Assembly: GCF_002804065.1 (NCBI RefSeq)
Contig: NZ_CP024955.1
Location: forward strand, 2,170,001 to 2,234,000
DNA length: 64,000 bases
Reading direction: 5' to 3'
Source: Kyrpidia spormannii
Lineage (GTDB): Bacteria; Bacillota; Bacilli; Kyrpidiales; Kyrpidiaceae
The stretch's first letter is position 1, and each line of letters opens with the position of its first letter. The position numbers were made by a program, and so were the translations under genes. Below are positions 1 to 64,000 of the stretch, piece by piece. The notes beneath the pieces were generated by a model. That model made no database searches and had not been told where the DNA came from. It saw only the letters and a list, made by a program, of their open reading frames with translations.

Positions 1-380
1 ATTCCCGCTGCGTCCACCAACACCATACGGGCAACTCGGTCCGGGTGGGTGGCAGCCAGGACAATGCCGATCCGCCCCCCGAAGGAATGTCCGATCACGT
101 GAGCTCTAGAAATACCAACATGTTTCATAAATTCCAGCACGAACTTCGCATAATCCCCCACTCCCCAAGTTGAAGGGGGAGGAGCGCTCTCTCCAAATCC
201 TGGAAGGTCCGGGACGAGAACCCGATATCCCTGAGCCAGACGATCGGTCACCGGCCGGAAACTTTCGGCCCGCCCGCCCCACCCGTGAAGGAGGAGCACG
301 GGAAATCCCTCCCCGCGATCCTCATAACTGATTCGCAAGCCGCCGAGATCCACTTGCACATTGATCCACACCTTTGCCAT
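1..380 (-). CDS. alpha/beta hydrolase fold protein (3' part missing)
   Basis: Reading down from the ATG at 380, the translation starts MAKVWINVQVDLG and gives an alpha/beta hydrolase N-terminal half. Visible are the oxyanion-type motif LLLHGWGG, the loop VPDLPGFGES and the nucleophile elbow GHSFGG with its Ser. The gene runs off the left edge after about 126 residues, so the catalytic Asp and His are not seen. Family members are soluble esterases, lipases or C–C hydrolases; the substrate cannot be inferred. It is separated from the next minus-strand gene by a terminator. Confidence 0.85.
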   Translation of the reverse strand, partial: MAKVWINVQVDLGGLRISYEDRGEGFPVLLLHGWGGRAESFRPVTDRLAQGYRVLVPDLPGFGESAPPPSTWGVGDYAKFVLEFMKHVGISRAHVIGHSFGGRIGIVLAATHPDRVARMVLVDAAG

Positions 381-461
381 GGTCACAGGAAGTCAGTTTA
401 CTCTATTCATCACACCCCCGAGATTCGGCCTGTCCGGGGTCCCGACTGCCAGTATACCATG

Positions 462-491
462 AAAAAAGGACCTGCCGGGCCATCCCCGGTC
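462..491 (-). terminator. rho-independent terminator
   Basis: On the minus strand a GC-rich stem (CCGGG/CCCGG, with alternative GACC/GGTC outer pairing) is followed shortly by six Ts. It begins at the stop codon of the 53-aa ORF upstream and would end transcripts of the envelope cluster. Confidence 0.6.
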
Positions 492-651
492 AAGTCCCCA
501 GACAATAAATGCACTCGCAAAATGGACCGTGCTGTTGATCAGGAGATTCTGTCGAGACCGCCTCCGGGGCGTCTCCTGCCTTCTCCCCGGCTGCCGATGG
601 ATCCCGGTTATCAGACCCGGGATCCGGCTTGCTCTTCCCGCGGCCATTCAC
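490..651 (-). CDS. small hypothetical protein, Cys-containing C-terminus
   Basis: This is a 53-codon ORF starting at GTG 651 behind a very strong ribosome site (GGAGGGAGGGG, about 6 nt spacing). The product is hydrophilic and Gly/Pro/Asp-rich and ends in a Cys cluster, FCECIYCLGT. A terminator with a T6 run begins at its stop codon, which argues that the region is transcribed on this strand. No family is recognised and no membrane segment is visible. It may be translated with the Pro/Ser-rich gene upstream. It could also be a fortuitous ORF in GC-rich DNA. Confidence 0.4.
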   Translation of the reverse strand: MNGRGKSKPDPGSDNRDPSAAGEKAGDAPEAVSTESPDQQHGPFCECIYCLGT

Positions 652-799
652 TTTGCGCCCCTCCCTCCTGCAGTTATAAGCCAGGATATACAAACGAACC
701 TGGTTTCATGCGGAAGGACGCAAAGTCTTCACAGGAATGTCACGGCGCAACAGAGCCCACCAGAACCCCGACTCACTTCGACCTTCGCCCTCGGGCAGA

Positions 800-2296
800 T
801 CAGGGGAGGGAGAGACTTTTCGCCAAACTGCTTAGCAGATGGCTGATGGTCCCGCCTAGGCCTCCGGATCGAGAAGAAGCCGAACCGGCGGATGCTGTGG
901 AAGACGAGGAGGACACTGACGTGCCTCCAGAGGATGGATGAGCATCCGCTGAGCTCTGAGGTGAAGCACTGGACCTCGCCGCCGGTGAACCCCAAGATGT
1001 CCCCCGGACAGCACTCGAATCTCTCCCGACGGACGCCGGTGTGGATCGAGTCTCGGAATGCGCTGGCCCAGTGTGCCCCGTCGACACCCCACCTCTGTCC
1101 TTGGAAGTGTTCCCCACGGAAAGAATTTCGTCCATCCACTGCCGCACATCTCCGACGGGACTTACCGGTGAACGATTCGCACCGTCTCCCGGAGCGGGCA
1201 CCCGGGATTGTTCGGACCGGGAAAGTAGCCCGTCGGGGGTTGGCGCCATCGCCTTTTGCCCGGGAACGTCGGCTGGACTTTGAGCCGTCGGATCGAACGG
1301 AAGCATCGGAAAAAGTTCGGCATTCTTTTCGGGAACAAGGGCATCTAAAACCTGGCCGAACAATGAATCGGGCAACGACCCCGCTTCCATGCGCGGCACG
1401 CTGGGGCCAGTTTTGCCACCGGGCTCTGGTTTCCCAAGTTCCGGATGATCCGGTAAAGTCAGCAGATCGTGTAACACCGGTAGACTGGGCAAAGCTGGTA
1501 GTCCGGGTAAGACCGGCAGAGTAATCACGGCAACAGGAGGATTTGGTACCGTCGGCGGCTCCGGAATTGGAACGGATGTCGGCGGGTTGGCACTCCCTTC
1601 CGGAACTGTCGGTATGGGCGGTTGGGCCGGTTTGGGTAGCTCGGGTAGCTCGGGAACGGATGGCCGAGGTGGCGCGGGGGGTGCTGTAGCGCCGCTACGA
1701 TGAGACCCGCCGTAACTGCTCGGAAAAGGCCAGGGGTTCGTGGATGAGTGAAAAGCTGGCCGACCTACATTGCCCGAACGTGCATTTTCCCCAGAGGCCC
1801 CGCTTCCCGCTGGCACCGACGCCGGGTTCCCATTAGACGCACTGAGAGACGAAGCCGCCGTGCCCCGAGACCCTGGGAGTGGGTTGTATGCAAAATCCGA
1901 ACCAGGCCAGCCAACCATTCGCAAAGTTCCAATAAACACCGCCCAACCTGTGCCCCCTTCCGGGCGGCCCAGCCACCCGAGGGCCCCGAAGCCTCCGTCC
2001 GCGCCAGACGCATCCTCCTCTTTGACGCCCTCCCTACCGCGGCTAGTCAGCGAACCGGGCTGTCCAGACGAAATCGGAGCCCACGGCGTACCCGACCGAA
2101 GTACCGGAACTGCAGCAGCGAGAATGGGAGGAGATTTTGCGGATGCCGCCGTCGAGACGTCCGGTCGTTGTCTAGTTACAAGCAGTGATATCATCTCTCC
2201 CACGGTTTGCGGGTTTCCTGGGCTACTTGGCCAAGGACACAACGCCACGCCTATACCCAACACCCCTGCTCCCATCACCCATTGCCAACCTCGCAC
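800..2296 (-). CDS. Pro/Ser-rich exported or membrane-anchored hypothetical protein
   Basis: The product is 498 aa. It starts at GTG 2296, with GGAGGAG about 9 nt upstream deciding the start. Residues 3–20 form one hydrophobic segment (MGAGVLGIGVAL), which could be a signal sequence or N-terminal anchor. The rest is low-complexity: a Pro-rich stretch with PELPELPKP-type repeats near the middle, then Ser-rich sequence. It ends in a Leu-rich tail (HLLSSLAKSLSLP) resembling the tail of the exported protein encoded at 2985–4082. No enzymatic domain is recognised. Composition and context suggest a cell-wall or surface protein; that is inference. Several antisense ORFs over it are GC-driven shadows. 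Confidence 0.6.
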   Translation of the reverse strand: MRGWQWVMGAGVLGIGVALCPWPSSPGNPQTVGEMISLLVTRQRPDVSTAASAKSPPILAAAVPVLRSGTPWAPISSGQPGSLTSRGREGVKEEDASGADGGFGALGWLGRPEGGTGWAVFIGTLRMVGWPGSDFAYNPLPGSRGTAASSLSASNGNPASVPAGSGASGENARSGNVGRPAFHSSTNPWPFPSSYGGSHRSGATAPPAPPRPSVPELPELPKPAQPPIPTVPEGSANPPTSVPIPEPPTVPNPPVAVITLPVLPGLPALPSLPVLHDLLTLPDHPELGKPEPGGKTGPSVPRMEAGSLPDSLFGQVLDALVPEKNAELFPMLPFDPTAQSPADVPGQKAMAPTPDGLLSRSEQSRVPAPGDGANRSPVSPVGDVRQWMDEILSVGNTSKDRGGVSTGHTGPAHSETRSTPASVGRDSSAVRGTSWGSPAARSSASPQSSADAHPSSGGTSVSSSSSTASAGSASSRSGGLGGTISHLLSSLAKSLSLP

Positions 2297-2576
2297 GCAA
2301 CCTCTCCTCCCGTCTCGTTTTTCTCTTGGACTTTAAACCAAGTTTCCCTTTGATTTCCTCCCTGATTGTATCAATATCTCCAACTGGACTTCCAACCCGC
2401 TGAGTGGCGAAAGAGCGGCAAGCCGTCCACCGGACTCTCTTGCTCGACTTCTCATGCCGATTTCGGGTATTTTACTCATCCGCCCCATACGGAGGTTGTT
2501 ACACAATCGCAGACCTGTTATCCCTTTTTTACTTTGGCTTCGCGCCCGACCGCCAAACTCCGGGCCGCCTGCACCT
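2297..2576 (-). other. 280-nt intergenic stretch, possible leader
   Basis: No convincing gene lies here. A 101-aa minus-strand frame at 2333–2638 overlaps the next real gene and has no family resemblance. On the minus strand TACAAT (2365–2370) with TTGGAA 19 nt upstream (2390–2395) is a weak promoter candidate for the Pro/Ser-rich gene. The transcript between the two genes could fold, but I recognise no riboswitch consensus. Confidence 0.3.
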
Positions 2577-2963
2577 TCAGCGGTCGAGGGAATCGATCTT
2601 GGGCATGCTCCCAGATTCCATGCCTCCCGCCAACTCATCGAGCCGTGCCTGAATGGCCTGCAACTCCGCTTCTATTTTTTGAAACCTCCGTTCCAGGCGC
2701 TGCTCGAGCGCCTCCCATTTTGAATGGTCCGAGCGGGCAACTCGACTGCGTTGAATGCGCTCGAAAAGAAGCAGCAAGCTCGGATCCTGAAGAACCACGT
2801 CCATCAAAGCGTCGGCAAAGGTTTCGCGATACCCGGGCATGCCGTGATCCTTACCGTAAAGCAAATGTTTTTGCAGCAATTTATCAATCCGCGGATTATG
2901 GGGACCTCCGCTTTGCCGATAAAAAGCTTCAATACGCGCTTCCATCGTCATCTTCTTATCCAT
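2577..2963 (-). CDS. hypothetical protein with C-terminal coiled coil
   Basis: The product is 128 aa, from ATG 2963 with GGAGG 7 nt upstream. The N-terminal two thirds is helical and charged (MDKKMTMEARIEAFYRQ). Residues about 85–115 form a heptad-rich coiled coil (LEQRLERRFQKIEAELQAIQ). There is no signal peptide or membrane segment, so it is probably cytoplasmic or peripherally attached. It lies 21 nt downstream of the exported-protein gene of the DUF6230/DUF6114 set and is likely its last cistron. Family not recognised. Confidence 0.65.
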   Translation of the reverse strand: MDKKMTMEARIEAFYRQSGGPHNPRIDKLLQKHLLYGKDHGMPGYRETFADALMDVVLQDPSLLLLFERIQRSRVARSDHSKWEALEQRLERRFQKIEAELQAIQARLDELAGGMESGSMPKIDSLDR

Positions 2964-2984
2964 GGCGCAACCTCCACAATCGAT

Positions 2985-4082
2985 TCACCGCCCGCCAAGC
3001 AGGGAGCGGAGCAAGGAATCCAGTCCCGACGTACCGTTTATGGAGCCGGCGGGAGCGGGGCTTTCGGCAGGTGCCTCGTCGGTGGACTGAGCCGGAGATT
3101 GTTCCACCGTGCCTCCCGGCTGCGGCCCGGTGAACGGATGAGACGTCCCACCCACCGGGGTCCTGTCACCCGAGAATGGCAAAAGTTCCGGCGGCATGCC
3201 CAGGGCGGGCGGCATCCGTTCCCCCATCGCCGGCTCAGTGCCCGGAGATTGTTCCTGAGGGGGACCTCCCGAGGCTCCAGATCCGGCGGAACCCTGTCCG
3301 CGGGGTGGCAAGGGTCTCCAGGCCAGGCTGAAATCAGAAGGACTGGGTGCGGGAGTCCCGGGCCCACCCGATGTCCCGCCATGCTCCCCGTCCCTGGCGG
3401 GGACGCTGCCATTCACTTCTGTTCCGGAACCCGAACCGGGGTTGGCGGTGGTGGATTTTCCCCGGGCGTCTTTCGCTTCGGTTCCTATGCCTGACCCTGA
3501 CAGAATTCCGTTGATCAGGTCCGCAAGACCCTGGCCGTTCACGGGCGCCAAAGTGCGCAAATCGAGCAGGGGCGCGGTACCTTGGTCAGGCACCGTGGGC
3601 TCCGTCTTCAGTACCATAGAAGGCAAAGAAACCTGGGCAGCAGTCAGTCGGTCACACCGGAGATACACATCGGTCAAGGTCAATCCCGGAACCCTGACGT
3701 CCAGTTTCAACCCCACTCCCCGCATGCCCAGCGCCGTTACGTCTGCCGTGAGATCCGTGAGCTCCACCGGTCCAGGACTGTCGATGCCAAGCCCCCAACT
3801 GGTTCCGCCCAGCGCCTGATTTCGAATGAGACGCATCCCGTACGCGGTCGCATGGGCGATATACAAACGAATCACCACACCACCATCCGAGCCCTGGGCC
3901 AGGGTCGGGAGCAGCCCTTCGGCGGTGATCCGGGCGGCCCGCACCACGACTCCCCCATCCCCCGCAGGAGAAGATGCCAGTACCCCGAGTGGGGGCACCG
4001 CAGCCTGGGCAGCTGGAACCCCGATCCCCAGCGCCATCGCGGCCGTAAGCCCCATAAACCACCGTCCTCTTCTCCTAGTCAT
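2985..4082 (-). CDS. exported hypothetical protein of the DUF6230/DUF6114 cluster
   Basis: The product is 365 aa. The ATG at 4082 was chosen because it overlaps the stop of the upstream gene (ATGA) and opens a classic signal peptide: MTRRRGR, then a hydrophobic core, then AAQAA-V. The mature N-terminal 150 residues alternate short hydrophobic strands (VVVRAARITAEGLL, VELTDLTADVTALGMRG), suggesting a beta-rich fold. The C-terminal half is Pro/Gly/Ser-rich and disordered and ends SLLRSLLGGR. Translational coupling to the DUF6114-like gene implies a joint role at the cell envelope. Function unknown. Confidence 0.7.
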   Translation of the reverse strand: MTRRRGRWFMGLTAAMALGIGVPAAQAAVPPLGVLASSPAGDGGVVVRAARITAEGLLPTLAQGSDGGVVIRLYIAHATAYGMRLIRNQALGGTSWGLGIDSPGPVELTDLTADVTALGMRGVGLKLDVRVPGLTLTDVYLRCDRLTAAQVSLPSMVLKTEPTVPDQGTAPLLDLRTLAPVNGQGLADLINGILSGSGIGTEAKDARGKSTTANPGSGSGTEVNGSVPARDGEHGGTSGGPGTPAPSPSDFSLAWRPLPPRGQGSAGSGASGGPPQEQSPGTEPAMGERMPPALGMPPELLPFSGDRTPVGGTSHPFTGPQPGGTVEQSPAQSTDEAPAESPAPAGSINGTSGLDSLLRSLLGGR

Positions 4083-4579
4083 CGAAACCACCGATTCCAC
4101 ATCCCGTCCGCGGGCAACGTCACTGCTCCCCCCGCCGACGCAGATCCGGCACCCGCATCTTCGGAAGTGGCCCGGTCTTTCGGACTCCAGGCCACGCACA
4201 GAGCTCCCCCAATGATACCGAGCAACATGCCGATGATCATCCCGCCAAGGGCTCCGATGATCGACAGAATCGATACGATGATCGCAAAAACGCCGAGAAG
4301 CCTAACGTAACGCGGCATGATCCAACCCACCACGCCACAGGCGAGCACCAAAGATCCAAACAGGAGTCCGGCGAATGCAAAACTGCCGGGCACGAAAGCC
4401 AACCAGTACAAATTGGCTGGAATCCAAACGATGAGAAGCCCCGCCAGCGTAACGAGGGTCAACCCCGCCCGGGGCCGTCGGCGCATCGCTCTGATCTCGG
4501 GTCTGTTTTTCGCCCGCGCGCGATCTCCGTCACCTGGTGAGTCCCCTTCCCTCGGCCTCACATCCATCCCCTCTACCAC
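4079..4579 (-). CDS. DUF6114-like integral membrane protein
   Basis: The product is 166 aa, from GTG 4579 behind GAGGAGGGGG. A charged cytoplasmic N-terminus of about 35 residues precedes four hydrophobic helices. The last carries the Gly-rich stretch GGMIIGMLLGIIGGALCVAW followed by SP. That layout matches what I recall of actinobacterial DUF6114 proteins, which are small four-helix membrane proteins encoded beside DUF6230 proteins. The same partner precedes it here by 13 nt. Biochemical function is unknown. The gene overlaps the downstream exported-protein gene by 4 nt. Confidence 0.7.
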   Translation of the reverse strand: MVEGMDVRPREGDSPGDGDRARAKNRPEIRAMRRRPRAGLTLVTLAGLLIVWIPANLYWLAFVPGSFAFAGLLFGSLVLACGVVGWIMPRYVRLLGVFAIIVSILSIIGALGGMIIGMLLGIIGGALCVAWSPKDRATSEDAGAGSASAGGAVTLPADGMWNRWFR

Positions 4580-4592
4580 GGCGCCCCCCTCC

Positions 4593-5141
4593 TCACTGGC
4601 TCGGGTTTAATTCAAACTGCATGACCATGCCGGGCAACGAAATGCTGTTGGCAAAGAGATAATGGCCCTCGATTACCGGCTTGTTTAAGACAATGGAACT
4701 CGCGCCCATGGAAAATTTCTTAGTGGGATCCGTGTCGTTGTGTTCCGCCACCTCCAATTTGGTGAAGGACCCGTCGCTGCTGAGCCGGCTTAAATCCAGG
4801 GTCAAGCCAGACGCTTTGACGTCCCCGGCAGCGGTGATCAACACCCGGACCCGACCCTTGCCGGGCATGTCGATATCTTTGTACAGTTTCATGCCCTTGA
4901 TGGTCGCATCCAGGGTGGAAGCCCCCTGGGGCACCACACTCGATTCACTGCTCTCTCCGATTTTCGGTAGGAGTTTAAAGTTCGTTACGTCGATCTGGTC
5001 CGCCTCAATATAAAAGCTCCCGATTCCCGCAACCGGTACCGCCAGGGCTACCCCGCCTTTCCAAATCCCGAACACCAGAGCAAACAACAAAGCCAGCGCC
5101 CCGCTCATGCTGTAAAGAAACCATTTCCACCGGTATCCCAC
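4593..5141 (-). CDS. DUF6230-like exported or anchored protein
   Basis: The product is 182 aa, from GTG 5141 with GGAGGGAG upstream. One N-terminal hydrophobic helix (residues about 7–35) is followed by a beta-rich extracytoplasmic domain. Its motifs, GSFYIEADQIDVTNF and LDLSRLSSDGSFTKLEV, resemble the 'VSADKL..GF' and 'VDVAQLSGDATFKNIEIG' blocks I recall from actinobacterial DUF6230. It is the first cistron of a tight set (DUF6230, DUF6114, exported protein, coiled coil). This actinobacterial gene pair in a Firmicute is unusual. The assignment is from memory of family motifs, not a search. Confidence 0.7.
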   Translation of the reverse strand: MGYRWKWFLYSMSGALALLFALVFGIWKGGVALAVPVAGIGSFYIEADQIDVTNFKLLPKIGESSESSVVPQGASTLDATIKGMKLYKDIDMPGKGRVRVLITAAGDVKASGLTLDLSRLSSDGSFTKLEVAEHNDTDPTKKFSMGASSIVLNKPVIEGHYLFANSISLPGMVMQFELNPSQ

Positions 5142-5254
5142 CTGTTCTCCCTCCGATCTCTCGTCAATCTCCTGGGATCATCGAGTCCATCGGGCCCGGC
5201 CGTCTTGGAGAGAGCCAGACCTTTTTGCCCTCAGCCCAAGCCCCTTCGCTCGCG

Positions 5255-7006
5255 TCACCCCTGTCGCCGGGAGCGAAAGGCACTCCACAGCACCCCCAAC
5301 GCCAGCACGGCGGATCCCCAGAGCACAGCTGCCGCGAGACCTCTCCCGCCGGGCACGACAGCGAGCCCTGCGGGACCGGAACTGACAAGCACCGCTCCCC
5401 CAACGAAAAATCCTGCGGACATCAGGCCGAGGGTGAATCGACTGACCATCCGGTTGGTGGAGCGGACGACATCCGGGGACAGCCGGCCTTCCACCACCAA
5501 CTTCAGGTCGTTCCACACGAGGCGATCGAGAATCTTATTCAGCCTGCGGGGGAGAGTGCCGATCAGTTTTGCGGTTTCCGACACGAGGCTGGCGTTGGCG
5601 CGGTAATTGAACCGCCTGCCCAGCCACCGGCGCAGAATCTGCACATCGGCGCTTTCCACCACTGTGTGATAGGTGATCTCGGGACAAAGCCACCGGGCGG
5701 TCCCTTCTGCCGCTGAAAACCCCTTGGCCCAAAGCGCCAATCCGTTGGGAATTCGGCAAGCATTTTTCATGCCGATGGTGATGATTTGAATCACCATATT
5801 GCCCCAGTTGTACCGACTGGCCTGCTCGCTGTTGACATAGTGAATCAACATCGAACGCAACTGGTCTTTTAGATGAATCGGATTCGTGTACACCGTCGGC
5901 TGAATGATGTCCAGGGCGGCCTCGGCGGCATCTTCCGCTTGGTTCAACCGACAGTGCAACAACATCCGAAAAATCGCTTCAGTATGCAGGCTATCCATCC
6001 GTCCCACCATGCCCCAATCGAGCATGACCGCTTTCCTGCTGTGCCGGTCGATCATGATGTTGGAACCGTGGGGATCAGCGTGATAAAATCCTTCGACAAA
6101 CGTTTTTATATAATAATGCGCCAAATCCACCATGCGCGTAAATCTCTCTTCAAAATCCAAAAAATCGACGGGAAATTCCTTGAGATTCCATCCATCGATA
6201 TATTCCATGACCAACACGTGCTCGGTAACTTCGTAAATGGTCGGTACGTGCAAAGTTTCAAATTCAGCGGCGATTCGTCGGTGCTCCTCCATATTTCGCG
6301 CTTCAATTCGCATATCGAGCTCGTTCTTCGAACTGCTGTAATAGTCGTCGATCAGCCCGGGCAAGTCCACGGACGCAGCCAGTCGCGGAGGCAGGCGCCG
6401 TTGGATGCGGCGCACTAGCCTTCGGATAATCGCGATATCCGTTTGAAAAAGGTCGCCCACTAAAGGGCGCACGACTTTCACCGCACATAAGCGACCATCT
6501 TTGAGCTTTGCCTTGTACACTTGGGCAAGGGACGCCGAGCCGATGGGGTCCGGATCAATCCATTCAAAGGTATCCAAACCCCCGGGAAGTTCGTCCTCCA
6601 TGACCGCGGCCAAATACGGAAAAGGCATCGGTGGCACTTCGTCCAGGAGTTCCGCCAACTCCTGGGTAATGGGTTCCGGGATCAGCTCTTGGCGGGTGAC
6701 CAGCACCTGACCCAGTTTAATAAAGGTGGGCCCCAGCTCTTCAAACACCAAACGCAACCGCCGACCAATCTGGCGAAGTTCGTCCTCCTCTGCCCGGGCA
6801 CGTCGGCCGAAAAGGCGGAGTCGGCCCCGGTCCTGGAACAGATGGAGAAGACCGTGTTTGGACAGAGCCCGGGCGATGGCCCGATACCGCCGTCCCCTGG
6901 TGATCCCCGCCCGCATCGCGGAAATCCGTCGGGATATCTCTTCTTTCTCTTCGAGGCTCAGTGCATGGATAGGGGCCCGCACGTATTCCGCCGACATCGT
7001 CCCCAT
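5255..7006 (-). CDS. ABC1/AarF/UbiB family protein kinase-like protein
   Basis: The product is 583 aa. The ATG at 7006 was chosen because AAGGAGGAGAGG sits just upstream; the open frame continues further but lacks a ribosome site. Family marks are all present: KLGQ (about 97–100) in the N-terminal extension, an Ala-rich nucleotide loop GSASLAQVY (about 156–164), the AVKV lysine (about 177), HADPHGSN (about 309–316) and LDWG (about 329–332) as catalytic and metal loops. Two C-terminal hydrophobic helices anchor it in the membrane. Relatives act in quinone or isoprenoid lipid homeostasis as atypical ATPases or kinases. The role here is unknown; it sits between two envelope gene sets. Confidence 0.9.
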   Translation of the reverse strand: MGTMSAEYVRAPIHALSLEEKEEISRRISAMRAGITRGRRYRAIARALSKHGLLHLFQDRGRLRLFGRRARAEEDELRQIGRRLRLVFEELGPTFIKLGQVLVTRQELIPEPITQELAELLDEVPPMPFPYLAAVMEDELPGGLDTFEWIDPDPIGSASLAQVYKAKLKDGRLCAVKVVRPLVGDLFQTDIAIIRRLVRRIQRRLPPRLAASVDLPGLIDDYYSSSKNELDMRIEARNMEEHRRIAAEFETLHVPTIYEVTEHVLVMEYIDGWNLKEFPVDFLDFEERFTRMVDLAHYYIKTFVEGFYHADPHGSNIMIDRHSRKAVMLDWGMVGRMDSLHTEAIFRMLLHCRLNQAEDAAEAALDIIQPTVYTNPIHLKDQLRSMLIHYVNSEQASRYNWGNMVIQIITIGMKNACRIPNGLALWAKGFSAAEGTARWLCPEITYHTVVESADVQILRRWLGRRFNYRANASLVSETAKLIGTLPRRLNKILDRLVWNDLKLVVEGRLSPDVVRSTNRMVSRFTLGLMSAGFFVGGAVLVSSGPAGLAVVPGGRGLAAAVLWGSAVLALGVLWSAFRSRRQG

Positions 7007-7070
7007 GGCCGTCCTCTCCTCCTTTCCGGTACACCGTGAAGCCCGGGGGCGAAAAGCCCCCGGACATTCC

Positions 7071-9500
7071 TTACCACACATTCACATCCGGCACATAGCT
7101 TTGCAGCTCTTCGCCGTGGCCTTCCACGTAGACCCCTTTATGTCCATAACGGGTGGCCTCCTCAACCCATCCGAAGTACCAGGAGTCGGGAGCCACATCC
7201 GGGTAGTGCTGGACCACGGGGATTTTGCCGTCTACTAAAGGCCCCCGGCCCAGGGCCCGGCACAACAGGGATACCACCTGAGCCCGGGTCACCGGATCAT
7301 CCGGTCCAAAATGTCCATCCGGATATCCAGATAGAAACCCAAGGCGCACAGCGGTCTCAATGTCGTTATAGGCCCAGTATCCCGCTGGGACATCGGTGAA
7401 CGTGGCCTTCGCCCCGGCGGGGAGTTTGGCAAACTCGACAGGGTCTGTCTGCTGCATCCGCACCATAACCGCTGCCACCTCGGCCCGGGTGGCCGGTTGA
7501 TCCGGCCTGAAGGTTTGGTCATTAAAGGTCGGGAAAAGATGTTTGGCCGTGACCGCTGCGATAAAGGGCCTCGCCCAGTAGTTGCTGGGCACGTCCCGGA
7601 AGGAAATCGGTTGATTCGTGTAATCTTGCAATTTCATGATATGGGCAACAATGGTTGCCAACTCTGCCCGGGTCACCGATCGATCGGGGCGGAAAGTGCC
7701 ATCCGGGTAGCCGATTAGGAAGGGAATGTGGACCTTTGCCCCTACGGTCACGTCCACCGTCTGGGAGGACACCGGCTCGGCCCCGGGCGCCGAGATCGTT
7801 GCTGTATTCGCAATCACGGTCCCTTCCGGAGTTGCCGGATCCACTTTGACCCTAAAAGTCAAAACACCGCCGTCATCCTTTTTCTGGTCCCCTAAATTCC
7901 AGATCACGGCATTTTGGGAAGGATCATAAGTACCTCCAGAGTCGGCACTAACGAAGCTCGTATGGTCCGGAAGCGGGTCCTTGATCTGCACCCCTGGAAT
8001 ATCCCGGGTGATGTTGTATACCAGGTGATATTCGATCTCACCCCCGGGCTCCACCGTGTCTCGCACAGCGGTTTTTGCGAGGGTGTAGGGAGCCTGAAAC
8101 GGAATCCCGCCCTCGGGCACCTTCGCATCCGCGTGAACGGCGCCGATTTGTACCGTAATCCCGTTGAACAAAGCCCCGAGCAGTTCAATGGTCAACCCGC
8201 TGCCCGAACCCGACGCCGTCAGGCCGGCGGGATCCTCCTGTTTGCCGACTTCCCCAAGAGCCACTTTAGCAACTCCCGGAATATTTAAAACTTTACCTGA
8301 CTGAATTTCGTAAGGAATACCAAGAATCGAGAGCTTAGCCGCGGGAAAATCCGACGTGACTTTCGCGCCGCCGCTCTGGCCGTTCGCCGTTGCCGTGACC
8401 GTCGCGTCCAAAGCCGCGATTTTGACCACCCCTGCCAGGGAGAGATCGGCCACATGCATGTGGGATGTGGTCGTCAGCGCCCCCGAGGGGTCAGTGGTCA
8501 CCGAAGTCGATGTTTCGACGGCCCCGAGATTCAAAAGTCCCAGAGCCCCGACATTTGCCGTGGACGTATTCGACTCGGAAGCCGGATAACCCCCTTCCCA
8601 CACCGCCCTGGCGTGGGCATTGAGGAGCTTCGCCTGGACACCCCCGGCATTGACATCGGGAATCGGGCCTCCATCTTCCGAGTCCGGCGGCGCTTCGGCA
8701 TGAGCATCAAGAGGTTTGACCATCCCCGCCCCGGGAGCTTGAACCCCGAGAGGATACGCATCGGCTTGGGAAGGCTTGGCCGCCGCGCTGTCCAGGGTGG
8801 CTTGGCTGACCCCGATCTGCACGGATGTACCCGCCGGAACATCCCCCGCGGCGCTGCTGCCCGAATTAGATCCCGTCAGACCTCCTGTCAACCCGCCCAA
8901 GGTTCCGGTCAACCCCCCGACGAGGCCTCCCACCGTATTGCCCACCGCCCCGGTCAGACCTCCCACCGTACCCGTGAGCCCTCCAATGGTTCCCGTCAAA
9001 CCTGTCACCGGCCCCGTCAGGCCACCGAGCAGGCTATCCGAGCCTCCGCCCGCCCCGCCGGCACTGCCGGTCTGCCCCGTCGCCGGGCTTCCGGAACTGG
9101 TATCTGTGGTACCCGAAGCAGTGCCACCCCCATTCCCCGAGCCCCCGGATGACCCGCCCAAAAGGCCACCCACAAGACCGGTTACCCCGCCTACCACTCC
9201 ACCCACGACCTTCCCCAGCGTATTTGTGAGGCCGCCAAGCAGGCCCGTAGCCCCGCCCAACCCAATTAACGCATGGCCGACGGAGCTTCCCGAACCGGCG
9301 GCACTCCCCGCCGACAACCCTGACAAGATACTGACCTGCACCGCCGTGGCGGAACCATTTCCGGAATAATCCTGGCCATCACTGGCCGACGCCGCACCTC
9401 CCCACGGCACTGCCGCGGGAAGAACCAAGGCGGCCGCCAAAGCCCCTGCAGCCAGCCGCCTCCTTTTCCGCTTCCACCCTTCAGTTCGCTTACCCCGCAT
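7071..9500 (-). CDS. Gly-rich surface protein with DUF11-type repeat and three SLH domains
   Basis: The product is 809 aa. ATG 9500 was preferred over an upstream in-frame start because GGAGGG precedes it. After an Arg/Lys-rich signal peptide ending ASA comes a long Gly/Thr/Ser region (about 50–220). It has repeats of the type GGLTGTVGGLTGAVG and GGLVGG. Next is a beta-rich domain (about 310–470) resembling actinobacterial anchor-P-type exoproteins, then a DUF11-like domain (IKDPLPDHTSFVSAD, ANTATISAPG). The C-terminal 200 residues hold three S-layer homology domains (IGYPDGTFRPD..VTRAE; LSGYPDGHFGPDDPVTRAQ). SLH domains bind pyruvylated cell-wall polymer, so the protein should sit on the cell surface. 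Confidence 0.85.
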   Translation of the reverse strand: MRGKRTEGWKRKRRRLAAGALAAALVLPAAVPWGGAASASDGQDYSGNGSATAVQVSILSGLSAGSAAGSGSSVGHALIGLGGATGLLGGLTNTLGKVVGGVVGGVTGLVGGLLGGSSGGSGNGGGTASGTTDTSSGSPATGQTGSAGGAGGGSDSLLGGLTGPVTGLTGTIGGLTGTVGGLTGAVGNTVGGLVGGLTGTLGGLTGGLTGSNSGSSAAGDVPAGTSVQIGVSQATLDSAAAKPSQADAYPLGVQAPGAGMVKPLDAHAEAPPDSEDGGPIPDVNAGGVQAKLLNAHARAVWEGGYPASESNTSTANVGALGLLNLGAVETSTSVTTDPSGALTTTSHMHVADLSLAGVVKIAALDATVTATANGQSGGAKVTSDFPAAKLSILGIPYEIQSGKVLNIPGVAKVALGEVGKQEDPAGLTASGSGSGLTIELLGALFNGITVQIGAVHADAKVPEGGIPFQAPYTLAKTAVRDTVEPGGEIEYHLVYNITRDIPGVQIKDPLPDHTSFVSADSGGTYDPSQNAVIWNLGDQKKDDGGVLTFRVKVDPATPEGTVIANTATISAPGAEPVSSQTVDVTVGAKVHIPFLIGYPDGTFRPDRSVTRAELATIVAHIMKLQDYTNQPISFRDVPSNYWARPFIAAVTAKHLFPTFNDQTFRPDQPATRAEVAAVMVRMQQTDPVEFAKLPAGAKATFTDVPAGYWAYNDIETAVRLGFLSGYPDGHFGPDDPVTRAQVVSLLCRALGRGPLVDGKIPVVQHYPDVAPDSWYFGWVEEATRYGHKGVYVEGHGEELQSYVPDVNVW

Positions 9501-9589
9501 AACTCGCAACTCCCTCCACTGCGTGCATCGACGAGCTCTCTCGCCTTTACCCATTCTCCCGCGTCGATCTCGCCTAGTTTCTCAAGAAT

Positions 9590-11083
9590 TTACGATAAAT
9601 TCACCCAGACGCTTTTCACCTCGGTATAATGCTCCAAGGCGTAGAGCCCCATCTCCCGGCCCCAGCCGCTGTGTCCAAAACCACCCCAAGGACTGGTGGG
9701 ATCGAGCAAATTGTAGCCGTTCACCCACACCGTTCCGGCGCGAAGTTCATGGGCGACGCGAAGCGCCTGTCTCACGTCGGCCGTCCACACCCCCGCAGCC
9801 AGCCCGTAGTCACTGGCATTCGCCCGGCGCACGACATCGCTGACATCCTCGAAGGGCATCACCGCCAAGACCGGTCCGAAAATCTCCTCCCGGGCCACCA
9901 CCATTTCGTCCCTCGCTTCCAGGACCGTCGGCTCAACAAAATACCCCCGGTCTCCTTTGCGTTTTGCCCCGGTCAACACCCGGGCGCCCTCTCCCACCCC
10001 CCTTTCGATGTAATCCAGCACCCGTTTCATGTGCGGCTCGCTCACAAGAGGCCCCATTTGGGTCGCCATGTCCACGCCCACACCCTGGCGGATCGACCGA
10101 GCCCGGTCCACCACCGCCGCGAGTACCCGATCGTACGCCCGCTTGTGGAGGTATAATCGCGATCCGGCACAGCACACTTCCCCTTGGTTAAAAAAGATGC
10201 TCATCATGATTCCGCCCGCTACCGTATCGGGATCCGCATCGGGAAAAACAATGTTCGGGGATTTGCCCCCGAGTTCCAGGGTGACCCGCTTAAAATTGCC
10301 CGCGGCCGCCTGAACGATTTCCCGACCGACCCGCGTCGATCCCGTAAAACTGACTTTATCGACACCCGGGTGCCGGGTCAGGGCGGCCCCGGCCACGTGG
10401 CCGAATCCGGGAACGACATTGAGCACCCCCCTGGGTATTCCGGCCTCCAAAGCCAACTCACCCAAGCGCAAAGCGGTGAGCGGGGTCAGCTCCGAAGGCT
10501 TGAGCACCACGGTATTCCCACAGGCCAGGGCGGGAGCCACTTTCCAGGCGGCAATCATGAGGGGAAAATTCCATGGTACGATCGCCCCGACTACACCCAC
10601 AGGTTCCCGACGGGTGTAAGCCAGGTACTGCCCCGGGGCAGACACCGGTAGAACCTCCCCGGACAACTTCGTGGTCCAGCCGGCGTAATAGCGAAAATGG
10701 TCAACAGTGTACGGAATATCGACGAGCATGGTCTCGGTGAGGGGTTTTCCCGTGTCTAGCGATTCCAGTTGTGCCAACTCATCGGCATGCGCTTCAAGGA
10801 GGTCGGAAAGCCGCCACAGCAACCTTCCCCGTTCCGCGGGGGACAGGGACTTCCACGGCCCATCCAAAGCCCGCCGCGCCGCTTGTACCGCTGCTTCAAC
10901 CTCCTCTTCGCCGGCCTCGTAGACCGTGGTTAACACGTCGCCGGTGGCGGGATCCAGTGTCTCGAAACAGCGCCCCGATTGGGACGGAATCCACCTTCCC
11001 CCGACGAGCAGCCGTTTCGGCCCCTCGCCGACAAAGCGGCGAACCGACTCGGAAACCGCCGGCAACTCCAGGCTGGAACTCAT
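9590..11083 (-). CDS. NAD(P)+-dependent aldehyde dehydrogenase
   Basis: The product is 497 aa, full length for the ALDH superfamily. Seen directly: the nucleotide-binding PWNFPLM (170–176), FTGST (246–250), the general-base Glu in LELGGK (Glu270) and the catalytic Cys in FNQGEVCCAGSR (Cys304). It should oxidise an aldehyde to the acid. It is the last gene of the operon and starts 6 nt after the R2lox stop, whose codons provide the GAGGGG ribosome site. Position after an alcohol dehydrogenase implies it takes that enzyme's aldehyde product. Substrate unknown. Confidence 0.95.
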   Translation of the reverse strand: MSSSLELPAVSESVRRFVGEGPKRLLVGGRWIPSQSGRCFETLDPATGDVLTTVYEAGEEEVEAAVQAARRALDGPWKSLSPAERGRLLWRLSDLLEAHADELAQLESLDTGKPLTETMLVDIPYTVDHFRYYAGWTTKLSGEVLPVSAPGQYLAYTRREPVGVVGAIVPWNFPLMIAAWKVAPALACGNTVVLKPSELTPLTALRLGELALEAGIPRGVLNVVPGFGHVAGAALTRHPGVDKVSFTGSTRVGREIVQAAAGNFKRVTLELGGKSPNIVFPDADPDTVAGGIMMSIFFNQGEVCCAGSRLYLHKRAYDRVLAAVVDRARSIRQGVGVDMATQMGPLVSEPHMKRVLDYIERGVGEGARVLTGAKRKGDRGYFVEPTVLEARDEMVVAREEIFGPVLAVMPFEDVSDVVRRANASDYGLAAGVWTADVRQALRVAHELRAGTVWVNGYNLLDPTSPWGGFGHSGWGREMGLYALEHYTEVKSVWVNLS

Positions 11084-11089
11084 CGACCG

Positions 11090-11986
11090 TCACCCCTCAA
11101 CACCGACAACCGTCTCACTGAGGGCGAAAATTTCCTCCACCGACCGGCCCCGGGCTCTTTCCAAGACCTCCATGCGGGTCTGGAACTGCCGTGTAGAAAA
11201 CTCTACCGTCTCCTCCTGGGTCATTCCGAACGGATAGGGCTCTTCCTGACCTTCATAGGTGTCGTTGACCACCCCGATCGCGTAGGGCAAAAGGATGCCC
11301 ATGCGGCGGTTGATAACCTCCCAGATCTGTTCATGTTCCGCCACCAGCCGGGACAAGAGATAGGTGCCGTATCCGATGTGTCGGGACTCATCCTGGCGCA
11401 GAAGATGAACGGCCTTGATGAGCCCCGGCATCTTCCCCACCCTCCCCAGTCCGTTAAAAAAGCTGTAGTACCCAGTCTCGGCCAGCACGCCTTCCACCAC
11501 CATGTTGTAAGTCACCGAGGCCTCCGCCTGGGCCTCGGGAGACGGGTCCTCCTTCAGCCGGTTCATGGCTTCGGGCAGAAATTCGTAAAAAATCTTCCGG
11601 TAATTCTCTTGGTGCCACCCGGCAAGGTCGCCTTTGGCTCCGATCACCTCATCCAACACACGCCGGAACAACTCCGTGTGTTTCGCTTCCTCAAATAAAA
11701 AGGTGGTGAGAAACATCTCTTCTTCCAGGCGCCCTTCCTCGGCAATCACCTGAATCAGGGGAAGCAAATCCCGGGTGACCGCCTCTTCCCCGGCCTGAAA
11801 CAGAGAGCACAGGCGCAACACCGTCTCTTGTTCCCGCTCGTCAAGGGTCTGCCAATCTTCAATGTCCTGGGTGAAATCGATCTCTTTCGGATCCCATGTG
11901 CCAAGCCGTTTCGCCTTGTGATAAAGCCGCATGGGAAGAAGGGCGTGATTGAGCCCGTTCTCGCTGGTGGTCTGATAAACCCGCAC
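11090..11986 (-). CDS. R2-like ligand-binding oxidase (R2lox)
   Basis: The product is 298 aa from GTG 11986 (GGGGGG upstream, 22 nt after the ADH stop); the longer open frame would overlap the ADH gene. The ferritin-like helices carry all metal ligands expected for a Mn/Fe R2lox: Glu67 (GEEAVT), Glu100 and His103 (EEAKH), Glu165 (VEG), Glu200 and His203 (DESRH). The Val70 and Tyr160 that form the ether crosslink in characterised R2lox proteins are conserved. The family binds a fatty-acid-like ligand and activates O2, but its substrate is unknown. The operon context with alcohol and aldehyde dehydrogenases is informative. Confidence 0.92.
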   Translation of the reverse strand: MRVYQTTSENGLNHALLPMRLYHKAKRLGTWDPKEIDFTQDIEDWQTLDEREQETVLRLCSLFQAGEEAVTRDLLPLIQVIAEEGRLEEEMFLTTFLFEEAKHTELFRRVLDEVIGAKGDLAGWHQENYRKIFYEFLPEAMNRLKEDPSPEAQAEASVTYNMVVEGVLAETGYYSFFNGLGRVGKMPGLIKAVHLLRQDESRHIGYGTYLLSRLVAEHEQIWEVINRRMGILLPYAIGVVNDTYEGQEEPYPFGMTQEETVEFSTRQFQTRMEVLERARGRSVEEIFALSETVVGVEG

Positions 11987-12008
11987 AATCCATCCCCCCG
12001 AATTCGTA

Positions 12009-13052
12009 TTACGCCAAGCGCAAGACCACTTTCCCCGCTTCCTTGCGATCGAACAGTCGGTAGGCTTCCGGGGCGTCATGCAAGGGAACCCGGTGGGTGA
12101 TCACCGCGGTCGGGTCGATCCGACCGGCCCGGACAAGCGCCAGGGTCGTATCGATGTCCCGATGAACATTGGCAACTCCAATCCGAAATGTGATGTCTTT
12201 GACCAAGGTCTGGGCCAACGGAAACGGAAACTGTTCCTCCGAAGCGATGCCCACCGCCGAAATCCGCCCGCCTCCGCGAACCAACTGAAAAGCAAGCGTC
12301 AACGTCTGGATGCTACCCACCGCCTCAATGACCACGTCGACCCCTTCTCCGTCCGTTCCCTCATTGATCCTCGCCACCGGATTGACTTCCCCCGAGGGAA
12401 CGGGGATCGCACCGAACCGGGCCGCCGCGTCGGTCCTCGATTTCACGAGGTCCACGGCAAACACCCGGGAAGCTCCGCAGGCGAGGGCACTCATGACCGC
12501 CATGAGCCCCACGGGTCCGCACCCGATGACCGCTGCAGTTTCCCCCGGGCGAAGGCCGGCATTCCTCACCGCCCCGTAGGCGGTGGAAAGAATATCCCCC
12601 GAAAACAGCGCCTGCTCGTCGGTCAGCTCATCGGGTACCCTGCGAAGGGTCCAATCGGCAAAGGGAATGCGCGCATATTCAGACTGGGTTCCCGCCAAAT
12701 CGCCGAAAGCCATCCCGTAGCCGAGCACCCCGCCCTGAGAGCACTGGTTGAAGTACCCGCTTCGACATGCGCGGCAGTGCCCGCAAGCCACGTGAAAAGC
12801 GCCCACCACCCGATCACCTTTGCGCACGGCGGAAACAGCGGACCCCACCTCCTCCACAATTCCCACGTACTCGTGGCCCATGATCATACCCGGAAGAACA
12901 CCGGGAATCCGGCCGTGGTACAGATGGAGATCTGAGCCACAGATCGCAGCGGTGGTCACCCGGATGAGCGCGTCACCGGGCTGAAGGATCTTTGGATCCT
13001 CCACCGACTCCACCGAAACCTGGCCGACACCCCGAAAAACGACCGCCTTCAT
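12009..13052 (-). CDS. zinc-dependent medium-chain alcohol dehydrogenase
   Basis: The product is 347 aa. Catalytic zinc residues are visible as Cys38 (ICGSD), His60 and Glu61 (GHE). The structural zinc lobe has Cys90, 93, 96 and 104 (CGHCRACRSGYFNQC). The Rossmann motif is VIGCGPVGLMAV. It should oxidise a primary or secondary alcohol with NAD(P)+. The start overlaps the SCP2-gene stop by 4 nt (ATGA), indicating translational coupling. R2lox follows after 22 nt. Substrate unknown. Confidence 0.95.
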   Translation of the reverse strand: MKAVVFRGVGQVSVESVEDPKILQPGDALIRVTTAAICGSDLHLYHGRIPGVLPGMIMGHEYVGIVEEVGSAVSAVRKGDRVVGAFHVACGHCRACRSGYFNQCSQGGVLGYGMAFGDLAGTQSEYARIPFADWTLRRVPDELTDEQALFSGDILSTAYGAVRNAGLRPGETAAVIGCGPVGLMAVMSALACGASRVFAVDLVKSRTDAAARFGAIPVPSGEVNPVARINEGTDGEGVDVVIEAVGSIQTLTLAFQLVRGGGRISAVGIASEEQFPFPLAQTLVKDITFRIGVANVHRDIDTTLALVRAGRIDPTAVITHRVPLHDAPEAYRLFDRKEAGKVVLRLA

Positions 13053-13477
13053 TGCAGTCCCTCCGGAAAGTCGGTCTCCACTTCCAACGATGATTCCACC
13101 AGATATTTGGCCGCCATCACGTAAGCTGACAAAGTGGACAAATTCCCCTTCACCAACCTGAGACGGCCCCGCATCATGGCAGTAAGCGGCTCGACTTCTC
13201 GATCAAAAATCTGCTTCCAGGAATACGGGTCAGCGCTGATGACATAAGGAACCGATTCGACATCCTCCGGCGTCGCAGCCCGGGCCTCCCGACATTCTCC
13301 GTGCCAAAGGTCCAGGTAAACCGACCGGTCTTCCGAAACCCCCGCTGACGGATCCCGTTCCATCGTTAAGACGAGCGGCCACTCCCAGGTTCCCGCCGCC
13401 TGGCGGTATGCCGCACTGGCATTGATCTTTTCCCCCCACGCTTTCGCCCATTCGGGCCCAAAGGCTTCAAGCCCCAC
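13049..13477 (-). CDS. SCP2 sterol-carrier-like lipid-binding protein
   Basis: The product is 142 aa, from GTG 13477 behind GAGGGGG. The C-terminal half shows the SCP2-type segment PLTAMMRGRLRLVKGNLSTL, and the N-terminus is short and helical. SCP2 domains have a hydrophobic tunnel that binds lipids, acyl chains or alcohols. As first gene of the SCP2–ADH–R2lox–ALDH operon it could present a hydrophobic substrate to the enzymes; that is inference. No signal peptide. Confidence 0.75.
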   Translation of the reverse strand: MGLEAFGPEWAKAWGEKINASAAYRQAAGTWEWPLVLTMERDPSAGVSEDRSVYLDLWHGECREARAATPEDVESVPYVISADPYSWKQIFDREVEPLTAMMRGRLRLVKGNLSTLSAYVMAAKYLVESSLEVETDFPEGLQ

Positions 13478-13516
13478 CCCATCGCCCCCTCGTGATTGAT
13501 TCTCAGTTCAGTGAGT

Positions 13517-13546
13517 ATCATATAATCGTCATATAAAATCAAACAA
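13517..13546 (-). promoter_or_regulatory. sigma-A-type promoter of the SCP2–ADH–R2lox–ALDH operon
   Basis: On the minus strand TTGTTT (13541–13546) and TATGAT (13517–13522) are separated by 18 nt in an AT-rich pocket of otherwise GC-rich DNA. It sits about 40 nt upstream of the SCP2 start. Confidence 0.6.
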
Positions 13547-13615
13547 TACCTCATTTTCGGGGAATTTTATCCCCTATCTTCCGGGGGTACCCTTACAAGT
13601 TTATGGACGATCTCG

Positions 13616-13637
13616 AAGTTCTATAATAAGCGAACTT
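13616..13637 (+). promoter_or_regulatory. inverted repeat over the -10 of the LuxR-type regulator
   Basis: AAGTTC (13616–13621) and GAACTT (13632–13637) flank a 10-nt spacer that begins with TATAAT (13622–13627). No good -35 precedes it. The arrangement fits a repressor or autoregulatory site on the promoter of the regulator gene starting at 13680. Confidence 0.5.
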
Positions 13638-13679
13638 TTTGTATCTAATATCGAATTCTGTCGAGAGAGGGGGTCCACC

Positions 13680-15212
13680 GTGATCATTCGGAATCTTTTA
13701 TTCCCCCTGCCCCTTCTATCTTCTCGTTGCCTGGAGCAGGTGTTTGAGATCATCGATCAAGGGTCCACTCAATCCCTGGCGTCATGGATGGTGATGCTCA
13801 ACACCATGAACCTCAGGAAGGCGGAAAAGAAGATTCTAGAGGAATTATTTTCCTCCTTCCATCGGCGTTTCTGCGCGGAAGGAGGCGACCCAATCGCATT
13901 TTTAAGCGGGTTCTATTCTGATCTGATCAGCAACGGGAGCGCCGTTTCCCCGACGGCGGTGGTGGCCATGCTAGCCCACTGGGAAGACACCGTCTGCCGG
14001 ACACTCCGGCATGCCCTGGGACCTGGCAATGCCGAGCAAGGCTGCGCTTGGATCCGCTCCTTGATCCTTAACGTCCACGCCCTGGTCCTTCAGATGCCGT
14101 TGTGGCCTTGCAAAGAGGAAAAAACGGAGACGGAGTGGAAACCACCCCTCACCCGACTGCTCAACCGCGTGGCCCGGGGGGAAGCGTGGCAGTGGGCGGC
14201 GCTCGTGGATCGATCGGCGTCGTGCAGACTTTTGGACGCCGCCATGGCCACACCGGAGGGAGGATGGCAGGAAGCCGATATGGCGTCCGGCCAAGCCATG
14301 GACCTCGAGGAACGGGTCCGTACCGTCGACCGGCACACCCTTTGTCGTTCCGTGGCCCCGGGGGTGGACCTTGTGGTCAAGACGGCGGGCTTACCGGGCG
14401 AAGAAACCCGGTTTCGGGTCAATCAAGTGGCCCAGTGGCTCAGTTTATGCTTCGATCTCTCGGCCCGGATCACCGGACCGAGTGGCAAAGCGGGTGATCT
14501 TTTTCATCTGTACGATGCCGTCCTGAATTTTGACGAAGCGCTACTCCAATCTAGAGATTTAGAAGAAATTCTGTCGAGCACCGTGGATCAAGTGTGCCGC
14601 ATCGGTCGATTTCGCCGGGGAGCCCTTTTTTGGTATACGCCTCTCACCCGGACGGTGGTGGGGGCTCACGCCTTCAACCTGCAACGCGAGGATATCCTCC
14701 GCATCCGGGAATATGAGGAAAACCTTTCCGGCATCCAGGAAGTCATGCGGTCCACCACCCCTGTTTTTTATGAAAATGTCGCCCGTCGCCTGCCCGATCA
14801 TTATGTGCAGACTTTTCACTTGACCTCCCTTCTGTTCTGCCCGATGGTCTTCGAACCCCGCCGACCCGGGGCCGTTTTGCTGCTCGACCAGGGGGGCACA
14901 CCCTTTCAGCCGGAAGATCGCACAGTCCGCTTGGTGCATACTTTGCTCTGCCGGGCGTCCAAACCTATCGCCACCCACTTGTCGGGTTCACCCCGGCCCA
15001 CATCCCGACAGACCCCCTCTGTGCTGACCCGGCGGGAACACCAGATTTTACAACTCATTGCAGATGGATTGGATACCCGGGATATCTCCGCGAGACTTCA
15101 CCTCAGCGAGTACACCGTTTCCGAATATGTAGGAACAATCCTGAGAAAACTGGGCGCTTCCAACCGAGCCCAGGCGGTGGCCGTGGCGCTGCGCCGCCAC
15201 CTGATCCAATAA
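13680..15212 (+). CDS. GAF-domain LuxR-family transcriptional regulator
   Basis: The product is 510 aa, from GTG 13680 with GAGAGAGGGGG upstream. The N-terminal 250 residues are helical and not assigned. A GAF-like sensor domain spans about 270–430 (VLNFDEALLQSRDLEEILSS opens it). A LuxR/NarL helix-turn-helix occupies about 445–505 (LTRREHQILQLIADG, LHLSEYTVSEYVGTILRKLG). It is transcribed divergently from the R2lox operon, 202 nt apart, so it probably controls that operon in response to a small ligand bound by GAF or the N-terminal domain. Confidence 0.85.
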   Translation: MIIRNLLFPLPLLSSRCLEQVFEIIDQGSTQSLASWMVMLNTMNLRKAEKKILEELFSSFHRRFCAEGGDPIAFLSGFYSDLISNGSAVSPTAVVAMLAHWEDTVCRTLRHALGPGNAEQGCAWIRSLILNVHALVLQMPLWPCKEEKTETEWKPPLTRLLNRVARGEAWQWAALVDRSASCRLLDAAMATPEGGWQEADMASGQAMDLEERVRTVDRHTLCRSVAPGVDLVVKTAGLPGEETRFRVNQVAQWLSLCFDLSARITGPSGKAGDLFHLYDAVLNFDEALLQSRDLEEILSSTVDQVCRIGRFRRGALFWYTPLTRTVVGAHAFNLQREDILRIREYEENLSGIQEVMRSTTPVFYENVARRLPDHYVQTFHLTSLLFCPMVFEPRRPGAVLLLDQGGTPFQPEDRTVRLVHTLLCRASKPIATHLSGSPRPTSRQTPSVLTRREHQILQLIADGLDTRDISARLHLSEYTVSEYVGTILRKLGASNRAQAVAVALRRHLIQ

Positions 15213-15226
15213 ATCGGCGCCTGGAC

Positions 15227-16201
15227 GTGTCTGAGTCGGAGAATTCCCCGGCACCGCGCCTTGCCAAAATGGACCACTTCGCGTATGATCCTGTCAGACC
15301 AGGACATCTTGCCTTGGAAGAAGGCGTTTTCTTGGAAAGTCGATTTTCCCTGATCGGGGCGCTCCTGGCCCTGTTACCCAAACGAAGTTTAACCCGGGCG
15401 GCGGGGCGGCTGCTTGAACACGAGGTGAGCCGGCTGCTCATCCCTTGGTATATTCGCAGGTATTCTCTAGACCTGACCGATGCGATCCTTCCCCCGGGGG
15501 AATATCGATCCCTGTTCGAACTCTTTACCCGGCGTCTGCGGCCCGGCGCGCGTCCCGTCGACCCGGGTGGCAAAACGGTCGTTTCACCCGTGGACGGCGT
15601 GGTGGGAGGGATGGGGGTCATCCACGACGGGACGTTCATCCAGGCAAAAGGTCACGCCTATCCAGTGGCCGACTTGCTCGGCGGCCATTTTCCGGATGAA
15701 CTGGAGGAAGGGACTTGGATCACGCTGTATCTCAGTCCCGCCGATTACCACCGCATTCACCTCCCGCTGAGAGGGAAGCCGCTTCAGGCCGCTCACATAC
15801 CCGGAACCTTTTTCCCGGTCAATCGCCTCGGCACCCGGGGGGTGCGCCGGCTGTTCGCCCGAAATGAACGCTGGGTAACGACCTTCTCCACGGCGGCTGG
15901 CACCATGTATCTGGTGGAAATTGGATCTTTCATCGTCGGAAGTGTGCGATTAACGTATCTGCCAGAGGAGATCCAGCAGATATCCGATCGCAAAATCCTG
16001 CAAAAGTGGGAGGTCTCCCACATTCCCACGATCGGTAAAGGAGAGGAGATCGGATATTTTTCCTTTGGGTCGACGGTGGTTTTGCTGTTTGAACGGGGAC
16101 GAGTCGAATGGAAATCCCATCTGAAAACCGGGGATCCCGTACGTATGGGCCAAAGTTTGGGGTTGATTCGGGAACTCCGATACGAGGGGGCAAGGGTTTG
16201 A
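15227..16201 (+). CDS. psd: phosphatidylserine decarboxylase
   Basis: The product is 324 aa, starting at GTG 15227. It makes phosphatidylethanolamine from phosphatidylserine at the inner membrane. The proenzyme self-cleaves before a Ser that becomes the pyruvoyl cofactor. The site here reads FGST (Ser282) where many homologues have LGST. The other two members of the processing triad, SPVDG (Asp123) and PADYHRIH (His178), are present. It follows the LuxR regulator by 14 nt and overlaps the next small gene (TTGA), so the two are probably co-expressed. Confidence 0.92.
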   Translation: MSESENSPAPRLAKMDHFAYDPVRPGHLALEEGVFLESRFSLIGALLALLPKRSLTRAAGRLLEHEVSRLLIPWYIRRYSLDLTDAILPPGEYRSLFELFTRRLRPGARPVDPGGKTVVSPVDGVVGGMGVIHDGTFIQAKGHAYPVADLLGGHFPDELEEGTWITLYLSPADYHRIHLPLRGKPLQAAHIPGTFFPVNRLGTRGVRRLFARNERWVTTFSTAAGTMYLVEIGSFIVGSVRLTYLPEEIQQISDRKILQKWEVSHIPTIGKGEEIGYFSFGSTVVLLFERGRVEWKSHLKTGDPVRMGQSLGLIRELRYEGARV

Positions 16202-16563
16202 AAAAGCTCTGGCGCGTCAAGGCGCTGCGCGGAGAGTTGCGGCGCACGGAGATTCGACGCAACACCGGTTTTCAATTGACCACTCAAGAGTTCGTTTTGC
16301 AAAAAGAAAGTCAAGCCTACCACATCGCCTTTGACGACATTCTCGGCGTCGTGGAACAAGGCACTCCCCCGGTATTCCCCGAGGAGTGGAGTGGAGACAC
16401 CCGGGTACCGGCTGCGGACAGCCCGGGTGTAGTGAAAATCGTCGCCACCAACATGCGCATCCATCGCCCGAGTGGGATTACAGAAACGGGCGCCGGGACC
16501 CTCCACGTCCGGCTATCCGAGGAATTCACCCGCCAATTCCTCCGCCTTCTAAAAAACGATTGA
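16198..16563 (+). CDS. hypothetical protein coupled to psd
   Basis: The product is 121 aa. The TTG at 16198 overlaps the psd stop codon, with GAGGGGGCAAGGG upstream as ribosome site. The longer open frame would lie inside psd. The sequence looks like a small mixed alpha/beta or PH-like domain (GFQLTTQEFVLQKESQAYHI, VKIVATNMRIHRPSG) ending in an amphipathic helix. There is no signal peptide or membrane helix. Family not recognised; coupling to psd hints at membrane lipid metabolism. Confidence 0.6.
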   Translation: MKKLWRVKALRGELRRTEIRRNTGFQLTTQEFVLQKESQAYHIAFDDILGVVEQGTPPVFPEEWSGDTRVPAADSPGVVKIVATNMRIHRPSGITETGAGTLHVRLSEEFTRQFLRLLKND

Positions 16564-16567
16564 ACCG

Positions 16568-17149
16568 TCAGAGGATGAGACCTGCCGCCTCCACCCGCTT
16601 TCGGATATCCACCCACCTGGCCACCGCCTGGGGGTATTTTCGCGGATCCCGCAGGATGGCGGAAGGGTGATAGCAAGGGGCGACCAGAAACTCCCGGCCC
16701 CGGTGCCGGGCATGATAAAAGCGGGTGGAGGCCCGCCCCACGGGAATCGGACGGCCCAACACTGCCTGGATGGCCGTCGCCCCCATCGTCACCACGATTT
16801 TAGGCTGCAAAACTGCGAACTGCGCCATCAGATACGGGCGGCACGCCACCATTTCCTCAGGTGCAGGTTTTCGATTCCCCGGCGGCCGGCACTTCACAGC
16901 ATTCGTGATATAGAGACGGGCCGGATCGAAACCGGCTTCCTTCAGCATTCTGTCCAGCAACTGCCCTGCTCGTCCCACAAAAGGAAATCCTTGCGCGTCT
17001 TCGTCCGCCCCGGGCGCTTCACCCACAAGGACCACGGGGCCTGGGGTGCCCCGGGAGACCACGACTTGGCTGCACCCGCCCCGCAATCCGCAGCGACGGC
17101 AGGACTTGAAGGCGCTTTCCAACAGATTGAGATTTTGCCACCACGCCAT
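16568..17149 (-). CDS. uracil-DNA glycosylase, family 4 (Fe–S)
   Basis: The product is 193 aa. ATG 17149 was chosen for its AAAGGGG ribosome site; the frame extends upstream without one. Family 4 features are present: the Fe–S Cys pair SCRRCGL near the N-terminus, the catalytic motif GEAPGADEDAQGFPFVGRAG, further Cys in NAVKCRPPGNRKP and ACRPYL, and the C-terminal HPSA motif (CYHPSAILRDP). It removes uracil from DNA in base-excision repair. It converges with the psd-linked gene, only 4 nt apart. Confidence 0.9.
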   Translation of the reverse strand: MAWWQNLNLLESAFKSCRRCGLRGGCSQVVVSRGTPGPVVLVGEAPGADEDAQGFPFVGRAGQLLDRMLKEAGFDPARLYITNAVKCRPPGNRKPAPEEMVACRPYLMAQFAVLQPKIVVTMGATAIQAVLGRPIPVGRASTRFYHARHRGREFLVAPCYHPSAILRDPRKYPQAVARWVDIRKRVEAAGLIL

Positions 17150-17264
17150 CGACTGCGCCCCTTTCCCATCGCCGCGGTAACCGGCGATCACCAGGCCCGG
17201 TCCGAAACCTTCAGCCGCCGACACCCCCGCTGGCGGGCCGGCGTCCACAGAGCCCCGAGCCCGA

Positions 17265-17672
17265 CTATGAACAGTTGACCTCCCCGGCCATCTGTCCCAT
17301 CAACACTTGGCGAAGATCGTCCGGGATGGGGACCGGACGCTGGACGACAGGATCCACGTGTACAATCACGCTCTCCCCTTCGGCGACCAACTGATCCCCT
17401 TTCAGAATCGCCTGGGACATGGTGATGCTGGTTTTGCCCACCCGCTGGATTTCGGTCCGGACCTGCAGCTCGTCGTCAAAATAACACGGGGCTCGAAAAT
17501 CGCAACGGATGGACGCAAGGACGATTCCTACCTCCCGGCCCAGGTCTTTGCGAATCTCCCTCATAAAGTCCGTTCTGCCCTGCTCCAAGTAAATCAAGTA
17601 ACTGACATTGTTGACATGACCCATGGCGTCAGTTTCACAATAGCGCACCCGAACCGTCGAGATCACCGCCAT
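17265..17672 (-). CDS. 4HBT-type acyl-CoA thioesterase
   Basis: The product is 135 aa from ATG 17672, preceded by AAGGAGGG. It is a hotdog-fold thioesterase of the 4-hydroxybenzoyl-CoA/YbgC type, with the catalytic Asp in RYCETDAMGHVNNVSY. It likely hydrolyses short or aromatic acyl-CoA. It lies 22 nt downstream of the ABC-class ATPase gene on the same strand, probably one transcript. Substrate not deducible. Confidence 0.88.
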   Translation of the reverse strand: MAVISTVRVRYCETDAMGHVNNVSYLIYLEQGRTDFMREIRKDLGREVGIVLASIRCDFRAPCYFDDELQVRTEIQRVGKTSITMSQAILKGDQLVAEGESVIVHVDPVVQRPVPIPDDLRQVLMGQMAGEVNCS

Positions 17673-17694
17673 GACATCGCCCTCCTTCTCTGAT

Positions 17695-19413
17695 TTAGAC
17701 AATTTTCAACCCTTCTAAGCGATTCACCGCCGCCGCCACCTCGTGCGGTCGCGGCATGGCGAGATTGCCCGGACAGCCCCGAGGCCCAGCCAGTGCCGCG
17801 AACCCTTTCTGGTCCATTTCGGCCAAAAGTTGTCGCACCAATTCGTCCAGGGAGGTGCGCCCGTCCGCGCGTTCGGTGAGGATTCGCAAGCAGGCGGCAA
17901 TGGCCCGGGTCTGCCCGATTTCCACCAATTGTTCCACCGCCTGTAGAAGCACCCGCTCCCGGCCATAAAGAATCAAGTGCTCGTCTTTCGCTTCGACTTT
18001 CCACTTATCTCCGGGTTTCGGCCGCCTGCCCAACTCCCGCACCTTTCGCACAGGTTTTGCGGGAAGTGGGCCCACCGCTTCCGCCCTCCGCCCCGAAGGA
18101 AACCGTTCCACCACCCGCCGGGCTTCTTCGGTGACGTCCTTTGGGATATAGCTCTCCATGGCGATCACCGCGTCCGCAACATCCAGGTAATCCCCGGCCC
18201 CGCCCACCACCAACACCGTGGAGACCCCCCACTCATCGAACAACTGCCGCACCCGGTCGATAAACGGGGTGATCGGTTCATGCTCTTTCGCTACCAGCGC
18301 CTGCATCCGTGCATCTCGAATCATGAAGTTCGTCGCACTGGTGTCTTCATCGATCAAGAGAGTGGTGGCGCCGATCTCCACGGCCTCCATGATGTTGGCG
18401 GCCTGGGACGTAGCCCCGCTGGCCGACTCGGTCGTAAACTGATCTGTGGACTTTCCATAGGGAAGGTCGTTGATAAAGGGACTGATATCGACCCCTCGGA
18501 CCCACCGGCCGTCTTCAGCCCGAATCTTCACGGCGGTAGGGTCTGTCAACACCCATTCCCGTCCGTCGCCGGCAATATGATTGTACACCCCTTGTTCCAG
18601 CGCCCGGAGCAGGGTGCTTTTGCCGTGATACCCGCCCCCGCAAATCAGCGTGATCCCCTGGAGAATGGCCATCCCCGCGACCGAACGGCCACTCGGCAGT
18701 CGAACCTCCCGGCGCAGCGATTCCGGCGACCGAAAGGGAACCGCACCCCGGCCCATCGGTTTGTCACTTTGGCCGCTTTCCCGGGGGAGGATCGCCCCAT
18801 CTGCAACAAAGGCAATCACCTTTTCCTCCGCCATCCATCTCCTGAGCGCCGCTTGATCCACCGCCAAAGCGACGTGGTCCCGGGCATTGTTTTGATCCAT
18901 CGATTTCCAGAGAAAACTTTCCTCGACCCATGCGGGGATGTCTTCGAGAATCATTTCTTGAGCCTGTCGGCCGAGCACAGTCCGTCCCCGGGCCGGGAGT
19001 CCAACCACAAAACGCACGGTCAACCGGCTGTGCCCAATCTCCACGGCACTTCGCGGGATCACGACTTGGCTTGGCTCCGTAATTTCAATGAGCCCACTCT
19101 TGCCACTACCCCGCCGCTGTCGCCACCCTTTCAACCGCTGATGGGCCGTCCTCAGAATAAAATCCTCCATGGCCGTTCGCCTCACCGGATCGGCATACAG
19201 CTCTTCTGGAATCCCGGTTGTATCCAACCCCATCTCCACCCGGAAGCGGGACGGAGGAGCAAAAGGGTCCGACTGGACGTGTTCGATCACCAACTGAAAA
19301 GCTTCAAACCTGTATGTACCCTCCAGATCTCGATAAGCCGGATACCCCCGACCATCGATACGCTCTAAGGTGCGGCGCAGATTCTCTTTTGCGCTCTGGG
19401 TTTGAGTTGCCAC
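17695..19413 (-). CDS. predicted ATPase of the ABC class (PF09818-type)
   Basis: The product is 572 aa, from GTG 19413 behind AAAGGGGAA. Walker A is GGGYHGKST (259–267), a signature-like SGATSQAAN follows at 332–340, and Walker B is TLLIDED (351–357) followed by TSATNFMIRD. There are no membrane helices, so this is a soluble ABC ATPase rather than a transporter subunit. The conserved layout matches the widespread but uncharacterised 'ABC_ATPase' family. The spacing to the thioesterase gene suggests an operon. Confidence 0.88.
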   Translation of the reverse strand: MATQTQSAKENLRRTLERIDGRGYPAYRDLEGTYRFEAFQLVIEHVQSDPFAPPSRFRVEMGLDTTGIPEELYADPVRRTAMEDFILRTAHQRLKGWRQRRGSGKSGLIEITEPSQVVIPRSAVEIGHSRLTVRFVVGLPARGRTVLGRQAQEMILEDIPAWVEESFLWKSMDQNNARDHVALAVDQAALRRWMAEEKVIAFVADGAILPRESGQSDKPMGRGAVPFRSPESLRREVRLPSGRSVAGMAILQGITLICGGGYHGKSTLLRALEQGVYNHIAGDGREWVLTDPTAVKIRAEDGRWVRGVDISPFINDLPYGKSTDQFTTESASGATSQAANIMEAVEIGATTLLIDEDTSATNFMIRDARMQALVAKEHEPITPFIDRVRQLFDEWGVSTVLVVGGAGDYLDVADAVIAMESYIPKDVTEEARRVVERFPSGRRAEAVGPLPAKPVRKVRELGRRPKPGDKWKVEAKDEHLILYGRERVLLQAVEQLVEIGQTRAIAACLRILTERADGRTSLDELVRQLLAEMDQKGFAALAGPRGCPGNLAMPRPHEVAAAVNRLEGLKIV

Positions 19414-19571
19414 TGCCGATTCCCCTTTCTAGATACGTTTATACCACATTCAGCGTCGGGTTACCGCTCCGACAACTTTTTTTGATCGGCGAGTTGCCAG
19501 GTATGTTTAAAATTTCTCATCCCTGGCCAGGATAGAACCATCTGTTACACTTGAGAGGTGAGAGATTCCCG

Positions 19572-20318
19572 ATGACTCGCTATCGGGCGCCGGCCGGGGT
19601 GTTCTTGCTGATGGCCTTAACCCAGGCCTCCCATGCCGGAGCCTTCTGGATCGACAACCCCTTCGCCGCCTTCGATTCCACCCGGAATCTGGCCCCTTGG
19701 ACGGCCTCGGCGGAAGACGGTGCGGGGGGTGCCCTGGCGTCCCGGGGCGGCGACGGGATGACGAACCAAACCCACCACCAGTATCTCGTAAAACCGGGCG
19801 AAACAATCTATCGCATCGCAAAACGCTACGGCATCTCGCCGCAGGCCCTGCAAGCGGCGAATGGCATCGTCGACCCGAGATTGTTGCAAAGTGGGCAAAC
19901 GTTAGTGATCCCGGACGGGGCTGCTCCGACAGCGGCCGCGCCCACCTCTTCGGAGCCGGCGACTACCCAGGAAGGTAAGCCGGCCGCACCGCTGGCCGTG
20001 TTCTATTGTACCTTAACCGCCTACACTTCGGGGCCGGAATCCACGGGGAAGTCCCCCGGTGATCCGGGCTACGGCGTCACGGCCAGTGGGCGTCCAGCCA
20101 CCCCCGGAAGGACGGTGGCTGTTGACCCGAATGTGATTCCTATCGGTACAAAACTGTATATCGAAGGAATCGGCTATCGAGTCGCCGAGGATACGGGCGG
20201 TGCCATACGGGGGCGAAGAATCGACATATACATGACCGATGTCAACAAAGCCCTCCAGTTCGGGGTCAAGCGCGATGTGCCCGTCTACATCGTGCAATAC
20301 CCGTCCAAGTCTTTGTAG
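19572..20318 (+). CDS. LysM and 3D-domain cell-wall protein
   Basis: The product is 248 aa. ATG 19572 follows AGAGGTGAG; the open frame extends 7 codons further back to a TTG without a ribosome site. A signal peptide ends near SHAGA. One LysM domain lies at about 70–115 (YLVKPGETIYRIAKRYGIS, LLQSGQTLVIP). A C-terminal 3D domain at about 155–245 shows the three Asp hallmark (VAVDPNVIPIGT, VAEDTGG, IDIYMTD). It resembles YocH/YuiC-type muralytic proteins binding and cleaving peptidoglycan. Confidence 0.9.
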   Translation: MTRYRAPAGVFLLMALTQASHAGAFWIDNPFAAFDSTRNLAPWTASAEDGAGGALASRGGDGMTNQTHHQYLVKPGETIYRIAKRYGISPQALQAANGIVDPRLLQSGQTLVIPDGAAPTAAAPTSSEPATTQEGKPAAPLAVFYCTLTAYTSGPESTGKSPGDPGYGVTASGRPATPGRTVAVDPNVIPIGTKLYIEGIGYRVAEDTGGAIRGRRIDIYMTDVNKALQFGVKRDVPVYIVQYPSKSL

Positions 20319-20397
20319 GCCCTTGCGCTCTACAAGACCCGACCCCCAAGCCCGACTTGCGAAGGCGCCACCCTTAGAAGGCGCCGCATACGAACAA

Positions 20398-20420
20398 GGG
20401 CCACCTGAAAAAGGTGGCCC
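20398..20420. terminator. hairpin between convergent genes
   Basis: Perfect 9-bp stem GGGCCACCT/AGGTGGCCC with a 5-nt loop between the convergent 3D-domain and sigma-like genes. There is no strong T-run on either strand, so it is a plausible bidirectional but not a canonical terminator. Confidence 0.5.
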
Positions 20421-20477
20421 TCCCTGCTAAGCATTAAGACGCGCTTACTCATCGATGAAATGCGAATATGAAGTCCT

Positions 20478-21098
20478 TCAACCGGCTACACTGTTCCACA
20501 GTTCCACCACCGCCGGGTGGTTCATCATCTTTTTCTTCACCCGGGCGATGGCGTTGTCCACCGCTTTCACACTGACGAGTTCCAGCTGTTCGGAGATCTC
20601 CCGGTAAGACTGCTCGTAAATGTACCGCCGGACGAAACACTCCCGTTCCAGATCTGTCAGCAATTGCTCCAGCAACTCATACAGACGTTCCCGGGCCGCT
20701 TTTAGTACGAGCTCGTGCACAACGTCCTCTTCCACCGCCGGCGTGGTCCCGGGTAGAGGTTCTCCCCGATCGTTCGCAGGTCCTTGCTCGTCCACCCGCT
20801 TCATCTGATTCATAAACAAGTACTTGGCCCCGTAAACCCTTCGCTTCATCATCGTCTTCATGCGGTTTTCCACAAACATCTTGGCAAAAGGCAAAAACGG
20901 AACATGGCCGCTGCGGAAGGAGCGAACGGCATTCCACAACTCGATCCGCAACACCTGAGCCACTTCGTCGTCGGTTTCATACGGGATCCAATATCTTTGA
21001 GCCAAGCCTCCCAAAAGCGGATTGAGACGCTGAACCAATTCCGAAAACGCGTCCGCTTCGGACTTGGCCCGACACGCGAGAGCCGTTAGTTCATCCAT
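20478..21098 (-). CDS. sigma-70-like RNA polymerase sigma factor
   Basis: The product is 206 aa; ATG 21098 with GGTGGGGA upstream is preferred over ATG 21116. Region 2-like sequence includes YETDDEVAQVLRIELWNAV and PFAKMFVENRMKTMMKRR. A region 4-like helix-turn-helix sits at the C-terminus (ERECFVRRYIYEQSYREISE, VKAVDNAIARVKKKM). Size and layout resemble SigH-like or other alternative sigma factors of Firmicutes. The regulon is unknown and no anti-sigma gene is adjacent. Confidence 0.8.
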   Translation of the reverse strand: MDELTALACRAKSEADAFSELVQRLNPLLGGLAQRYWIPYETDDEVAQVLRIELWNAVRSFRSGHVPFLPFAKMFVENRMKTMMKRRVYGAKYLFMNQMKRVDEQGPANDRGEPLPGTTPAVEEDVVHELVLKAARERLYELLEQLLTDLERECFVRRYIYEQSYREISEQLELVSVKAVDNAIARVKKKMMNHPAVVELWNSVAG

Positions 21099-21527
21099 CT
21101 TGCTTCCCCACCCCATTGCAACCGGCTCTGCCCGGTTTCATCTCTTTTACACCGCTTTGATCACCCCGTACCTACAAAGCGGCAAACGGACTTTTTCTCA
21201 CCCTTCTTTGTTTCAGTCCGTCCTTGACGAATGGTTTTTCTTTTCATATCAACCACCGCCGTCTTTCCAGCGACTACGTGCTCTCGGTATGTATCTGTAT
21301 CCGGTTGCCAAGGATATTCCAGCTGCGTCCCTCCCCGTCCTTTGGTGATCGGGGATGTCGAACTCGCCCCCGACAGGATCCCCTGATTTTCGAGGATCTC
21401 CGACGAAATCCGACAAATCCTGTAACAGAATTGTATCGGAATCCATCTTTATCCTACATGAGACGTTTGGACTAAAACCCCCGAATAAACCCGGAATTGT
21501 TCGACAAGCCCAGAAAATCGACTGGGG

Positions 21528-21596
21528 CGAAAGGCCTATTTTTTACGCCTGTATGTAGGAATCAATGGTTTTCTGTTACCTTTTGTAGGCCTTTCG
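21528..21596. repeat. perfect 11-bp inverted repeat
   Basis: CGAAAGGCCTA (21528–21538) and TAGGCCTTTCG (21586–21596) are perfect inverted copies 47 nt apart. The right arm lies between the -35 and -10 of the promoter candidate at 21576–21603, so it may be an operator pair or a remnant of mobile-element ends. Confidence 0.7.
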
Positions 21597-21603
21597 ATAC
21601 AAT
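21576..21603 (+). promoter_or_regulatory. candidate promoter upstream of the ABC remnant and ytrH
   Basis: TTACCT (21576–21581), 16 nt, then TACAAT (21598–21603). It would drive the truncated ABC reading frame and perhaps ytrHI. Confidence 0.4.
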
Positions 21604-21646
21604 CCCTTCACGTCCGGTTCATTCTACGACAGCGGGAGGGGAGGAT

Positions 21647-21781
21647 TTGATCGAGTTTCACCAGGTCAATAAATGGTACGGCTCTTATCATGCCCTGCGC
21701 GATATCACGCTTCACAGGAATCAAAAAAAGTTCATCTATGCTCTTTATGAGCACGCGAAAACCAAAATGGAAGAATCCTAG
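21647..21781 (+). pseudogene. truncated ABC transporter ATPase (GlnQ-type N-terminus)
   Basis: A very strong ribosome site (GGGAGGGGAGG) precedes TTG 21647. The first residues, LIEFHQVNKWYGSYHALRDI, are the canonical N-terminus of polar amino acid ABC ATPases (IEF..VNKWYG...L.DI). At about residue 24, where Walker A should follow, the frame instead reads RNQKKFIYALYEHAKTK and stops at 44 codons. Walker A, signature and Walker B are all missing. This is a deletion remnant, though its expression signals are intact. Confidence 0.7.
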
Positions 21782-21838
21782 TCTTGAAGGCATATCCCAT
21801 CTCCCCCGGCCATAGCTATGGACGGGGAGGGACATCGC

Positions 21839-22165
21839 ATGGACCGTTTTACGAGCACAGTGGTACTCGACTTTTTCGTCGCCTTTGGGATCGTGCTGGG
21901 CGGTTCGCTCATTGGGGGCATGGCCGCCGTCTTGGTGCACCTGCCACCCGGGAGCACCATGATGCGGCTGGCGGATCATCTTAAGATTTGGGGCCTCGTC
22001 AGTGCCCTGGGCGGGACCATGGATACGCTCCGAGTCATCGAGACCGGGGTGCTCGGTGGTCATTTGTCCCCGGTCGCCAAACAATTCACTTACCTCATGG
22101 CTGCTTTCCTCGGCAGCCAGGCCGCCTACCTCGTGCTCCGGGCGGCAACCGGAATCAAACCGTGA
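21839..22165 (+). CDS. ytrH: sporulation membrane protein YtrH
   Basis: The product is 108 aa; ATG 21839 follows GGGGAGGG. It has three hydrophobic segments with the YtrH-type stretch FFVAFGIVLGGSLIGGMAA and LKIWGLVSALGGTMDTLR. In Bacillus, YtrH and YtrI are sigma-E-dependent and needed for efficient sporulation, probably in the forespore-engulfing mother-cell membrane. Its stop overlaps the ytrI start (GTGA), so the pair is translationally coupled. The dnaE neighbour usual in Bacillus is not adjacent here. Confidence 0.9.
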   Translation: MDRFTSTVVLDFFVAFGIVLGGSLIGGMAAVLVHLPPGSTMMRLADHLKIWGLVSALGGTMDTLRVIETGVLGGHLSPVAKQFTYLMAAFLGSQAAYLVLRAATGIKP

Positions 22166-22758
22166 ATCCCGTTCGCGCGGTCGCCGTTTTTCTTCTCGGC
22201 CTCATCACCGGCGCCGCGGGGTGGATGGCCATCACCGCCCGGGAAATGGACGAGTTGCATTATACCATCGAACAGTACCGCCTCCAGGTCGACCGACTCA
22301 CCGAGGAACTTAACGGTTTGCGGGCAAAACTTAACCAGCAGTCCAGAGAACCGGAAATCCGCACCATTGAGGTTCAAGTTCAAACAAACGATCATTTCGC
22401 CGAAATCGCTATCCTTCGCTTTGCCAAGGACCAGACCAAAACGTTGATCGGGAAAAGTCTCTCCACCCTCAACGACCACCCCGACCTCATCATCGGCCTT
22501 TTGGAGGGACGAACCATTCTCGTGGACGGCCGCGTGTGGGCCATTCACGTCCAGTCTGTCGTCCTGGGAGAAACGGTCCACCTGTACTTGACCGGTGAGC
22601 CGGCGCCCCCTCAGCCGAGCCCGAGCCCCGCCTTCCCCGCCGGATCTGGGCCGGCTAATAAAAAGGGGGCGGCCAGCACTACACCTCCGCCCCTTGCCGA
22701 ATATCAGTCGATTTTCAATACTGCCCCGGTGTTGGCCGAGGTGACGAGCTTTGCGTAA
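22162..22758 (+). CDS. ytrI: sporulation membrane protein YtrI
   Basis: The product is 198 aa, from GTG 22162 overlapping the ytrH stop. It has one N-terminal membrane helix (about 5–22), a coiled coil (about 25–60: [20 protein letters not shown]) and an extracytoplasmic domain similar to YtrI. The last 40 residues are Pro/Ala-rich. It converges with ilvD, whose stop lies inside the 3' end of this frame (overlap 22704–22758). Confidence 0.87.
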
Positions 22759-24374
22759 CGGGCCAGATACCCCGTGCGGACCTTAGGATCCGGAGCTCGC
22801 CACTTTGCCCGACGCTCTGCCAATTCCGCGTCGCTCAACTTCACCTCGAGCTTGCGTCCGGGAATGTCAATCACGACCACATCCCCGTCTTGGAGTAAGG
22901 CGATCGGTCCGCCTTCCGCAGCTTCCGGGGAAATGTGCCCCACACTGATTCCCCGCGAGCCCCCGGAAAATCTCCCATCGGTAATGAGTGCAACTTTGGC
23001 TCCAAGCCCCATCCCGGCCAGGGCCGACGTCGGCGCCAACATCTCCGGCATACCCGGTCCCCCTTTTGGACCTTCGTACCGGATGACGACCACGTCCCCT
23101 TCGTGGATCTTGCCGGACATGATCCCTTCGAAAGCTTCATCCTGGGACTCGAAAATCACCGCCGGACCCTCGAACCGTTTCACCGACTCATCCACGGCAC
23201 CGGCCTTGATCACCGCTCCGTCCGGAGCCAGGTTCCCGTAAAGAATGGCCAAGCCGCCCGTCTCGCTGTATGCGTTCTCAATGGGCCGGATCACTTCGGC
23301 ATCCCGGATCTCCGCATTGGCGATGTTCTCACCCAGGGTACGACCGGTCACCGTCATGGCATCCAGGTGCAGCAACCCATCGATCCGGCTCAACTCTTTC
23401 AGAATCGCGGAAATACCCCCGGCCCGATGGACATCTTCCATGTGCCAATGGGAAGCGGGGCTGACTTTGCATAGATGGGGGGTCCGTCGGGAAATCTCAT
23501 CGATTCGAGAAAGGGGGTACTCTACCCCCGCCTCTTTTGCAATCGCCAAGGTGTGAAGAACCGTATTGGTGGAGCCGCCCATCGCCATATCCAGCGCAAA
23601 GGCGTTGTCGAGGGAATCGATCGTGACGATATCCCGGGGTTTGATATCCCGGCGCACAAGGTCCAAAATCTGTGCTGCGGCCCTTCGCGCCAATTCTTCC
23701 CGCTCCGGGGTGTTCGCCAGAATCGATCCGTTCCCGGGCAGCGCCATGCCCAGGGCCTCGGACAAACAGTTCATAGAATTCGCCGTAAACATCCCTGAAC
23801 AAGACCCACAACTGGGACATCCATAATCTTCTAGCTCCTTGAGTTCGTCCATCGAGATCTGGCCCGATTGGTACGCCCCCACCCCTTCAAACACGGAGAT
23901 GAGATCCACGATCTTGCCCGATGGTGTGCGCCCGGCCGCCATGGGTCCGCCGCTGATAAAAATCGTCGGGATATTCACCCGCATTGCCGCCATTAACATA
24001 CCCGGCGTAATCTTATCGCAATTCGGGATACAGATCAGGCCGTCGAACCAATGGGCCATGGCCATCGTTTCCACCGCGTCAGCAATCAGCTCCCGGCTGG
24101 GCAAGGAAAAGCGCATCCCGATGTGACCCATGGCAATGCCGTCGTCCACGCCGATGGTGTTGAATTCAAAGGGCACCCCGCCCGCTTCCCGGACCGCTTC
24201 CTTAATCAACCGGCCAAACTCCTGCAAGTGCACGTGGCCGGGAATAATCTCGACAAAGGAATTACAAATGCCGATAAAAGGCTTTCCGAAATCTTCATCC
24301 CGTACCCCCGTGGCCTTCAAGAGGCTGCGATGCGGCGCCTTGTCCACACCGCGTTTAATCATATCGCTTCGCAC
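22704..24374 (-). CDS. ilvD: dihydroxy-acid dehydratase
   Basis: The product is 556 aa. GTG 24374 was chosen because AAGGAG lies 8 nt upstream and the protein then begins RSDMIKRG as family members do. IlvD dehydrates 2,3-dihydroxy acids in valine, isoleucine and pantothenate synthesis. The Fe–S ligands are visible in [15 protein letters not shown] and [14 protein letters not shown]. No other ilv or leu gene is adjacent, so it is a stand-alone locus here. Its 3' end overlaps ytrI antisense by 55 nt. Confidence 0.96.
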
Positions 24375-24510
24375 AACTTTCACTCCTTCTTGGCCGCGAC
24401 CAAAGCCGCCGATCGGCTCGCCGTGTTCCAGACTGTTCTTATTCTATCAATGGGTCCGATCTTTGTACAGCCGAGGGTCGGGCCACACCCGGCACCACCT
24501 CCGGATCGCA

Positions 24511-25854
24511 TCACCCCATTTCCAAGAATAACTGGCGATAATGGCGGATCGTGGTCAAACCGTGCCGCAACGCCGCCTCGGCCCGGACATAATCCCCCCG
24601 TTTGCGATAGAGTTCCACCAGGTCCGGGTAGGCTTCTGACAGCCGCTCTTCGTCACCTAAAGTTTGCCAAATCGCCACAGCCTTTTCCAACTCGACCACT
24701 GTTCCCTCCAGATCCCCGACCTCCCGTAAAATCCGGGACAACAGATATCGAATCCGCGCCTCTTGCCCACTGTCGGGCTCTGCGGACTCCAAAGCCTGCC
24801 GGCATATGGTCTTTGCTTCCTCCGGCCGGCCGCTCTGAAGCGACAACAGCGCGATCTGCTCCAGGGTCTCCACCCATTCGTCCCGATGTCCGGCGTTGCG
24901 GTACTCCTCTGCACACTCCCGCAACATAAACATCGAGTCCGCGACCTTCCCCAGGTAACCATAATACCGGGCATAACGTGCTTTGATGTCCAGATACAAC
25001 TTTCGCTGCCGGGCGTCTTCAAACAACCTCATCGCCCGTTCCGCGTACTGGCACGCTTTCTTGTCCTCCCCCATGGCATGTAAAACCTCGGCCAGTTGAA
25101 GCGCCACTTTTCCGACTTTTGCCGGGTCCTTCTGGATCGAAACGAAAGCCTTGGCCAACACTCGGCCGGCATCTTCGAGCCGCCCCACCCGGGCATAGGC
25201 CATCCCCAAGTGATAATAGACCTCCGAGAAGAGGGTGCCGTACAGATCGGCCTCCTCCCCCATCCGTTCACACGCCTTTTCCCAATGGTAAATCGCCAGG
25301 GAGACCCGGCGCAGCTGAAGCCGGGCCCGGGCCAGGCGATCTAAACATTGCACCATCACTTGCGGGTCCGCCTCTCCGTCAAGCCCCTCGACCAGTTTTT
25401 CCAAGAGTTCTTCCGCTTGTTCCCATTGTTCTGTCCGTACATAACATTCTGCTAAATCTACCTGCAGTTTCCACGCGGGAACATATAGCGGTTCTTGTTG
25501 CAAAAGGTCTTGAAGGATCGGCGCCGCCTCTTGGGCCATCCCAGCTTCCATCTTCCCTTTGGCCAACTTGTACAACGCGTTCTGCCGCGTCTGCTGGGCG
25601 ACGTCAGAAAGAAAATGTTCCAGGGGCAACGCCAGACGTTCGGCCAATGCCCTTAACACCCGATACGAAGGCATGGCTTTGTCCGATTCAATCTGACTGA
25701 CCATGCTCACTGTCACGATGCCTTCCGCCAACGATTGTTGGGTCAGCCCCCGGGCCCGCCTCGCTTCGCGGATCTTCCACCCTAAGGAACCAGTGGGATT
25801 CTCTGTTCGTGTTCGGTCCGGCTGTGGCCGGCCTCCTGTCCGGTTCCCGCTCAC
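24511..25854 (-). CDS. XRE-family regulator with TPR repeats
   Basis: The product is 447 aa, from GTG 25854 with GGAGGGG upstream. An XRE helix-turn-helix lies at about 25–80 (LGWKIREARRARGLTQQSLA). TPR-type helical repeats fill the remainder (YHLGMAYARVGRLEDAGRVL and others). This architecture resembles peptide- or starvation-responsive Firmicute regulators of the Rap/PlcR/MecR type. No cognate small peptide gene is visible next to it. Target genes are unknown. Confidence 0.85.
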   Translation of the reverse strand: MSGNRTGGRPQPDRTRTENPTGSLGWKIREARRARGLTQQSLAEGIVTVSMVSQIESDKAMPSYRVLRALAERLALPLEHFLSDVAQQTRQNALYKLAKGKMEAGMAQEAAPILQDLLQQEPLYVPAWKLQVDLAECYVRTEQWEQAEELLEKLVEGLDGEADPQVMVQCLDRLARARLQLRRVSLAIYHWEKACERMGEEADLYGTLFSEVYYHLGMAYARVGRLEDAGRVLAKAFVSIQKDPAKVGKVALQLAEVLHAMGEDKKACQYAERAMRLFEDARQRKLYLDIKARYARYYGYLGKVADSMFMLRECAEEYRNAGHRDEWVETLEQIALLSLQSGRPEEAKTICRQALESAEPDSGQEARIRYLLSRILREVGDLEGTVVELEKAVAIWQTLGDEERLSEAYPDLVELYRKRGDYVRAEAALRHGLTTIRHYRQLFLEMG

Positions 25855-25956
25855 TGACACCCCTCCCACCCCATTGCATTGTCCACATTTGTAGAACCGT
25901 GGCACACACAACTATACCATAGCCTGCCAAGTTGGACTAGATCAATTTCCTTTAAC

Positions 25957-26820
25957 TTACGAATGATTTTGATTAAAGCTCCGGGACTCGGGGCTCACTT
26001 CTCCGGGAATAGCCCGGTTCATCCCTTCCCGCACAGCCTGCTCCCATCCCGGCACAGCGAACCGGTAACTGCCCATCACCAGGCTGGGTTGCGCTAACCC
26101 CAACCAAGCGAGGGGCGCCAGCCACCCTGGAACGATTGCCTCCGCCCGTCGACGGCGCAAAACGCGGTCCACCGCCCGGCTGACATCCTCCGGGCGCAAA
26201 AGCGGCATCCACCGGGGAACCCGGTACAAAGGGGTGTGGAGCTTTCCCTTCACCATCGCCGTATCCACCGGCCCGGGAGAGACGAGCCCCACGTGAAATC
26301 CTTGCGGAGCCAGCTCTTGGCGCAGAGAGGCGGCAAACCCCCGAAGGGCCATTTTGCTGCTGCAATAGGCCGCGAAAAAGGGTAAGGGAAAATGAGTGGA
26401 CAAGGAAGATAACAGGACAATGGACCTCATCCCCCCTCGCCCGAGAATCGGTACTAAGCCCTGAACGGCCCGAACGGCCCCCCAGAAATTCACATTCATC
26501 GTCTGTTCGAACTCTTCCGTCAACATCCCGGATACCGGAGCCAAGGGCAGAATCCCCGCCGAATAAATGAGGGCATCCAATCGCCCGAGGCTTTGTTCAA
26601 CAGCCTCGGCCATGGCCGAAGCCGCTTCGGTGGAGGTCACGTCGACAGAAAAAACGTGTACCTTTCCCGGCAACGTTTCGGCCGCCCTCAGCAAACCATC
26701 CCGGTCCCGGGCAAAGAGAATGAGCTCGGCACCCTCCCCAGATAACCGAGTTGCAACGGCCTGGCCGATCCCCCGGGAGGCGCCAACGATCGCCACACAT
26801 CGGCCGTCATAGAATCCCAC
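25957..26820 (-). CDS. short-chain dehydrogenase/reductase
   Basis: The product is 287 aa, from GTG 26820 behind GGGGG. Cofactor motif GASRGIG (13–19), structural Asn111 (NVNFWG), catalytic Ser138/139 and the Tyr152–Lys156 pair (AAYCSSK) are all present. This is a classical SDR; the C-terminal extension with VLRRRRAEAIVPGWLAPLAW resembles membrane-associated lipid or ketoacyl reductases. Substrate unknown. Its first codons overlap the end of a small zinc-ribbon ORF. Confidence 0.92.
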   Translation of the reverse strand: MGFYDGRCVAIVGASRGIGQAVATRLSGEGAELILFARDRDGLLRAAETLPGKVHVFSVDVTSTEAASAMAEAVEQSLGRLDALIYSAGILPLAPVSGMLTEEFEQTMNVNFWGAVRAVQGLVPILGRGGMRSIVLLSSLSTHFPLPFFAAYCSSKMALRGFAASLRQELAPQGFHVGLVSPGPVDTAMVKGKLHTPLYRVPRWMPLLRPEDVSRAVDRVLRRRRAEAIVPGWLAPLAWLGLAQPSLVMGSYRFAVPGWEQAVREGMNRAIPGEVSPESRSFNQNHS

Positions 26821-27010
26821 TTTGATCCCCCTTCCGCGTGTTCGTCATGCCGGTGAGAAACACATCGGCAAATCGCTTCATACATACCTCGTCTTCACAT
26901 AAGGGGACGCCATCGGAGACTGGCCGACCACATATGATACACGAAGAAGATCCCCCGCCCCATTCAACGAGGTGGGGCGGGTCTTCGGGGGGACGCATAT
27001 CGGGTGTCAT
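26807..27010 (-). CDS. small zinc-ribbon-like protein
   Basis: The product is 67 aa, from ATG 27010 with GGGGTGA upstream. It contains CIICG and a second Cys pair (PLCEDEVCMKRFA), a spacing compatible with one zinc site. The C-terminus is polar. It lies 16 nt after the aldolase-like gene and overlaps the SDR start by 14 nt, so it probably belongs to that transcript. Family not recognised. Confidence 0.55.
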   Translation of the reverse strand: MTPDMRPPEDPPHLVEWGGGSSSCIICGRPVSDGVPLCEDEVCMKRFADVFLTGMTNTRKGDQSGIL

Positions 27011-27026
27011 CGGCTGTCACCCCGTC

Positions 27027-28109
27027 TCAAACCATCGGGACATGACGGAGAATTTTCCCGTCGATCCGCGCAAAAATGTCGTCCAAATCCGTGCCCGTAA
27101 TCGTCAAGCCGTGATTCTTGAGGCCAATCACCGCCCGTTCGGGCCGCGGCGCCTCCCGGACGAGTCCCGCCACTTCCCTGGCCAACTGAATCGTCCCGCA
27201 GGGGTAATTCACCTGGGTGGCCTTCACGCCGTCCATCCACGCGTGGACGTGGACAATGGCACCAACCTGGGGATGGTCGCGGTAGATCATCCAATGCTCA
27301 ATGGCGTCCACAGACACCCGGCGGGGCTGAATGTGGGGAGGAACGGACAGGACCATCTCGTTGCGAGTCTCATCGTAATCTTTCACCAACAGCACGTGCT
27401 CGCCCACGGTGGTCATCGCTCCTTTATTAATGCCGCTGGCACTCATCCAGAAACCGCCGCTCGGGCAACGGGCGCTGAGATTACCGTAGCTGAGCCCCCC
27501 GATACCGAACAAATGGTGGATATGGCGCATGTCCCGGGGCGATAACAATTGCTCCATTGGAAAAGGCGCAGGCAACAAGTCCCATTCATCCAGCCGCCGG
27601 CCCGCTTCGCACAACCGCTTGGATACGGCATCTCCTTCCCACAGGAACTCGGGAAGATCCGGTTCAAATCGATTGTTGATCACCAACCGCGACGTGGCGA
27701 GGGGCCACAGCCGATCCACCACCTTCGCAATCCACCGATCAAACCCGCCGTCCTCTTCCACCACGTAAGAGCCTTGCTCCAGCGTCACGAAGGCCGCCCG
27801 GCAAGCCGAGGGATCCCGATCCGTCATGAGCAGGAGATTCCCCAGGGATCGAATGAGCATCGGATAACCGAAATGAAGGAGATTGTCCGGCCACTGGTCG
27901 AGAAAGACCACCGACACCACGTACACACTTTGCGAACGCCGCCGATAGGGGATTATCCGGCCGGGCTCCAACACGTGAAAGACCACCGTAGATTCCCGAA
28001 TCTCTGCCTGATCCGCCTGCACCATCCCTCTCCGGCGCATCTCCGCCTGCAGCGCATCGAGAAAACGGTCTTCCGCCGTATCCCAATCCCCTACGATTGC
28101 AAACCCCAT
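27027..28109 (-). CDS. class II aldolase/adducin-like protein with novel N-terminal domain
   Basis: The product is 360 aa, from ATG 28109 with GGGGAGGG upstream. Residues about 180–355 form a class II aldolase/adducin domain. It has the glycine loop GGLSYGNLSAR, zinc ligands in HVHAWMDG and the distal His in GLKNHGLTITG. The first 170 residues (mixed alpha/beta, with VYVVSVVFLDQW) are not assigned to a family. Aldolase relatives act on sugar phosphates or methylthio compounds. Reaction unknown. Confidence 0.75.
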   Translation of the reverse strand: MGFAIVGDWDTAEDRFLDALQAEMRRRGMVQADQAEIRESTVVFHVLEPGRIIPYRRRSQSVYVVSVVFLDQWPDNLLHFGYPMLIRSLGNLLLMTDRDPSACRAAFVTLEQGSYVVEEDGGFDRWIAKVVDRLWPLATSRLVINNRFEPDLPEFLWEGDAVSKRLCEAGRRLDEWDLLPAPFPMEQLLSPRDMRHIHHLFGIGGLSYGNLSARCPSGGFWMSASGINKGAMTTVGEHVLLVKDYDETRNEMVLSVPPHIQPRRVSVDAIEHWMIYRDHPQVGAIVHVHAWMDGVKATQVNYPCGTIQLAREVAGLVREAPRPERAVIGLKNHGLTITGTDLDDIFARIDGKILRHVPMV

Positions 28110-28289
28110 CGCAAATCCCTCCCCGCGGCCATTTCGGCAAATCTTTGGAAAAAGTATGCCCTTCCCTTCAACTCCTCATGCCGACCATCGAACGAGCCAT
28201 CGCACATTTTCCCGGCCCTAGGTAAGGCGTCCACAATTCTTGGCGCAGGGCTGCATCTTTATAGCACCAGATAAGGAGGTGAACAACGT

Positions 28290-28436
28290 ATGTACTGGGG
28301 TGTGTTCGGTCCCGCGACCCGCTGGGCCGTCGTGTTCCTGATCATCTTTGTGTTGTTCTTCCTCATCGCACCCGGCGACGGGTTGGGCGGTTACGGAGTC
28401 GGCGGTGGTGCAGCAGCCAGCGCGGCGGCTTTCTAA
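28290..28436 (+). CDS. 48-aa membrane microprotein, copy 1 (YjcZ-like)
   Basis: A consensus ribosome site AAGGAGGTGA precedes ATG 28290. The product has one membrane helix (about 12–28: WAVVFLIIFVLFFLIA) and a Gly/Ala-rich C-terminus ending AAASAAAF. A paralogue at 37799–37933 shares the start (VFG..TRWAVVFL) and the AAASAAA end. Size and composition recall the YjcZ family of tiny sporulation membrane proteins, with the hydrophobic and Gly-rich halves in the opposite order. Function unknown. A hairpin follows the stop. Confidence 0.8.
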   Translation: MYWGVFGPATRWAVVFLIIFVLFFLIAPGDGLGGYGVGGGAAASAAAF

Positions 28437-28453
28437 GACGGCAAGGGTACGCG

Positions 28454-28475
28454 AGGGGAGGGGACACCCTCCCTT
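28454..28475. terminator. hairpin after microprotein 1
   Basis: GGGAGGG (28456–28462) pairs with CCCTCCC (28467–28473), with extra A–T and G–T pairs at the base and a 4-nt loop. It reaches the stop codon of the convergent aminotransferase. No T-run, so termination is only likely. Confidence 0.45.
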
Positions 28476-29632
28476 CACGGCCATTCCGCCACTCCTTCAA
28501 CCGCCCGATCCACGTCTTCTTCGCTATTGAAAAATCCTAAAGAGGCTCGCACCCACGGAGTTCTGGGAATGATCCGCATCAGAATGCCTCGGGATCGCAG
28601 TCTTTCCAGCACCTCTTCAGGCTTCCGCCCCTGCACTTCAAAACTCACCAGTCCCGCATGATTGTCCGGTGTGACCACCTGAACGCCGGGAACTTCGCCG
28701 AGCAACGACCGAAACCTCGCCGCCAATCGATGGGTTCGGCGGTAAATCCCCGTCCACCCCACGTCTTCACCGAATCGCAGACTCTCCAGCATTCCAGCAA
28801 AGAGTGGCGCCGAGAACGATGCCACTTCGAATTTTCGCGCGTCTTGATGAAGGACCACCTCGGGCCAAGGTCCCATCTGTTTGAGCCCGGCCCACCCCAC
28901 CAAAGTAGGCTGGACTTGTTCCAACCGGTCTTCGGCAATATACAGGGCGCCGCACCCCTCGGGGCCGCACAGCCATTTTTGTCCCGGCATGGCGTAAAAA
29001 TCCACGCCCGTTTGTTTGAGATTCAAGGGGAGAGCACCGACGCCCTGGGCGCCATCCACCAGTGTCCACAACCCCCGCTCCCTTGCCCAGGAAGCCACGC
29101 GCTCCATTGGCAACACAGCCCCGGTTTGGTAGGAAACATGGGAGAAAGCGATCATTCGAGTCCTCGAAGTCACCGCCTGCTCCAACGCCGCAATCATGTT
29201 TTTCTCCCCGACCCCGAGGTCGATGAACCGGATCTGGACCCCTTTGCGAGAAGCGAGGAGATAAAGGGGCATGATGACGCCGGAGTGCTCGAGGTTTGTA
29301 GTGATCACTTCGTCGCCCGCCTGCCAATCGAGCCCCGCCAAGGCCAGCCCGATCCCCTCTGTGGTGTTCTGGGTCAAGGCAATGGAAGCGGTCGTTGCTC
29401 CTGTCAATTCTGCCCAGGCCCGACGAAGGGTTTCTTTCAACTCGGAGACACGCTGGTGGAGCTCTGGATCGATCCGACCCCGATCCACCTCCGCCGCCGT
29501 CTGTTTCTCCACGGCGCGCATTGCCCGCTCCGGGAGGGGACCGGTGGTCCCCGTATTCATATAAATCCACCGCATTGCCGCCGGCATCTCCTGGCGGATC
29601 TGGTCCAGCGACATTCGCAGTTCTTCGGTCAC
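28475..29632 (-). CDS. class V (cysteine desulfurase-like) PLP aminotransferase
   Basis: The product is 385 aa. GTG 29632 was chosen because GGAGG sits 7 nt upstream; the frame continues but has no better signal. PLP-fold features are NTTEGIGLAL (phosphate loop), SHVSYQTGAVLP, the cofactor Asp in VDGAQGVGALPL and the Schiff-base Lys in MPGQKWLCGPEG. The usual NifS/SufS active-site Cys loop is not obvious, so it may be an isopenicillin-epimerase-like or other class V enzyme. No Fe–S scaffold gene is adjacent. Confidence 0.88.
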   Translation of the reverse strand: MTEELRMSLDQIRQEMPAAMRWIYMNTGTTGPLPERAMRAVEKQTAAEVDRGRIDPELHQRVSELKETLRRAWAELTGATTASIALTQNTTEGIGLALAGLDWQAGDEVITTNLEHSGVIMPLYLLASRKGVQIRFIDLGVGEKNMIAALEQAVTSRTRMIAFSHVSYQTGAVLPMERVASWARERGLWTLVDGAQGVGALPLNLKQTGVDFYAMPGQKWLCGPEGCGALYIAEDRLEQVQPTLVGWAGLKQMGPWPEVVLHQDARKFEVASFSAPLFAGMLESLRFGEDVGWTGIYRRTHRLAARFRSLLGEVPGVQVVTPDNHAGLVSFEVQGRKPEEVLERLRSRGILMRIIPRTPWVRASLGFFNSEEDVDRAVEGVAEWP

Positions 29633-29654
29633 CACACATCCTCCTGTCCATCTG

Positions 29655-29676
29655 GCCCCGTCGGGGCGATTTTTTC
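29655..29676 (+). terminator. plus-strand intrinsic terminator antisense to minus-strand genes
   Basis: GCCCC (29655–29659), loop GTC, GGGGC (29663–29667), then GATTTTTT on the plus strand. All flanking genes run on the minus strand, so it would stop only antisense transcripts. Confidence 0.5.
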
Positions 29677-29738
29677 GTCTGCCCGAGATTCCGGGAAACA
29701 CTGTGCCCACCGGGTCGCCCCGAGGGCTTCGGGCGGCG

Positions 29739-30131
29739 CTACTTGTAAAAAACCGGCTCATCTGTGGGTTCAAGGTATGAACCGTAGGTCCAGATCAATT
29801 CGTGCTGGATATTGATCAAGTATTCCCCGTCGCCGAGAACCTGCTCCACAATCCCCACCCGATACCGATGACGCCGCACATGCCCGAGGTATTTCACTTT
29901 TTGTCCGACTTGGAACTCCCCTCCCGTCGTTCCAGACACAAGATCCAGCGCCCCGGGAAACTCTCTGCCCAGATCGTCTGACACGTGGAGAGTCGCCGGA
30001 CGGCGATGGTGCCGTCCACCGGCCCTTGGCCCTTCTCCGGGAAGGCGCCCCCGCCCGTGCCCCGGAGGACGCCGGCGGCGGGATCCCCGGCGCCCGGCGG
30101 AAGAACCCGGACTTGGCTTATCATGAGACAT
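29739..30131 (-). CDS. basic, KOW/SH3-like small protein
   Basis: The product is 130 aa; ATG 30131 lies 4 nt after GGAGG, and longer in-frame starts exist up to 30212. The first half is Arg/Gly/Pro-rich, basic and disordered (GRRGSRRRRPPGHGRGR). The last 60 residues look like a small beta barrel (VGQKVKYLGHVRRHRYRVGI, DGEYLINIQHELIWTYGSYL). The combination suggests nucleic-acid or polymer binding, perhaps spore- or ribosome-linked. No family recognised. Confidence 0.55.
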   Translation of the reverse strand: MSHDKPSPGSSAGRRGSRRRRPPGHGRGRLPGEGPRAGGRHHRRPATLHVSDDLGREFPGALDLVSGTTGGEFQVGQKVKYLGHVRRHRYRVGIVEQVLGDGEYLINIQHELIWTYGSYLEPTDEPVFYK

Positions 30132-30168
30132 CCATCCTCCACCCGCGGGTTTATTCGACCGCCTTCCG

Positions 30169-30441
30169 TCACCGCGCTCCATCGGCTCCGTCCGGCCCCC
30201 TATCCTCGCCATTTTTCAACACGCGACCCCGATGCCGAAGCACCATCCTGGCAAAAACGCCATCATCCACCGGCCCGAGATTCGCGCGGTACAGATCGAG
30301 GGAAATGTGGCAACCATCCCGGTCTTCTTCGGTCTCAAAACGGGCCGCGCCCACCGATCCATCCATAAGCGTGTACGTCAAATAAAAGGAACTCACCGTC
30401 TCGGAGGAGCACACCTCCTTATCTCTCTGTCTCTTTTCCAT
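30169..30441 (-). CDS. hypothetical small protein
   Basis: The product is 90 aa from ATG 30441, or possibly GTG 30396, since AAGGAGG lies inside the first codons. The core (SFYLTYTLMDGSVGAARFETE, then HISLDLYRANLG) reads like a folded alpha/beta domain; the C-terminal 15 residues are polar. It is divergent from the beta-lactamase-fold gene and 37 nt upstream of the basic small protein. Family not recognised. Confidence 0.5.
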   Translation of the reverse strand: MEKRQRDKEVCSSETVSSFYLTYTLMDGSVGAARFETEEDRDGCHISLDLYRANLGPVDDGVFARMVLRHRGRVLKNGEDRGPDGADGAR

Positions 30442-30494
30442 GCTACAATGATACCAGTTCAGCGCAAAAAGAACACCTGTGAGGAGGCCGCTGC

Positions 30495-31451
30495 ATGTAC
30501 ACCCCGTACAGTCCCGGGCGACTATCCCGGTTCACCCAGCAAAAAAATGCCGCCGCGCGGCGAAAACGCATGCGCCGCCGCCGGTTGACCCTCGCGGTTC
30601 TCGTCTTGGTTCTCGGGTGGACAGGATGGGAGTTGGGGCGGGCCATCGCCACCTGGGCTAGGGGAACTGACGCATCGGCCCACCTTGCCCCGCCGGATTA
30701 TACAGCACTGAAACAAGCCATCAACGGATACATAACGTCTCAGCCCGGAACTTATGGCGTCGTCGTAGTGGACCTAGACTCGGGCGCGAAGCTCGACATC
30801 GACGGAAATCGCGTTTTTTTCGCGGCCAGCACCTTTAAGCTTCCTATGAATCTCTATCTTTACACGTTGATCGCCCAAGGTAAAGTCGATCCCAACACCA
30901 AACTCATCTACGAGGCGTCCGATTACGAAGATGGCACAGGATGGATTGCCTCCACCCCCGTGGGAACGGAGTACACGATCCGAGAACTGTCCCAAGCCTC
31001 GATCGTGGCGAGTGACAACGTGGCCACGAATATTCTCCTGGACGACCTGGGGGTCGACAACGTAAAGGCCTTTATGCGCCAATTGGGCGGCAAAGAGGTG
31101 GTGGATGGCGACAACGTGACTACTCCTGACGACATGGCCCTGTATGCGGTGAAATTATTTGAATTCGTCAAGAAAAATCCCACTGTGGCGGCGCCCCTGA
31201 TCGACGACCTGGAACACACGGATTTTAACGATCGAATCCCGGCCAAACTGCCGAAGGGAGTCCCGGTGGCACACAAGATCGGCAACTGGACCGATCAATG
31301 GCACGACGTGGGGATCGTCTTCCTGTCCGGGCGCCCGTACGTGATCAGCCTATTCAGCCGGGACATCGACCAGGACACCGCCGCCCAGGTTCTTTCCACC
31401 GTGTCGAGAATGGTGTACGATTACCAAGCCACCCTCCCCAAGTCATCCTAA
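30495..31451 (+). CDS. class A beta-lactamase-fold serine hydrolase
   Basis: The product is 318 aa. A basic N-terminus (residues 1–30) precedes one membrane anchor (about 31–52), placing the domain outside the cell. Catalytic motifs are SxxK (Ser112-Thr-Phe-Lys115), SDN (173–175) and a KTG-equivalent reading KIG (261–263). I do not see the class A ExxxN Glu motif, so it may be a DD-carboxypeptidase-like or degenerate wall enzyme rather than a true penicillinase. A TACAAT at 30444–30449 may be its -10. Confidence 0.85.
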   Translation: MYTPYSPGRLSRFTQQKNAAARRKRMRRRRLTLAVLVLVLGWTGWELGRAIATWARGTDASAHLAPPDYTALKQAINGYITSQPGTYGVVVVDLDSGAKLDIDGNRVFFAASTFKLPMNLYLYTLIAQGKVDPNTKLIYEASDYEDGTGWIASTPVGTEYTIRELSQASIVASDNVATNILLDDLGVDNVKAFMRQLGGKEVVDGDNVTTPDDMALYAVKLFEFVKKNPTVAAPLIDDLEHTDFNDRIPAKLPKGVPVAHKIGNWTDQWHDVGIVFLSGRPYVISLFSRDIDQDTAAQVLSTVSRMVYDYQATLPKSS

Positions 31452-32735
31452 TTTCCCGGAAGGCGCCTCGGCAGCCTCGTCCAGCGCCTTCAAAATGGGC
31501 TCCCGGTGCTCCCGGCACCGCTCCCTCCATTCGGGTGGAACCAACACATACAAACGCCACAGGTCCCGATATTTTTGTTCCAAGAGGCGCACCTCCAATT
31601 CGGTGGTCACCCCCGCCTCGCCCAAGGGTTTCACCCCGTCTGCCGTCAGACACCGGGCATCGACCTCTTTCATAAAGGTCTCCGCCTGGCAGTAAAGAAT
31701 CACCTCGTCTTCCCCACATCCCAAGCGCCGGGCTATCCACCGTTCCAGTCTTCGGCGGGTGGCCGGTTCCCGGAGACCCTGGACCCACCGAATCCTCTGT
31801 TCCGGGGAGAGATCGCCAGGATACACTTCTACTCCGCGTTTAAAAAGGCCCCGGCGCGCCAAGCGATCCAACATGCGGCCGATCCGGCCGTCCTTCTCGC
31901 CCATGCGCCGAAGAGCTTCCAATAGTTCCGCATCCCCCCAGCCCAAAAGCTGCTCCTCGGTGATCCCTTCTCCTTCCGCCCCCCATTCCACCATCCGGGC
32001 CACCATCGCCGACGAAGCAATTTTCGCATGATGATAATACAACCGTTCTGTCAGTACATACCGCATATGAAGCATATGGAAAAATTCAGACCGCACGTCC
32101 GCCCGTTCCCGGCCCCCTTTGACGAGGTTCAGGGCCAACCTTCCCTCCGCGATGATAAAATTGGACACGATCCGATCGTCGTAATCCATTCGAAGGCCGG
32201 CAAATCGCGCGTCCCGGCGCACGTAATCGAACAGATCCGCGTCCACCGTCCCGGATACGATCTCTCTCGCCCATGGCCATTCAAAAGGTTCCCGGGGATC
32301 CAGGAGCCTGTGGACAAAAGACAGCACCCCCATCCGGTCCAAGAGTTCGCCGATCTCTTCGGAGAACACGTGACGAAGCCGGGCACCGGTGTCGTGGCGA
32401 GGAAACAGGCGCCACTCATCCTCCAGGGTGTGACCAAAGGGGACGTGGGTCACGTCATGAAGCAAAGCCGCCAAAGCCACCCCTTCCAGTTGTCCCGCAT
32501 CCGCTTGGGTGAGTTCGGACGAACCGGCCGCCCACAGGTGGTTCATGATCTGTTTCGCCACCCAATAAGTGCCAAGGGAATGCTCGAACCGGGTGTGGTG
32601 ACACCCGGGGTACACGAGGTAGGCCGTTCCCAGTTGCCGAATCCCCCGCAATCGTTGAAAAGCCCGGGTATCGATCACCCGGGTGGCCCAAGAACTGAGA
32701 TGAATATCGCCGTGGATCGGGTCGCGGATCATCAT
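31443..32735 (-). CDS. HD-domain phosphohydrolase (YwfO/dGTPase-like)
   Basis: The product is 430 aa. ATG 32735 follows GGAGGAGAGG; upstream in-frame sequence lacks a ribosome site. The N-terminus MMIRDPIHGDIHLS and RLRGIRQLGTAYLVYPG match the YwfO-type HD family. Metal ligands are in RFEHSLGTYW and LLHDVTHVPFGH. Members hydrolyse nucleotides or dNTPs. It converges with the beta-lactamase-like gene, overlapping its last 9 nt. Confidence 0.88.
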   Translation of the reverse strand: MMIRDPIHGDIHLSSWATRVIDTRAFQRLRGIRQLGTAYLVYPGCHHTRFEHSLGTYWVAKQIMNHLWAAGSSELTQADAGQLEGVALAALLHDVTHVPFGHTLEDEWRLFPRHDTGARLRHVFSEEIGELLDRMGVLSFVHRLLDPREPFEWPWAREIVSGTVDADLFDYVRRDARFAGLRMDYDDRIVSNFIIAEGRLALNLVKGGRERADVRSEFFHMLHMRYVLTERLYYHHAKIASSAMVARMVEWGAEGEGITEEQLLGWGDAELLEALRRMGEKDGRIGRMLDRLARRGLFKRGVEVYPGDLSPEQRIRWVQGLREPATRRRLERWIARRLGCGEDEVILYCQAETFMKEVDARCLTADGVKPLGEAGVTTELEVRLLEQKYRDLWRLYVLVPPEWRERCREHREPILKALDEAAEAPSGKLG

Positions 32736-32855
32736 GGGGCTCACCTCTCCTCCATTGTACCGAGCCGGGGGATGACCGTCCACGTTTGGGACCCCAAGAG
32801 CCTCACCCCTCAGCCAATCAAAGGTCCCGGCGCACACGAGCGACCGGGGCTTTGC

Positions 32856-32970
32856 TAAGCGAAGGCGGCATTCACATCGTAGAATCGCATCAACAGATCG
32901 ATCACCGTGGTTTTACCCGCTCCGGTGGGGCCGACGATCAGCCACGGTACGCCCGGGTACGTTTTCGTCT
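32856..32970 (-). pseudogene. remnant of an ABC exporter nucleotide-binding domain
   Basis: In one minus-strand frame the sequence reads [20 protein letters not shown] and then LMRFYDV, the Walker A region typical of MsbA/LmrA-type ABC exporters. It stops at TAG 32856–32858 after VNAAFA. There is no start codon or upstream transmembrane domain, and downstream motifs are absent. It is a short fossil fragment directly beside the LexA-like site of the mutasome operon. Confidence 0.75.
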
Positions 32971-32975
32971 TATCG

Positions 32976-32991
32976 CAAACATTTGTTTGCA
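32976..32991. promoter_or_regulatory. LexA-like operator (SOS box)
   Basis: GCAAACATTTGTTTGC is a perfect 16-nt palindrome. It resembles the Bacillus LexA site CGAAC-N4-GTTCG with one change per half (AAAC-N4-GTTT). It overlaps the -35 of the promoter for the imuB-like and dnaE2 genes, where LexA would be expected. Confidence 0.7.
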
Positions 32992-33015
32992 ATTCTTTCC
33001 CCTACCCGTTATAAT
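32988..33015 (+). promoter_or_regulatory. sigma-A promoter of the mutasome operon
   Basis: TTGCAA (32988–32993) and TATAAT (33010–33015) are 16 nt apart; TTTGCA one base earlier would give 17. The predicted transcript starts about 33022, leaving a leader of about 55 nt. Confidence 0.75.
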
Positions 33016-33042
33016 AAAGAGCACCACATCAAGAGAGGGGGC

Positions 33043-33070
33043 TGCGGGAACCCCGTACGGGAGACCCGCA
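33043..33070 (+). promoter_or_regulatory. stem-loop in the leader immediately before the imuB-like start
   Basis: TGCGGG (33043–33048) pairs with CCCGCA (33065–33070) around an inner palindrome CCCGTACGGG (33052–33061). It separates a good Shine–Dalgarno (GAGAGGGGG, 33033–33041) from the GTG at 33077. Folding could bring the two together or hide the start. Confidence 0.5.
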
Positions 33071-33076
33071 CAAAGG

Positions 33077-34378
33077 GTGAAGAAACGCTGGGTGATCCAT
33101 GCTGTGTTTGTGGGGTTAATTGCGGCTGAAGCAAAAGAGGATCGTCGGCCGGTGCTGGTTGTGCAAGATGGTCAGATCCTTGATTACAACACATCGGCGA
33201 AGGAGCTAGGAATCACTCCTTTCAAGACTTTAATAGAAGCTCTTCGGCTGGCACCGGACGCCCTCGTAGTGGATTTCCACCCGCGCCACCACCGGAAGTG
33301 GATTGATACCATGCAGGACATCCTCCGCGGATGGACTCCGTGGTTAAAGATCGTTTCAGATCAGGAATGGTATGCCGCCTTTTATTCAGAGCATCCCCGG
33401 GAACAATGGCGGGAGTTATTTGCCCGCCTGAAGGACCGACTTCCCGATCGAGGGTGGAGGGGATATAGCGGCCTCGCCGGCCGTCCGTCGACAGCCGAAG
33501 CCATTTCCCTGCGCATCGTCGAAGAAGGCCTGAGGGCGTTCTCCCCGCCCTCTCGCATGGCAGTGCTGCCGGTGTCCGGCGCTTGGGTCGAAGATGACGC
33601 CGAGTTTGTCCGCCACCTTCCCCTTCGGTTCTTTCGGCACATTCCACCTCAGATAAAGGAGGAGATGGAACGACTCGGCGTACACACCGGAGAGCAGTTG
33701 ACGAAGATCCCCCCCGTTTTGCTACAAAGGAGGTTTGGCCCTGAAGCTCTTACTTGGCAGCACTTTGCTGCCGGAGAGCTCGGGGATTCTTTTGTTCCCC
33801 GAGACCCCGGTAAAACCTTGTCACAAACCTGGGTAGCCCCAGCTGGGGAGGCGGTCCCGACTGAGTCGACCGAGCTTTTATTAGATCTGCTGTGTGATGC
33901 ATTAGTAAAGCGACTTGAACGAGAACAAGTCGGAATCCAAGGAATCGCCATCCAGTGGACCGACGATGAAGGAAACCGGGTCTGGGAACAGCATTTGTTC
34001 CCCGAAGTTCTCGCTCATCCCGAAGGAATTCGGAGATCCGCTCGGGTATTAAACATTCGCCTTCGAAGCCGGCACCCCGAGATAACCCGAATTTCCGGGG
34101 TTCAACTCACCGCCACACACCTTCATCCCTTTCGCGGGGAACAGGTAAGCTGGCTTTTACGAGGGAACGAGTTCTACCCTCCCCTCGAATTCCGGCAACA
34201 AACATGGCGATTTTTGATCGACGAGTTAGGGCAAAAGTACCCCCGCGCTCCGATTCGTTTCGGACTTTCCGTTCCCTGGCGAAATCAACGACAAGCTTGG
34301 TGGGATCCTTGGCAAAACAGCTCACAGGCGTGTGGGAGTCCGCCAAATCCAATGAAGGGCTCCCAGTTGTCCTCTTGA
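33077..34378 (+). CDS. ImuB-like Y-family polymerase homologue, catalytically degenerate
   Basis: The product is 433 aa, from GTG 33077. The N-terminus WVIHAVFVGLIAAEAKEDRR aligns with the Y-family start 'VIHVDVDAFYAAVE' but lacks its acidic metal ligands. Mid-protein LPLRFFRHIP and LGVHTGEQLTKIPPVLLQRR matches the helix-hairpin part. ImuB proteins are inactive polymerases that link DnaE2 to the beta clamp in damage-induced mutagenesis. It precedes a DUF6504-like gene (TTGA overlap) and dnaE2, and a LexA-like site controls the set. No ImuA gene is seen. Confidence 0.8.
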   Translation: MKKRWVIHAVFVGLIAAEAKEDRRPVLVVQDGQILDYNTSAKELGITPFKTLIEALRLAPDALVVDFHPRHHRKWIDTMQDILRGWTPWLKIVSDQEWYAAFYSEHPREQWRELFARLKDRLPDRGWRGYSGLAGRPSTAEAISLRIVEEGLRAFSPPSRMAVLPVSGAWVEDDAEFVRHLPLRFFRHIPPQIKEEMERLGVHTGEQLTKIPPVLLQRRFGPEALTWQHFAAGELGDSFVPRDPGKTLSQTWVAPAGEAVPTESTELLLDLLCDALVKRLEREQVGIQGIAIQWTDDEGNRVWEQHLFPEVLAHPEGIRRSARVLNIRLRSRHPEITRISGVQLTATHLHPFRGEQVSWLLRGNEFYPPLEFRQQTWRFLIDELGQKYPRAPIRFGLSVPWRNQRQAWWDPWQNSSQACGSPPNPMKGSQLSS

Positions 34379-34614
34379 GCCGGCTGATCGACCGCCCCGT
34401 TGCAGTCCGGGTGAAAAAAGGCCTGCCCGATTCTTTCTCGTTCCGCGGACAGAGCCACCAGATCCTCGAAATTATCGATCAGTGGGAAGAAAGCGGAGCT
34501 TGGTGGAAAGGAGAGCCTTCCTATCGAATCTACCGCGTTCAGACGGCGGATCTTGGGGTCTTCGACCTCAAACGATACAAAGAGGAGTGGCGGTTGTACC
34601 GAATCTGGGACTGA
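34375..34614 (+). CDS. DUF6504-like protein of the mutasome operon
   Basis: The product is 79 aa if it begins at TTG 34375, which overlaps the imuB-like stop; in-frame GTG 34330 would give 94 aa. Motifs PVAVRVKKGLPDSFSFRGQ, QILEIIDQW and a C-terminal WRLYRIWD match the short DUF6504 proteins I recall next to imuB and dnaE2 in actinobacteria. Presumed to assist the mutasome; function unknown. dnaE2 follows after 15 nt. Confidence 0.7.
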   Translation: MSRLIDRPVAVRVKKGLPDSFSFRGQSHQILEIIDQWEESGAWWKGEPSYRIYRVQTADLGVFDLKRYKEEWRLYRIWD

Positions 34615-34629
34615 AAGAAGGAATCACCC

Positions 34630-37600
34630 ATGGTCCATCTTCATGCCCATTCTTACTTCTCTTTTCTCGACGGCGCCTCTGCTCCGGAGGAATTGGTAGA
34701 TATCGCCTCCCAGCTGGGCATTTCGGCGATGGCCCTCACCGATCGCGATACTGTAGCGGGACTTGTTCCTTTTCACCGGGCAGCTGAACGAGTGGGCATT
34801 CGACCGATTTCCGGGGCAGAGGTCACGATGGAGGACGGTACCATTCTAACGGTCCTCGCTGAGAACGCGAAAGGATACGCCGAACTTTGCACCCTTTTGA
34901 CGAAAGCCCACCTTTCCCACCCCCGCGGAGAACCGCGGACCTTGTACCAAGATCTGGTGGAACACCGGGAAGGGCTGATCGTCCTTTCCGGTGACCGAAG
35001 GGGGCGAATCCCCTCTCTGCTCCTGCAGAAACAAAACCAGAAAGCGAGGGAGATGGCCGAATGGCTTCGAGACGGGCTCGGAAAAGATCGCTTTTTTCTT
35101 GAAATCCAAGACTCCTTCACCCCCGGCAGCCAATATTTTACAGAACGGCTGTGTGAACTGGCCGATACTCTCGACATCGGCGTCACCGCCACTCACGATA
35201 TTCATTACGCAAGCCCGGATCAATTTCCGATTTATGATGTGCTCACCTGTATCCGAAACCAAACGGACTTGGAGTCTCCCCACCCCGAGCGCCCGTTGAA
35301 CGGCAAGGCGTATCTGTTATCGCCCGAGGAGATGAACCTGCGATTTCAGCGACGTCCCGACGCTCTTCACCGGGCGAAGGAGATTGCAGAACGATGCCAG
35401 GTATCCCTGGACCTTTCCTTCCCCCGCCACCCGGCCTTTCCCCACGGTCCCGGAGATACCCCCATGGCGATCCTGAGGCGCCTCACCGAAGAAGGTGCGA
35501 TTCGTCGTTACGGGTCCCTCACACCGGAGATCCGCAGGCGGTTAGAACATGAGCTTGCCATTATCGAAACCTTGGGGTATGCCGATTATTTTTTGGTGGT
35601 TTGGGATGTGGTCCAGTTCGCCCGCAAGAAAGGGATTCGTTATGCCGGAAGAGGGTCTGCCGCCGATTCGGCGGTGGCCTATTGCCTCGGCATCACCGAT
35701 GTGGACGCCGCGGGGAGAGGATTATTGTTCGAGCGATTTATCAGTTTAGAGCGCGGGGAAAAACCGGATATCGATGTCGATTTCGACGCCCGGCGCCGGG
35801 ATGAAGTGGCTGCTTATGTGTATAACCGGTACGGCGAAGATCACGTGGCCGCCGTGTGTACCTACCAGACGTTCCAAATCCGTTCCGCCATTCGGGAAGT
35901 GGGCCGGGTGATGGGATTTCCCCCGCCCCTGCTCGATCGCCTAGCCAAGCGAATTCCGCACATGGTGCGGGCTGGGGAATTGGGAGCGGCGCTGGAACGG
36001 TTCCCAGAATTGCGAGACGCGGGAATCGAACACAAACAAGTTTGGCAGCTATTCCACCTGGTGTCCGCCCTCGTCGATATCCCCAGACATATCGGCACCC
36101 ATTTAGGTGGACTGGTGATCTCCCGGGACCCCTTGACCACCGTCACCTCTTTGCAACGGTCGGCCAAAGGGGTCATCATCACTCCCTTCGACAAGCGAGC
36201 GGTGGAAGACGTGGGTTTGATGAAACTGGACCTTCTTTCTCTGCGAACTCTATCCGCAGTGGAGGATACCGTCCAGCTTCTCCACCGCGACGGAAAACCG
36301 ATCGATCCGGAAGATATCCCTCTGGACGATCCGGACACGTTCGCCGCCATTGGAGAAGGGCGGACCATCGGCGTATTTCAATTGGAGAGCCCCGCCCAGC
36401 GCGCCCTGCAGGTTCGTCTCAAACCCGATCACCTCGAAGATTTGGTCGCCAGTGTAGCGCTTATCCGCCCGGGTCCGATCAAAGGCAATATGGTAGAACC
36501 CTTTTTGGAACGGCGAAGGGGGAATGCGGAATTCCATTATATTCATCCCGCCTTAAAACCCATTCTGGACAAGACGTACGGGGTCATCCTTTTTCAGGAA
36601 CAAGTGATCGAAATCGTCACAGCGGTGGCTGGATTTACTCCTGGTGAAGCAGACCGCCTCCGCCGGGTGATGAGCCACCACCGCTCCCTCCGGGAAATGG
36701 AGGAAATTGGGAAAATTTTTCTAGAAAAGTCCATGGCCAGGGGGGTCTCCCGAGAGACGGCGGAGCAGATCTACAACTACATCAAGGGATACGCCTCATA
36801 CGGTTTTTGCGAAGCTCACGCCGCCGCCTTCGCGGCCACCGCCTACCGTACGGCCTATCTGGCTAGACATTATCCGGCGGCCTATTATGCCGGGCTGTTG
36901 AATCAGTTCCCGATGGGATATTACCCCATCCACGTCCTATGTTCGGAAGCCCGTCGAAGGGGGGTGGAGATCCTCCCCCCCGATGTCAATAACAGTGAAA
37001 CGGGGTGCCGTTTAGAGAAGGGAAACATCAGACTGGGACTGAACCTCATCAAAGGCCTTCCGAGGGAGGAAGTGGCGCGAATCGTCGAGGATCGGGAACG
37101 CCAGGGTCCCTTCGCCTCTCCGGAGGAGTTTTGCCTTCGAATCCATCCATCCCGAACTTTGCTTGAAAATCTGATTCTGACCGGAGCCTTTGACCGCCTT
37201 TATCCGAATCGCCGTCAACTCCTTTGGTACCTAGAAGATCTTTTGCAACATCCGGGAGTTGATATCCATTGGACACAAATCCTTCCGCCCCCCGGAGACA
37301 GCGGAGATTTCACATTGAAAGAACGTCTCTTTCACGAATACCGATTGATTCAGGTGGGATTGTCCGGCCACCTCATGGAACTATTCCGGCCGACCCTGCG
37401 AATGCGGCGATTTTTGCCCGTGGTCGATTTGGAATCCTTTGAAGGGAAAGAGGTGTGGACGGCGGGCATCTTGGTCCGCCCCCACCGTCCGCCAACCCCA
37501 TCGGGAAAAACAGTGGTATTCTTTAGCTTGGAGGATGAAACCGGCATGGTGGACGCTGTGATGTTTGAGAAAGAATATCGGCGTTCAGGAGGAGACTTAT

Positions 37601-37698
37601 TTCGCCCTGACGCCATCGCCCTTGGGGTTCACGGGACGGTGGAACGCCGCCGGGGTCATCTGCAACTCGTGGTCGACCGGGTGCGAGCTTTAATTTGA
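34630..37698 (+). CDS. dnaE2: error-prone DNA polymerase III alpha subunit (DnaE2/ImuC type)
   Basis: The product is 1022 aa, from ATG 34630 behind AAGAAGGAA. The N-terminal PHP domain begins HLHAHSYFSFLDGAS. The palm carries AGRGSAADS and the catalytic aspartates in KPDIDVDFD. The fingers include GVILFQEQVIEIV, a helix-hairpin-helix follows, and a C-terminal OB fold starts near WTAGILVRPHRP. At about 1020 residues, and lacking the extra C-terminal region of replicative DnaE, it fits the translesion DnaE2/ImuC class. The operon with the ImuB-like gene under a LexA-like site supports DNA-damage-induced mutagenesis. Confidence 0.88.
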   Translation: MVHLHAHSYFSFLDGASAPEELVDIASQLGISAMALTDRDTVAGLVPFHRAAERVGIRPISGAEVTMEDGTILTVLAENAKGYAELCTLLTKAHLSHPRGEPRTLYQDLVEHREGLIVLSGDRRGRIPSLLLQKQNQKAREMAEWLRDGLGKDRFFLEIQDSFTPGSQYFTERLCELADTLDIGVTATHDIHYASPDQFPIYDVLTCIRNQTDLESPHPERPLNGKAYLLSPEEMNLRFQRRPDALHRAKEIAERCQVSLDLSFPRHPAFPHGPGDTPMAILRRLTEEGAIRRYGSLTPEIRRRLEHELAIIETLGYADYFLVVWDVVQFARKKGIRYAGRGSAADSAVAYCLGITDVDAAGRGLLFERFISLERGEKPDIDVDFDARRRDEVAAYVYNRYGEDHVAAVCTYQTFQIRSAIREVGRVMGFPPPLLDRLAKRIPHMVRAGELGAALERFPELRDAGIEHKQVWQLFHLVSALVDIPRHIGTHLGGLVISRDPLTTVTSLQRSAKGVIITPFDKRAVEDVGLMKLDLLSLRTLSAVEDTVQLLHRDGKPIDPEDIPLDDPDTFAAIGEGRTIGVFQLESPAQRALQVRLKPDHLEDLVASVALIRPGPIKGNMVEPFLERRRGNAEFHYIHPALKPILDKTYGVILFQEQVIEIVTAVAGFTPGEADRLRRVMSHHRSLREMEEIGKIFLEKSMARGVSRETAEQIYNYIKGYASYGFCEAHAAAFAATAYRTAYLARHYPAAYYAGLLNQFPMGYYPIHVLCSEARRRGVEILPPDVNNSETGCRLEKGNIRLGLNLIKGLPREEVARIVEDRERQGPFASPEEFCLRIHPSRTLLENLILTGAFDRLYPNRRQLLWYLEDLLQHPGVDIHWTQILPPPGDSGDFTLKERLFHEYRLIQVGLSGHLMELFRPTLRMRRFLPVVDLESFEGKEVWTAGILVRPHRPPTPSGKTVVFFSLEDETGMVDAVMFEKEYRRSGGDLFRPDAIALGVHGTVERRRGHLQLVVDRVRALI

Positions 37699-37729
37699 AC
37701 CTCTTTTCTTGACCCTCCGGCACGAAGAC

Positions 37730-37753
37730 AAAAAGGCGGGGAGAATCCCCGCC
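37730..37753 (-). terminator. intrinsic terminator for microprotein 2
   Basis: On the minus strand GGCGGGG, a 5-nt loop, CCCCGCC, then TTTTT. It sits between the convergent dnaE2 and microprotein genes and can act on both, strongest on the minus strand. Confidence 0.8.
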
Positions 37754-37798
37754 CACGACTTTCCGATCCGGTTTTTGTTTCACTCTATCCATCTGTCT

Positions 37799-37933
37799 TC
37801 AGTAAGCCGCCGCGCTGGCTGCGGCACCCGCCGCCGGACCGTAGCCGCCCCACGGGACGAGGAGGAAGAACAGCACAAAGATCACCAGAAACACCACAGC
37901 CCACCGAGTATAGTATCCAAACACTCCGAACAT
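37799..37933 (-). CDS. 44-aa membrane microprotein, copy 2 (YjcZ-like)
   Basis: ATG 37933 follows GGGGTGA. The product has one membrane helix (WAVVFLVIFVLFFLLVPWGG) and ends AAASAAAY. It is a clear paralogue of the 28290–28436 product, differing mainly in the Gly-rich linker. A strong terminator follows on its own strand, so it is a monocistronic unit. In this bacterial group such proteins are typically sporulation- or membrane-stress-linked; the function here is unknown. Confidence 0.8.
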   Translation of the reverse strand: MFGVFGYYTRWAVVFLVIFVLFFLLVPWGGYGPAAGAAASAAAY

Positions 37934-38069
37934 CTTGGCTCACCCCCCTCCGCACTGTCAGGAAATGCAGAATGGTGCTCCGGTGTTTGGACACCTGCCG
38001 TCACCGAAACAATTCAGGCACTCACCTGCAACCAAGCCTCACCGCACCTGGCCCTCGGCCCGGAACCTT

Positions 38070-38351
38070 TCATTCGTCCCCGTTCATACAGCAGCGGATC
38101 GTGTCGATCTTGTTGGTATAGCGGGCGCCACAGATTCGACAGGTCAATTCGTCCTCCAGTTCCCGTTCATCCCGAAAAATGATCACCGTACCGGGTTCAG
38201 CATCTACCGCAATCTCCCCGTTATCCGTTTTTCTCAACCGGTAAAGGGTATCCCCGTACACGAATTGAACCTTCATCATCTCTTCATCCGTTTTTCCAAG
38301 TCCCCGGTTTCGCTCGATCCATTTGTGCACCAGCTGAAATCCTGTGGTCAT
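38070..38351 (-). CDS. small protein with C-terminal Cys cluster
   Basis: The product is 93 aa, from ATG 38351 with GGGGCAGGGG upstream. A helical N-terminus is followed by short strands (VQFVYGDTLYRLRK, GTVIIFRDERELEDE) and a zinc-ribbon-like CRICGARYTNKIDTIRCC. It looks like a cytoplasmic zinc-binding protein. It has its own promoter (TTGTCT–18–TACAAT). Family not recognised. Confidence 0.65.
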   Translation of the reverse strand: MTTGFQLVHKWIERNRGLGKTDEEMMKVQFVYGDTLYRLRKTDNGEIAVDAEPGTVIIFRDERELEDELTCRICGARYTNKIDTIRCCMNGDE

Positions 38352-38384
38352 GTACCCCTGCCCCTTTCCCGTGGCCTTTTTGCA

Positions 38385-38414
38385 ATTGTACTATAACAGG
38401 TCGAGAGTAGACAA
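38385..38414 (-). promoter_or_regulatory. promoter of the zinc-ribbon gene with shared 12-mer
   Basis: Minus strand TTGTCT (38409–38414), 18 nt, TACAAT (38385–38390). The plus-strand 12-mer GTACTATAACAG (38388–38399) overlaps the -10. The same 12-mer occurs at 43848–43859 in the leader of the second malate synthase. Confidence 0.55.
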
Positions 38415-38562
38415 TACTGTTTCACGCACAATCTCGACCAAACATCGAAGGGCAGGGCGTGCCCGATCGGAACCGCCTTCCCTTCTCTCTTTGAACACGG
38501 TACAATAAATTCATCCGCCCGAGCCTCTCATCTTCGATTGATAACAAAGGCAGGTGTGAAAC

Positions 38563-40551
38563 GTGGCCAACATGCCAGAGGGTTCCCTGCTGTGGGAAGG
38601 GTCCGAAGTCTTCAAACACAATACGAATTTATATCGTTATATGCAATGGTTGAAAGAAACACGAGGTTTGACTTTTAGTTCTTATGAGGAACTTTGGAGG
38701 TGGTCAGTGTCCGACTTGGACGCTTTCTGGACTTCGATTTGGGACTTTTTTGATATCAAGGCCTCTAAGCCCTATACCCGGGTTTTGGCATCCCGTTCCA
38801 TGCCCGGCGCCCAGTGGTTCCCTGGCGCCGAACTCAACTACGCTGAACATGCTTTGCGCCACGACTCGAACGAACAACCGGCCATCCTCTTTCAATCCGA
38901 AGTCCGGCCTTTTGAGTCGGTCTCCTGGAAACAGTTGAAGGAACACGTGGCTTCGGTGGCTGCCGCCTTGCGGAATATGGGCGTACAACACGGGGATCGG
39001 GTGGTCGCCTATCTACCCAATATGCCCGAGGCCGTGATTGCCATGCTCGCCTCGGCCAGTATCGGGGCGGTTTGGTCGAGTTGTTCGCCAGATTTCGGAA
39101 GTGTCAGCGTGATCGATCGATTCCGGCAGATTGAACCGAAGGTGCTGTTTGCCATCGATGGATACCGCTACAGCGGCAAGGCTTTCGACCGCCGACCCGT
39201 GATCCAGGAGTTGCAGCAGGCACTGCCCACTTTGTCGCACACCGTCCTGGTTCCCTATCTAAACCCGGAAAGCGGCGTCGAGGGACTTGCCAACGCCCTT
39301 CTCTGGCAAGACATTCTGGGACAAAACAGCACGCTCCAGTTTGAGCAAGTCCCCTTTGATCATCCGCTATGGGTCTTGTACTCCTCCGGCACCACCGGCC
39401 TGCCGAAAGCGATCGTCCAAGGGCATGGCGGCATTCTGCTCGAACATCTGAAATCGATCGGTTTACACCTCAACCTCACTCCGGACGATCGGTTTTTCTG
39501 GTTCACCACCACCGGCTGGATGATGTGGAATGTCGTGGTGAGCGGCCTCCTGGCGGGATCCACCATCCTGCTGTACGACGGCAGTCCCGGATATCCAGAC
39601 CTCAACGTCCTATGGGAGTTCGCCGAGAAGACTGGAATGACCGTTTTTGGAACCAGCGCTGGATACCTGACTTCCTGCATGAAAGCGGGAATCGAGCCAG
39701 GCCGGGACTACGATTTGTCACGCCTCGTAAGCATGGGTTCCACGGGTTCGCCGCTTCCGCCCGAAGGTTTTGAGTGGGTCTATCAGCATGTCAAAAAAGA
39801 TCTGTGGCTCGCCTCGACCAGTGGAGGTACGGACGTCTGTTCTTCCTTTGTCACAGGTTGTCCGATTCTTCCGGTCTACTCCGGGGAGATTCAATGCCGC
39901 AGCCTGGGCGTAAAGGTCGAAGCCTTCGACCCCGACGGCCGGCCGGTGATCGATGAGGTCGGCGAATTGGTCATCACGGAACCGATGCCTTCTATGCCCC
40001 TCTATTTCTGGAATGATCCGGACAACGCCCGGTACCGGGACAGCTATTTCGATATGTACCCCGGTGTATGGCGCCACGGAGACTGGATTAAGATCACTCC
40101 CCGGGGCACGGCGATCATCTACGGCCGATCCGACTCCACCATCAACCGCCTGGGCGTTCGGATGGGCACGAGTGAAATCTATCGGACAGTCGAAAGCTTA
40201 CCTGAGGTCATGGACAGTTTGGTCATCGATCTCGAAGGAATGGAAGGATCTTCCTTTATGCCGTTGTTTGTCGTCCTTCAAGAGGGGATCGAGTTGGACG
40301 ACGGGCTTAAGAAGAAGATTCGAGACCAAATCCGAAAGAATCTCTCGCCCCGCCACGTTCCGGATGAGATTTATCAAATTCGGGAAGTGCCCAGGACTTT
40401 AAACGGAAAGAAACTGGAGGTCCCGATCAAGAAAATCCTGCTGGGCACGCCGGTTCACAAGGCGGTCAACCTGGATTCTACCGCCAATCCCGATGCGGTA
40501 AACTTTTTCGTTCAACTGGCCGAGCAACTCAAGGCCAAACAGAACTCTTGA
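38563..40551 (+). CDS. acetoacetate–CoA ligase (acetoacetyl-CoA synthetase)
   Basis: The product is 662 aa, from GTG 38563. It activates acetoacetate with ATP and CoA to acetoacetyl-CoA. The AMP-binding loop is LYSSGTTGLPKAIVQGHGG; the acyl-adenylate motif includes STSGGTD and RSDSTINRLGVRMG; the C-terminal domain carries the ligase Lys near LNGKKLEVPIKK. Length and the N-terminal NLYRYMQWLK block match AacS rather than acetyl-CoA synthetase. It fits a lifestyle using ketone bodies or polyhydroxybutyrate and feeds the acetyl-CoA and glyoxylate routes encoded downstream. Confidence 0.92.
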   Translation: MANMPEGSLLWEGSEVFKHNTNLYRYMQWLKETRGLTFSSYEELWRWSVSDLDAFWTSIWDFFDIKASKPYTRVLASRSMPGAQWFPGAELNYAEHALRHDSNEQPAILFQSEVRPFESVSWKQLKEHVASVAAALRNMGVQHGDRVVAYLPNMPEAVIAMLASASIGAVWSSCSPDFGSVSVIDRFRQIEPKVLFAIDGYRYSGKAFDRRPVIQELQQALPTLSHTVLVPYLNPESGVEGLANALLWQDILGQNSTLQFEQVPFDHPLWVLYSSGTTGLPKAIVQGHGGILLEHLKSIGLHLNLTPDDRFFWFTTTGWMMWNVVVSGLLAGSTILLYDGSPGYPDLNVLWEFAEKTGMTVFGTSAGYLTSCMKAGIEPGRDYDLSRLVSMGSTGSPLPPEGFEWVYQHVKKDLWLASTSGGTDVCSSFVTGCPILPVYSGEIQCRSLGVKVEAFDPDGRPVIDEVGELVITEPMPSMPLYFWNDPDNARYRDSYFDMYPGVWRHGDWIKITPRGTAIIYGRSDSTINRLGVRMGTSEIYRTVESLPEVMDSLVIDLEGMEGSSFMPLFVVLQEGIELDDGLKKKIRDQIRKNLSPRHVPDEIYQIREVPRTLNGKKLEVPIKKILLGTPVHKAVNLDSTANPDAVNFFVQLAEQLKAKQNS

Positions 40552-40578
40552 GCGCCCTTAACCTGTATACCCAGCATT

Positions 40579-40607
40579 CGGGCGGGGCGCTGAAATGTCC
40601 CCGCCCG
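40579..40607. terminator. hairpin between acetoacetyl-CoA synthetase and serC
   Basis: CGGGCGGGG (40579–40587) pairs perfectly with CCCCGCCCG (40599–40607), loop 11 nt, between convergent genes. No clear T-run. Confidence 0.5.
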
Positions 40608-40656
40608 CATTCCGGGAGACGGAAACCCTGGTCATCCTCCACCGGCACAACGAAGG

Positions 40657-41751
40657 TCAGGCGTGCTTTTTCCGAAACTCCACCATATAATCCCGCAATG
40701 CGGCGCAGTGCTCTACGGGTACCGCATTGTACAAAGAAGCTCGGCATCCACCCACCGACCGGTGACCATTTAGCCCGACAAAACCCTCCGCCTTTGCACC
40801 GTCCAGGAATTCCTTCTCGAGTTCCGGCGTGGGCAATCGGAAGGTGACATTCATCAGCGACCGGCTCGTCGGTTCGGCATGGCCCAGGTAGAAATCGGGA
40901 TTGTCATCGATCACTTTGTAAATCAGCCCCGCCTTTTCGCGGTTTCGGCGCTCCACTGCCTCCACCCCGCCTTGTCCTTTGACCCACTTCAACACCAGGC
41001 CCATCATGTAAATCCCGAAGGTCGGCGGAGTATTGTACAGCGAATTGTTTTTTGCGTGGGTCCGGTACTGGAGCATCGTCGGCAGATCTTCCGGCGCTCT
41101 CTCCACCATGTCTTTCCGCACAATCACCAGGGTCACCCCGGAGGGGCCCAGGTTTTTCTGGGCTCCGGCGTAAATCAGCGCAAACTGGCGAACATCGATC
41201 TTTCTGGATAGGATATCGCTGGACATATCGGCCACGAGAGGCACCGGATCGGTGTCCGGAAAACTGGCCCACTCGGTCCCGTAGATCGTGTTGTTAGACG
41301 TCACATGCAGATAGGCGCTGTCCCTGCCGAAGGAAATCTCCTCCGCCCCCGGGATGCGCCGATAATGACCGTCTTTGGTGCTGGCCGCCACAAAAGTCTC
41401 TCCGAGTCGCTGAGCCTCTTTCAATGCCTTTTCGGACCAGCTGCCGGTCAAGACGTAGCCCGCCGCTTTGCCCTTCGGGAGAAAGTTCATCGGAACCATG
41501 GCAAACTGCAAACTGGCTCCGCCCTGGAGGAACAACACGTCGTACCCCTCCGGCACCCCAAGCAGCTCCCGAACGAGGGCGGCCGTTTCGTTGTGGATCG
41601 CCTCGTAGGTTTTGCTGCGGTGGCTCATCTCCATGACGGACATCCCCGTGCCCCCGAAGTCGACGAACTCCTCCCGGGCCTGCTCCAAAACCTCCAACGG
41701 AAGGGCGGCCGGCCCGGCATTAAAGTTTAACGCGCGTTTCCCCTGAGACAT
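40657..41751 (-). CDS. serC: phosphoserine aminotransferase
   Basis: The product is 364 aa from ATG 41751 (AAAGGAG upstream); the frame runs further up without a ribosome site. It converts 3-phosphohydroxypyruvate to phosphoserine with glutamate and PLP, in serine and PLP synthesis. Features are NFNAGPAALPLEVLE at the N-terminus, the Schiff-base Lys in GAQKNLGPSG and substrate Arg in GHRSVGGCRASLYN. No serA is adjacent. Confidence 0.95.
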   Translation of the reverse strand: MSQGKRALNFNAGPAALPLEVLEQAREEFVDFGGTGMSVMEMSHRSKTYEAIHNETAALVRELLGVPEGYDVLFLQGGASLQFAMVPMNFLPKGKAAGYVLTGSWSEKALKEAQRLGETFVAASTKDGHYRRIPGAEEISFGRDSAYLHVTSNNTIYGTEWASFPDTDPVPLVADMSSDILSRKIDVRQFALIYAGAQKNLGPSGVTLVIVRKDMVERAPEDLPTMLQYRTHAKNNSLYNTPPTFGIYMMGLVLKWVKGQGGVEAVERRNREKAGLIYKVIDDNPDFYLGHAEPTSRSLMNVTFRLPTPELEKEFLDGAKAEGFVGLNGHRSVGGCRASLYNAVPVEHCAALRDYMVEFRKKHA

Positions 41752-41848
41752 GATCGTCTGCTCCTTTCCACTGGCCCGCTTGTCTTTCACTATACCACTT
41801 CCCCGCACTTCCAGAACGCTTTTTCGGCCGATTTCCCGTGTCAAAATG

Positions 41849-41878
41849 TTTACGCTCCCCTCGCCTTCATGGTATGAT
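41849..41878 (+). promoter_or_regulatory. promoter of the first malate synthase
   Basis: TTTACG (41849–41854), 18 nt, TATGAT (41873–41878). The predicted start near 41885 leaves a leader of about 130 nt that contains the inverted repeat at 41896–41943. Confidence 0.55.
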
Positions 41879-41895
41879 GAATATAAATAGAACAG

Positions 41896-41943
41896 TGTTC
41901 CGTATTACAGAACACCGCGTAGTAAAAACTGTATCACGGAACA
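41896..41943 (+). promoter_or_regulatory. large inverted repeat in the malate synthase 1 leader
   Basis: TGTTCCGTATTACAG (41896–41910) and CTGTATCACGGAACA (41929–41943) are inverted copies matching at 13 of 15 positions, 18 nt apart. Smaller palindromes (GTGTTC/GAACAC; GAACAGTTC) overlap them. Lying just downstream of the promoter, it may be a double operator or an RNA stem. Confidence 0.6.
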
Positions 41944-42016
41944 GTTCTGACACATTATTTAACTGATTGGGGAGTCCCCGGGATCCACAAAAGGGGATTC
42001 GAAGGGAGGAGAAAGG

Positions 42017-43612
42017 ATGGCTGAGTGGCCGCAAGGGGTCGAAGTGATCGGTGAAGTGACACCGGAATACGGGGAGATTTTAACCCCAGAAGCCTTGGCG
42101 TTCGTGGCAGATCTGCACCGCCGATTTGACGAAAGGCGCCGGGCATTGCTCGCCGACCGGGCAGAGCGCCAGAAGCGCCTCGACGCCGGGTGGCGCCCGG
42201 ATTTTCCTGCAGAGACGGCGGAGATCCGGGCCGGGGATTGGACGGTGGGGTCGATTCCCGCCGATCTTCAGGACCGGCGGGTGGAGATCACCGGCCCGGC
42301 CGGGGACCGGAAGATGGTCATCAACGCCCTCAACTCCGGCGCCAAGGTGTTCATGGCAGATTTTGAGGACGCTAACTCTCCCACCTGGGCCAATACCGTG
42401 GGCGGACAGGTCAACCTTCGAGACGCCGTCAACCGCACCATCACGTATACCAGCCCCGAAGGGAAACACTATGCCCTTAAAGACCAGGTCGCCGTTCTCA
42501 TGGTCCGGCCTCGGGGATGGCATTTGGAAGAGAAACACGTCCGGGTGGACGGCCGCCCGGTCTCCGGCGCCTTGTTTGACTTTGCCCTCTACCTGTTCCA
42601 CAACGCGAAAAACCTGATCGCCCGGGGCACGGGGCCGTATTACTATCTGCCGAAGATGGAAAGTCGGCACGAAGCCCGGCTGTGGAACGATGTATTCACC
42701 TTTGCTGAAGACAGGATGCACTTTCCCGTCGGGACGATCAAAGCGACAGTGCTCTTGGAGACGATCATGGCGACCTTTGAAATGGACGAGATGCTGTACG
42801 AGCTCCGGGATCACATCGTCGGCATGAATTGCGGGCGTTGGGATTACATTTTCAGTTACATCAAGCGCTTCCGGAATCAACCCGACGTGATTTTTCCCGA
42901 TCGCAATCTCGTGACGATGACAGTGCCCTTTATGCGTGCCTATACTCTCTACACGATCAAAACCTGCCATCGGCGCGGAGCTTTTGCCATCGGCGGCATG
43001 GCGGCCCAGATCCCGGTGAAAAATGACCCGGCCGCGAATGAAGAGGCTTTTGCGAAAGTCCGGGCGGACAAGGAACGGGAAGCCCAGGATGGCCACGACG
43101 GCACTTGGGTGGCTCACCCCGGTCTCGTTCCCGTTGCAATGGAAGTGTTTGACCGTCTGATGCCGGGCCCGAATCAACTGAGCCGGAAACGGGAAGATGT
43201 TCACGTGACGGCGGACGACCTGCTGGCGATCCCCGAAGGGCCGATCACCGAACAGGGGCTTCGCAACAACGTAAGCGTAGGAGTCCAGTACATCGAAGCG
43301 TGGCTTCGGGGTAACGGCGCCGTTCCGATTTTCCACCTCATGGAGGATGCGGCCACGGCGGAAATCGCCCGGGCCCAGGTATGGCAGTGGATTCACCATC
43401 CGAAGGGGATTCTGTCGGATGGCCGCAAGGTGGACGCCGCGTTGTTCCGGCAGATTCTGACCGAGGAATTGCAGAAAATCAAAGAGAACCTGGGGGAGGA
43501 GCGATTCGCCCGCGGCAAGTTCGACCAGGCCGCGGCACTGTTCACAGATATGTCCCTTCGGGACGACTTTGAGGAATTCCTCACCCTTCCCGGTTACGCG
43601 TACCTGGATTGA
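42017..43612 (+). CDS. aceB: malate synthase, copy 1
   Basis: The product is 531 aa, from ATG 42017 behind GGGAGGAG. It condenses glyoxylate with acetyl-CoA to malate (malate synthase A type). Signatures include [43 protein letters not shown] and [12 protein letters not shown] close paralogue follows about 290 nt downstream, then isocitrate lyase. Length is normal and no catalytic motif is missing. A 514-aa antisense frame over it is a codon-bias shadow. Confidence 0.95.
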   Translation: MAEWPQGVEVIGEVTPEYGEILTPEALAFVADLHRRFDERRRALLADRAERQKRLDAGWRPDFPAETAEIRAGDWTVGSIPADLQDRRVEITGPAGDRKMVINALNSGAKVFMADFEDANSPTWANTVGGQVNLRDAVNRTITYTSPEGKHYALKDQVAVLMVRPRGWHLEEKHVRVDGRPVSGALFDFALYLFHNAKNLIARGTGPYYYLPKMESRHEARLWNDVFTFAEDRMHFPVGTIKATVLLETIMATFEMDEMLYELRDHIVGMNCGRWDYIFSYIKRFRNQPDVIFPDRNLVTMTVPFMRAYTLYTIKTCHRRGAFAIGGMAAQIPVKNDPAANEEAFAKVRADKEREAQDGHDGTWVAHPGLVPVAMEVFDRLMPGPNQLSRKREDVHVTADDLLAIPEGPITEQGLRNNVSVGVQYIEAWLRGNGAVPIFHLMEDAATAEIARAQVWQWIHHPKGILSDGRKVDAALFRQILTEELQKIKENLGEERFARGKFDQAAALFTDMSLRDDFEEFLTLPGYAYLD

Positions 43613-43697
43613 TCGGCCACTCACCCAGTGAACTTCGTGCCCGCGGGGATTTCACCTGCGGGCATGTTTTTGTGCGCCGTTTTTTTGCGCTCACCTC

Positions 43698-43725
43698 TTG
43701 GCAGATCGCTCACCTGTGTTATAAT
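43698..43725 (+). promoter_or_regulatory. promoter of the second malate synthase–isocitrate lyase operon
   Basis: TTGGCA (43698–43703), 16 nt, TATAAT (43720–43725). The transcript would start near 43732, giving a leader of about 170 nt. Confidence 0.75.
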
Positions 43726-43752
43726 AGATGCGTAAATTGTTCCTGTGTTATA
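43713..43752 (+). promoter_or_regulatory. tandem CCTGTGTTATA operator-like repeats
   Basis: CCTGTGTTATA occurs twice, at 43713–43723 and 43742–43752, 29 nt start to start. The first overlaps the -10 and the second lies just past the predicted start, a classic repressor layout. Related CTGT..TA elements occur in the leader of malate synthase 1. Confidence 0.65.
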
Positions 43753-43781
43753 CTTCAGATGCCGCCGGGCGCCCCGTGTTA

Positions 43782-43849
43782 GGGCCTTGGCTGGGGAGAA
43801 CCATCGGGGGTGAGGCCCGGCCACAGGAGGAGGACTGTGCCCCTCCTGT
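43782..43849 (+). promoter_or_regulatory. structured leader RNA of the second malate synthase
   Basis: GGGCCT (43782–43787) pairs with AGGCCC (43813–43818). A second perfect stem, ACAGGAGG (43823–43830) with CCTCCTGT (43842–43849), follows. There is no T-run after it. The second stem hides an AGGAGG-like sequence, though the true ribosome site (AAAGGAGGG) is further down. I match it to no known riboswitch. Confidence 0.45.
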
Positions 43850-43905
43850 ACTATAACAGTTATTTCCTTTGATGTGTGTATCAATATACGAAAAGGAGGG
43901 ACACC

Positions 43906-45510
43906 ATGCCAGAAACCGTCGCGTACCCTGCTGGCGTCCAGGTCACCGCACCTGTTGACGAATCCTTTCGGGAAATCTTGACTCCTGCGGCACTGGAGTT
44001 CGTCGCCGATCTCCACCGTCAATTCAACGGTCGGCGCCAGGCACTCCTGGCCGAAAGACAGAAGCGCCAAGCGGCCATCGACGGGGGTCAGATGCCGGAT
44101 TTTCCGGCTGAGACTGCCGACATTCGCCAGGCGGATTGGACGGTGGCACCGATCCCGGCCGACCTTCTGGACCGCCGGGTGGAGATCACCGGCCCGGCTG
44201 GAGACCGGAAGATGGTCATCAACGCCCTGAACTCCGGCGCCAAAACCTTTATGGCGGATTTTGAAGACGCCAACTCCCCCACGTGGGAAAACACCGTCGG
44301 GGGTCAGATCAATCTCCGGGATGCCGTGCGCCGGACGATCCGGTACGTCAGCCCGGAAGGCAAGCGGTACGAGCTGAAGGATCGAACGGCAGTCCTGATC
44401 GTGCGGCCCCGGGGCTGGCATCTGCCGGAGAAGCACGTTTTGGTCGATGGCGAACCGATCTCCGGCGCCCTGTTTGATTTCGGCCTGTACTTTTTTCACA
44501 ATGTCCGGGAGTTGCTGGAGCGGGGGACGGGGCCGTACTTTTACCTTCCCAAAATGGAAAGTCGCTTCGAGGCCCGCCTGTGGAACGATGTGTTCAATGT
44601 GGCCCAAGATCGCCTGGGGATTCCCCGGGGCACCATCAAAGCCACGGTGTTGATCGAGACGATCCTCGCGGCCTTCGAGATGGACGAGATCCTGTATGAA
44701 CTCCGGGATCACGCCGCTGGACTCAATTGCGGCCGGTGGGACTACATCTTTAGCTTCATCAAACGCTTTCGGAACCGCCCCGAGGTGATTCTGCCGGACC
44801 GCGGCTTGGTGACCATGACCGCGCCTTTCATGCGGGCTTACACGCAGTTGACGATTAAGACCTGTCACCGTCGCGGGGCGATGGCCATCGGGGGGATGGC
44901 CGCGCAAATCCCGGTCAAAAACGATCCGGCCGCCAATGAAGAGGCCTTCGCCAAGGTGCGGGCGGACAAGGAGCGGGAAGCGACAGATGGCCACGATGGG
45001 ACCTGGGTGGCCCATCCCGGGCTGGTGCCTGTGGCAATGGAAGTCTTTGACCGGTTGATGCCCACGCCGAACCAACTGGATCGCAAGCGGGAAGACGTAC
45101 ACGTTTCGGCGGCCGACCTCATCCAGGTACCCGAGGGGCCGATCACCGAGCAGGGCTTGCGCACCAACATCAGTGTGGGGATTCAATATATCGAAGCCTG
45201 GCTGCGGGGATCCGGAGCCGTGCCGATTTTTAACTTGATGGAAGACGCGGCCACGGCGGAGATCTCCCGGGCCCAGGTCTGGCAGTGGATCCGCCACCCC
45301 CGCGGGGTGCTGGAGGACGGGAGAAAGGTCACGGTGGAGTTGTTCCGGCAAGTCTTGGACGAGGAGTTGAACAAGATCAAGGCGGAGCTGGGAGAAGACC
45401 GATTCGCCGGTGGACGGTACTCGGAAGCCGCCGAACTGTTCAGCCGCTTGACCACCAGCGATTCCTTCGCCGAATTTTTAACCTTGCCCGGGTACGATTT
45501 GATCGATTGA
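43906..45510 (+). CDS. aceB: malate synthase, copy 2
   Basis: The product is 534 aa; ATG 43906 follows AAAGGAGGG. It is closely similar to copy 1 throughout, sharing [40 protein letters not shown] and [16 protein letters not shown]. Divergence is greatest at the N-terminus and the last 60 residues. It is transcribed with isocitrate lyase (45-nt gap), whereas copy 1 has its own leader. Retention of both with intact motifs suggests separate regulation or kinetics rather than decay. Confidence 0.95.
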
Positions 45511-45555
45511 CTAACCGGATCAGGAATATTTTCACAAGGGAAAGGATGTTCGCCG

Positions 45556-46833
45556 ATGATCGACAAGCAAGAAGCGGAAGCGTTAGAGCGCAGTTGGGAA
45601 ACAGATCCCCGGTGGAAAGGGATCGTTCGGACCTATTCGGCGGAAGATGTGCTACGGCTTAGAGGCTCGATTCGAATCGAGCACACCCTGGCCCGGATGG
45701 GAGCCGAGCGCCTGTGGCATCTGCTCCATACGGAGCCTTACGTCCCCGCCCTGGGGGCTTTGACCGGGAATCAAGCGGTGCAACAGGTCAAAGCCGGACT
45801 CAAGGCGATCTACCTGAGCGGCTGGCAGGTGGCGGCGGACGCCAATCTCGCCGGGCAGATGTATCCGGATCAGAGCTTGTACCCCGCCAACAGCGTTCCC
45901 CACGTGGTAAAACGGATCAACCAGGCTCTGCAACGGGCGGATCAGATCCACCACATGGAGGGCAAAGATGATATCTACTGGTTTGCGCCCATCGTGGCAG
46001 ACGCCGAGGCTGGATTCGGGGGGCCGCTGAACGTTTATGAGCTGATGAAAGCGATGATCGAGGCGGGAGCGGCGGGCGTCCACTTTGAAGATCAGTTGGC
46101 CGCCGAGAAAAAGTGTGGCCATATGGGAGGCAAGGTCCTGATCCCGGCTTCCCAGGCTATCCGGAATTTGACCGCGGCCCGGTTGGCGGCGGACGTGATG
46201 GGGGTGCCGACGATTTTGGTGGCCCGGACCGACGCGTTGGCGGCCACGATGATCACCAGCGACATCGACCCGCGGGATCAAGGATTTATCACCGGCGAAC
46301 GCACCTCCGAAGGATTCTACCGGGTGCGCAACGGGCTGGAGGCGGCCATCGCCCGGGGACTCGCCTATGCTCCGTACGCGGACATGATCTGGTGCGAAAC
46401 CTCGGAGCCGAACCTCGAAGAGGCGCGCCTGTTCGCCGAGGCGATTCATGCAAAATTCCCGGGCAAGCTGTTGGCTTACAATTGTTCGCCGTCCTTTAAC
46501 TGGAAGCGGAAACTGGACGACGCCGCCATCGCCGACTTCCAGAAAAAGTTGGGACAGATGGGATACAAGTTCCAATTCGTCACCCTGGCTGGTTTCCACG
46601 CCCTCAATTTCAGCATGTTCGATCTGGCGCGGCAGTACAAAGAGCGCGGCATGGCCGCCTACGCCGAGCTGCAACAGCGGGAATTCGCCGCCGAAGTGCA
46701 CGGGTACACGGCGACCAAACACCAGCGGGAGGTCGGAGCCGGGTATTTTGACGAGGTGAGCATGGTCATCTCCGGGGGGACTTCCTCCACCACGGCGCTC
46801 ACCGGTTCCACCGAAGAGGAGCAGTTCGTCTAA
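45556..46833 (+). CDS. aceA: isocitrate lyase
   Basis: The product is 425 aa, from ATG 45556. It splits isocitrate to succinate and glyoxylate, the first step of the glyoxylate shunt. The catalytic loop [11 protein letters not shown] holds the active-site Cys187. Metal and substrate motifs [19 protein letters not shown] and the late YNCSPSFNW are present. It is the last gene of the plus-strand block; a strong terminator follows inside the 3' end of the convergent lysR gene. Confidence 0.96.
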
Positions 46834-46855
46834 AATCTCCCTGGCCACAAAACTT

Positions 46856-47863
46856 TCACCCGCCCTGGCCATCATTCGGCCCAGGGCGGGCCTCCTTTTC
46901 GATGCCGGCGCGTTTCATGATGGGCGTGCATCCGCCCTCCTGAATCTCATTCTCCCATCGGCTGGTGCCAAATCGACGAATGGTCTCCGATTCCTCCCGC
47001 AAAACGGCAATAAAATGATCCACGGCCCGGATGTGATAACGGGTGCGATGGAGCACGGCAGAGAACGTGCGAAGAATCGGAAACTCGTGAAGTCGCAGGG
47101 TTTTCAAGGTCCCCAAGCGGATTTCTTTGACGACGGTCCACGTGGAAAGCAAGGAAACCCCGAGGCCGGCCTCCACCGATTCTTTGATGATTTGCGTGCT
47201 CCCGAGTTCCACGAGGGCCGCAGGAACAAGTCCCGTTGCCGAGAACATTTTATCGGCCGCCTCCCGGGTTCCGGAGCCATGCTCGCGCAGAATCCACCTT
47301 TCCCCAGCCAACTCCTCCGGCGTCGCTTCAGCGCGGCCAGCCAGCCGGTGGCTGGCGGGAACGACGACGCGAAGCTCGTCTTCAAAAAGGGGCAACACCT
47401 CCAGATCTGAATGATGCAGCCCCCCTTCCACAATCCCCACATCCTGTTCTCGCCGCAGGATGGCCTCGGCCACTTGAGTGGTATTCTCGATAGTGATCGC
47501 CACGGATACCTTGGGGTAGCGCTTACAGAATTGTGCCAGAATCCGGGGAAGGACATACTCTCCAAAGGTATAGCTCGCCCCGATGGCGAGATGGCCCCCT
47601 TCCCCTTGCACCAGGTCGTCCATAATCAGGCCGAGTTCTCGATAGGACTCGAGGATCTCTTCGGCCCGGTCCAGAAGAATTTCCCCAGCCCGGGTCAATC
47701 GCACGGTCCGGTTGGTGCGTTCCAAAAGCTTGACGCCAAACTTCTGTTCAAGAGCTTGGATCTGCAGGCTGACAGCTGGTTGAGTCATGTGAAGGGCTTC
47801 GGCGGCCCGGGAAAAATTGCGAGTCTTGGCCACGGTCGCGAAGATCAGCAGAGAATGATCCAT
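46856..47863 (-). CDS. LysR-family transcriptional regulator
   Basis: The product is 335 aa. ATG 47863 with GGAGG upstream was preferred over an in-frame TTG at 47878. An N-terminal winged helix-turn-helix (about 3–60: FSRAAEALHMTQPAVSLQIQ) is followed by a LysR effector domain with VSLLSTWTVVKEI. The C-terminal 15 residues (EARPGPNDGQGG) are encoded by the terminator stem shared with aceA. It is convergent with, not divergent from, the glyoxylate genes, so its control of them is possible but not implied. It is divergent from the glycosyltransferase. Confidence 0.9.
   Translation of the reverse strand: MDHSLLIFATVAKTRNFSRAAEALHMTQPAVSLQIQALEQKFGVKLLERTNRTVRLTRAGEILLDRAEEILESYRELGLIMDDLVQGEGGHLAIGASYTFGEYVLPRILAQFCKRYPKVSVAITIENTTQVAEAILRREQDVGIVEGGLHHSDLEVLPLFEDELRVVVPASHRLAGRAEATPEELAGERWILREHGSGTREAADKMFSATGLVPAALVELGSTQIIKESVEAGLGVSLLSTWTVVKEIRLGTLKTLRLHEFPILRTFSAVLHRTRYHIRAVDHFIAVLREESETIRRFGTSRWENEIQEGGCTPIMKRAGIEKEARPGPNDGQGG
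46859..46897 (+). terminator. intrinsic terminator of the aceB–aceA transcript
   Basis: CCCGCCCTGG (46859–46868) pairs perfectly with CCAGGGCGGG (46881–46890), followed by CCTCCTTTT. It lies within the last codons of the convergent lysR gene. Confidence 0.75.
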
Positions 47864-48095
47864 GGGAGACGCCTCCAACCCGTGATAAGTTCCTCCAATA
47901 CCTTCACCTTAACGGGATTGATTCGGCTTATCCATACACCGGGGGGTAGGAGTGGCAAGGAGTTCCTGACGATTTACCGAAATTCTGGAGGAAAAGCGGT
48001 ATCCTTTAGGTACAATTCCGCGGCAAACTCGACTACAATTCAAATCAGTGTATGAGAACGATAATCCGATTTCGATCGGCGGGAGGGATCAGTCG

Positions 48096-49364
48096 ATGAT
48101 TCGATGGCCGCGATGGATCGGATGGGTCATCCTGCTAGCATTCGTCCTGCGAATCGCCGCCTTAATGACGTACGGTTTGAGCCTCACGCTCCACAGCGAC
48201 GATCAAGGGTATGTTCACAGTGCGATCCGACTCCTGCAAACAGGCACCTTGACCTACCGGGGCCCCTCCGAGCCCGCGCGATTCGAACTCGACCCGACGG
48301 TGAAAATCATGCCGGGACAGCCATTTTTGTTAGCCGCGATCTTCTGGTTGTTCGGAACGGGAACCGTCGGTGTGTATGCTGCTAAAATCGCCACGATCCT
48401 CATCGGCCTGGCCGGGATCTATGGGATTTATTTGCTGGGGCGGTATTGTTTCGGCGAGGCGGCGGGTTTGATAGCGGCGCTCTTGTTAGCCGTCTCGGTT
48501 GAGCAGATTTTAACCGATAATTTGTTGTTAACGGAAACCCCATTTATGACGAGTCTAATCTATTTGGTGTACTTTTCGGTGAAACTGGCGTCAAAACGCA
48601 AACCGGTGTATTTTTATGCCTTGTTGTTCTTTTACCTTGTTGCGCTTTTCTTCAAAGCCACGGTCGCCCTGTATCCGCTGGTGTTGTTCGTGTATCTGCT
48701 GTTCAAAAGGTACCCTTTTCCTCTAATGATTCGCCAGGCGACCATAGCCCTTGTCGCGATACTTGTCGTTCTCGGGCCGTGGTGGGTGCGCAATTATGTC
48801 CATTATCATCAGTTTATCCCCCTGACCGCCGGCGATGGGAATCCCCTGTTAATGGGGACGTACCAGGGTGTGGGGTACCCGAACCACGAGCCTTTGTCCG
48901 CCCTCCTTCAGCGTCTCCAGACCGAATACCCGAACGCCGACTCTTTCACGTGGATGCAAGTCCAAAAAGAAGTGGCCATGGAGCGACTGCGGGAGTGGTG
49001 GCAAAGCAGCCCCGGGTCTCTCCTGTACAGCTATCTGCTTCGCAAACCGATCATCTTGTGGGGCGGAACGTTTTACTGGATCGAGATTTTCAGAATTAGC
49101 CCGGAGACGGTGGTGGTCCTCCACCATTTGGCGGTGGTCGGCGGGGTGGCAGGCGGACTTCTCTATCTGGCGCTCAACCGGCACAATCGTGGGGAAATGC
49201 TTTTCATCGCCATGGTGCTCGGGTATTTTACAGTTGTGTACAGCGTCTATTTTGTGTTTGGACGCTACAATGTCGCCGCGATGCCGTTAGTGTTTCTGGG
49301 AATCGGAGCCGGGACTGTTGCCGTCCGGAGGTGCGTGCGAATATGGGGTCATCCCTCCCAATAG
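48096..49364 (+). CDS. membrane glycosyltransferase (PMT/ArnT-like, GT-C fold)
   Basis: The product is 422 aa, from ATG 48096 behind CGGGAGGG. It has about eleven hydrophobic segments. An extracytoplasmic first loop carries the acidic HSDDQGYVHSA motif expected of GT-C enzymes that use polyprenyl-phosphate sugars. It would transfer a sugar to a wall polymer or protein outside the membrane. Acceptor and donor unknown. It is less GC-rich than its neighbours, which could indicate transfer. Confidence 0.8.
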   Translation: MIRWPRWIGWVILLAFVLRIAALMTYGLSLTLHSDDQGYVHSAIRLLQTGTLTYRGPSEPARFELDPTVKIMPGQPFLLAAIFWLFGTGTVGVYAAKIATILIGLAGIYGIYLLGRYCFGEAAGLIAALLLAVSVEQILTDNLLLTETPFMTSLIYLVYFSVKLASKRKPVYFYALLFFYLVALFFKATVALYPLVLFVYLLFKRYPFPLMIRQATIALVAILVVLGPWWVRNYVHYHQFIPLTAGDGNPLLMGTYQGVGYPNHEPLSALLQRLQTEYPNADSFTWMQVQKEVAMERLREWWQSSPGSLLYSYLLRKPIILWGGTFYWIEIFRISPETVVVLHHLAVVGGVAGGLLYLALNRHNRGEMLFIAMVLGYFTVVYSVYFVFGRYNVAAMPLVFLGIGAGTVAVRRCVRIWGHPSQ

Positions 49365-49564
49365 GTTGCTGCGAGAGTTGAGCGGGGGCGTGGTGACATT
49401 GGCGGGACGGAAGCTTCGGGTGATGTCGAGGGAGGCTCCTACTATTTTCATTTTATAATAATATAAATACATCAATCGGATAAAAACAATTTATTTTACT
49501 TATTGAATCTCCTCGCGTATTCTGGAGAGCGATCGAATCATCCACAAGAACAGGGGGGACGAAA

Positions 49565-50626
49565 GTGAACGAAGCAAAATCGATCGCCGCGGACCACGCG
49601 ACCGGAGCGGATTCCCACAGACCATTTTACCGGCGCATACCGAGGTCTTTGCAGCCAACGGGTCGATTGGTAGCAGGCGTGCTTTTTACCTTTGCCGTGG
49701 CGGCGGCGGGCACGGCCCTCGCGGAACTACCCGGATTAAGCCGTCTCGGACCGATGGTCCTGGCGATCCTCCTGGCTGTCATTTACCGACAGGTGGCAGG
49801 ATACCCCGTGTTCTTGGTCAGCGGGATCCAATTCTCTTCTAAAGTTCTGCTGCGATTGGCCATTATTCTGTACGGGTTTCGGGTGAACATCGCCATGATC
49901 GCCCATCAGGGATGGCACATGATCCTACAAGATTTGGCAAGCGTGGTTCTCGCCATTGCCCTGACCGCTCTTTTTGCCCGCTGGTTTCGGGCGGATGGCC
50001 GTCTGTCTTTTCTCCTCGGGGTGGGCACGGGGGTTTGCGGGGCGGCGGCCATCGCCGCTGTCGCGCCACTGTTGAAATCCCGGGACGAAGATACGGCAGC
50101 CGGAGTGGGGCTTGTGGCCTTGATTGGAACGGTCTTTACCATCGCGTATACGGTGATTCGGCCTTGGCTGCCCATCAGCGATCTCCAGTTTGGCCTCTGG
50201 GCCGGTTCCAGTTTACACGAGATCGCCCATGTGGCCGCGGCTGCGGCTCCCGCCGGGCAGGGCGCCCTGGCGGAGGCGATCCTGGCCAAACTCGGGCGGG
50301 TGGCGCTCCTGGTGCCCTTGTCCCTGGTACTGCTCGGGTGGCTGAGCCGCCGGGGCAGATCGACAGACCGGGCGGCGTTTACTTTTCCATGGTTTCTCCT
50401 CGGTTTTGTCGCCACGAGCGTGATCACCACCTACGCGCCCTTGACGCCTGCGTTTTTGAACGCCGTGTCGGCTGTGGCGTCCTGGCTCCTCACCGCGGCC
50501 ATGGTGGGACTGGGGCTGAATGTGGAGTTGCGGCAGTTGCTCGGTCGGGCGGCCCGGCCCCTGGGGGCGATGCTCATGGCCTCGGTGGTGCTGTCCTTGG
50601 TCGCCTACTGGTTGACCGTGTTATAA
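49565..50626 (+). CDS. YeiH/UPF0324-family putative sulfite/sulfate exporter
   Basis: The product is 353 aa, from GTG 49565 behind GGGGGGA. It has about ten membrane helices. Family blocks are visible: [63 protein letters not shown] and the C-terminal [13 protein letters not shown]. YeiH-type proteins are proposed sulfite or sulfate exporters. The 200 nt upstream are strongly AT-rich, as in a regulated promoter; no neighbouring sulfur gene is seen. Confidence 0.88.
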
Positions 50627-50725
50627 TCGAAACGGTGAGGACCGCGCCGCATCAATAGGGAAAGCGAGTTTCCCATTCTCGAAAACGCGACAGCCAAGAT
50701 TCCAGGATGATCGGAGGACACAGGG

Positions 50726-50758
50726 GATACCCCCATTCTTCGCGGCAATGGGGGTATC
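50726..50758. promoter_or_regulatory. perfect 12-bp hairpin upstream of the macro-domain gene
   Basis: GATACCCCCATT (50726–50737) pairs with AATGGGGGTATC (50747–50758), loop 9 nt. It lies between the exporter and macro-domain genes. There is no T-run, so it could end or protect the exporter mRNA or control the next gene. Confidence 0.6.
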
Positions 50759-50819
50759 GCCCATCGATGATGGCGGAGCGCGTCCTGTCAGAATTTATGG
50801 AAAGGGGCGGGGTCGTGCG

Positions 50820-51368
50820 ATGTGGATTCGGTCACTGGGAGATCGCCTGATCCGGTTGCACCAAGGGGACATTACGAAGCTAGACGTTGATGCCATTGTC
50901 AATGCGGCGAATTCTTCGCTGCTCGGCGGAGGTGGTGTGGACGGGGCCATCCACCGGGCTGCGGGGCCGGAGTTGCTTGAGGAGTGCCGAACACTCAAGG
51001 GATGCCCCACCGGCCAGGCGAAGATCACGAAGGGGTATCGCCTCCCGGCCGCCCATGTCATCCACACCGTGGGGCCGATTTGGCGAGGGGGTTCCGCTGG
51101 AGAGGCTGAACTTTTACGATCGTGTTATGTAAACTCTTTGTCCCTCGCCGATGCCCACGGTCTGAAGAGTATCGCCTTTCCCGCCATCAGCACGGGGGTC
51201 TATGGGTATCCAAAAGAAGAAGCGGCCACCATCGCCATCAGCACGGTGGCCGAGCACTTACCCGGCAAGTCGAGTGTGAGGGAAGTTGTCTTTGTTTTGT
51301 ATTCCGGGGCGGACTACAGGCTATATGAACGGAAAGCCGTCCAGATATTGGACCGGGAGAGGCAGTAA
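50820..51368 (+). CDS. macro-domain ADP-ribose-binding protein
   Basis: The product is 182 aa; ATG 50820 follows AAAGGGGCGGGG. It is a single macro domain with [34 protein letters not shown] and the distal SGVYGYP-like loop [14 protein letters not shown]. MacroD-type proteins remove ADP-ribose from proteins or hydrolyse O-acetyl-ADP-ribose. No sirtuin or ADP-ribosyltransferase is adjacent. Confidence 0.93.
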
Positions 51369-51384
51369 GCCTCTTTCCGTCACC

Positions 51385-52218
51385 TCAGCTGTGTTTCCCC
51401 CACAGCACTTTGCGGAAGAACTCCAGCGTCCGCACCCAGGCATCCATGGCCGCCTCGACGTGGTACGCGCCCCGCGTGTCGTTGAAAAAGGCGTGCTTCG
51501 CACCCGGGTACACGTGCGCCTCCCACGCTTTCCCGTTTCGCTGCATGACCTCGGTAAAATCGGGAACCTGACCGGTGATCCCCGGATCCAACTCGGCAAA
51601 AAACCCGATCATCGGGCACTGGATTCCCTTGGCCGTCTCGGCGTCCGGCAACCGCCCGTAGTTCACCACCGCTCCCGCCAGGTCCCGCCGCCGGGCCGCC
51701 AACCGGGCGGACAGCGCCCCGCCCATACAATACCCCACCGAAGCCACGGGTTTTCCCCGAGACGCTTCAAACCCGGCAAGATGCGAAACCAAGCCGTCGA
51801 GGATTTCGGCATAAGTCTCCATATTCGAAGCCATCCCGCCAAACAGCGCCTGGAGGGTCTCGGCGATCTCGGTGCGCGACGGCTCGGGCAGCCGCCCCAG
51901 CGCCTCGTCTCGTTTCTCCGGGCTGCCCCAGGCCTCAGGTGGAAGCGTGTCCAAAAACTCTTTCACCGCTTCAATCCGCTCCTCCGCCATCGCCGGGGGA
52001 CGCGCACCATCGGCGGCATAGAGGTCCGGGGCCACCGCGAGATACCCGGCCTTGGCGAACCGCTCGGTCATATCCCGGATGTGACCGTCCACACCCCAGA
52101 TCTCCTGAATAACCACCACCACAGGCAGAGGCAAGGTCGCCCGTTCCAGCCATACGGCATACCCCCGCCGCCGGGCACCGGCTGCCGACCATTCGATCCA
52201 TTCCTTATGTAAACTCAC
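51385..52218 (-). CDS. dienelactone hydrolase family protein
   Basis: The product is 277 aa. It is an alpha/beta hydrolase with the Cys nucleophile elbow GYCMGG (Cys164), Asp211 (AELDPG) and His242 (KHAFFND); Glu39 (QEIWG) matches the DLH gating residue. Family members open enol-lactones in aromatic degradation or act on related esters. Its ATG overlaps the stop of the metallo-beta-lactamase gene (ATGA), so the two are coupled. Confidence 0.9.
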   Translation of the reverse strand: MSLHKEWIEWSAAGARRRGYAVWLERATLPLPVVVVIQEIWGVDGHIRDMTERFAKAGYLAVAPDLYAADGARPPAMAEERIEAVKEFLDTLPPEAWGSPEKRDEALGRLPEPSRTEIAETLQALFGGMASNMETYAEILDGLVSHLAGFEASRGKPVASVGYCMGGALSARLAARRRDLAGAVVNYGRLPDAETAKGIQCPMIGFFAELDPGITGQVPDFTEVMQRNGKAWEAHVYPGAKHAFFNDTRGAYHVEAAMDAWVRTLEFFRKVLWGKHS

Positions 52219-52874
52219 CGCACGCCCTCCTCATCCCGCAAAAATGGATTGTACCGGCGCTCGTCACCGATGGTAGAGTCCTCCTCGTGGCCCGGATAGA
52301 TCACCGTGTCATCCTCGTAGGGCAAGAGCGACTTTCGGATCGAAGCCAGCAGGACCTCGTAGCTGCCCCCGGGAAAATCCGTCCGGCCGATGGACCCGGC
52401 AAACAACGTATCCCCGGTAAAAACGACCTTCGGGCGAATCGAGGCCCCCTGGGGCGCGATGTCCAGGCAGACTCCCCCAGGCGTGTGACCCGGGGTGTGA
52501 AGAACCTTGACCATCAGCCCCCCAACCTCAAGAACATCTCCGTCTTTTAAACGGTGCTCCGCAGGTCGACAGACCACCGGCCGACCCATGAAAGCCGAGA
52601 GGTTTTTGGCGGGGTCTGTGAGCATCTCGGCATCCGCTTCGTGGACGTACACCGGTGCTCCGGTGCGCTCCCGGAGCGCTTCCAAGCCCATGAGATGATC
52701 CGCGTGGCCGTGGGTGAGAAGAATGGCCCGAACGACCAATCCTCGTTTTTGAAGGTACTCCTCGATGGGTTCGCTCGAGCCTCCGGGGTCGATCACCACC
52801 GCGCCGCCGTCTCCCCCGGAGACAATATAGCAGTTTGTGCCCATCTCATTGATCACCAGCCGCTCGACCCGCAC
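52215..52874 (-). CDS. metallo-beta-lactamase-fold hydrolase (glyoxalase II-like)
   Basis: The product is 219 aa, from GTG 52874 behind AAAGGAGG. Metal ligands are THGHADH, the His in TPGHTPGG, the bridging Asp in FTGDTLF and the late His in IYPGHEE. The compact size without a C-terminal glyoxalase domain fits the YcbL/Bacillus-type hydroxyacylglutathione-like thioesterases. It is 32 nt downstream of dtd and overlaps the DLH gene by 4 nt. Confidence 0.9.
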   Translation of the reverse strand: MRVERLVINEMGTNCYIVSGGDGGAVVIDPGGSSEPIEEYLQKRGLVVRAILLTHGHADHLMGLEALRERTGAPVYVHEADAEMLTDPAKNLSAFMGRPVVCRPAEHRLKDGDVLEVGGLMVKVLHTPGHTPGGVCLDIAPQGASIRPKVVFTGDTLFAGSIGRTDFPGGSYEVLLASIRKSLLPYEDDTVIYPGHEEDSTIGDERRYNPFLRDEEGVR

Positions 52875-52906
52875 TCCCCTTCCTCCTTTCCTGGCAGCCG
52901 AAACAT

Positions 52907-53350
52907 TCAGACCCTGCTGTCCAACCATAACGTCACAGGCCCGTCGTTTACCAGCTCCACGTCCATGTGGGCTCCAAAAACGCCCGTCTCCACCCTCACC
53001 CCCTTCTCCCGAAGGTGGGCGTTCACCCGCTCATACAGAGGCAGGGCTGTCTCCGCCGGCGCGGCCCCTGTAAAATCTGGCCGCCGCCCTTTCCTGCAAT
53101 CGCCGAGGAGCGTAAACTGGGACACCGACAAAACCGCGCCCCCCACATCCAGAACCGATCGCCCCATCTTCCCCGCATCGTCCGGAAAAACCCGGAGCCC
53201 AGCCAACTTCTCCGCCAGCCAAACCGCGTCCGCCTCCCCATCCTGCCTGGAGACGCCGATGAGCACCAGGAGCCCCTTGCCAATGCGGGCCACCCTTTCG
53301 CCTTCCACCCGCACCTCGGCCCGGGAGACCCGTTGTACCACCGCCCGCAC
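52907..53350 (-). CDS. dtd: D-aminoacyl-tRNA deacylase
   Basis: The product is 147 aa from GTG 53350, sharing one base with the relA stop. It removes D-amino acids mischarged on tRNA. The two hallmark motifs are present: SQFTLLGD and the C-terminal [11 protein letters not shown] (usually GPVT). The relA–dtd order is standard in Firmicutes. Confidence 0.95.
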
Positions 53351-55569
53351 TACTGAACCACCCGCCGCACTGTGTAAATATCTCGAATCCGCTTAATCCT
53401 CTCGATCACCGTGTGCAGATGATCGACGTTCCGGATATTGAGGCTCAGGTGAATGATCGCCATCTTGTGCTGGTCCGCCCTTCCGTTTACCGCCGTGATA
53501 TCGGTCTTGGTCTCCGCCACGGCGTTCATCACGTCATTGATGAGACCGCACCGGTCGAGCCCCGTCACCTCAATCTCCACATTGTAGGAAATCTCCGGAG
53601 AACTTTCCCAGGACACATCGATCATGCGGCCCTCGGACTGGGACAGCTGTTTCAAATTCGGACAGTTCGCCCGGTGGACCGACACGCCCCTTCCCCGGGT
53701 CACGTAACCCACAATTTCATCCCCAGGAACCGGGTTACAACACCGGGCAAAGCGCACCAGCAGGTTATCCACCCCTTTTACCCGGATTCCCGAGCTCGAT
53801 TTAGCCCCTTTGCGCTCTCGGCCGTCCCCGGGTATGAGAGCTGGGGTGCTGCGCTCATCCCTGCGCAGCCGCTCCAGCACCCGACCGACCGCCTGCTGGG
53901 CCCCCACGGCGCCGTATCCCACGGCCGCCCACAGATCTTCGGCCTTGCTGTAATGGAGTTTCTCCCCAGTTTCTTGCCAAACCGCTTCGGGAACGTCGGC
54001 CCATTCGATCCCGTGTTTTTTCAACTCCCGCTCCAAGAGTTCCTTCCCTTTTCCGACGTTCTCCTCCCGATGCTCTTTTTTAAACCACTGGCGGATCCGG
54101 CTCTTGGCCTGGGACGATTTTACAATCTTAAGCCAATCTCGACTGGGTCCGTAACTGTGCTTGGAGGTCAATATTTCCACAATGTCCCCGGTTTTCAACC
54201 GATAATCCAAGGGCACAATGCGGCCGTTCACCCGGGCGCCCACACACCGGTTTCCGATATCCGTGTGGATCCGGTAGGCAAAATCGATGGGCACCGAACC
54301 CGTGGGCAGGGCCACCACATCCCCTTTGGGGGTGAAGACAAACACTTCATCGGAGAACAGATCGACTTTCAACGTCTCCATAAAATCCTGGGCATCGCGA
54401 AAATCTTGTTGCCATTCGAGAATCTCCCGAAACCAAGCGAGTTTCTGCTGAAAGGAAGGATCGGAGGTCCGTCCGCCTTGCTTGTAGAGCCAGTGGGCGG
54501 CGATCCCGTACTCCGCCGTGCGGTGCATCTCCCAGGTGCGGATCTGGATCTCCAGGGGCTCTCCTTGGGGGCCGACAACGGTGGTGTGGAGGCTTTGGTA
54601 CATGTTGGGTTTTGGCATCGCAATGTAATCCTTGAACCGGCCCGGCAAAGGGCGCCACAACGTGTGAACAACGCCGAGAATCGCGTAACAGTCTTTAATG
54701 TTGTCAACAATCACCCGAACTGCCAGTAAGTCATAAATTTCGCCAAACTGCTTATTCTGGTTGACCATCTTTCGATATACACTGTAGATGTGTTTCGGCC
54801 GACCGGAAATGTCCGCTTTAATGTTCAGCTCAACGAACTTTTCTTTTAACGTGTCGATGACCTTTTGGATGTACGCTTCCCGCTCCCGGCGCTTCTTGGT
54901 CATCAGATTGGCGATGCGATAGTATTGCTGAGGATTCAGGTAGCGCAACGCAAGGTCTTCCAGCTCCCACTGAATCCGGGAGATACCAAGCCTGTGGGCA
55001 AGGGGTGCAAAGATCTCCAAAGTCTCCTTCGCGATCCGCATCTGCTTCTGTTCGGGAACGTGGCGAAGGGTCCGCATGTTGTGAAGCCGGTCCGCCAGTT
55101 TAATCAGAATCACCCGGATATCTTTGGCCATCGCCAAAAGCATCTTCCGCAGGTTCTCCGCCTGCTGCTCCTCCCGGGTGGCGTACTGAATGCGGCGCAA
55201 CTTCGTCACGCCGTCCACCAAGGCCACCACTTCCGGCCCGAACCGCTTCCCGATCTCCTCCAACGTCACCGGCGTATCTTCGACCACATCATGCAACAGC
55301 GCAGCCGTCAACGTCGTCCCATCGAGATGGAGGTCGGCCAGGATCTCCGTTACGGCGATGGGGTGAAGGATGTAATCTTCCCCAGAGCTGCGTTTCTGAC
55401 CCGCATGCGCCGCTTTGGCCAAGGCGAAGGCCTCGCGCAAACGCGCAATCTCCCCTTCTTCGGCATAACCGCGCACTTTCTCGCAAAGAAGATCGAAGGC
55501 CCGCTCCGCCGGATCCGGTTTTCTCGGGGCCGTTTCGGCCGACTCAATACTGGACAAGTGATAGGACAT
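53350..55569 (-). CDS. relA: bifunctional (p)ppGpp synthetase/hydrolase RelA/SpoT
   Basis: The product is 739 aa from ATG 55569, within the last 26 nt of apt; no strong ribosome site is seen, so coupling is likely. Domains in order: HD hydrolase (about 45–200, [10 protein letters not shown]), synthetase (about 230–350, [13 protein letters not shown], with [11 protein letters not shown]), TGS (about 395–455, [15 protein letters not shown]) and C-terminal ACT (about 665–739). It makes and degrades the stringent-response alarmone. Confidence 0.96.
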
Positions 55570-56056
55570 TGTAGCCGGCGAGTTTCGCCCGTCCCTCCAA
55601 CTCGGTCAATTCAATAAGAAAAACACAGCCGACCACCGCCGCCCCCAGCTGCTCCACCAACCGAATCGTCGAGCGAATGGTGCCGCCGGTAGCCAGAAGA
55701 TCATCCGCCACCAACACCCGCTGCCCCGGCCGCAACGCGTCTTTGTGAATATCCAGGCGATCACTTCCATATTCCAAATCATACGCCACGGAAACTGTCT
55801 CCGCAGGCAACTTGCCCGCTTTGCGCACCGGAACAAAACCCAATCCCATGGCGTATGCCACGGGGGCACCGATGACGAATCCCCGGGCCTCGGGACCCAC
55901 GACGATCTCAGGCGCCAAGGGCCGGGCCAGGGAAACCAGGGAGTCGATGGCGGCCCGGTATGCCCGTCCATCCTTTAACAGAGGCGTGATGTCTTTAAAC
56001 GACACCCCCGGTTGTGGGAAATCAGGGATGACCCGAATGTGCGACTGAAAATCCAT
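55544..56056 (-). CDS. apt: adenine phosphoribosyltransferase
   Basis: The product is 170 aa; ATG 56056 gives the standard APRT length and has GGAGG upstream. It salvages adenine to AMP using PRPP. Motifs are [28 protein letters not shown] and the PRPP loop [13 protein letters not shown]. First gene of the apt–relA–dtd transcript. Confidence 0.96.
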
Positions 56057-56089
56057 CGTCGGAAAACGCCTCCATATATGAATATGTTC

Positions 56090-56119
56090 ATTATAGTACG
56101 GCGGTCGTCCCCGTCGCAA
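56090..56119 (-). promoter_or_regulatory. promoter of apt–relA–dtd
   Basis: Minus strand TTGCGA (56114–56119), 18 nt, TATAAT (56090–56095); leader about 27 nt to the apt start. Confidence 0.7.
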
Positions 56120-56138
56120 GCGTCAGTCCCCCGTCATC

Positions 56139-56162
56139 CCGGGGAGGCACTAACCTCCCCGG
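56139..56162. terminator. hairpin after secF
   Basis: CCGGGGAGG/CCTCCCCGG, a perfect 9-bp stem with a 6-nt loop, begins 5 nt past the secF stop. No T-run follows. Confidence 0.5.
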
Positions 56163-56167
56163 TCGGT

Positions 56168-57064
56168 TCATTTAGCCGCCGTGCGCCGAAGTTCCCGGCC
56201 CCGCCAGGCAACCCAGAGGGGACTCGCAATAAAAATCGAAGAGTAGGCGCCGCTGATGAGACCGATCAGCAGAGCCAACGAGAAATTGTGAATGGACGCG
56301 CTTCCGAACAAAAACAGGCTCAAGGCGGCGATCACCACCGTGAGCACGGTATAGATCGACCGGCGCATCGTCTGCCACAAACTTTGATCCACCAGGTGTT
56401 CCAGGTCTTCGACGGTCTTGATTTTGGCGTTTTTCAAGTTATCCCGGATTCGGTCGAAGATCACGATGGTGTCGTTGATCGAGTACCCCACGATGGTCAG
56501 GACCGCCGCGATAAAAGGCAAATCGATCTCCCGACGCAAAAGGGCGAAGAGCGAAATCACAATAAAAGCGTCGTGAAGAAGGGCCACTACCCCCGCCACG
56601 CCAAAGCGAAACTCAAACCGAATCGCCACATAAACCAAGATGCCAAGAGATGCCAACCCGATCCCGTACATCGCATTGCGGCTCAACTCCCGGGCAACCA
56701 GGGGTTCCACACTGTCGATGCCGATCTTGGCCTGGGGATACTGCTTTTGAATCGCCGCCGTGAGTTGAGGCTCTTTGGCCGGGTCCAGTCGGTCCTTGAG
56801 CCGCACCACAGCCGTCTCCCCCCGAGCTCCGGCCGACGTCACATCACCCGGAGAAACGGATAAGCCTTGGCTCTGCAAAAGATGAATGATATCCTGGGTT
56901 TTCCAACCCGGGCCCAGATCCATCTGAACTCGACTTCCCGCGCGAAAATCTGTGCCGAGATTGAGCCCGAACAGGAGGATCGCCACGATCCCCAGCACCG
57001 TAATTAAAAGCGAAAATGCAAAGTACCATTTTCGGTGGCGAGTGATGGGAAACAGAACCTTCAC
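56168..57064 (-). CDS. secF: protein translocase subunit SecF
   Basis: The product is 298 aa from GTG 57064, overlapping the secD stop by 4 nt. It has six membrane helices. The first large periplasmic loop begins LGTDFRAGSRVQMDLG, and the family motif TIVGYSINDTIVIFDRIRDN is present. With SecD it uses proton motive force to assist SecYEG export. Separate secD and secF is ancestral; many Bacillus fuse them. Confidence 0.96.
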   Translation of the reverse strand: MKVLFPITRHRKWYFAFSLLITVLGIVAILLFGLNLGTDFRAGSRVQMDLGPGWKTQDIIHLLQSQGLSVSPGDVTSAGARGETAVVRLKDRLDPAKEPQLTAAIQKQYPQAKIGIDSVEPLVARELSRNAMYGIGLASLGILVYVAIRFEFRFGVAGVVALLHDAFIVISLFALLRREIDLPFIAAVLTIVGYSINDTIVIFDRIRDNLKNAKIKTVEDLEHLVDQSLWQTMRRSIYTVLTVVIAALSLFLFGSASIHNFSLALLIGLISGAYSSIFIASPLWVAWRGRELRRTAAK

Positions 57065-58305
57065 CGCGCCTCGCCCCCTTCCTTCAGCCCGTACAATCCC
57101 GGCCGATTCAGCCAGTTAGCCGTAACCACCAGATGCAAGAGCCACCGGCTTAAAAACACGGCTGTCAGCATGCTGATGATGATGCTCACCACTAAGGCAA
57201 CGGCGAAGCCGCGAACCGACCCCGTTCCGAAGAAATAGAGAACCACCCCCGCAACCACCGTGGTGATGTTGGAGTCGAGAATCGTCCCCAGGGATTTGCG
57301 CGTTCCGGTAACAAAAGCCGATATGAGAGACTTCCCATTATTGAACTCGTCCCGGATCCGCTCATAGGTGATGATGTTTGCATCCACCGCCATGCCCACC
57401 CCGAGCACCAGGGCCGCTAACCCGGGCAGCGTCAATGTGACCTTGAGCCCCGCAAAGACCACGATGATCAGGTACATGTAAGCGATCAAAGAAATCACCG
57501 CGATCACGCCAGGGATTCGATACCAAATGATCATGAACAGGAAAATCGCCGCCACCGCGACCGCCGCGGCGATCATCGTTTGATGAAGGGCGGCCTGTCC
57601 CAACGTCGCCCCTACAGCCGTGGAGCTGAGCTCCTTCAATGGGTAAGGCAGCGCGCCCGCATTCAGCAAATTCGCCAAGCGAATCGCGTCGTCCGGGGTC
57701 TTTTCTCCTTCAATCACCGCATGGCCATCTGGGATGACTGCTTTTACTTGGGGAGCGCTGATCACCTGGCCGTCGAGCACAATGGCGATGGGCTGGCCCA
57801 GGTATTTTTGCGTAATATCCCGGAACTTGGCCGGATCTTGGAATTCCACCGCCACCAGCGGCGCGTTGGTCTGGGGATCGGCTTCGTATTTGGCATTGCT
57901 TTTGAGATCTTTTCCCGTCAAAAGAACCGTTCCGTCCGAAGCCTTGAACTCCAACACCGCCGGTTTGCCCAGCATTTGCCTGGCCTTTTCCTGGTCGGAT
58001 ACACCGGCAAGCTGTACCCGAATGCGGTCGGTCCCTTCCACCTGGATCGACGGTTCCGCCACCCCCAGCGCATTGATACGCCGGTCCAACGCCGCCACCG
58101 TCGCCTTGACGGCATTCTGGTCAACCTTTTGGCCGGGGGGTGGGACAATTTGATACAAAACATCAAAACCGCCCTGCAGGTCGAGACCCAGAACGATCCG
58201 GTGAATCACCTTCGGGGTCGTCCATCCCGCCAGGGCGCCAAAAAGAATGATGAACAAAAAAAATAACGCAATCCGTTTCCATACAGGTTTTGATGAACGG
58301 CTCAT
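57061..58305 (-). CDS. secD: protein translocase subunit SecD
   Basis: The product is 414 aa from ATG 58305, behind GAGGAGG. The N-terminal helix is followed by LGLDLQGGFDVLYQI, a periplasmic domain, and a C-terminal six-helix region with ALVLGVGMAVDANIITYERIRDE. Paired with secF by overlap. The longer open frame upstream lacks a ribosome site. Confidence 0.96.
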   Translation of the reverse strand: MSRSSKPVWKRIALFFLFIILFGALAGWTTPKVIHRIVLGLDLQGGFDVLYQIVPPPGQKVDQNAVKATVAALDRRINALGVAEPSIQVEGTDRIRVQLAGVSDQEKARQMLGKPAVLEFKASDGTVLLTGKDLKSNAKYEADPQTNAPLVAVEFQDPAKFRDITQKYLGQPIAIVLDGQVISAPQVKAVIPDGHAVIEGEKTPDDAIRLANLLNAGALPYPLKELSSTAVGATLGQAALHQTMIAAAVAVAAIFLFMIIWYRIPGVIAVISLIAYMYLIIVVFAGLKVTLTLPGLAALVLGVGMAVDANIITYERIRDEFNNGKSLISAFVTGTRKSLGTILDSNITTVVAGVVLYFFGTGSVRGFAVALVVSIIISMLTAVFLSRWLLHLVVTANWLNRPGLYGLKEGGEAR

Positions 58306-58408
58306 GACGTTCCTCCTCGACTGCTCGGCCATATTCTCATAGTAGCAACAACTTCCTTTCCCTGTCAAACCGCAGGTTCCACCGCGCCGCGCCCAGTCGG
58401 CGGTCTCT

Positions 58409-58666
58409 CTATTCCCCTTTCATCGCCTTCACCATGGCCCAATCCATATATTGAGTGGGTTTAAGAGAAAGAATATCGTTGACGATCCGATGAAGAGCCG
58501 GAAAACCGTCTTTGTACCGGGAAGAGACACACTGCCAGATTTCCTGGCCCGTGACATTATCGTAACCGAGCACCTCAAATTCCCGTGCCTTGCTGTGGCA
58601 CAACTCCTCAATGCTCCGGGTCAACTCCTCGGGTGACATCATCGGCCATTCCTCCGGCGCAAGCAT
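58409..58666 (-). CDS. comN: ComN-family post-transcriptional regulator
   Basis: The product is 85 aa from ATG 58666; ATG 58642 has an equally good GGAGG site and would remove 8 residues. The core, ELCHSKAREFEVLGYDNVT, QEIWQCVSSRYKDGFPAL and VNDILSLKPTQYMDW, matches Firmicute post-transcriptional regulator ComN/YrzD. In Bacillus subtilis ComN affects comE mRNA localisation. The neighbourhood (spoVB on one side, secDF on the other) is the usual one. Confidence 0.85.
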   Translation of the reverse strand: MLAPEEWPMMSPEELTRSIEELCHSKAREFEVLGYDNVTGQEIWQCVSSRYKDGFPALHRIVNDILSLKPTQYMDWAMVKAMKGE

Positions 58667-58808
58667 CGGCATCGCCTCCCCCACCACCAGTAATTCGCGG
58701 CCGAGATCTGAATTCCTTCCGACCGGACCCTTTCCTCGAACTGGAGCCCGGGACTATTCCCGGACAAACCCGCATAGGGTGAAAAAGGGACTGGCCTGAG
58801 GAGGGAGG

Positions 58809-60374
58809 ATGGGGATGGGAGCTGGGCAATTTTTTCGAGGGGCCTTGATCTTGACCGTGGCCGCTCTGATCACCCGAGTGATGGGGTTTGTTTACCGATT
58901 CTTTCTCGCCAACCTCATTCACGATCAGGGCATGGGCCTCTTTCAGACGGTGTCCCCGCTGTTGAGCTTTGTCCTGACTTTGACAACCCTCAGCTTGTCC
59001 ACGGCCGTCTCCAAGTGCGTGGCGGAGGCAGCAGCGACCGAGGATACCGGGTTTATTCAGCGGGTGCTGCTCATCTCCTTCGGCGTGGTGACCGGCTTGT
59101 CCGCCGCCGGCACCCTGGCCCTTCTGGCGGCCGCCCCCTGGCTCGCCCGGACCATTTTTCACAATCCTGACACCTATCCCTTGCTCGTGGCCATGTTGCC
59201 CCTGATTCCCATCATCAGCATCGCCTCGGTGGTACGCGGATACCTTCAGGGGCTGCAACACATGAACCCTTTGGCCGTCTCCGTCATTCTTGAACAGACG
59301 ATCCGCATCGGCAGCGTCTATTGGCTCATCGGTTTCGCCCTTCCCTACGGTCTGCCCTACGCTGTGGCCGCGGCGATGGTAGGGTCGGTCCTGGGAGAAC
59401 TTTCCGGTCTGCTTTTTTTGCTCTGGCGGGCCCGCCCGCTGACGCCCACCGGAACCTGGGCCGTTTGGCGCCACGTGAGCGGCCAGCGAAGTTCCACCCG
59501 GTCCGCGGTCCGGGCTCTCCAGAGCATCGCCATCCCGGTGACTGCCAGCCGACTGTTGGGATCTTTCGCCTATGCCCTGGAACCCGTCTTCGTACACCGC
59601 TCTTTGATCATCGCGGGGATGACTGCTTCGATGGCCACCGCCTTTTACGGACAATATGCGGGCATGGCCGCGCCTCTGATCCTCCTGCCCACCGTGGTGA
59701 CCTACTCGCTGTCCACGGCCCTGGTCCCCGCCGTGTCCGAAGCGGCGGCGGAGCAGCGAACGGGCCTCATCCGGCGCCGCCTTTCTCAGGCGTTGCGCAT
59801 CTCGGCCATCATCGGCTTTCCCACATCCGCCTGGCTGTATTTATTTGCCGAACCCCTGTCCGAAGGACTGTACCACAACGCCTCGGTGGCCGTCATCGTC
59901 AAACAGCTCGCTCCGGTGGGATTTCTGTTGTACCTCCAGGCCCCCCTCGCCAGCATTTTACAGGGGCTGGACCGGGCAGATCTCGCCATGCGCAATTCCA
60001 TCGCGGGATCCGTCCTGCGCCTCGGGCTCATCTGGTGGCTCGCTTCCCAAAGCGCCTACCATATTCTCGGCGTGCTGTGGGCGGTGGTGGCATCGATCTG
60101 CTTCACCACCCTCCTCCATAGTGTTTCCTTGGGAAGACTGATCGGATTTCCCATCCCGGCCATGGACCTGGTCAAAATCGCTCTGGCCACTTTTGGTACC
60201 TACGCCTGGATGAGTTATGTGACGCTGTGGACCCAGTCCCCCTGGGCGGAGATCTTGCTCTCAGCCACCCTGGGTGCCGCGGTCTACACCGCTTTGCTCA
60301 TGCTGCTTGGCGTCGTACACCCGAACAGCCTGGTTCGCTTGATCCGCGCCATCCCCCGGGGCCCCGCCGCCTAA
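58809..60374 (+). CDS. spoVB: stage V sporulation protein B / MviN-like flippase
   Basis: The product is 521 aa from ATG 58809 (or ATG 58815; both follow GAGGAGGGAGG). It has about 14 membrane helices of the MATE/MviN superfamily. The N-terminal LTVAALITRVMGFVYRFFLA is typical of SpoVB. SpoVB relatives flip lipid-linked precursors for spore cortex. Its last 114 nt overlap the convergent DUF421 gene. Confidence 0.92.
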   Translation: MGMGAGQFFRGALILTVAALITRVMGFVYRFFLANLIHDQGMGLFQTVSPLLSFVLTLTTLSLSTAVSKCVAEAAATEDTGFIQRVLLISFGVVTGLSAAGTLALLAAAPWLARTIFHNPDTYPLLVAMLPLIPIISIASVVRGYLQGLQHMNPLAVSVILEQTIRIGSVYWLIGFALPYGLPYAVAAAMVGSVLGELSGLLFLLWRARPLTPTGTWAVWRHVSGQRSSTRSAVRALQSIAIPVTASRLLGSFAYALEPVFVHRSLIIAGMTASMATAFYGQYAGMAAPLILLPTVVTYSLSTALVPAVSEAAAEQRTGLIRRRLSQALRISAIIGFPTSAWLYLFAEPLSEGLYHNASVAVIVKQLAPVGFLLYLQAPLASILQGLDRADLAMRNSIAGSVLRLGLIWWLASQSAYHILGVLWAVVASICFTTLLHSVSLGRLIGFPIPAMDLVKIALATFGTYAWMSYVTLWTQSPWAEILLSATLGAAVYTALLMLLGVVHPNSLVRLIRAIPRGPAA

Positions 60375-61085
60375 ACCCGGTCCGCCCCGGGCACCCGCCG
60401 CCCCTGCGGCGCTGTCCTTCGGATCCACATACCACCTGCCCCGGCTGTCGATGTGGGCGTAAAAGATCCTCCTCATGTCCGGGTACCCCCTCGCGGCCAG
60501 TTCTTGCTTCAGCCACCCGGAGTCCCGGCCCAGCCGGGCCAAACCCGGAGGGTAGGGTTCACCGTCCAACACAAGGATCACCGGCAGGGCTCCGGTTTGC
60601 CCGCCCATCCCAAGATCCTCCCGATTGACCGGCTGCCGCCCCTCCTTCAGCCACACAGACAGCTTCCCCGACGGCTCCATCAGGGCCAACTCCACGTCGT
60701 CCACCCGGAAAATGCCCTTTTCCCGCAACTGCATCATCAAATCATCGAGGTTATAACGAAGGCGGCCCATCGCCTTTTCCTGCAAATGGCCGCCTTCAAT
60801 CACCGCCACCGGGCGGCCGTCGATCAACCGTCGAAACCAAGAACTCCGGAGTGAAAGTTGGGAAACGGCCAACTGCAGACCAGCCAAAAGAGCGATGGTT
60901 GCCACCGCGTGCCACAACCGCGACCCGCGGGGGTCTTCGAGTGCAATGGCCGACAATTCCGCAATCATAATCGAGACCACCAGATCAAAGATGGACAGCT
61001 TGCCAATCTCCCGACGGCCCATAATCCGCATCACGATAAGGACAAACAGATAAACAAAGACTGTGCGCCCGATCCACAACCCCAT
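60261..61085 (-). CDS. DUF421 membrane protein (YetF/YcaP-like)
   Basis: The product is 274 aa, from ATG 61085 behind GGGAGGGA. Three N-terminal helices precede the conserved block MGRREIGKLSIFDLVVSIM. A soluble domain follows, with GRPVAVIEGGHLQEKAMGR and RYNLDDLMMQLREKGIFRV. The last 45 residues are Gly/Ala-rich, low-complexity and encoded antisense to the spoVB 3' end, suggesting loss of an earlier stop. Family function is unknown; in Bacillus many DUF421 genes are sporulation-linked. Confidence 0.9.
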   Translation of the reverse strand: MGLWIGRTVFVYLFVLIVMRIMGRREIGKLSIFDLVVSIMIAELSAIALEDPRGSRLWHAVATIALLAGLQLAVSQLSLRSSWFRRLIDGRPVAVIEGGHLQEKAMGRLRYNLDDLMMQLREKGIFRVDDVELALMEPSGKLSVWLKEGRQPVNREDLGMGGQTGALPVILVLDGEPYPPGLARLGRDSGWLKQELAARGYPDMRRIFYAHIDSRGRWYVDPKDSAAGAAGARGGPGLGGGAPGDGADQANQAVRVYDAKQHEQSGVDRGTQGG

Positions 61086-61354
61086 GAATCTCCCTCCCGC
61101 CGGTCCCTAAAAACGGGAGCCGAACCGGCGAACCATCCTCTTTGCGAAATGCCCGGGAGCGTCCAATGTTCGAATTCTGTCTCAACCGCTTCATGTCCCG
61201 CGGTTCGGCTTTATCCAGCCTTGCCCCGGCCCGCATCTTCCATACCTGAACCCTCATCCCGGCACATATTTCCGACCTGCCGTCTCATATACATGTACCG
61301 GTTTCGGACATCCGCGCCTTCGGTACCCAACCGGGCCATCGGGAGGAATGAAAA

Positions 61355-61756
61355 ATGGCCGATTTTTCAGGACCCTCGCCCTCTCCGTCTCGTCCATCCG
61401 CGGTCGCTGTCTTATACGGACTGATCGTGAGCCTGTGCACCGCCTTGGTGGGCATTCTGATCGTGGCGTCCGCCCTGAGTTGGACCCCGCTGTCAGAACG
61501 TTCGCTGCCCTATCTCACCTTTACTATTCACGTTCTGGCCGTCGTGGTCGGAGCCCTGTGGGCCGCCCGCATGGCCGGGGAGCGGGGGTGGTACTACGGG
61601 ACCATCACCGGCCTCGGCTACGCCCTGACGGTGACGATCCTGGCCCTGACCTCCGCAGAGGTCACGTGGAGCCCCGCGGCGTTCATTCAGGGCGTGCTCC
61701 TCGTGGTCATCGGAACGTTCGGAGGCGTCATCGGGGTCAATCTGAAACGGGAATAA
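61355..61756 (+). CDS. TIGR04086-family membrane protein
   Basis: The product is 133 aa, from ATG 61355 behind GGGAGGAA. Four hydrophobic helices with a Gly-rich third and fourth (GYALTVTILALTS, VIGTFGGVIGVNLKRE) and family motif HVLAVVVGALWAARMAGERGW. TIGR04086 (YrzE-like) proteins are encoded near yajC and secDF in spore-formers; function unknown. Confidence 0.85.
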   Translation: MADFSGPSPSPSRPSAVAVLYGLIVSLCTALVGILIVASALSWTPLSERSLPYLTFTIHVLAVVVGALWAARMAGERGWYYGTITGLGYALTVTILALTSAEVTWSPAAFIQGVLLVVIGTFGGVIGVNLKRE

Positions 61757-61862
61757 CGGCGGAAGGGCGGCCATCGGGCAAGCCGACTTCCCACCAGCCG
61801 GATTTCGTCTGCGGAACGGGTCGGGTCCCACCTGCCCGATGAACTCAAGCCTTCCTGTAGGT

Positions 61863-62132
61863 TCAACTGTCCTTTATGACACTGGATATCGCACTTCGCT
61901 CGAACACGATCTTCGTGGTTTCGGCTACCCGGAGGGTCACTTGATCGTCCGTTAAATCCACCACGGTCCCGTGAATCCCTCCAATGGTGACCACTTTATC
62001 GCCTTTTTGCAACTTAGATAACATGGCCTGGCGTTCTTTCTGCCTTTTTTGCTGGGGGCGAATCAGGAGAAAGTAGAAAATCGCAAACATCACAATGATC
62101 GACAGGATTCCCGAGTAATTTTGCCATTGCAT
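61863..62132 (-). CDS. yajC: preprotein translocase accessory subunit YajC
   Basis: The product is 89 aa, from ATG 62132 with AAGGAGG upstream. One N-terminal helix (about 7–24), then RPQQKRQKERQAMLSKLQKG and GDKVVTIGGIHGTVVDL, diagnostic of YajC. Follows tgt by 3 nt, co-transcribed. Confidence 0.95.
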   Translation of the reverse strand: MQWQNYSGILSIIVMFAIFYFLLIRPQQKRQKERQAMLSKLQKGDKVVTIGGIHGTVVDLTDDQVTLRVAETTKIVFERSAISSVIKDS

Positions 62133-62135
62133 AGG

Positions 62136-63329
<1,194 letters not shown>

Positions 63330-63354
63330 TCATTATACACAGGAGCTAAACGTA

Positions 63355-64000
63355 TTACGATTCGGTTGTGATCAACATGGCGTCCCCGAAGGAAAAAAAT
63401 CGATACCCTTTTTCGATGGCCTCCTGGTATGCGCGCAGGATCTGTTCCCGCCCCGCCAAGGCGCTGACCAGCATCAACAACGTGGATTTGGGCAGGTGAA
63501 AATTGGTGATCAGGCGGTCCACCACGTGAAAAGAAAATCCGGGGTAAATGAAGAGGTCCGTCCACCCTTCCCGGGGCCCCCAACCCTGGAGCGCCGCACT
63601 TTCCAGAGCCCGGCACACGGTGGTCCCAACGGCCCAGATGCGCCCACCCCGCTCCCTCACCCGGGACACCAATTCCGCCGTCTCAGAAGGGATTCGAAAA
63701 TATTCCGCATGCATGTGGTGCTCCTCCACCCGGGCAACCTGGACCGGCCGGAAGGTACCGAGGCCGACGTGGAGGGTGATGGTGCCGACCTCCATGCTCC
63801 TGTCCCTCAACTGTTCCAGCAGCTCCTCGGTAAAATGAAGACCCGCCGTGGGCGCCGCCACCGACCCCGGAACCCGGGCATACACCGTTTGATACCGTCC
63901 GGAATCCGCCGTCCGCTCTTTAATGTAAGGAGGTAGAGGCATCTCTCCCAGGCGCTTAAGCAAATCCTCCCAATCCCCGGCATACAGGAAACGGACCAAG
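63355..64000 (-). CDS. queA: S-adenosylmethionine:tRNA ribosyltransferase-isomerase (5' part missing)
   Basis: The C-terminal 215 or so residues of QueA, cut by the right edge. Family blocks are [45 protein letters not shown] and [18 protein letters not shown]. It transfers ribose from SAM to preQ1-tRNA in queuosine synthesis and precedes tgt by about 76 nt. Confidence 0.96.

Follow-up and report, generated by a model that had tools for sequence, protein, structure and literature searches.

Results

Organization of the MS2 promoter region

The window (the whole stretch of DNA analysed, 64,000 nucleotides) contains two adjacent type A malate synthase genes, MS1 and MS2, followed by an isocitrate lyase gene (ICL) that is separated from MS2 by a gap of 45 nt and is presumed to lie in the same operon (Table 1). 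A terminator-like site 3' of MS1 is taken to separate the MS1 and MS2 units. The promoter assigned to the MS2-ICL operon is the best promoter-like site in 41500-48100 by consensus scan. Its -10 element (43720-43725) lies inside the first of two copies of the 11-mer CCTGTGTTATA; the transcript start is predicted from the promoter sequence to be near 43732, and the second copy lies at about +10 to +25 relative to this predicted start. An earlier note on this DNA had described two identical 11-mers 29 nt apart, one on the -10 and one just past the predicted start, and our analysis confirms both the pair and its placement.

Table 1. Coordinates of the features at the malate synthase locus and of a related site in the window
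Feature	Position	Strand	Basis or remark
Site of the same type, TTGTACTATAACAG, before acetoacetyl-CoA synthetase	38386-38399	+	Second-best site-2-matrix match in the window
IclR-type operator GAACAGTGTTCCGTATTACAGAACA before MS1	41890-41914	+	Agrees with the box seen in IclR-linked relatives
Malate synthase A copy 1 (MS1)	42017-43612	+	TIGR01344, 834.2 bits
Terminator-like site 3' of MS1	43636-43671	+	12-pair stem and T run
MS2-ICL promoter of sigma-A type, TTGGCA-16-TATAAT, TG before -10	43698-43725	+	Consensus scan, 11/12
CCTGTGTTATA copy 1	43713-43723	+	Exact word match
Operator site 1, CTGTGTTATAATAG	43714-43727	+	Exact CTGTNNTATAAYAG match; overlaps -10
CCTGTGTTATA copy 2	43742-43752	+	Exact word match; 29 nt from copy 1, start to start
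Operator site 2, CTGTGTTATACTTC	43743-43756	+	Contains TGTGTTATACT, a CcpN-type core
Leader site (site 3), CTGTACTATAACAG, 46 nt upstream of the start codon	43846-43859	+	Exact CTGTNNTATAAYAG match; top site-2-matrix score in the window
Malate synthase A copy 2 (MS2)	43906-45510	+	TIGR01344, 866.7 bits (cut-off 594.5)
Isocitrate lyase (ICL)	45556-46833	+	NF011645, 808.5 bits (cut-off 562)

With up to one mismatch allowed, CCTGTGTTATA occurs just twice in the 64-kb window, against a mean of 0.23 in 100 dinucleotide shuffles, four of which held two or more matches. In the whole genome (3,352,175 bases) the exact word is found twice, both times here, and the reversed control pattern not at all; the genome-wide scan for which the earlier note had called returned no copies beyond the MS2 pair. 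Because base composition predicts only 0.8 occurrences per genome at random places, two copies within 40 bp are not a matter of chance.

The two copies can be assigned to a broader type of operator, a tandem arrangement of CTGTNNTATAAYA with a spacing of 29-33 nt, in which (i) the first site overlaps the -10, as CTGTGTTATAATAG does at 43714, (ii) a second CTGT site follows 29-33 nt downstream, at MS2 after 29 nt, and (iii) the pair stands directly before a malate synthase or isocitrate lyase gene, as is the case at MS2. Site 2 additionally has a weaker reversed match (11 bits) at 43745-43758, and a third site lies in the leader. Exact matches to CTGTNNTATAAYAG are limited to sites 1 and 3 in the genome (0.28 expected by composition), and all exact CCTGTGTTATA and CTGTNNTATAAYAG matches of the genome fall within 147 bp at MS2; with one mismatch, CTGTNNTATAAYAG has 13 matches genome-wide versus 18 in the control, and the count of this looser form is uninformative. 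Site 2, CTGTGTTATACTTC, does not fit the strict second-site form YTGTNNTATAACA, and the four family genomes (G000-G003) yield no strict pairs. Since the second sites in several relatives are equally degenerate, the strict form excludes too much to serve as a definition of the operator type. When the four family genomes are aligned, the two longest uninterrupted identities (15 and 9 columns) fall within the two cores, in CTGTGTTATAATAGA and TGTGTTATA, with site 1 inside the 15-column run and the leader otherwise diverged. Site 3 is kept in G001, has one change in G002 and is absent in G003.

Position matrices were trained on 80 of 118 operator loci, including those not before malate synthase or isocitrate lyase genes; they derive from the strict pattern, and its fixed positions are therefore built in. 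The four best matches to the site-2 matrix in the 64 kb are at 43846, 38386, 43714 and, reversed, 43745, where the best and the third-best score are each reached by one of 500 Markov-simulated windows, and the combined matrix orders the window as 43714, 43846, 6103 and 38386. The site-1 matrix ranks an unrelated AT-rich word (TTTTTATATAATAA at 6103) first and 43714 second, and its best score is reached by 9 of 500 simulated windows, which counts against an operator at these sites, as does the poor fit of site 2 to the combined matrix (only 3.5 bits versus 18.4 for site 1).

Beyond the DNA sites, a search of Rfam with 43600-44000 gave no match. Folding of the leader RNA gave z values of -2.1 here and -1.6 in G002. 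A GC-rich hairpin (43823-43849) just before site 3 overlaps its first bases and seems to persist in G002, where both arms have changes; it may be a leader RNA element, the sequences being too few for the claim of an RNA switch.

The same putative operator type before glyoxylate-shunt genes of relatives

The strict pair pattern was found in 16 of 398 genomes of the class, and no control match was seen. Thirteen of the 16 pairs lie at gene starts of the glyoxylate-shunt enzymes or malate synthase G: ten at malate synthase A, two at isocitrate lyase, of which one is reversed, and one at malate synthase G. The other three have a YhfH gene on one side and a response-regulator gene on the other, and either may be the target. 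Among named genomes the pattern occurs in at least 118 stretches, and in 103 of the 118 listed a malate synthase (58) or isocitrate lyase gene (45) starts within 800 nt on the same strand, the 58 including one malate synthase G (L219) and one fragmentary match (L211). Nearly all listed stretches are titled Bacillaceae or related families; L158 is Clostridium, and the titles Pseudomonas and Chryseobacterium of L195 and L256 may be mislabels. With 27-34 nt allowed, the spacing in the 118 was 29 nt in 7, 30 in 50, 31 in 30, 32 in 30 and 33 in one, and 29-33 nt corresponds to about three helical turns. The 15 remaining listed stretches comprise four before a 107-aa protein with a Phage_ABA_S domain (L156, L170, L185, L212; the domain tested in one, homology in four), two beside YhfH (L169, L173), two before another small protein (L236, L242), three that end at the locus edge (L163, L182, L195), one inside a long frame (L158) and three with ambiguous gene context (L220, L230, L237). 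The repressor-like tandem geometry that had been noticed across the predicted start of the MS2 transcript is thus present before malate synthase or isocitrate lyase genes in many species.

This distribution bears on the alternative that the repeats are only two extended -10 elements forming tandem promoters and that there is no operator. Both copies hold TGTTATA(A/C)T and copy 1 makes a good promoter; yet the promoter scan finds none at copy 2, the second site is not promoter-like in several relatives (CTGTAATATAACA, CTGTTCTCTAACAG, CTGTACTACTACAG), the spacing is held at 29-33 nt and there is an additional site in the leader. We consider this alternative improbable.

As side observations, a small CxxCxGxG zinc-finger-like open reading frame was seen by eye before malate synthase in G043 (L011, from -326) and G024 (L020), preceded in G043 by an operator-like site, and at L147, L148, L149, L169 and L173 the strict pair adjoins the YhfH gene with the response-regulator gene on the other side.

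MS1 carries an IclR-type box

To compare the two genes with their relatives, 33 upstream regions were scored: 28 of malate synthase genes (L003-L030, MS2 among them), a set from which L031, L032, matches with E values of 1e-4 to 1e-12 and partial second matches in G016 and G002 were left out, and five of second copies including MS1. At least two of the matrix training loci (L198, L216) are genomes also scored in this comparison (G038, G050). Seventeen regions are of the MS2 type, 10 of the IclR type, six of neither and none of both, with cut lines that were drawn after the scores were known and scores that leave a wide gap: the best site scores 13 to 24 bits in MS2-type regions, and IclR-type regions have a box with 0 to 5 mismatches and an operator score of at most 3.9. 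All 17 regions with the MS2 site type belong to the 28, MS2 included. Among the six regions of neither type, L026 and L027 belong to ICL-first operons with the promoter further upstream.

The IclR box consensus GAACANNGTTCYGTANTNCRGAACA was written by eye from the relatives and MS1, and the absence of mismatches at MS1 is in part built in; MS2 has nine mismatches at best and is therefore without an IclR-type box. Conversely, the MS2 operator matrix scores at best -8.3 bits in the MS1 upstream region. Allowing three mismatches, the IclR box occurs at two places in the genome (control 0), namely at MS1 and, with one mismatch, just before the likely start of a gene for an FAD-binding protein. The best models for this protein, the glycolate oxidase subunits GlcE and GlcD, are below cut-off, and its gene clusters with a lactate-permease-family (LctP-type) gene and an IclR-family gene (G000:C1:2617004-2617804), the latter 65% identical to the IclR gene beside malate synthase in a relative. 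Among the 28 loci, malate synthase adjoins an IclR-family gene in seven (by eye; one tested), and it is in such relatives that the box of MS1 is seen. Because the one other near match to this box in the genome is at a glycolate-oxidase-like gene clustered with an IclR gene, the most plausible role of MS1 is that of the glycolate copy, controlled by an IclR-family regulator, and MS2 looks like the acetate copy. The glycolate-use-like cluster is at G000:C1:2622428-2623915 and 2617004-2619502 (L295).

The earlier note had proposed that the repeats at MS2 share a CTGT..TA core with a repeat before MS1 and that one regulator acts on both copies. A common regulator of this kind, e.g. the product of the nearby LysR gene (46856-47878), is very improbable. 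It is favoured by proximity only and by the word CTGTATCA near 41930, but the similarity of the cores is weak and the clear repeat before MS1 is GAACAGTGTTCCGTATTACAGAACA; MS1 has an IclR-type box without an MS2-type site and MS2 an MS2-type site without an IclR-type box, none of the 33 regions combines the two types, and no LysR gene was conspicuous among the neighbour genes read.

Other sites of this type in the genome

That the motif might occur near ketone genes had also been anticipated, and a similar site is indeed found at 38386 before the acetoacetyl-CoA synthetase gene (38563-40551), with a degenerate CTGT partner 31 nt further at 38417 (by eye). Of the five occurrences of the word TGTNNTATAACA in the genome, three precede genes (for an acyl-CoA ligase, YhfH and acetoacetyl-CoA synthetase), one is in the MS2 leader and one is intragenic. 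This count is barely above that of the control (5 versus 3, whole genome), and it is the positions that are informative, not the count. CTGTTGTACTACAC and GTGTTATACTACAG lie 33 nt apart before the gene for the 45-aa YhfH protein (PF14149; G000:C1:2048536-2048582, L283), and TGTTATA/TATAACA-related words, which are weaker sites, lie before citrate synthase-family and pyruvate dehydrogenase E1 alpha genes (G000:C1:2381633-2381657 and 612129-612164).

Search for a linked regulator

No transcription factor linked to the operator was common to more than three of the 80 operator loci among the 45 neighbour clusters listed; regulators recognised by eye among these clusters were a response regulator in three and a sigma-54-type regulator in two. 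The perfect palindrome CTGTTATATAACAG, with which an autoregulated factor was sought, occurs in 10 of 299 genomes and with no factor gene: six places are at one spot in one genus, two lie between dnaA and dnaN (by eye), one is intergenic elsewhere and one intragenic. LipR was tried as regulator and rejected, its motif being LacI-type as far as the excerpts of the source go; excerpts of PMC10989752 place the LipR gene antisense to yhfH in B. thuringiensis.

CcpN as a candidate regulator

CcpN is a repressor of gluconeogenesis known from B. subtilis gapB and pckA, with the box consensus TRTGHYATAYW. We weighed the alternative that the MS2 sites are CcpN boxes and that CcpN represses MS2-ICL in this lineage, alone or with another factor. 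The genome encodes ccpN (NF053704, 331.7 bits, cut-off 260), whose neighbours are ppsR (PF03618) and, by eye, a ppdK-like gene. CcpN-type sites are found in 21 of 30 pckA loci of relatives and in 15 of the 30 ccpN loci read, and from the pckA, ccpN and gapB-like sites the word was calibrated as (A/T)T(G/A)TG(T/C/A)(T/C)ATACT. Two such sites 31 nt apart lie at a GAPDH gene of this genome, read by eye as gapB-like (21.6 and 13.1 bits), and two with the same spacing before its own ccpN (25.5 bits and a weak 5.7 bits, own ccpN being in the training set); no CcpN box was seen at its own pckA.

At MS2, site 2 fits TRTGHYATAYW, site 1 has one mismatch and site 3 does not fit. Site 2 is the top CcpN-matrix match in the window even with family f1 left out of the training, but its score is reached by 44 of 500 simulated windows. 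Similarly, the genome has 31 matches to TRTGHYATAYW versus 23 in the control and 27 expected, and among these 31 the core TGTGTTATACT occurs twice, at MS2 site 2 and just before ccpN. Several features argue against a CcpN box: (i) instead of ACT, sites 1 and 3 as well as the orthologous sites of G003 and G037 have AAT, AAC, ATT or ATA at their end, (ii) the base before TGT is C in MS2 and A or T in 36 of 36 CcpN-type training sites, and (iii) in G010, G038 and G050 the CcpN-type site (at ccpN or pckA) and the malate synthase sites differ within the same genome. Among the orthologues a CcpN-type site is present in G000-G002 but, with no ACT at the end of the sites of G003 and G037, it is not conserved throughout. 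Given a score that 44 of 500 simulated windows reach, the missing ACT end in G003 and G037 and the differing words, CcpN appears to be a rival or partner and not the main MS2 regulator, and we regard control of MS2-ICL through CcpN boxes as rather unlikely. For site 2, which carries the CcpN core, CcpN is nevertheless a candidate.

For Lactobacillales, excerpts of PMC3616900 predict that ppdK, ccpN and fbp are controlled by CcpN, and excerpts of PMC7936320 report higher gapB and pckA transcripts after ccpN deletion in Geobacillus thermoglucosidasius, both of which fit the CcpN assignment in this genome. A link of CcpN to malate synthase was not seen in the search results and excerpts covered, and a literature search with the string TRTGHYATAYW found no paper.

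In a separate observation, the start of ccpN (G000:C1:1074036, L047) and of its 29 relatives (L048-L076) seems to be an AUC or AUA codon. In the own ccpN an in-frame TGA lies three codons before ATC GAA TTG, and the codons separating them include neither ATG nor GTG nor TTG. Of the 30 ccpN loci, 11 are without a canonical start in the up to 12 codons read upstream. A rare start codon of this kind would add a second control on CcpN.

Discussion

The tandem element at MS2 is a real, conserved feature of a glyoxylate-shunt promoter. Combining its geometry with the comparison across relatives, by which a repressor is well supported, we suggest that the element is likely a repressor operator pair. 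More specifically, we consider it probable that each 11-mer forms the core of one site in a tandem operator through which MS2-ICL is repressed by a trans-acting factor distinct from the regulator of MS1.

Starting from the observed sites and their rarity, conservation, spacing and gene context, we infer binding, repression and the signal. As the -10 is covered by site 1 and the distance to site 2 further downstream is about three helical turns, two dimers would sit on one face of the DNA and block promoter opening or escape. This block would apply during growth on carbon sources other than acetate or fatty acids, and the leader site, site 3, may act as an auxiliary site. The regulator would be encoded elsewhere in the genome and would recognise a partly symmetric site close to CTGTNNTATAACAG.

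A broader scenario, which we put forward tentatively, is that of a dedicated glyoxylate-shunt repressor of Bacillota that has not been described before. Its paired operator would be conserved from Kyrpidia-like bacteria to Bacillaceae and Sporolactobacillaceae; further targets of the repressor would be acetoacetyl-CoA synthetase, an acyl-CoA ligase and YhfH, a small protein rich in cysteine; the malate synthase for acetate would thereby be set apart from that for glycolate under IclR control; and CcpN would be taking over the second site in this lineage. We rate this scenario as less probable than the operator pair at MS2.

No description of the tandem operator was found in the literature searched, including the excerpts of PMC3616900, PMC7028823, PMC10448178, PMC5299652 and PMC7936320, and glyoxylate-shunt switching in Gram-positive bacteria is little described in that literature. 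The conserved operator pair in at least 118 named stretches provides a concrete bait for the MS2 regulator, and the presence of two adjacent malate synthases on different operator types suggests why the genome keeps both.

The putative MS2 operator shares with the CcpN regulon the paired sites, 31 nt apart at the genome's own GAPDH and ccpN genes, the TGTGNTATA core and a carbon-source logic. Unlike CcpN sites, the MS2 sites begin with CTGT, mostly end in AAT or AAC, are partly symmetric and have glyoxylate-shunt targets. The IclR control of glyoxylate-shunt and glycolate genes is paralleled by the IclR-type box of MS1 and by the IclR-family gene in the glycolate cluster, whereas MS2 departs from the IclR control of malate synthase genes in being without such a box. 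In E. coli, AceB of the shunt and GlcB of glycolate use are under different regulators. The two malate synthases described here differ from AceB and GlcB in that both are of type A and adjacent and the shunt copy is without an IclR-type box; like AceB and GlcB, they would be split between acetate and glycolate use.
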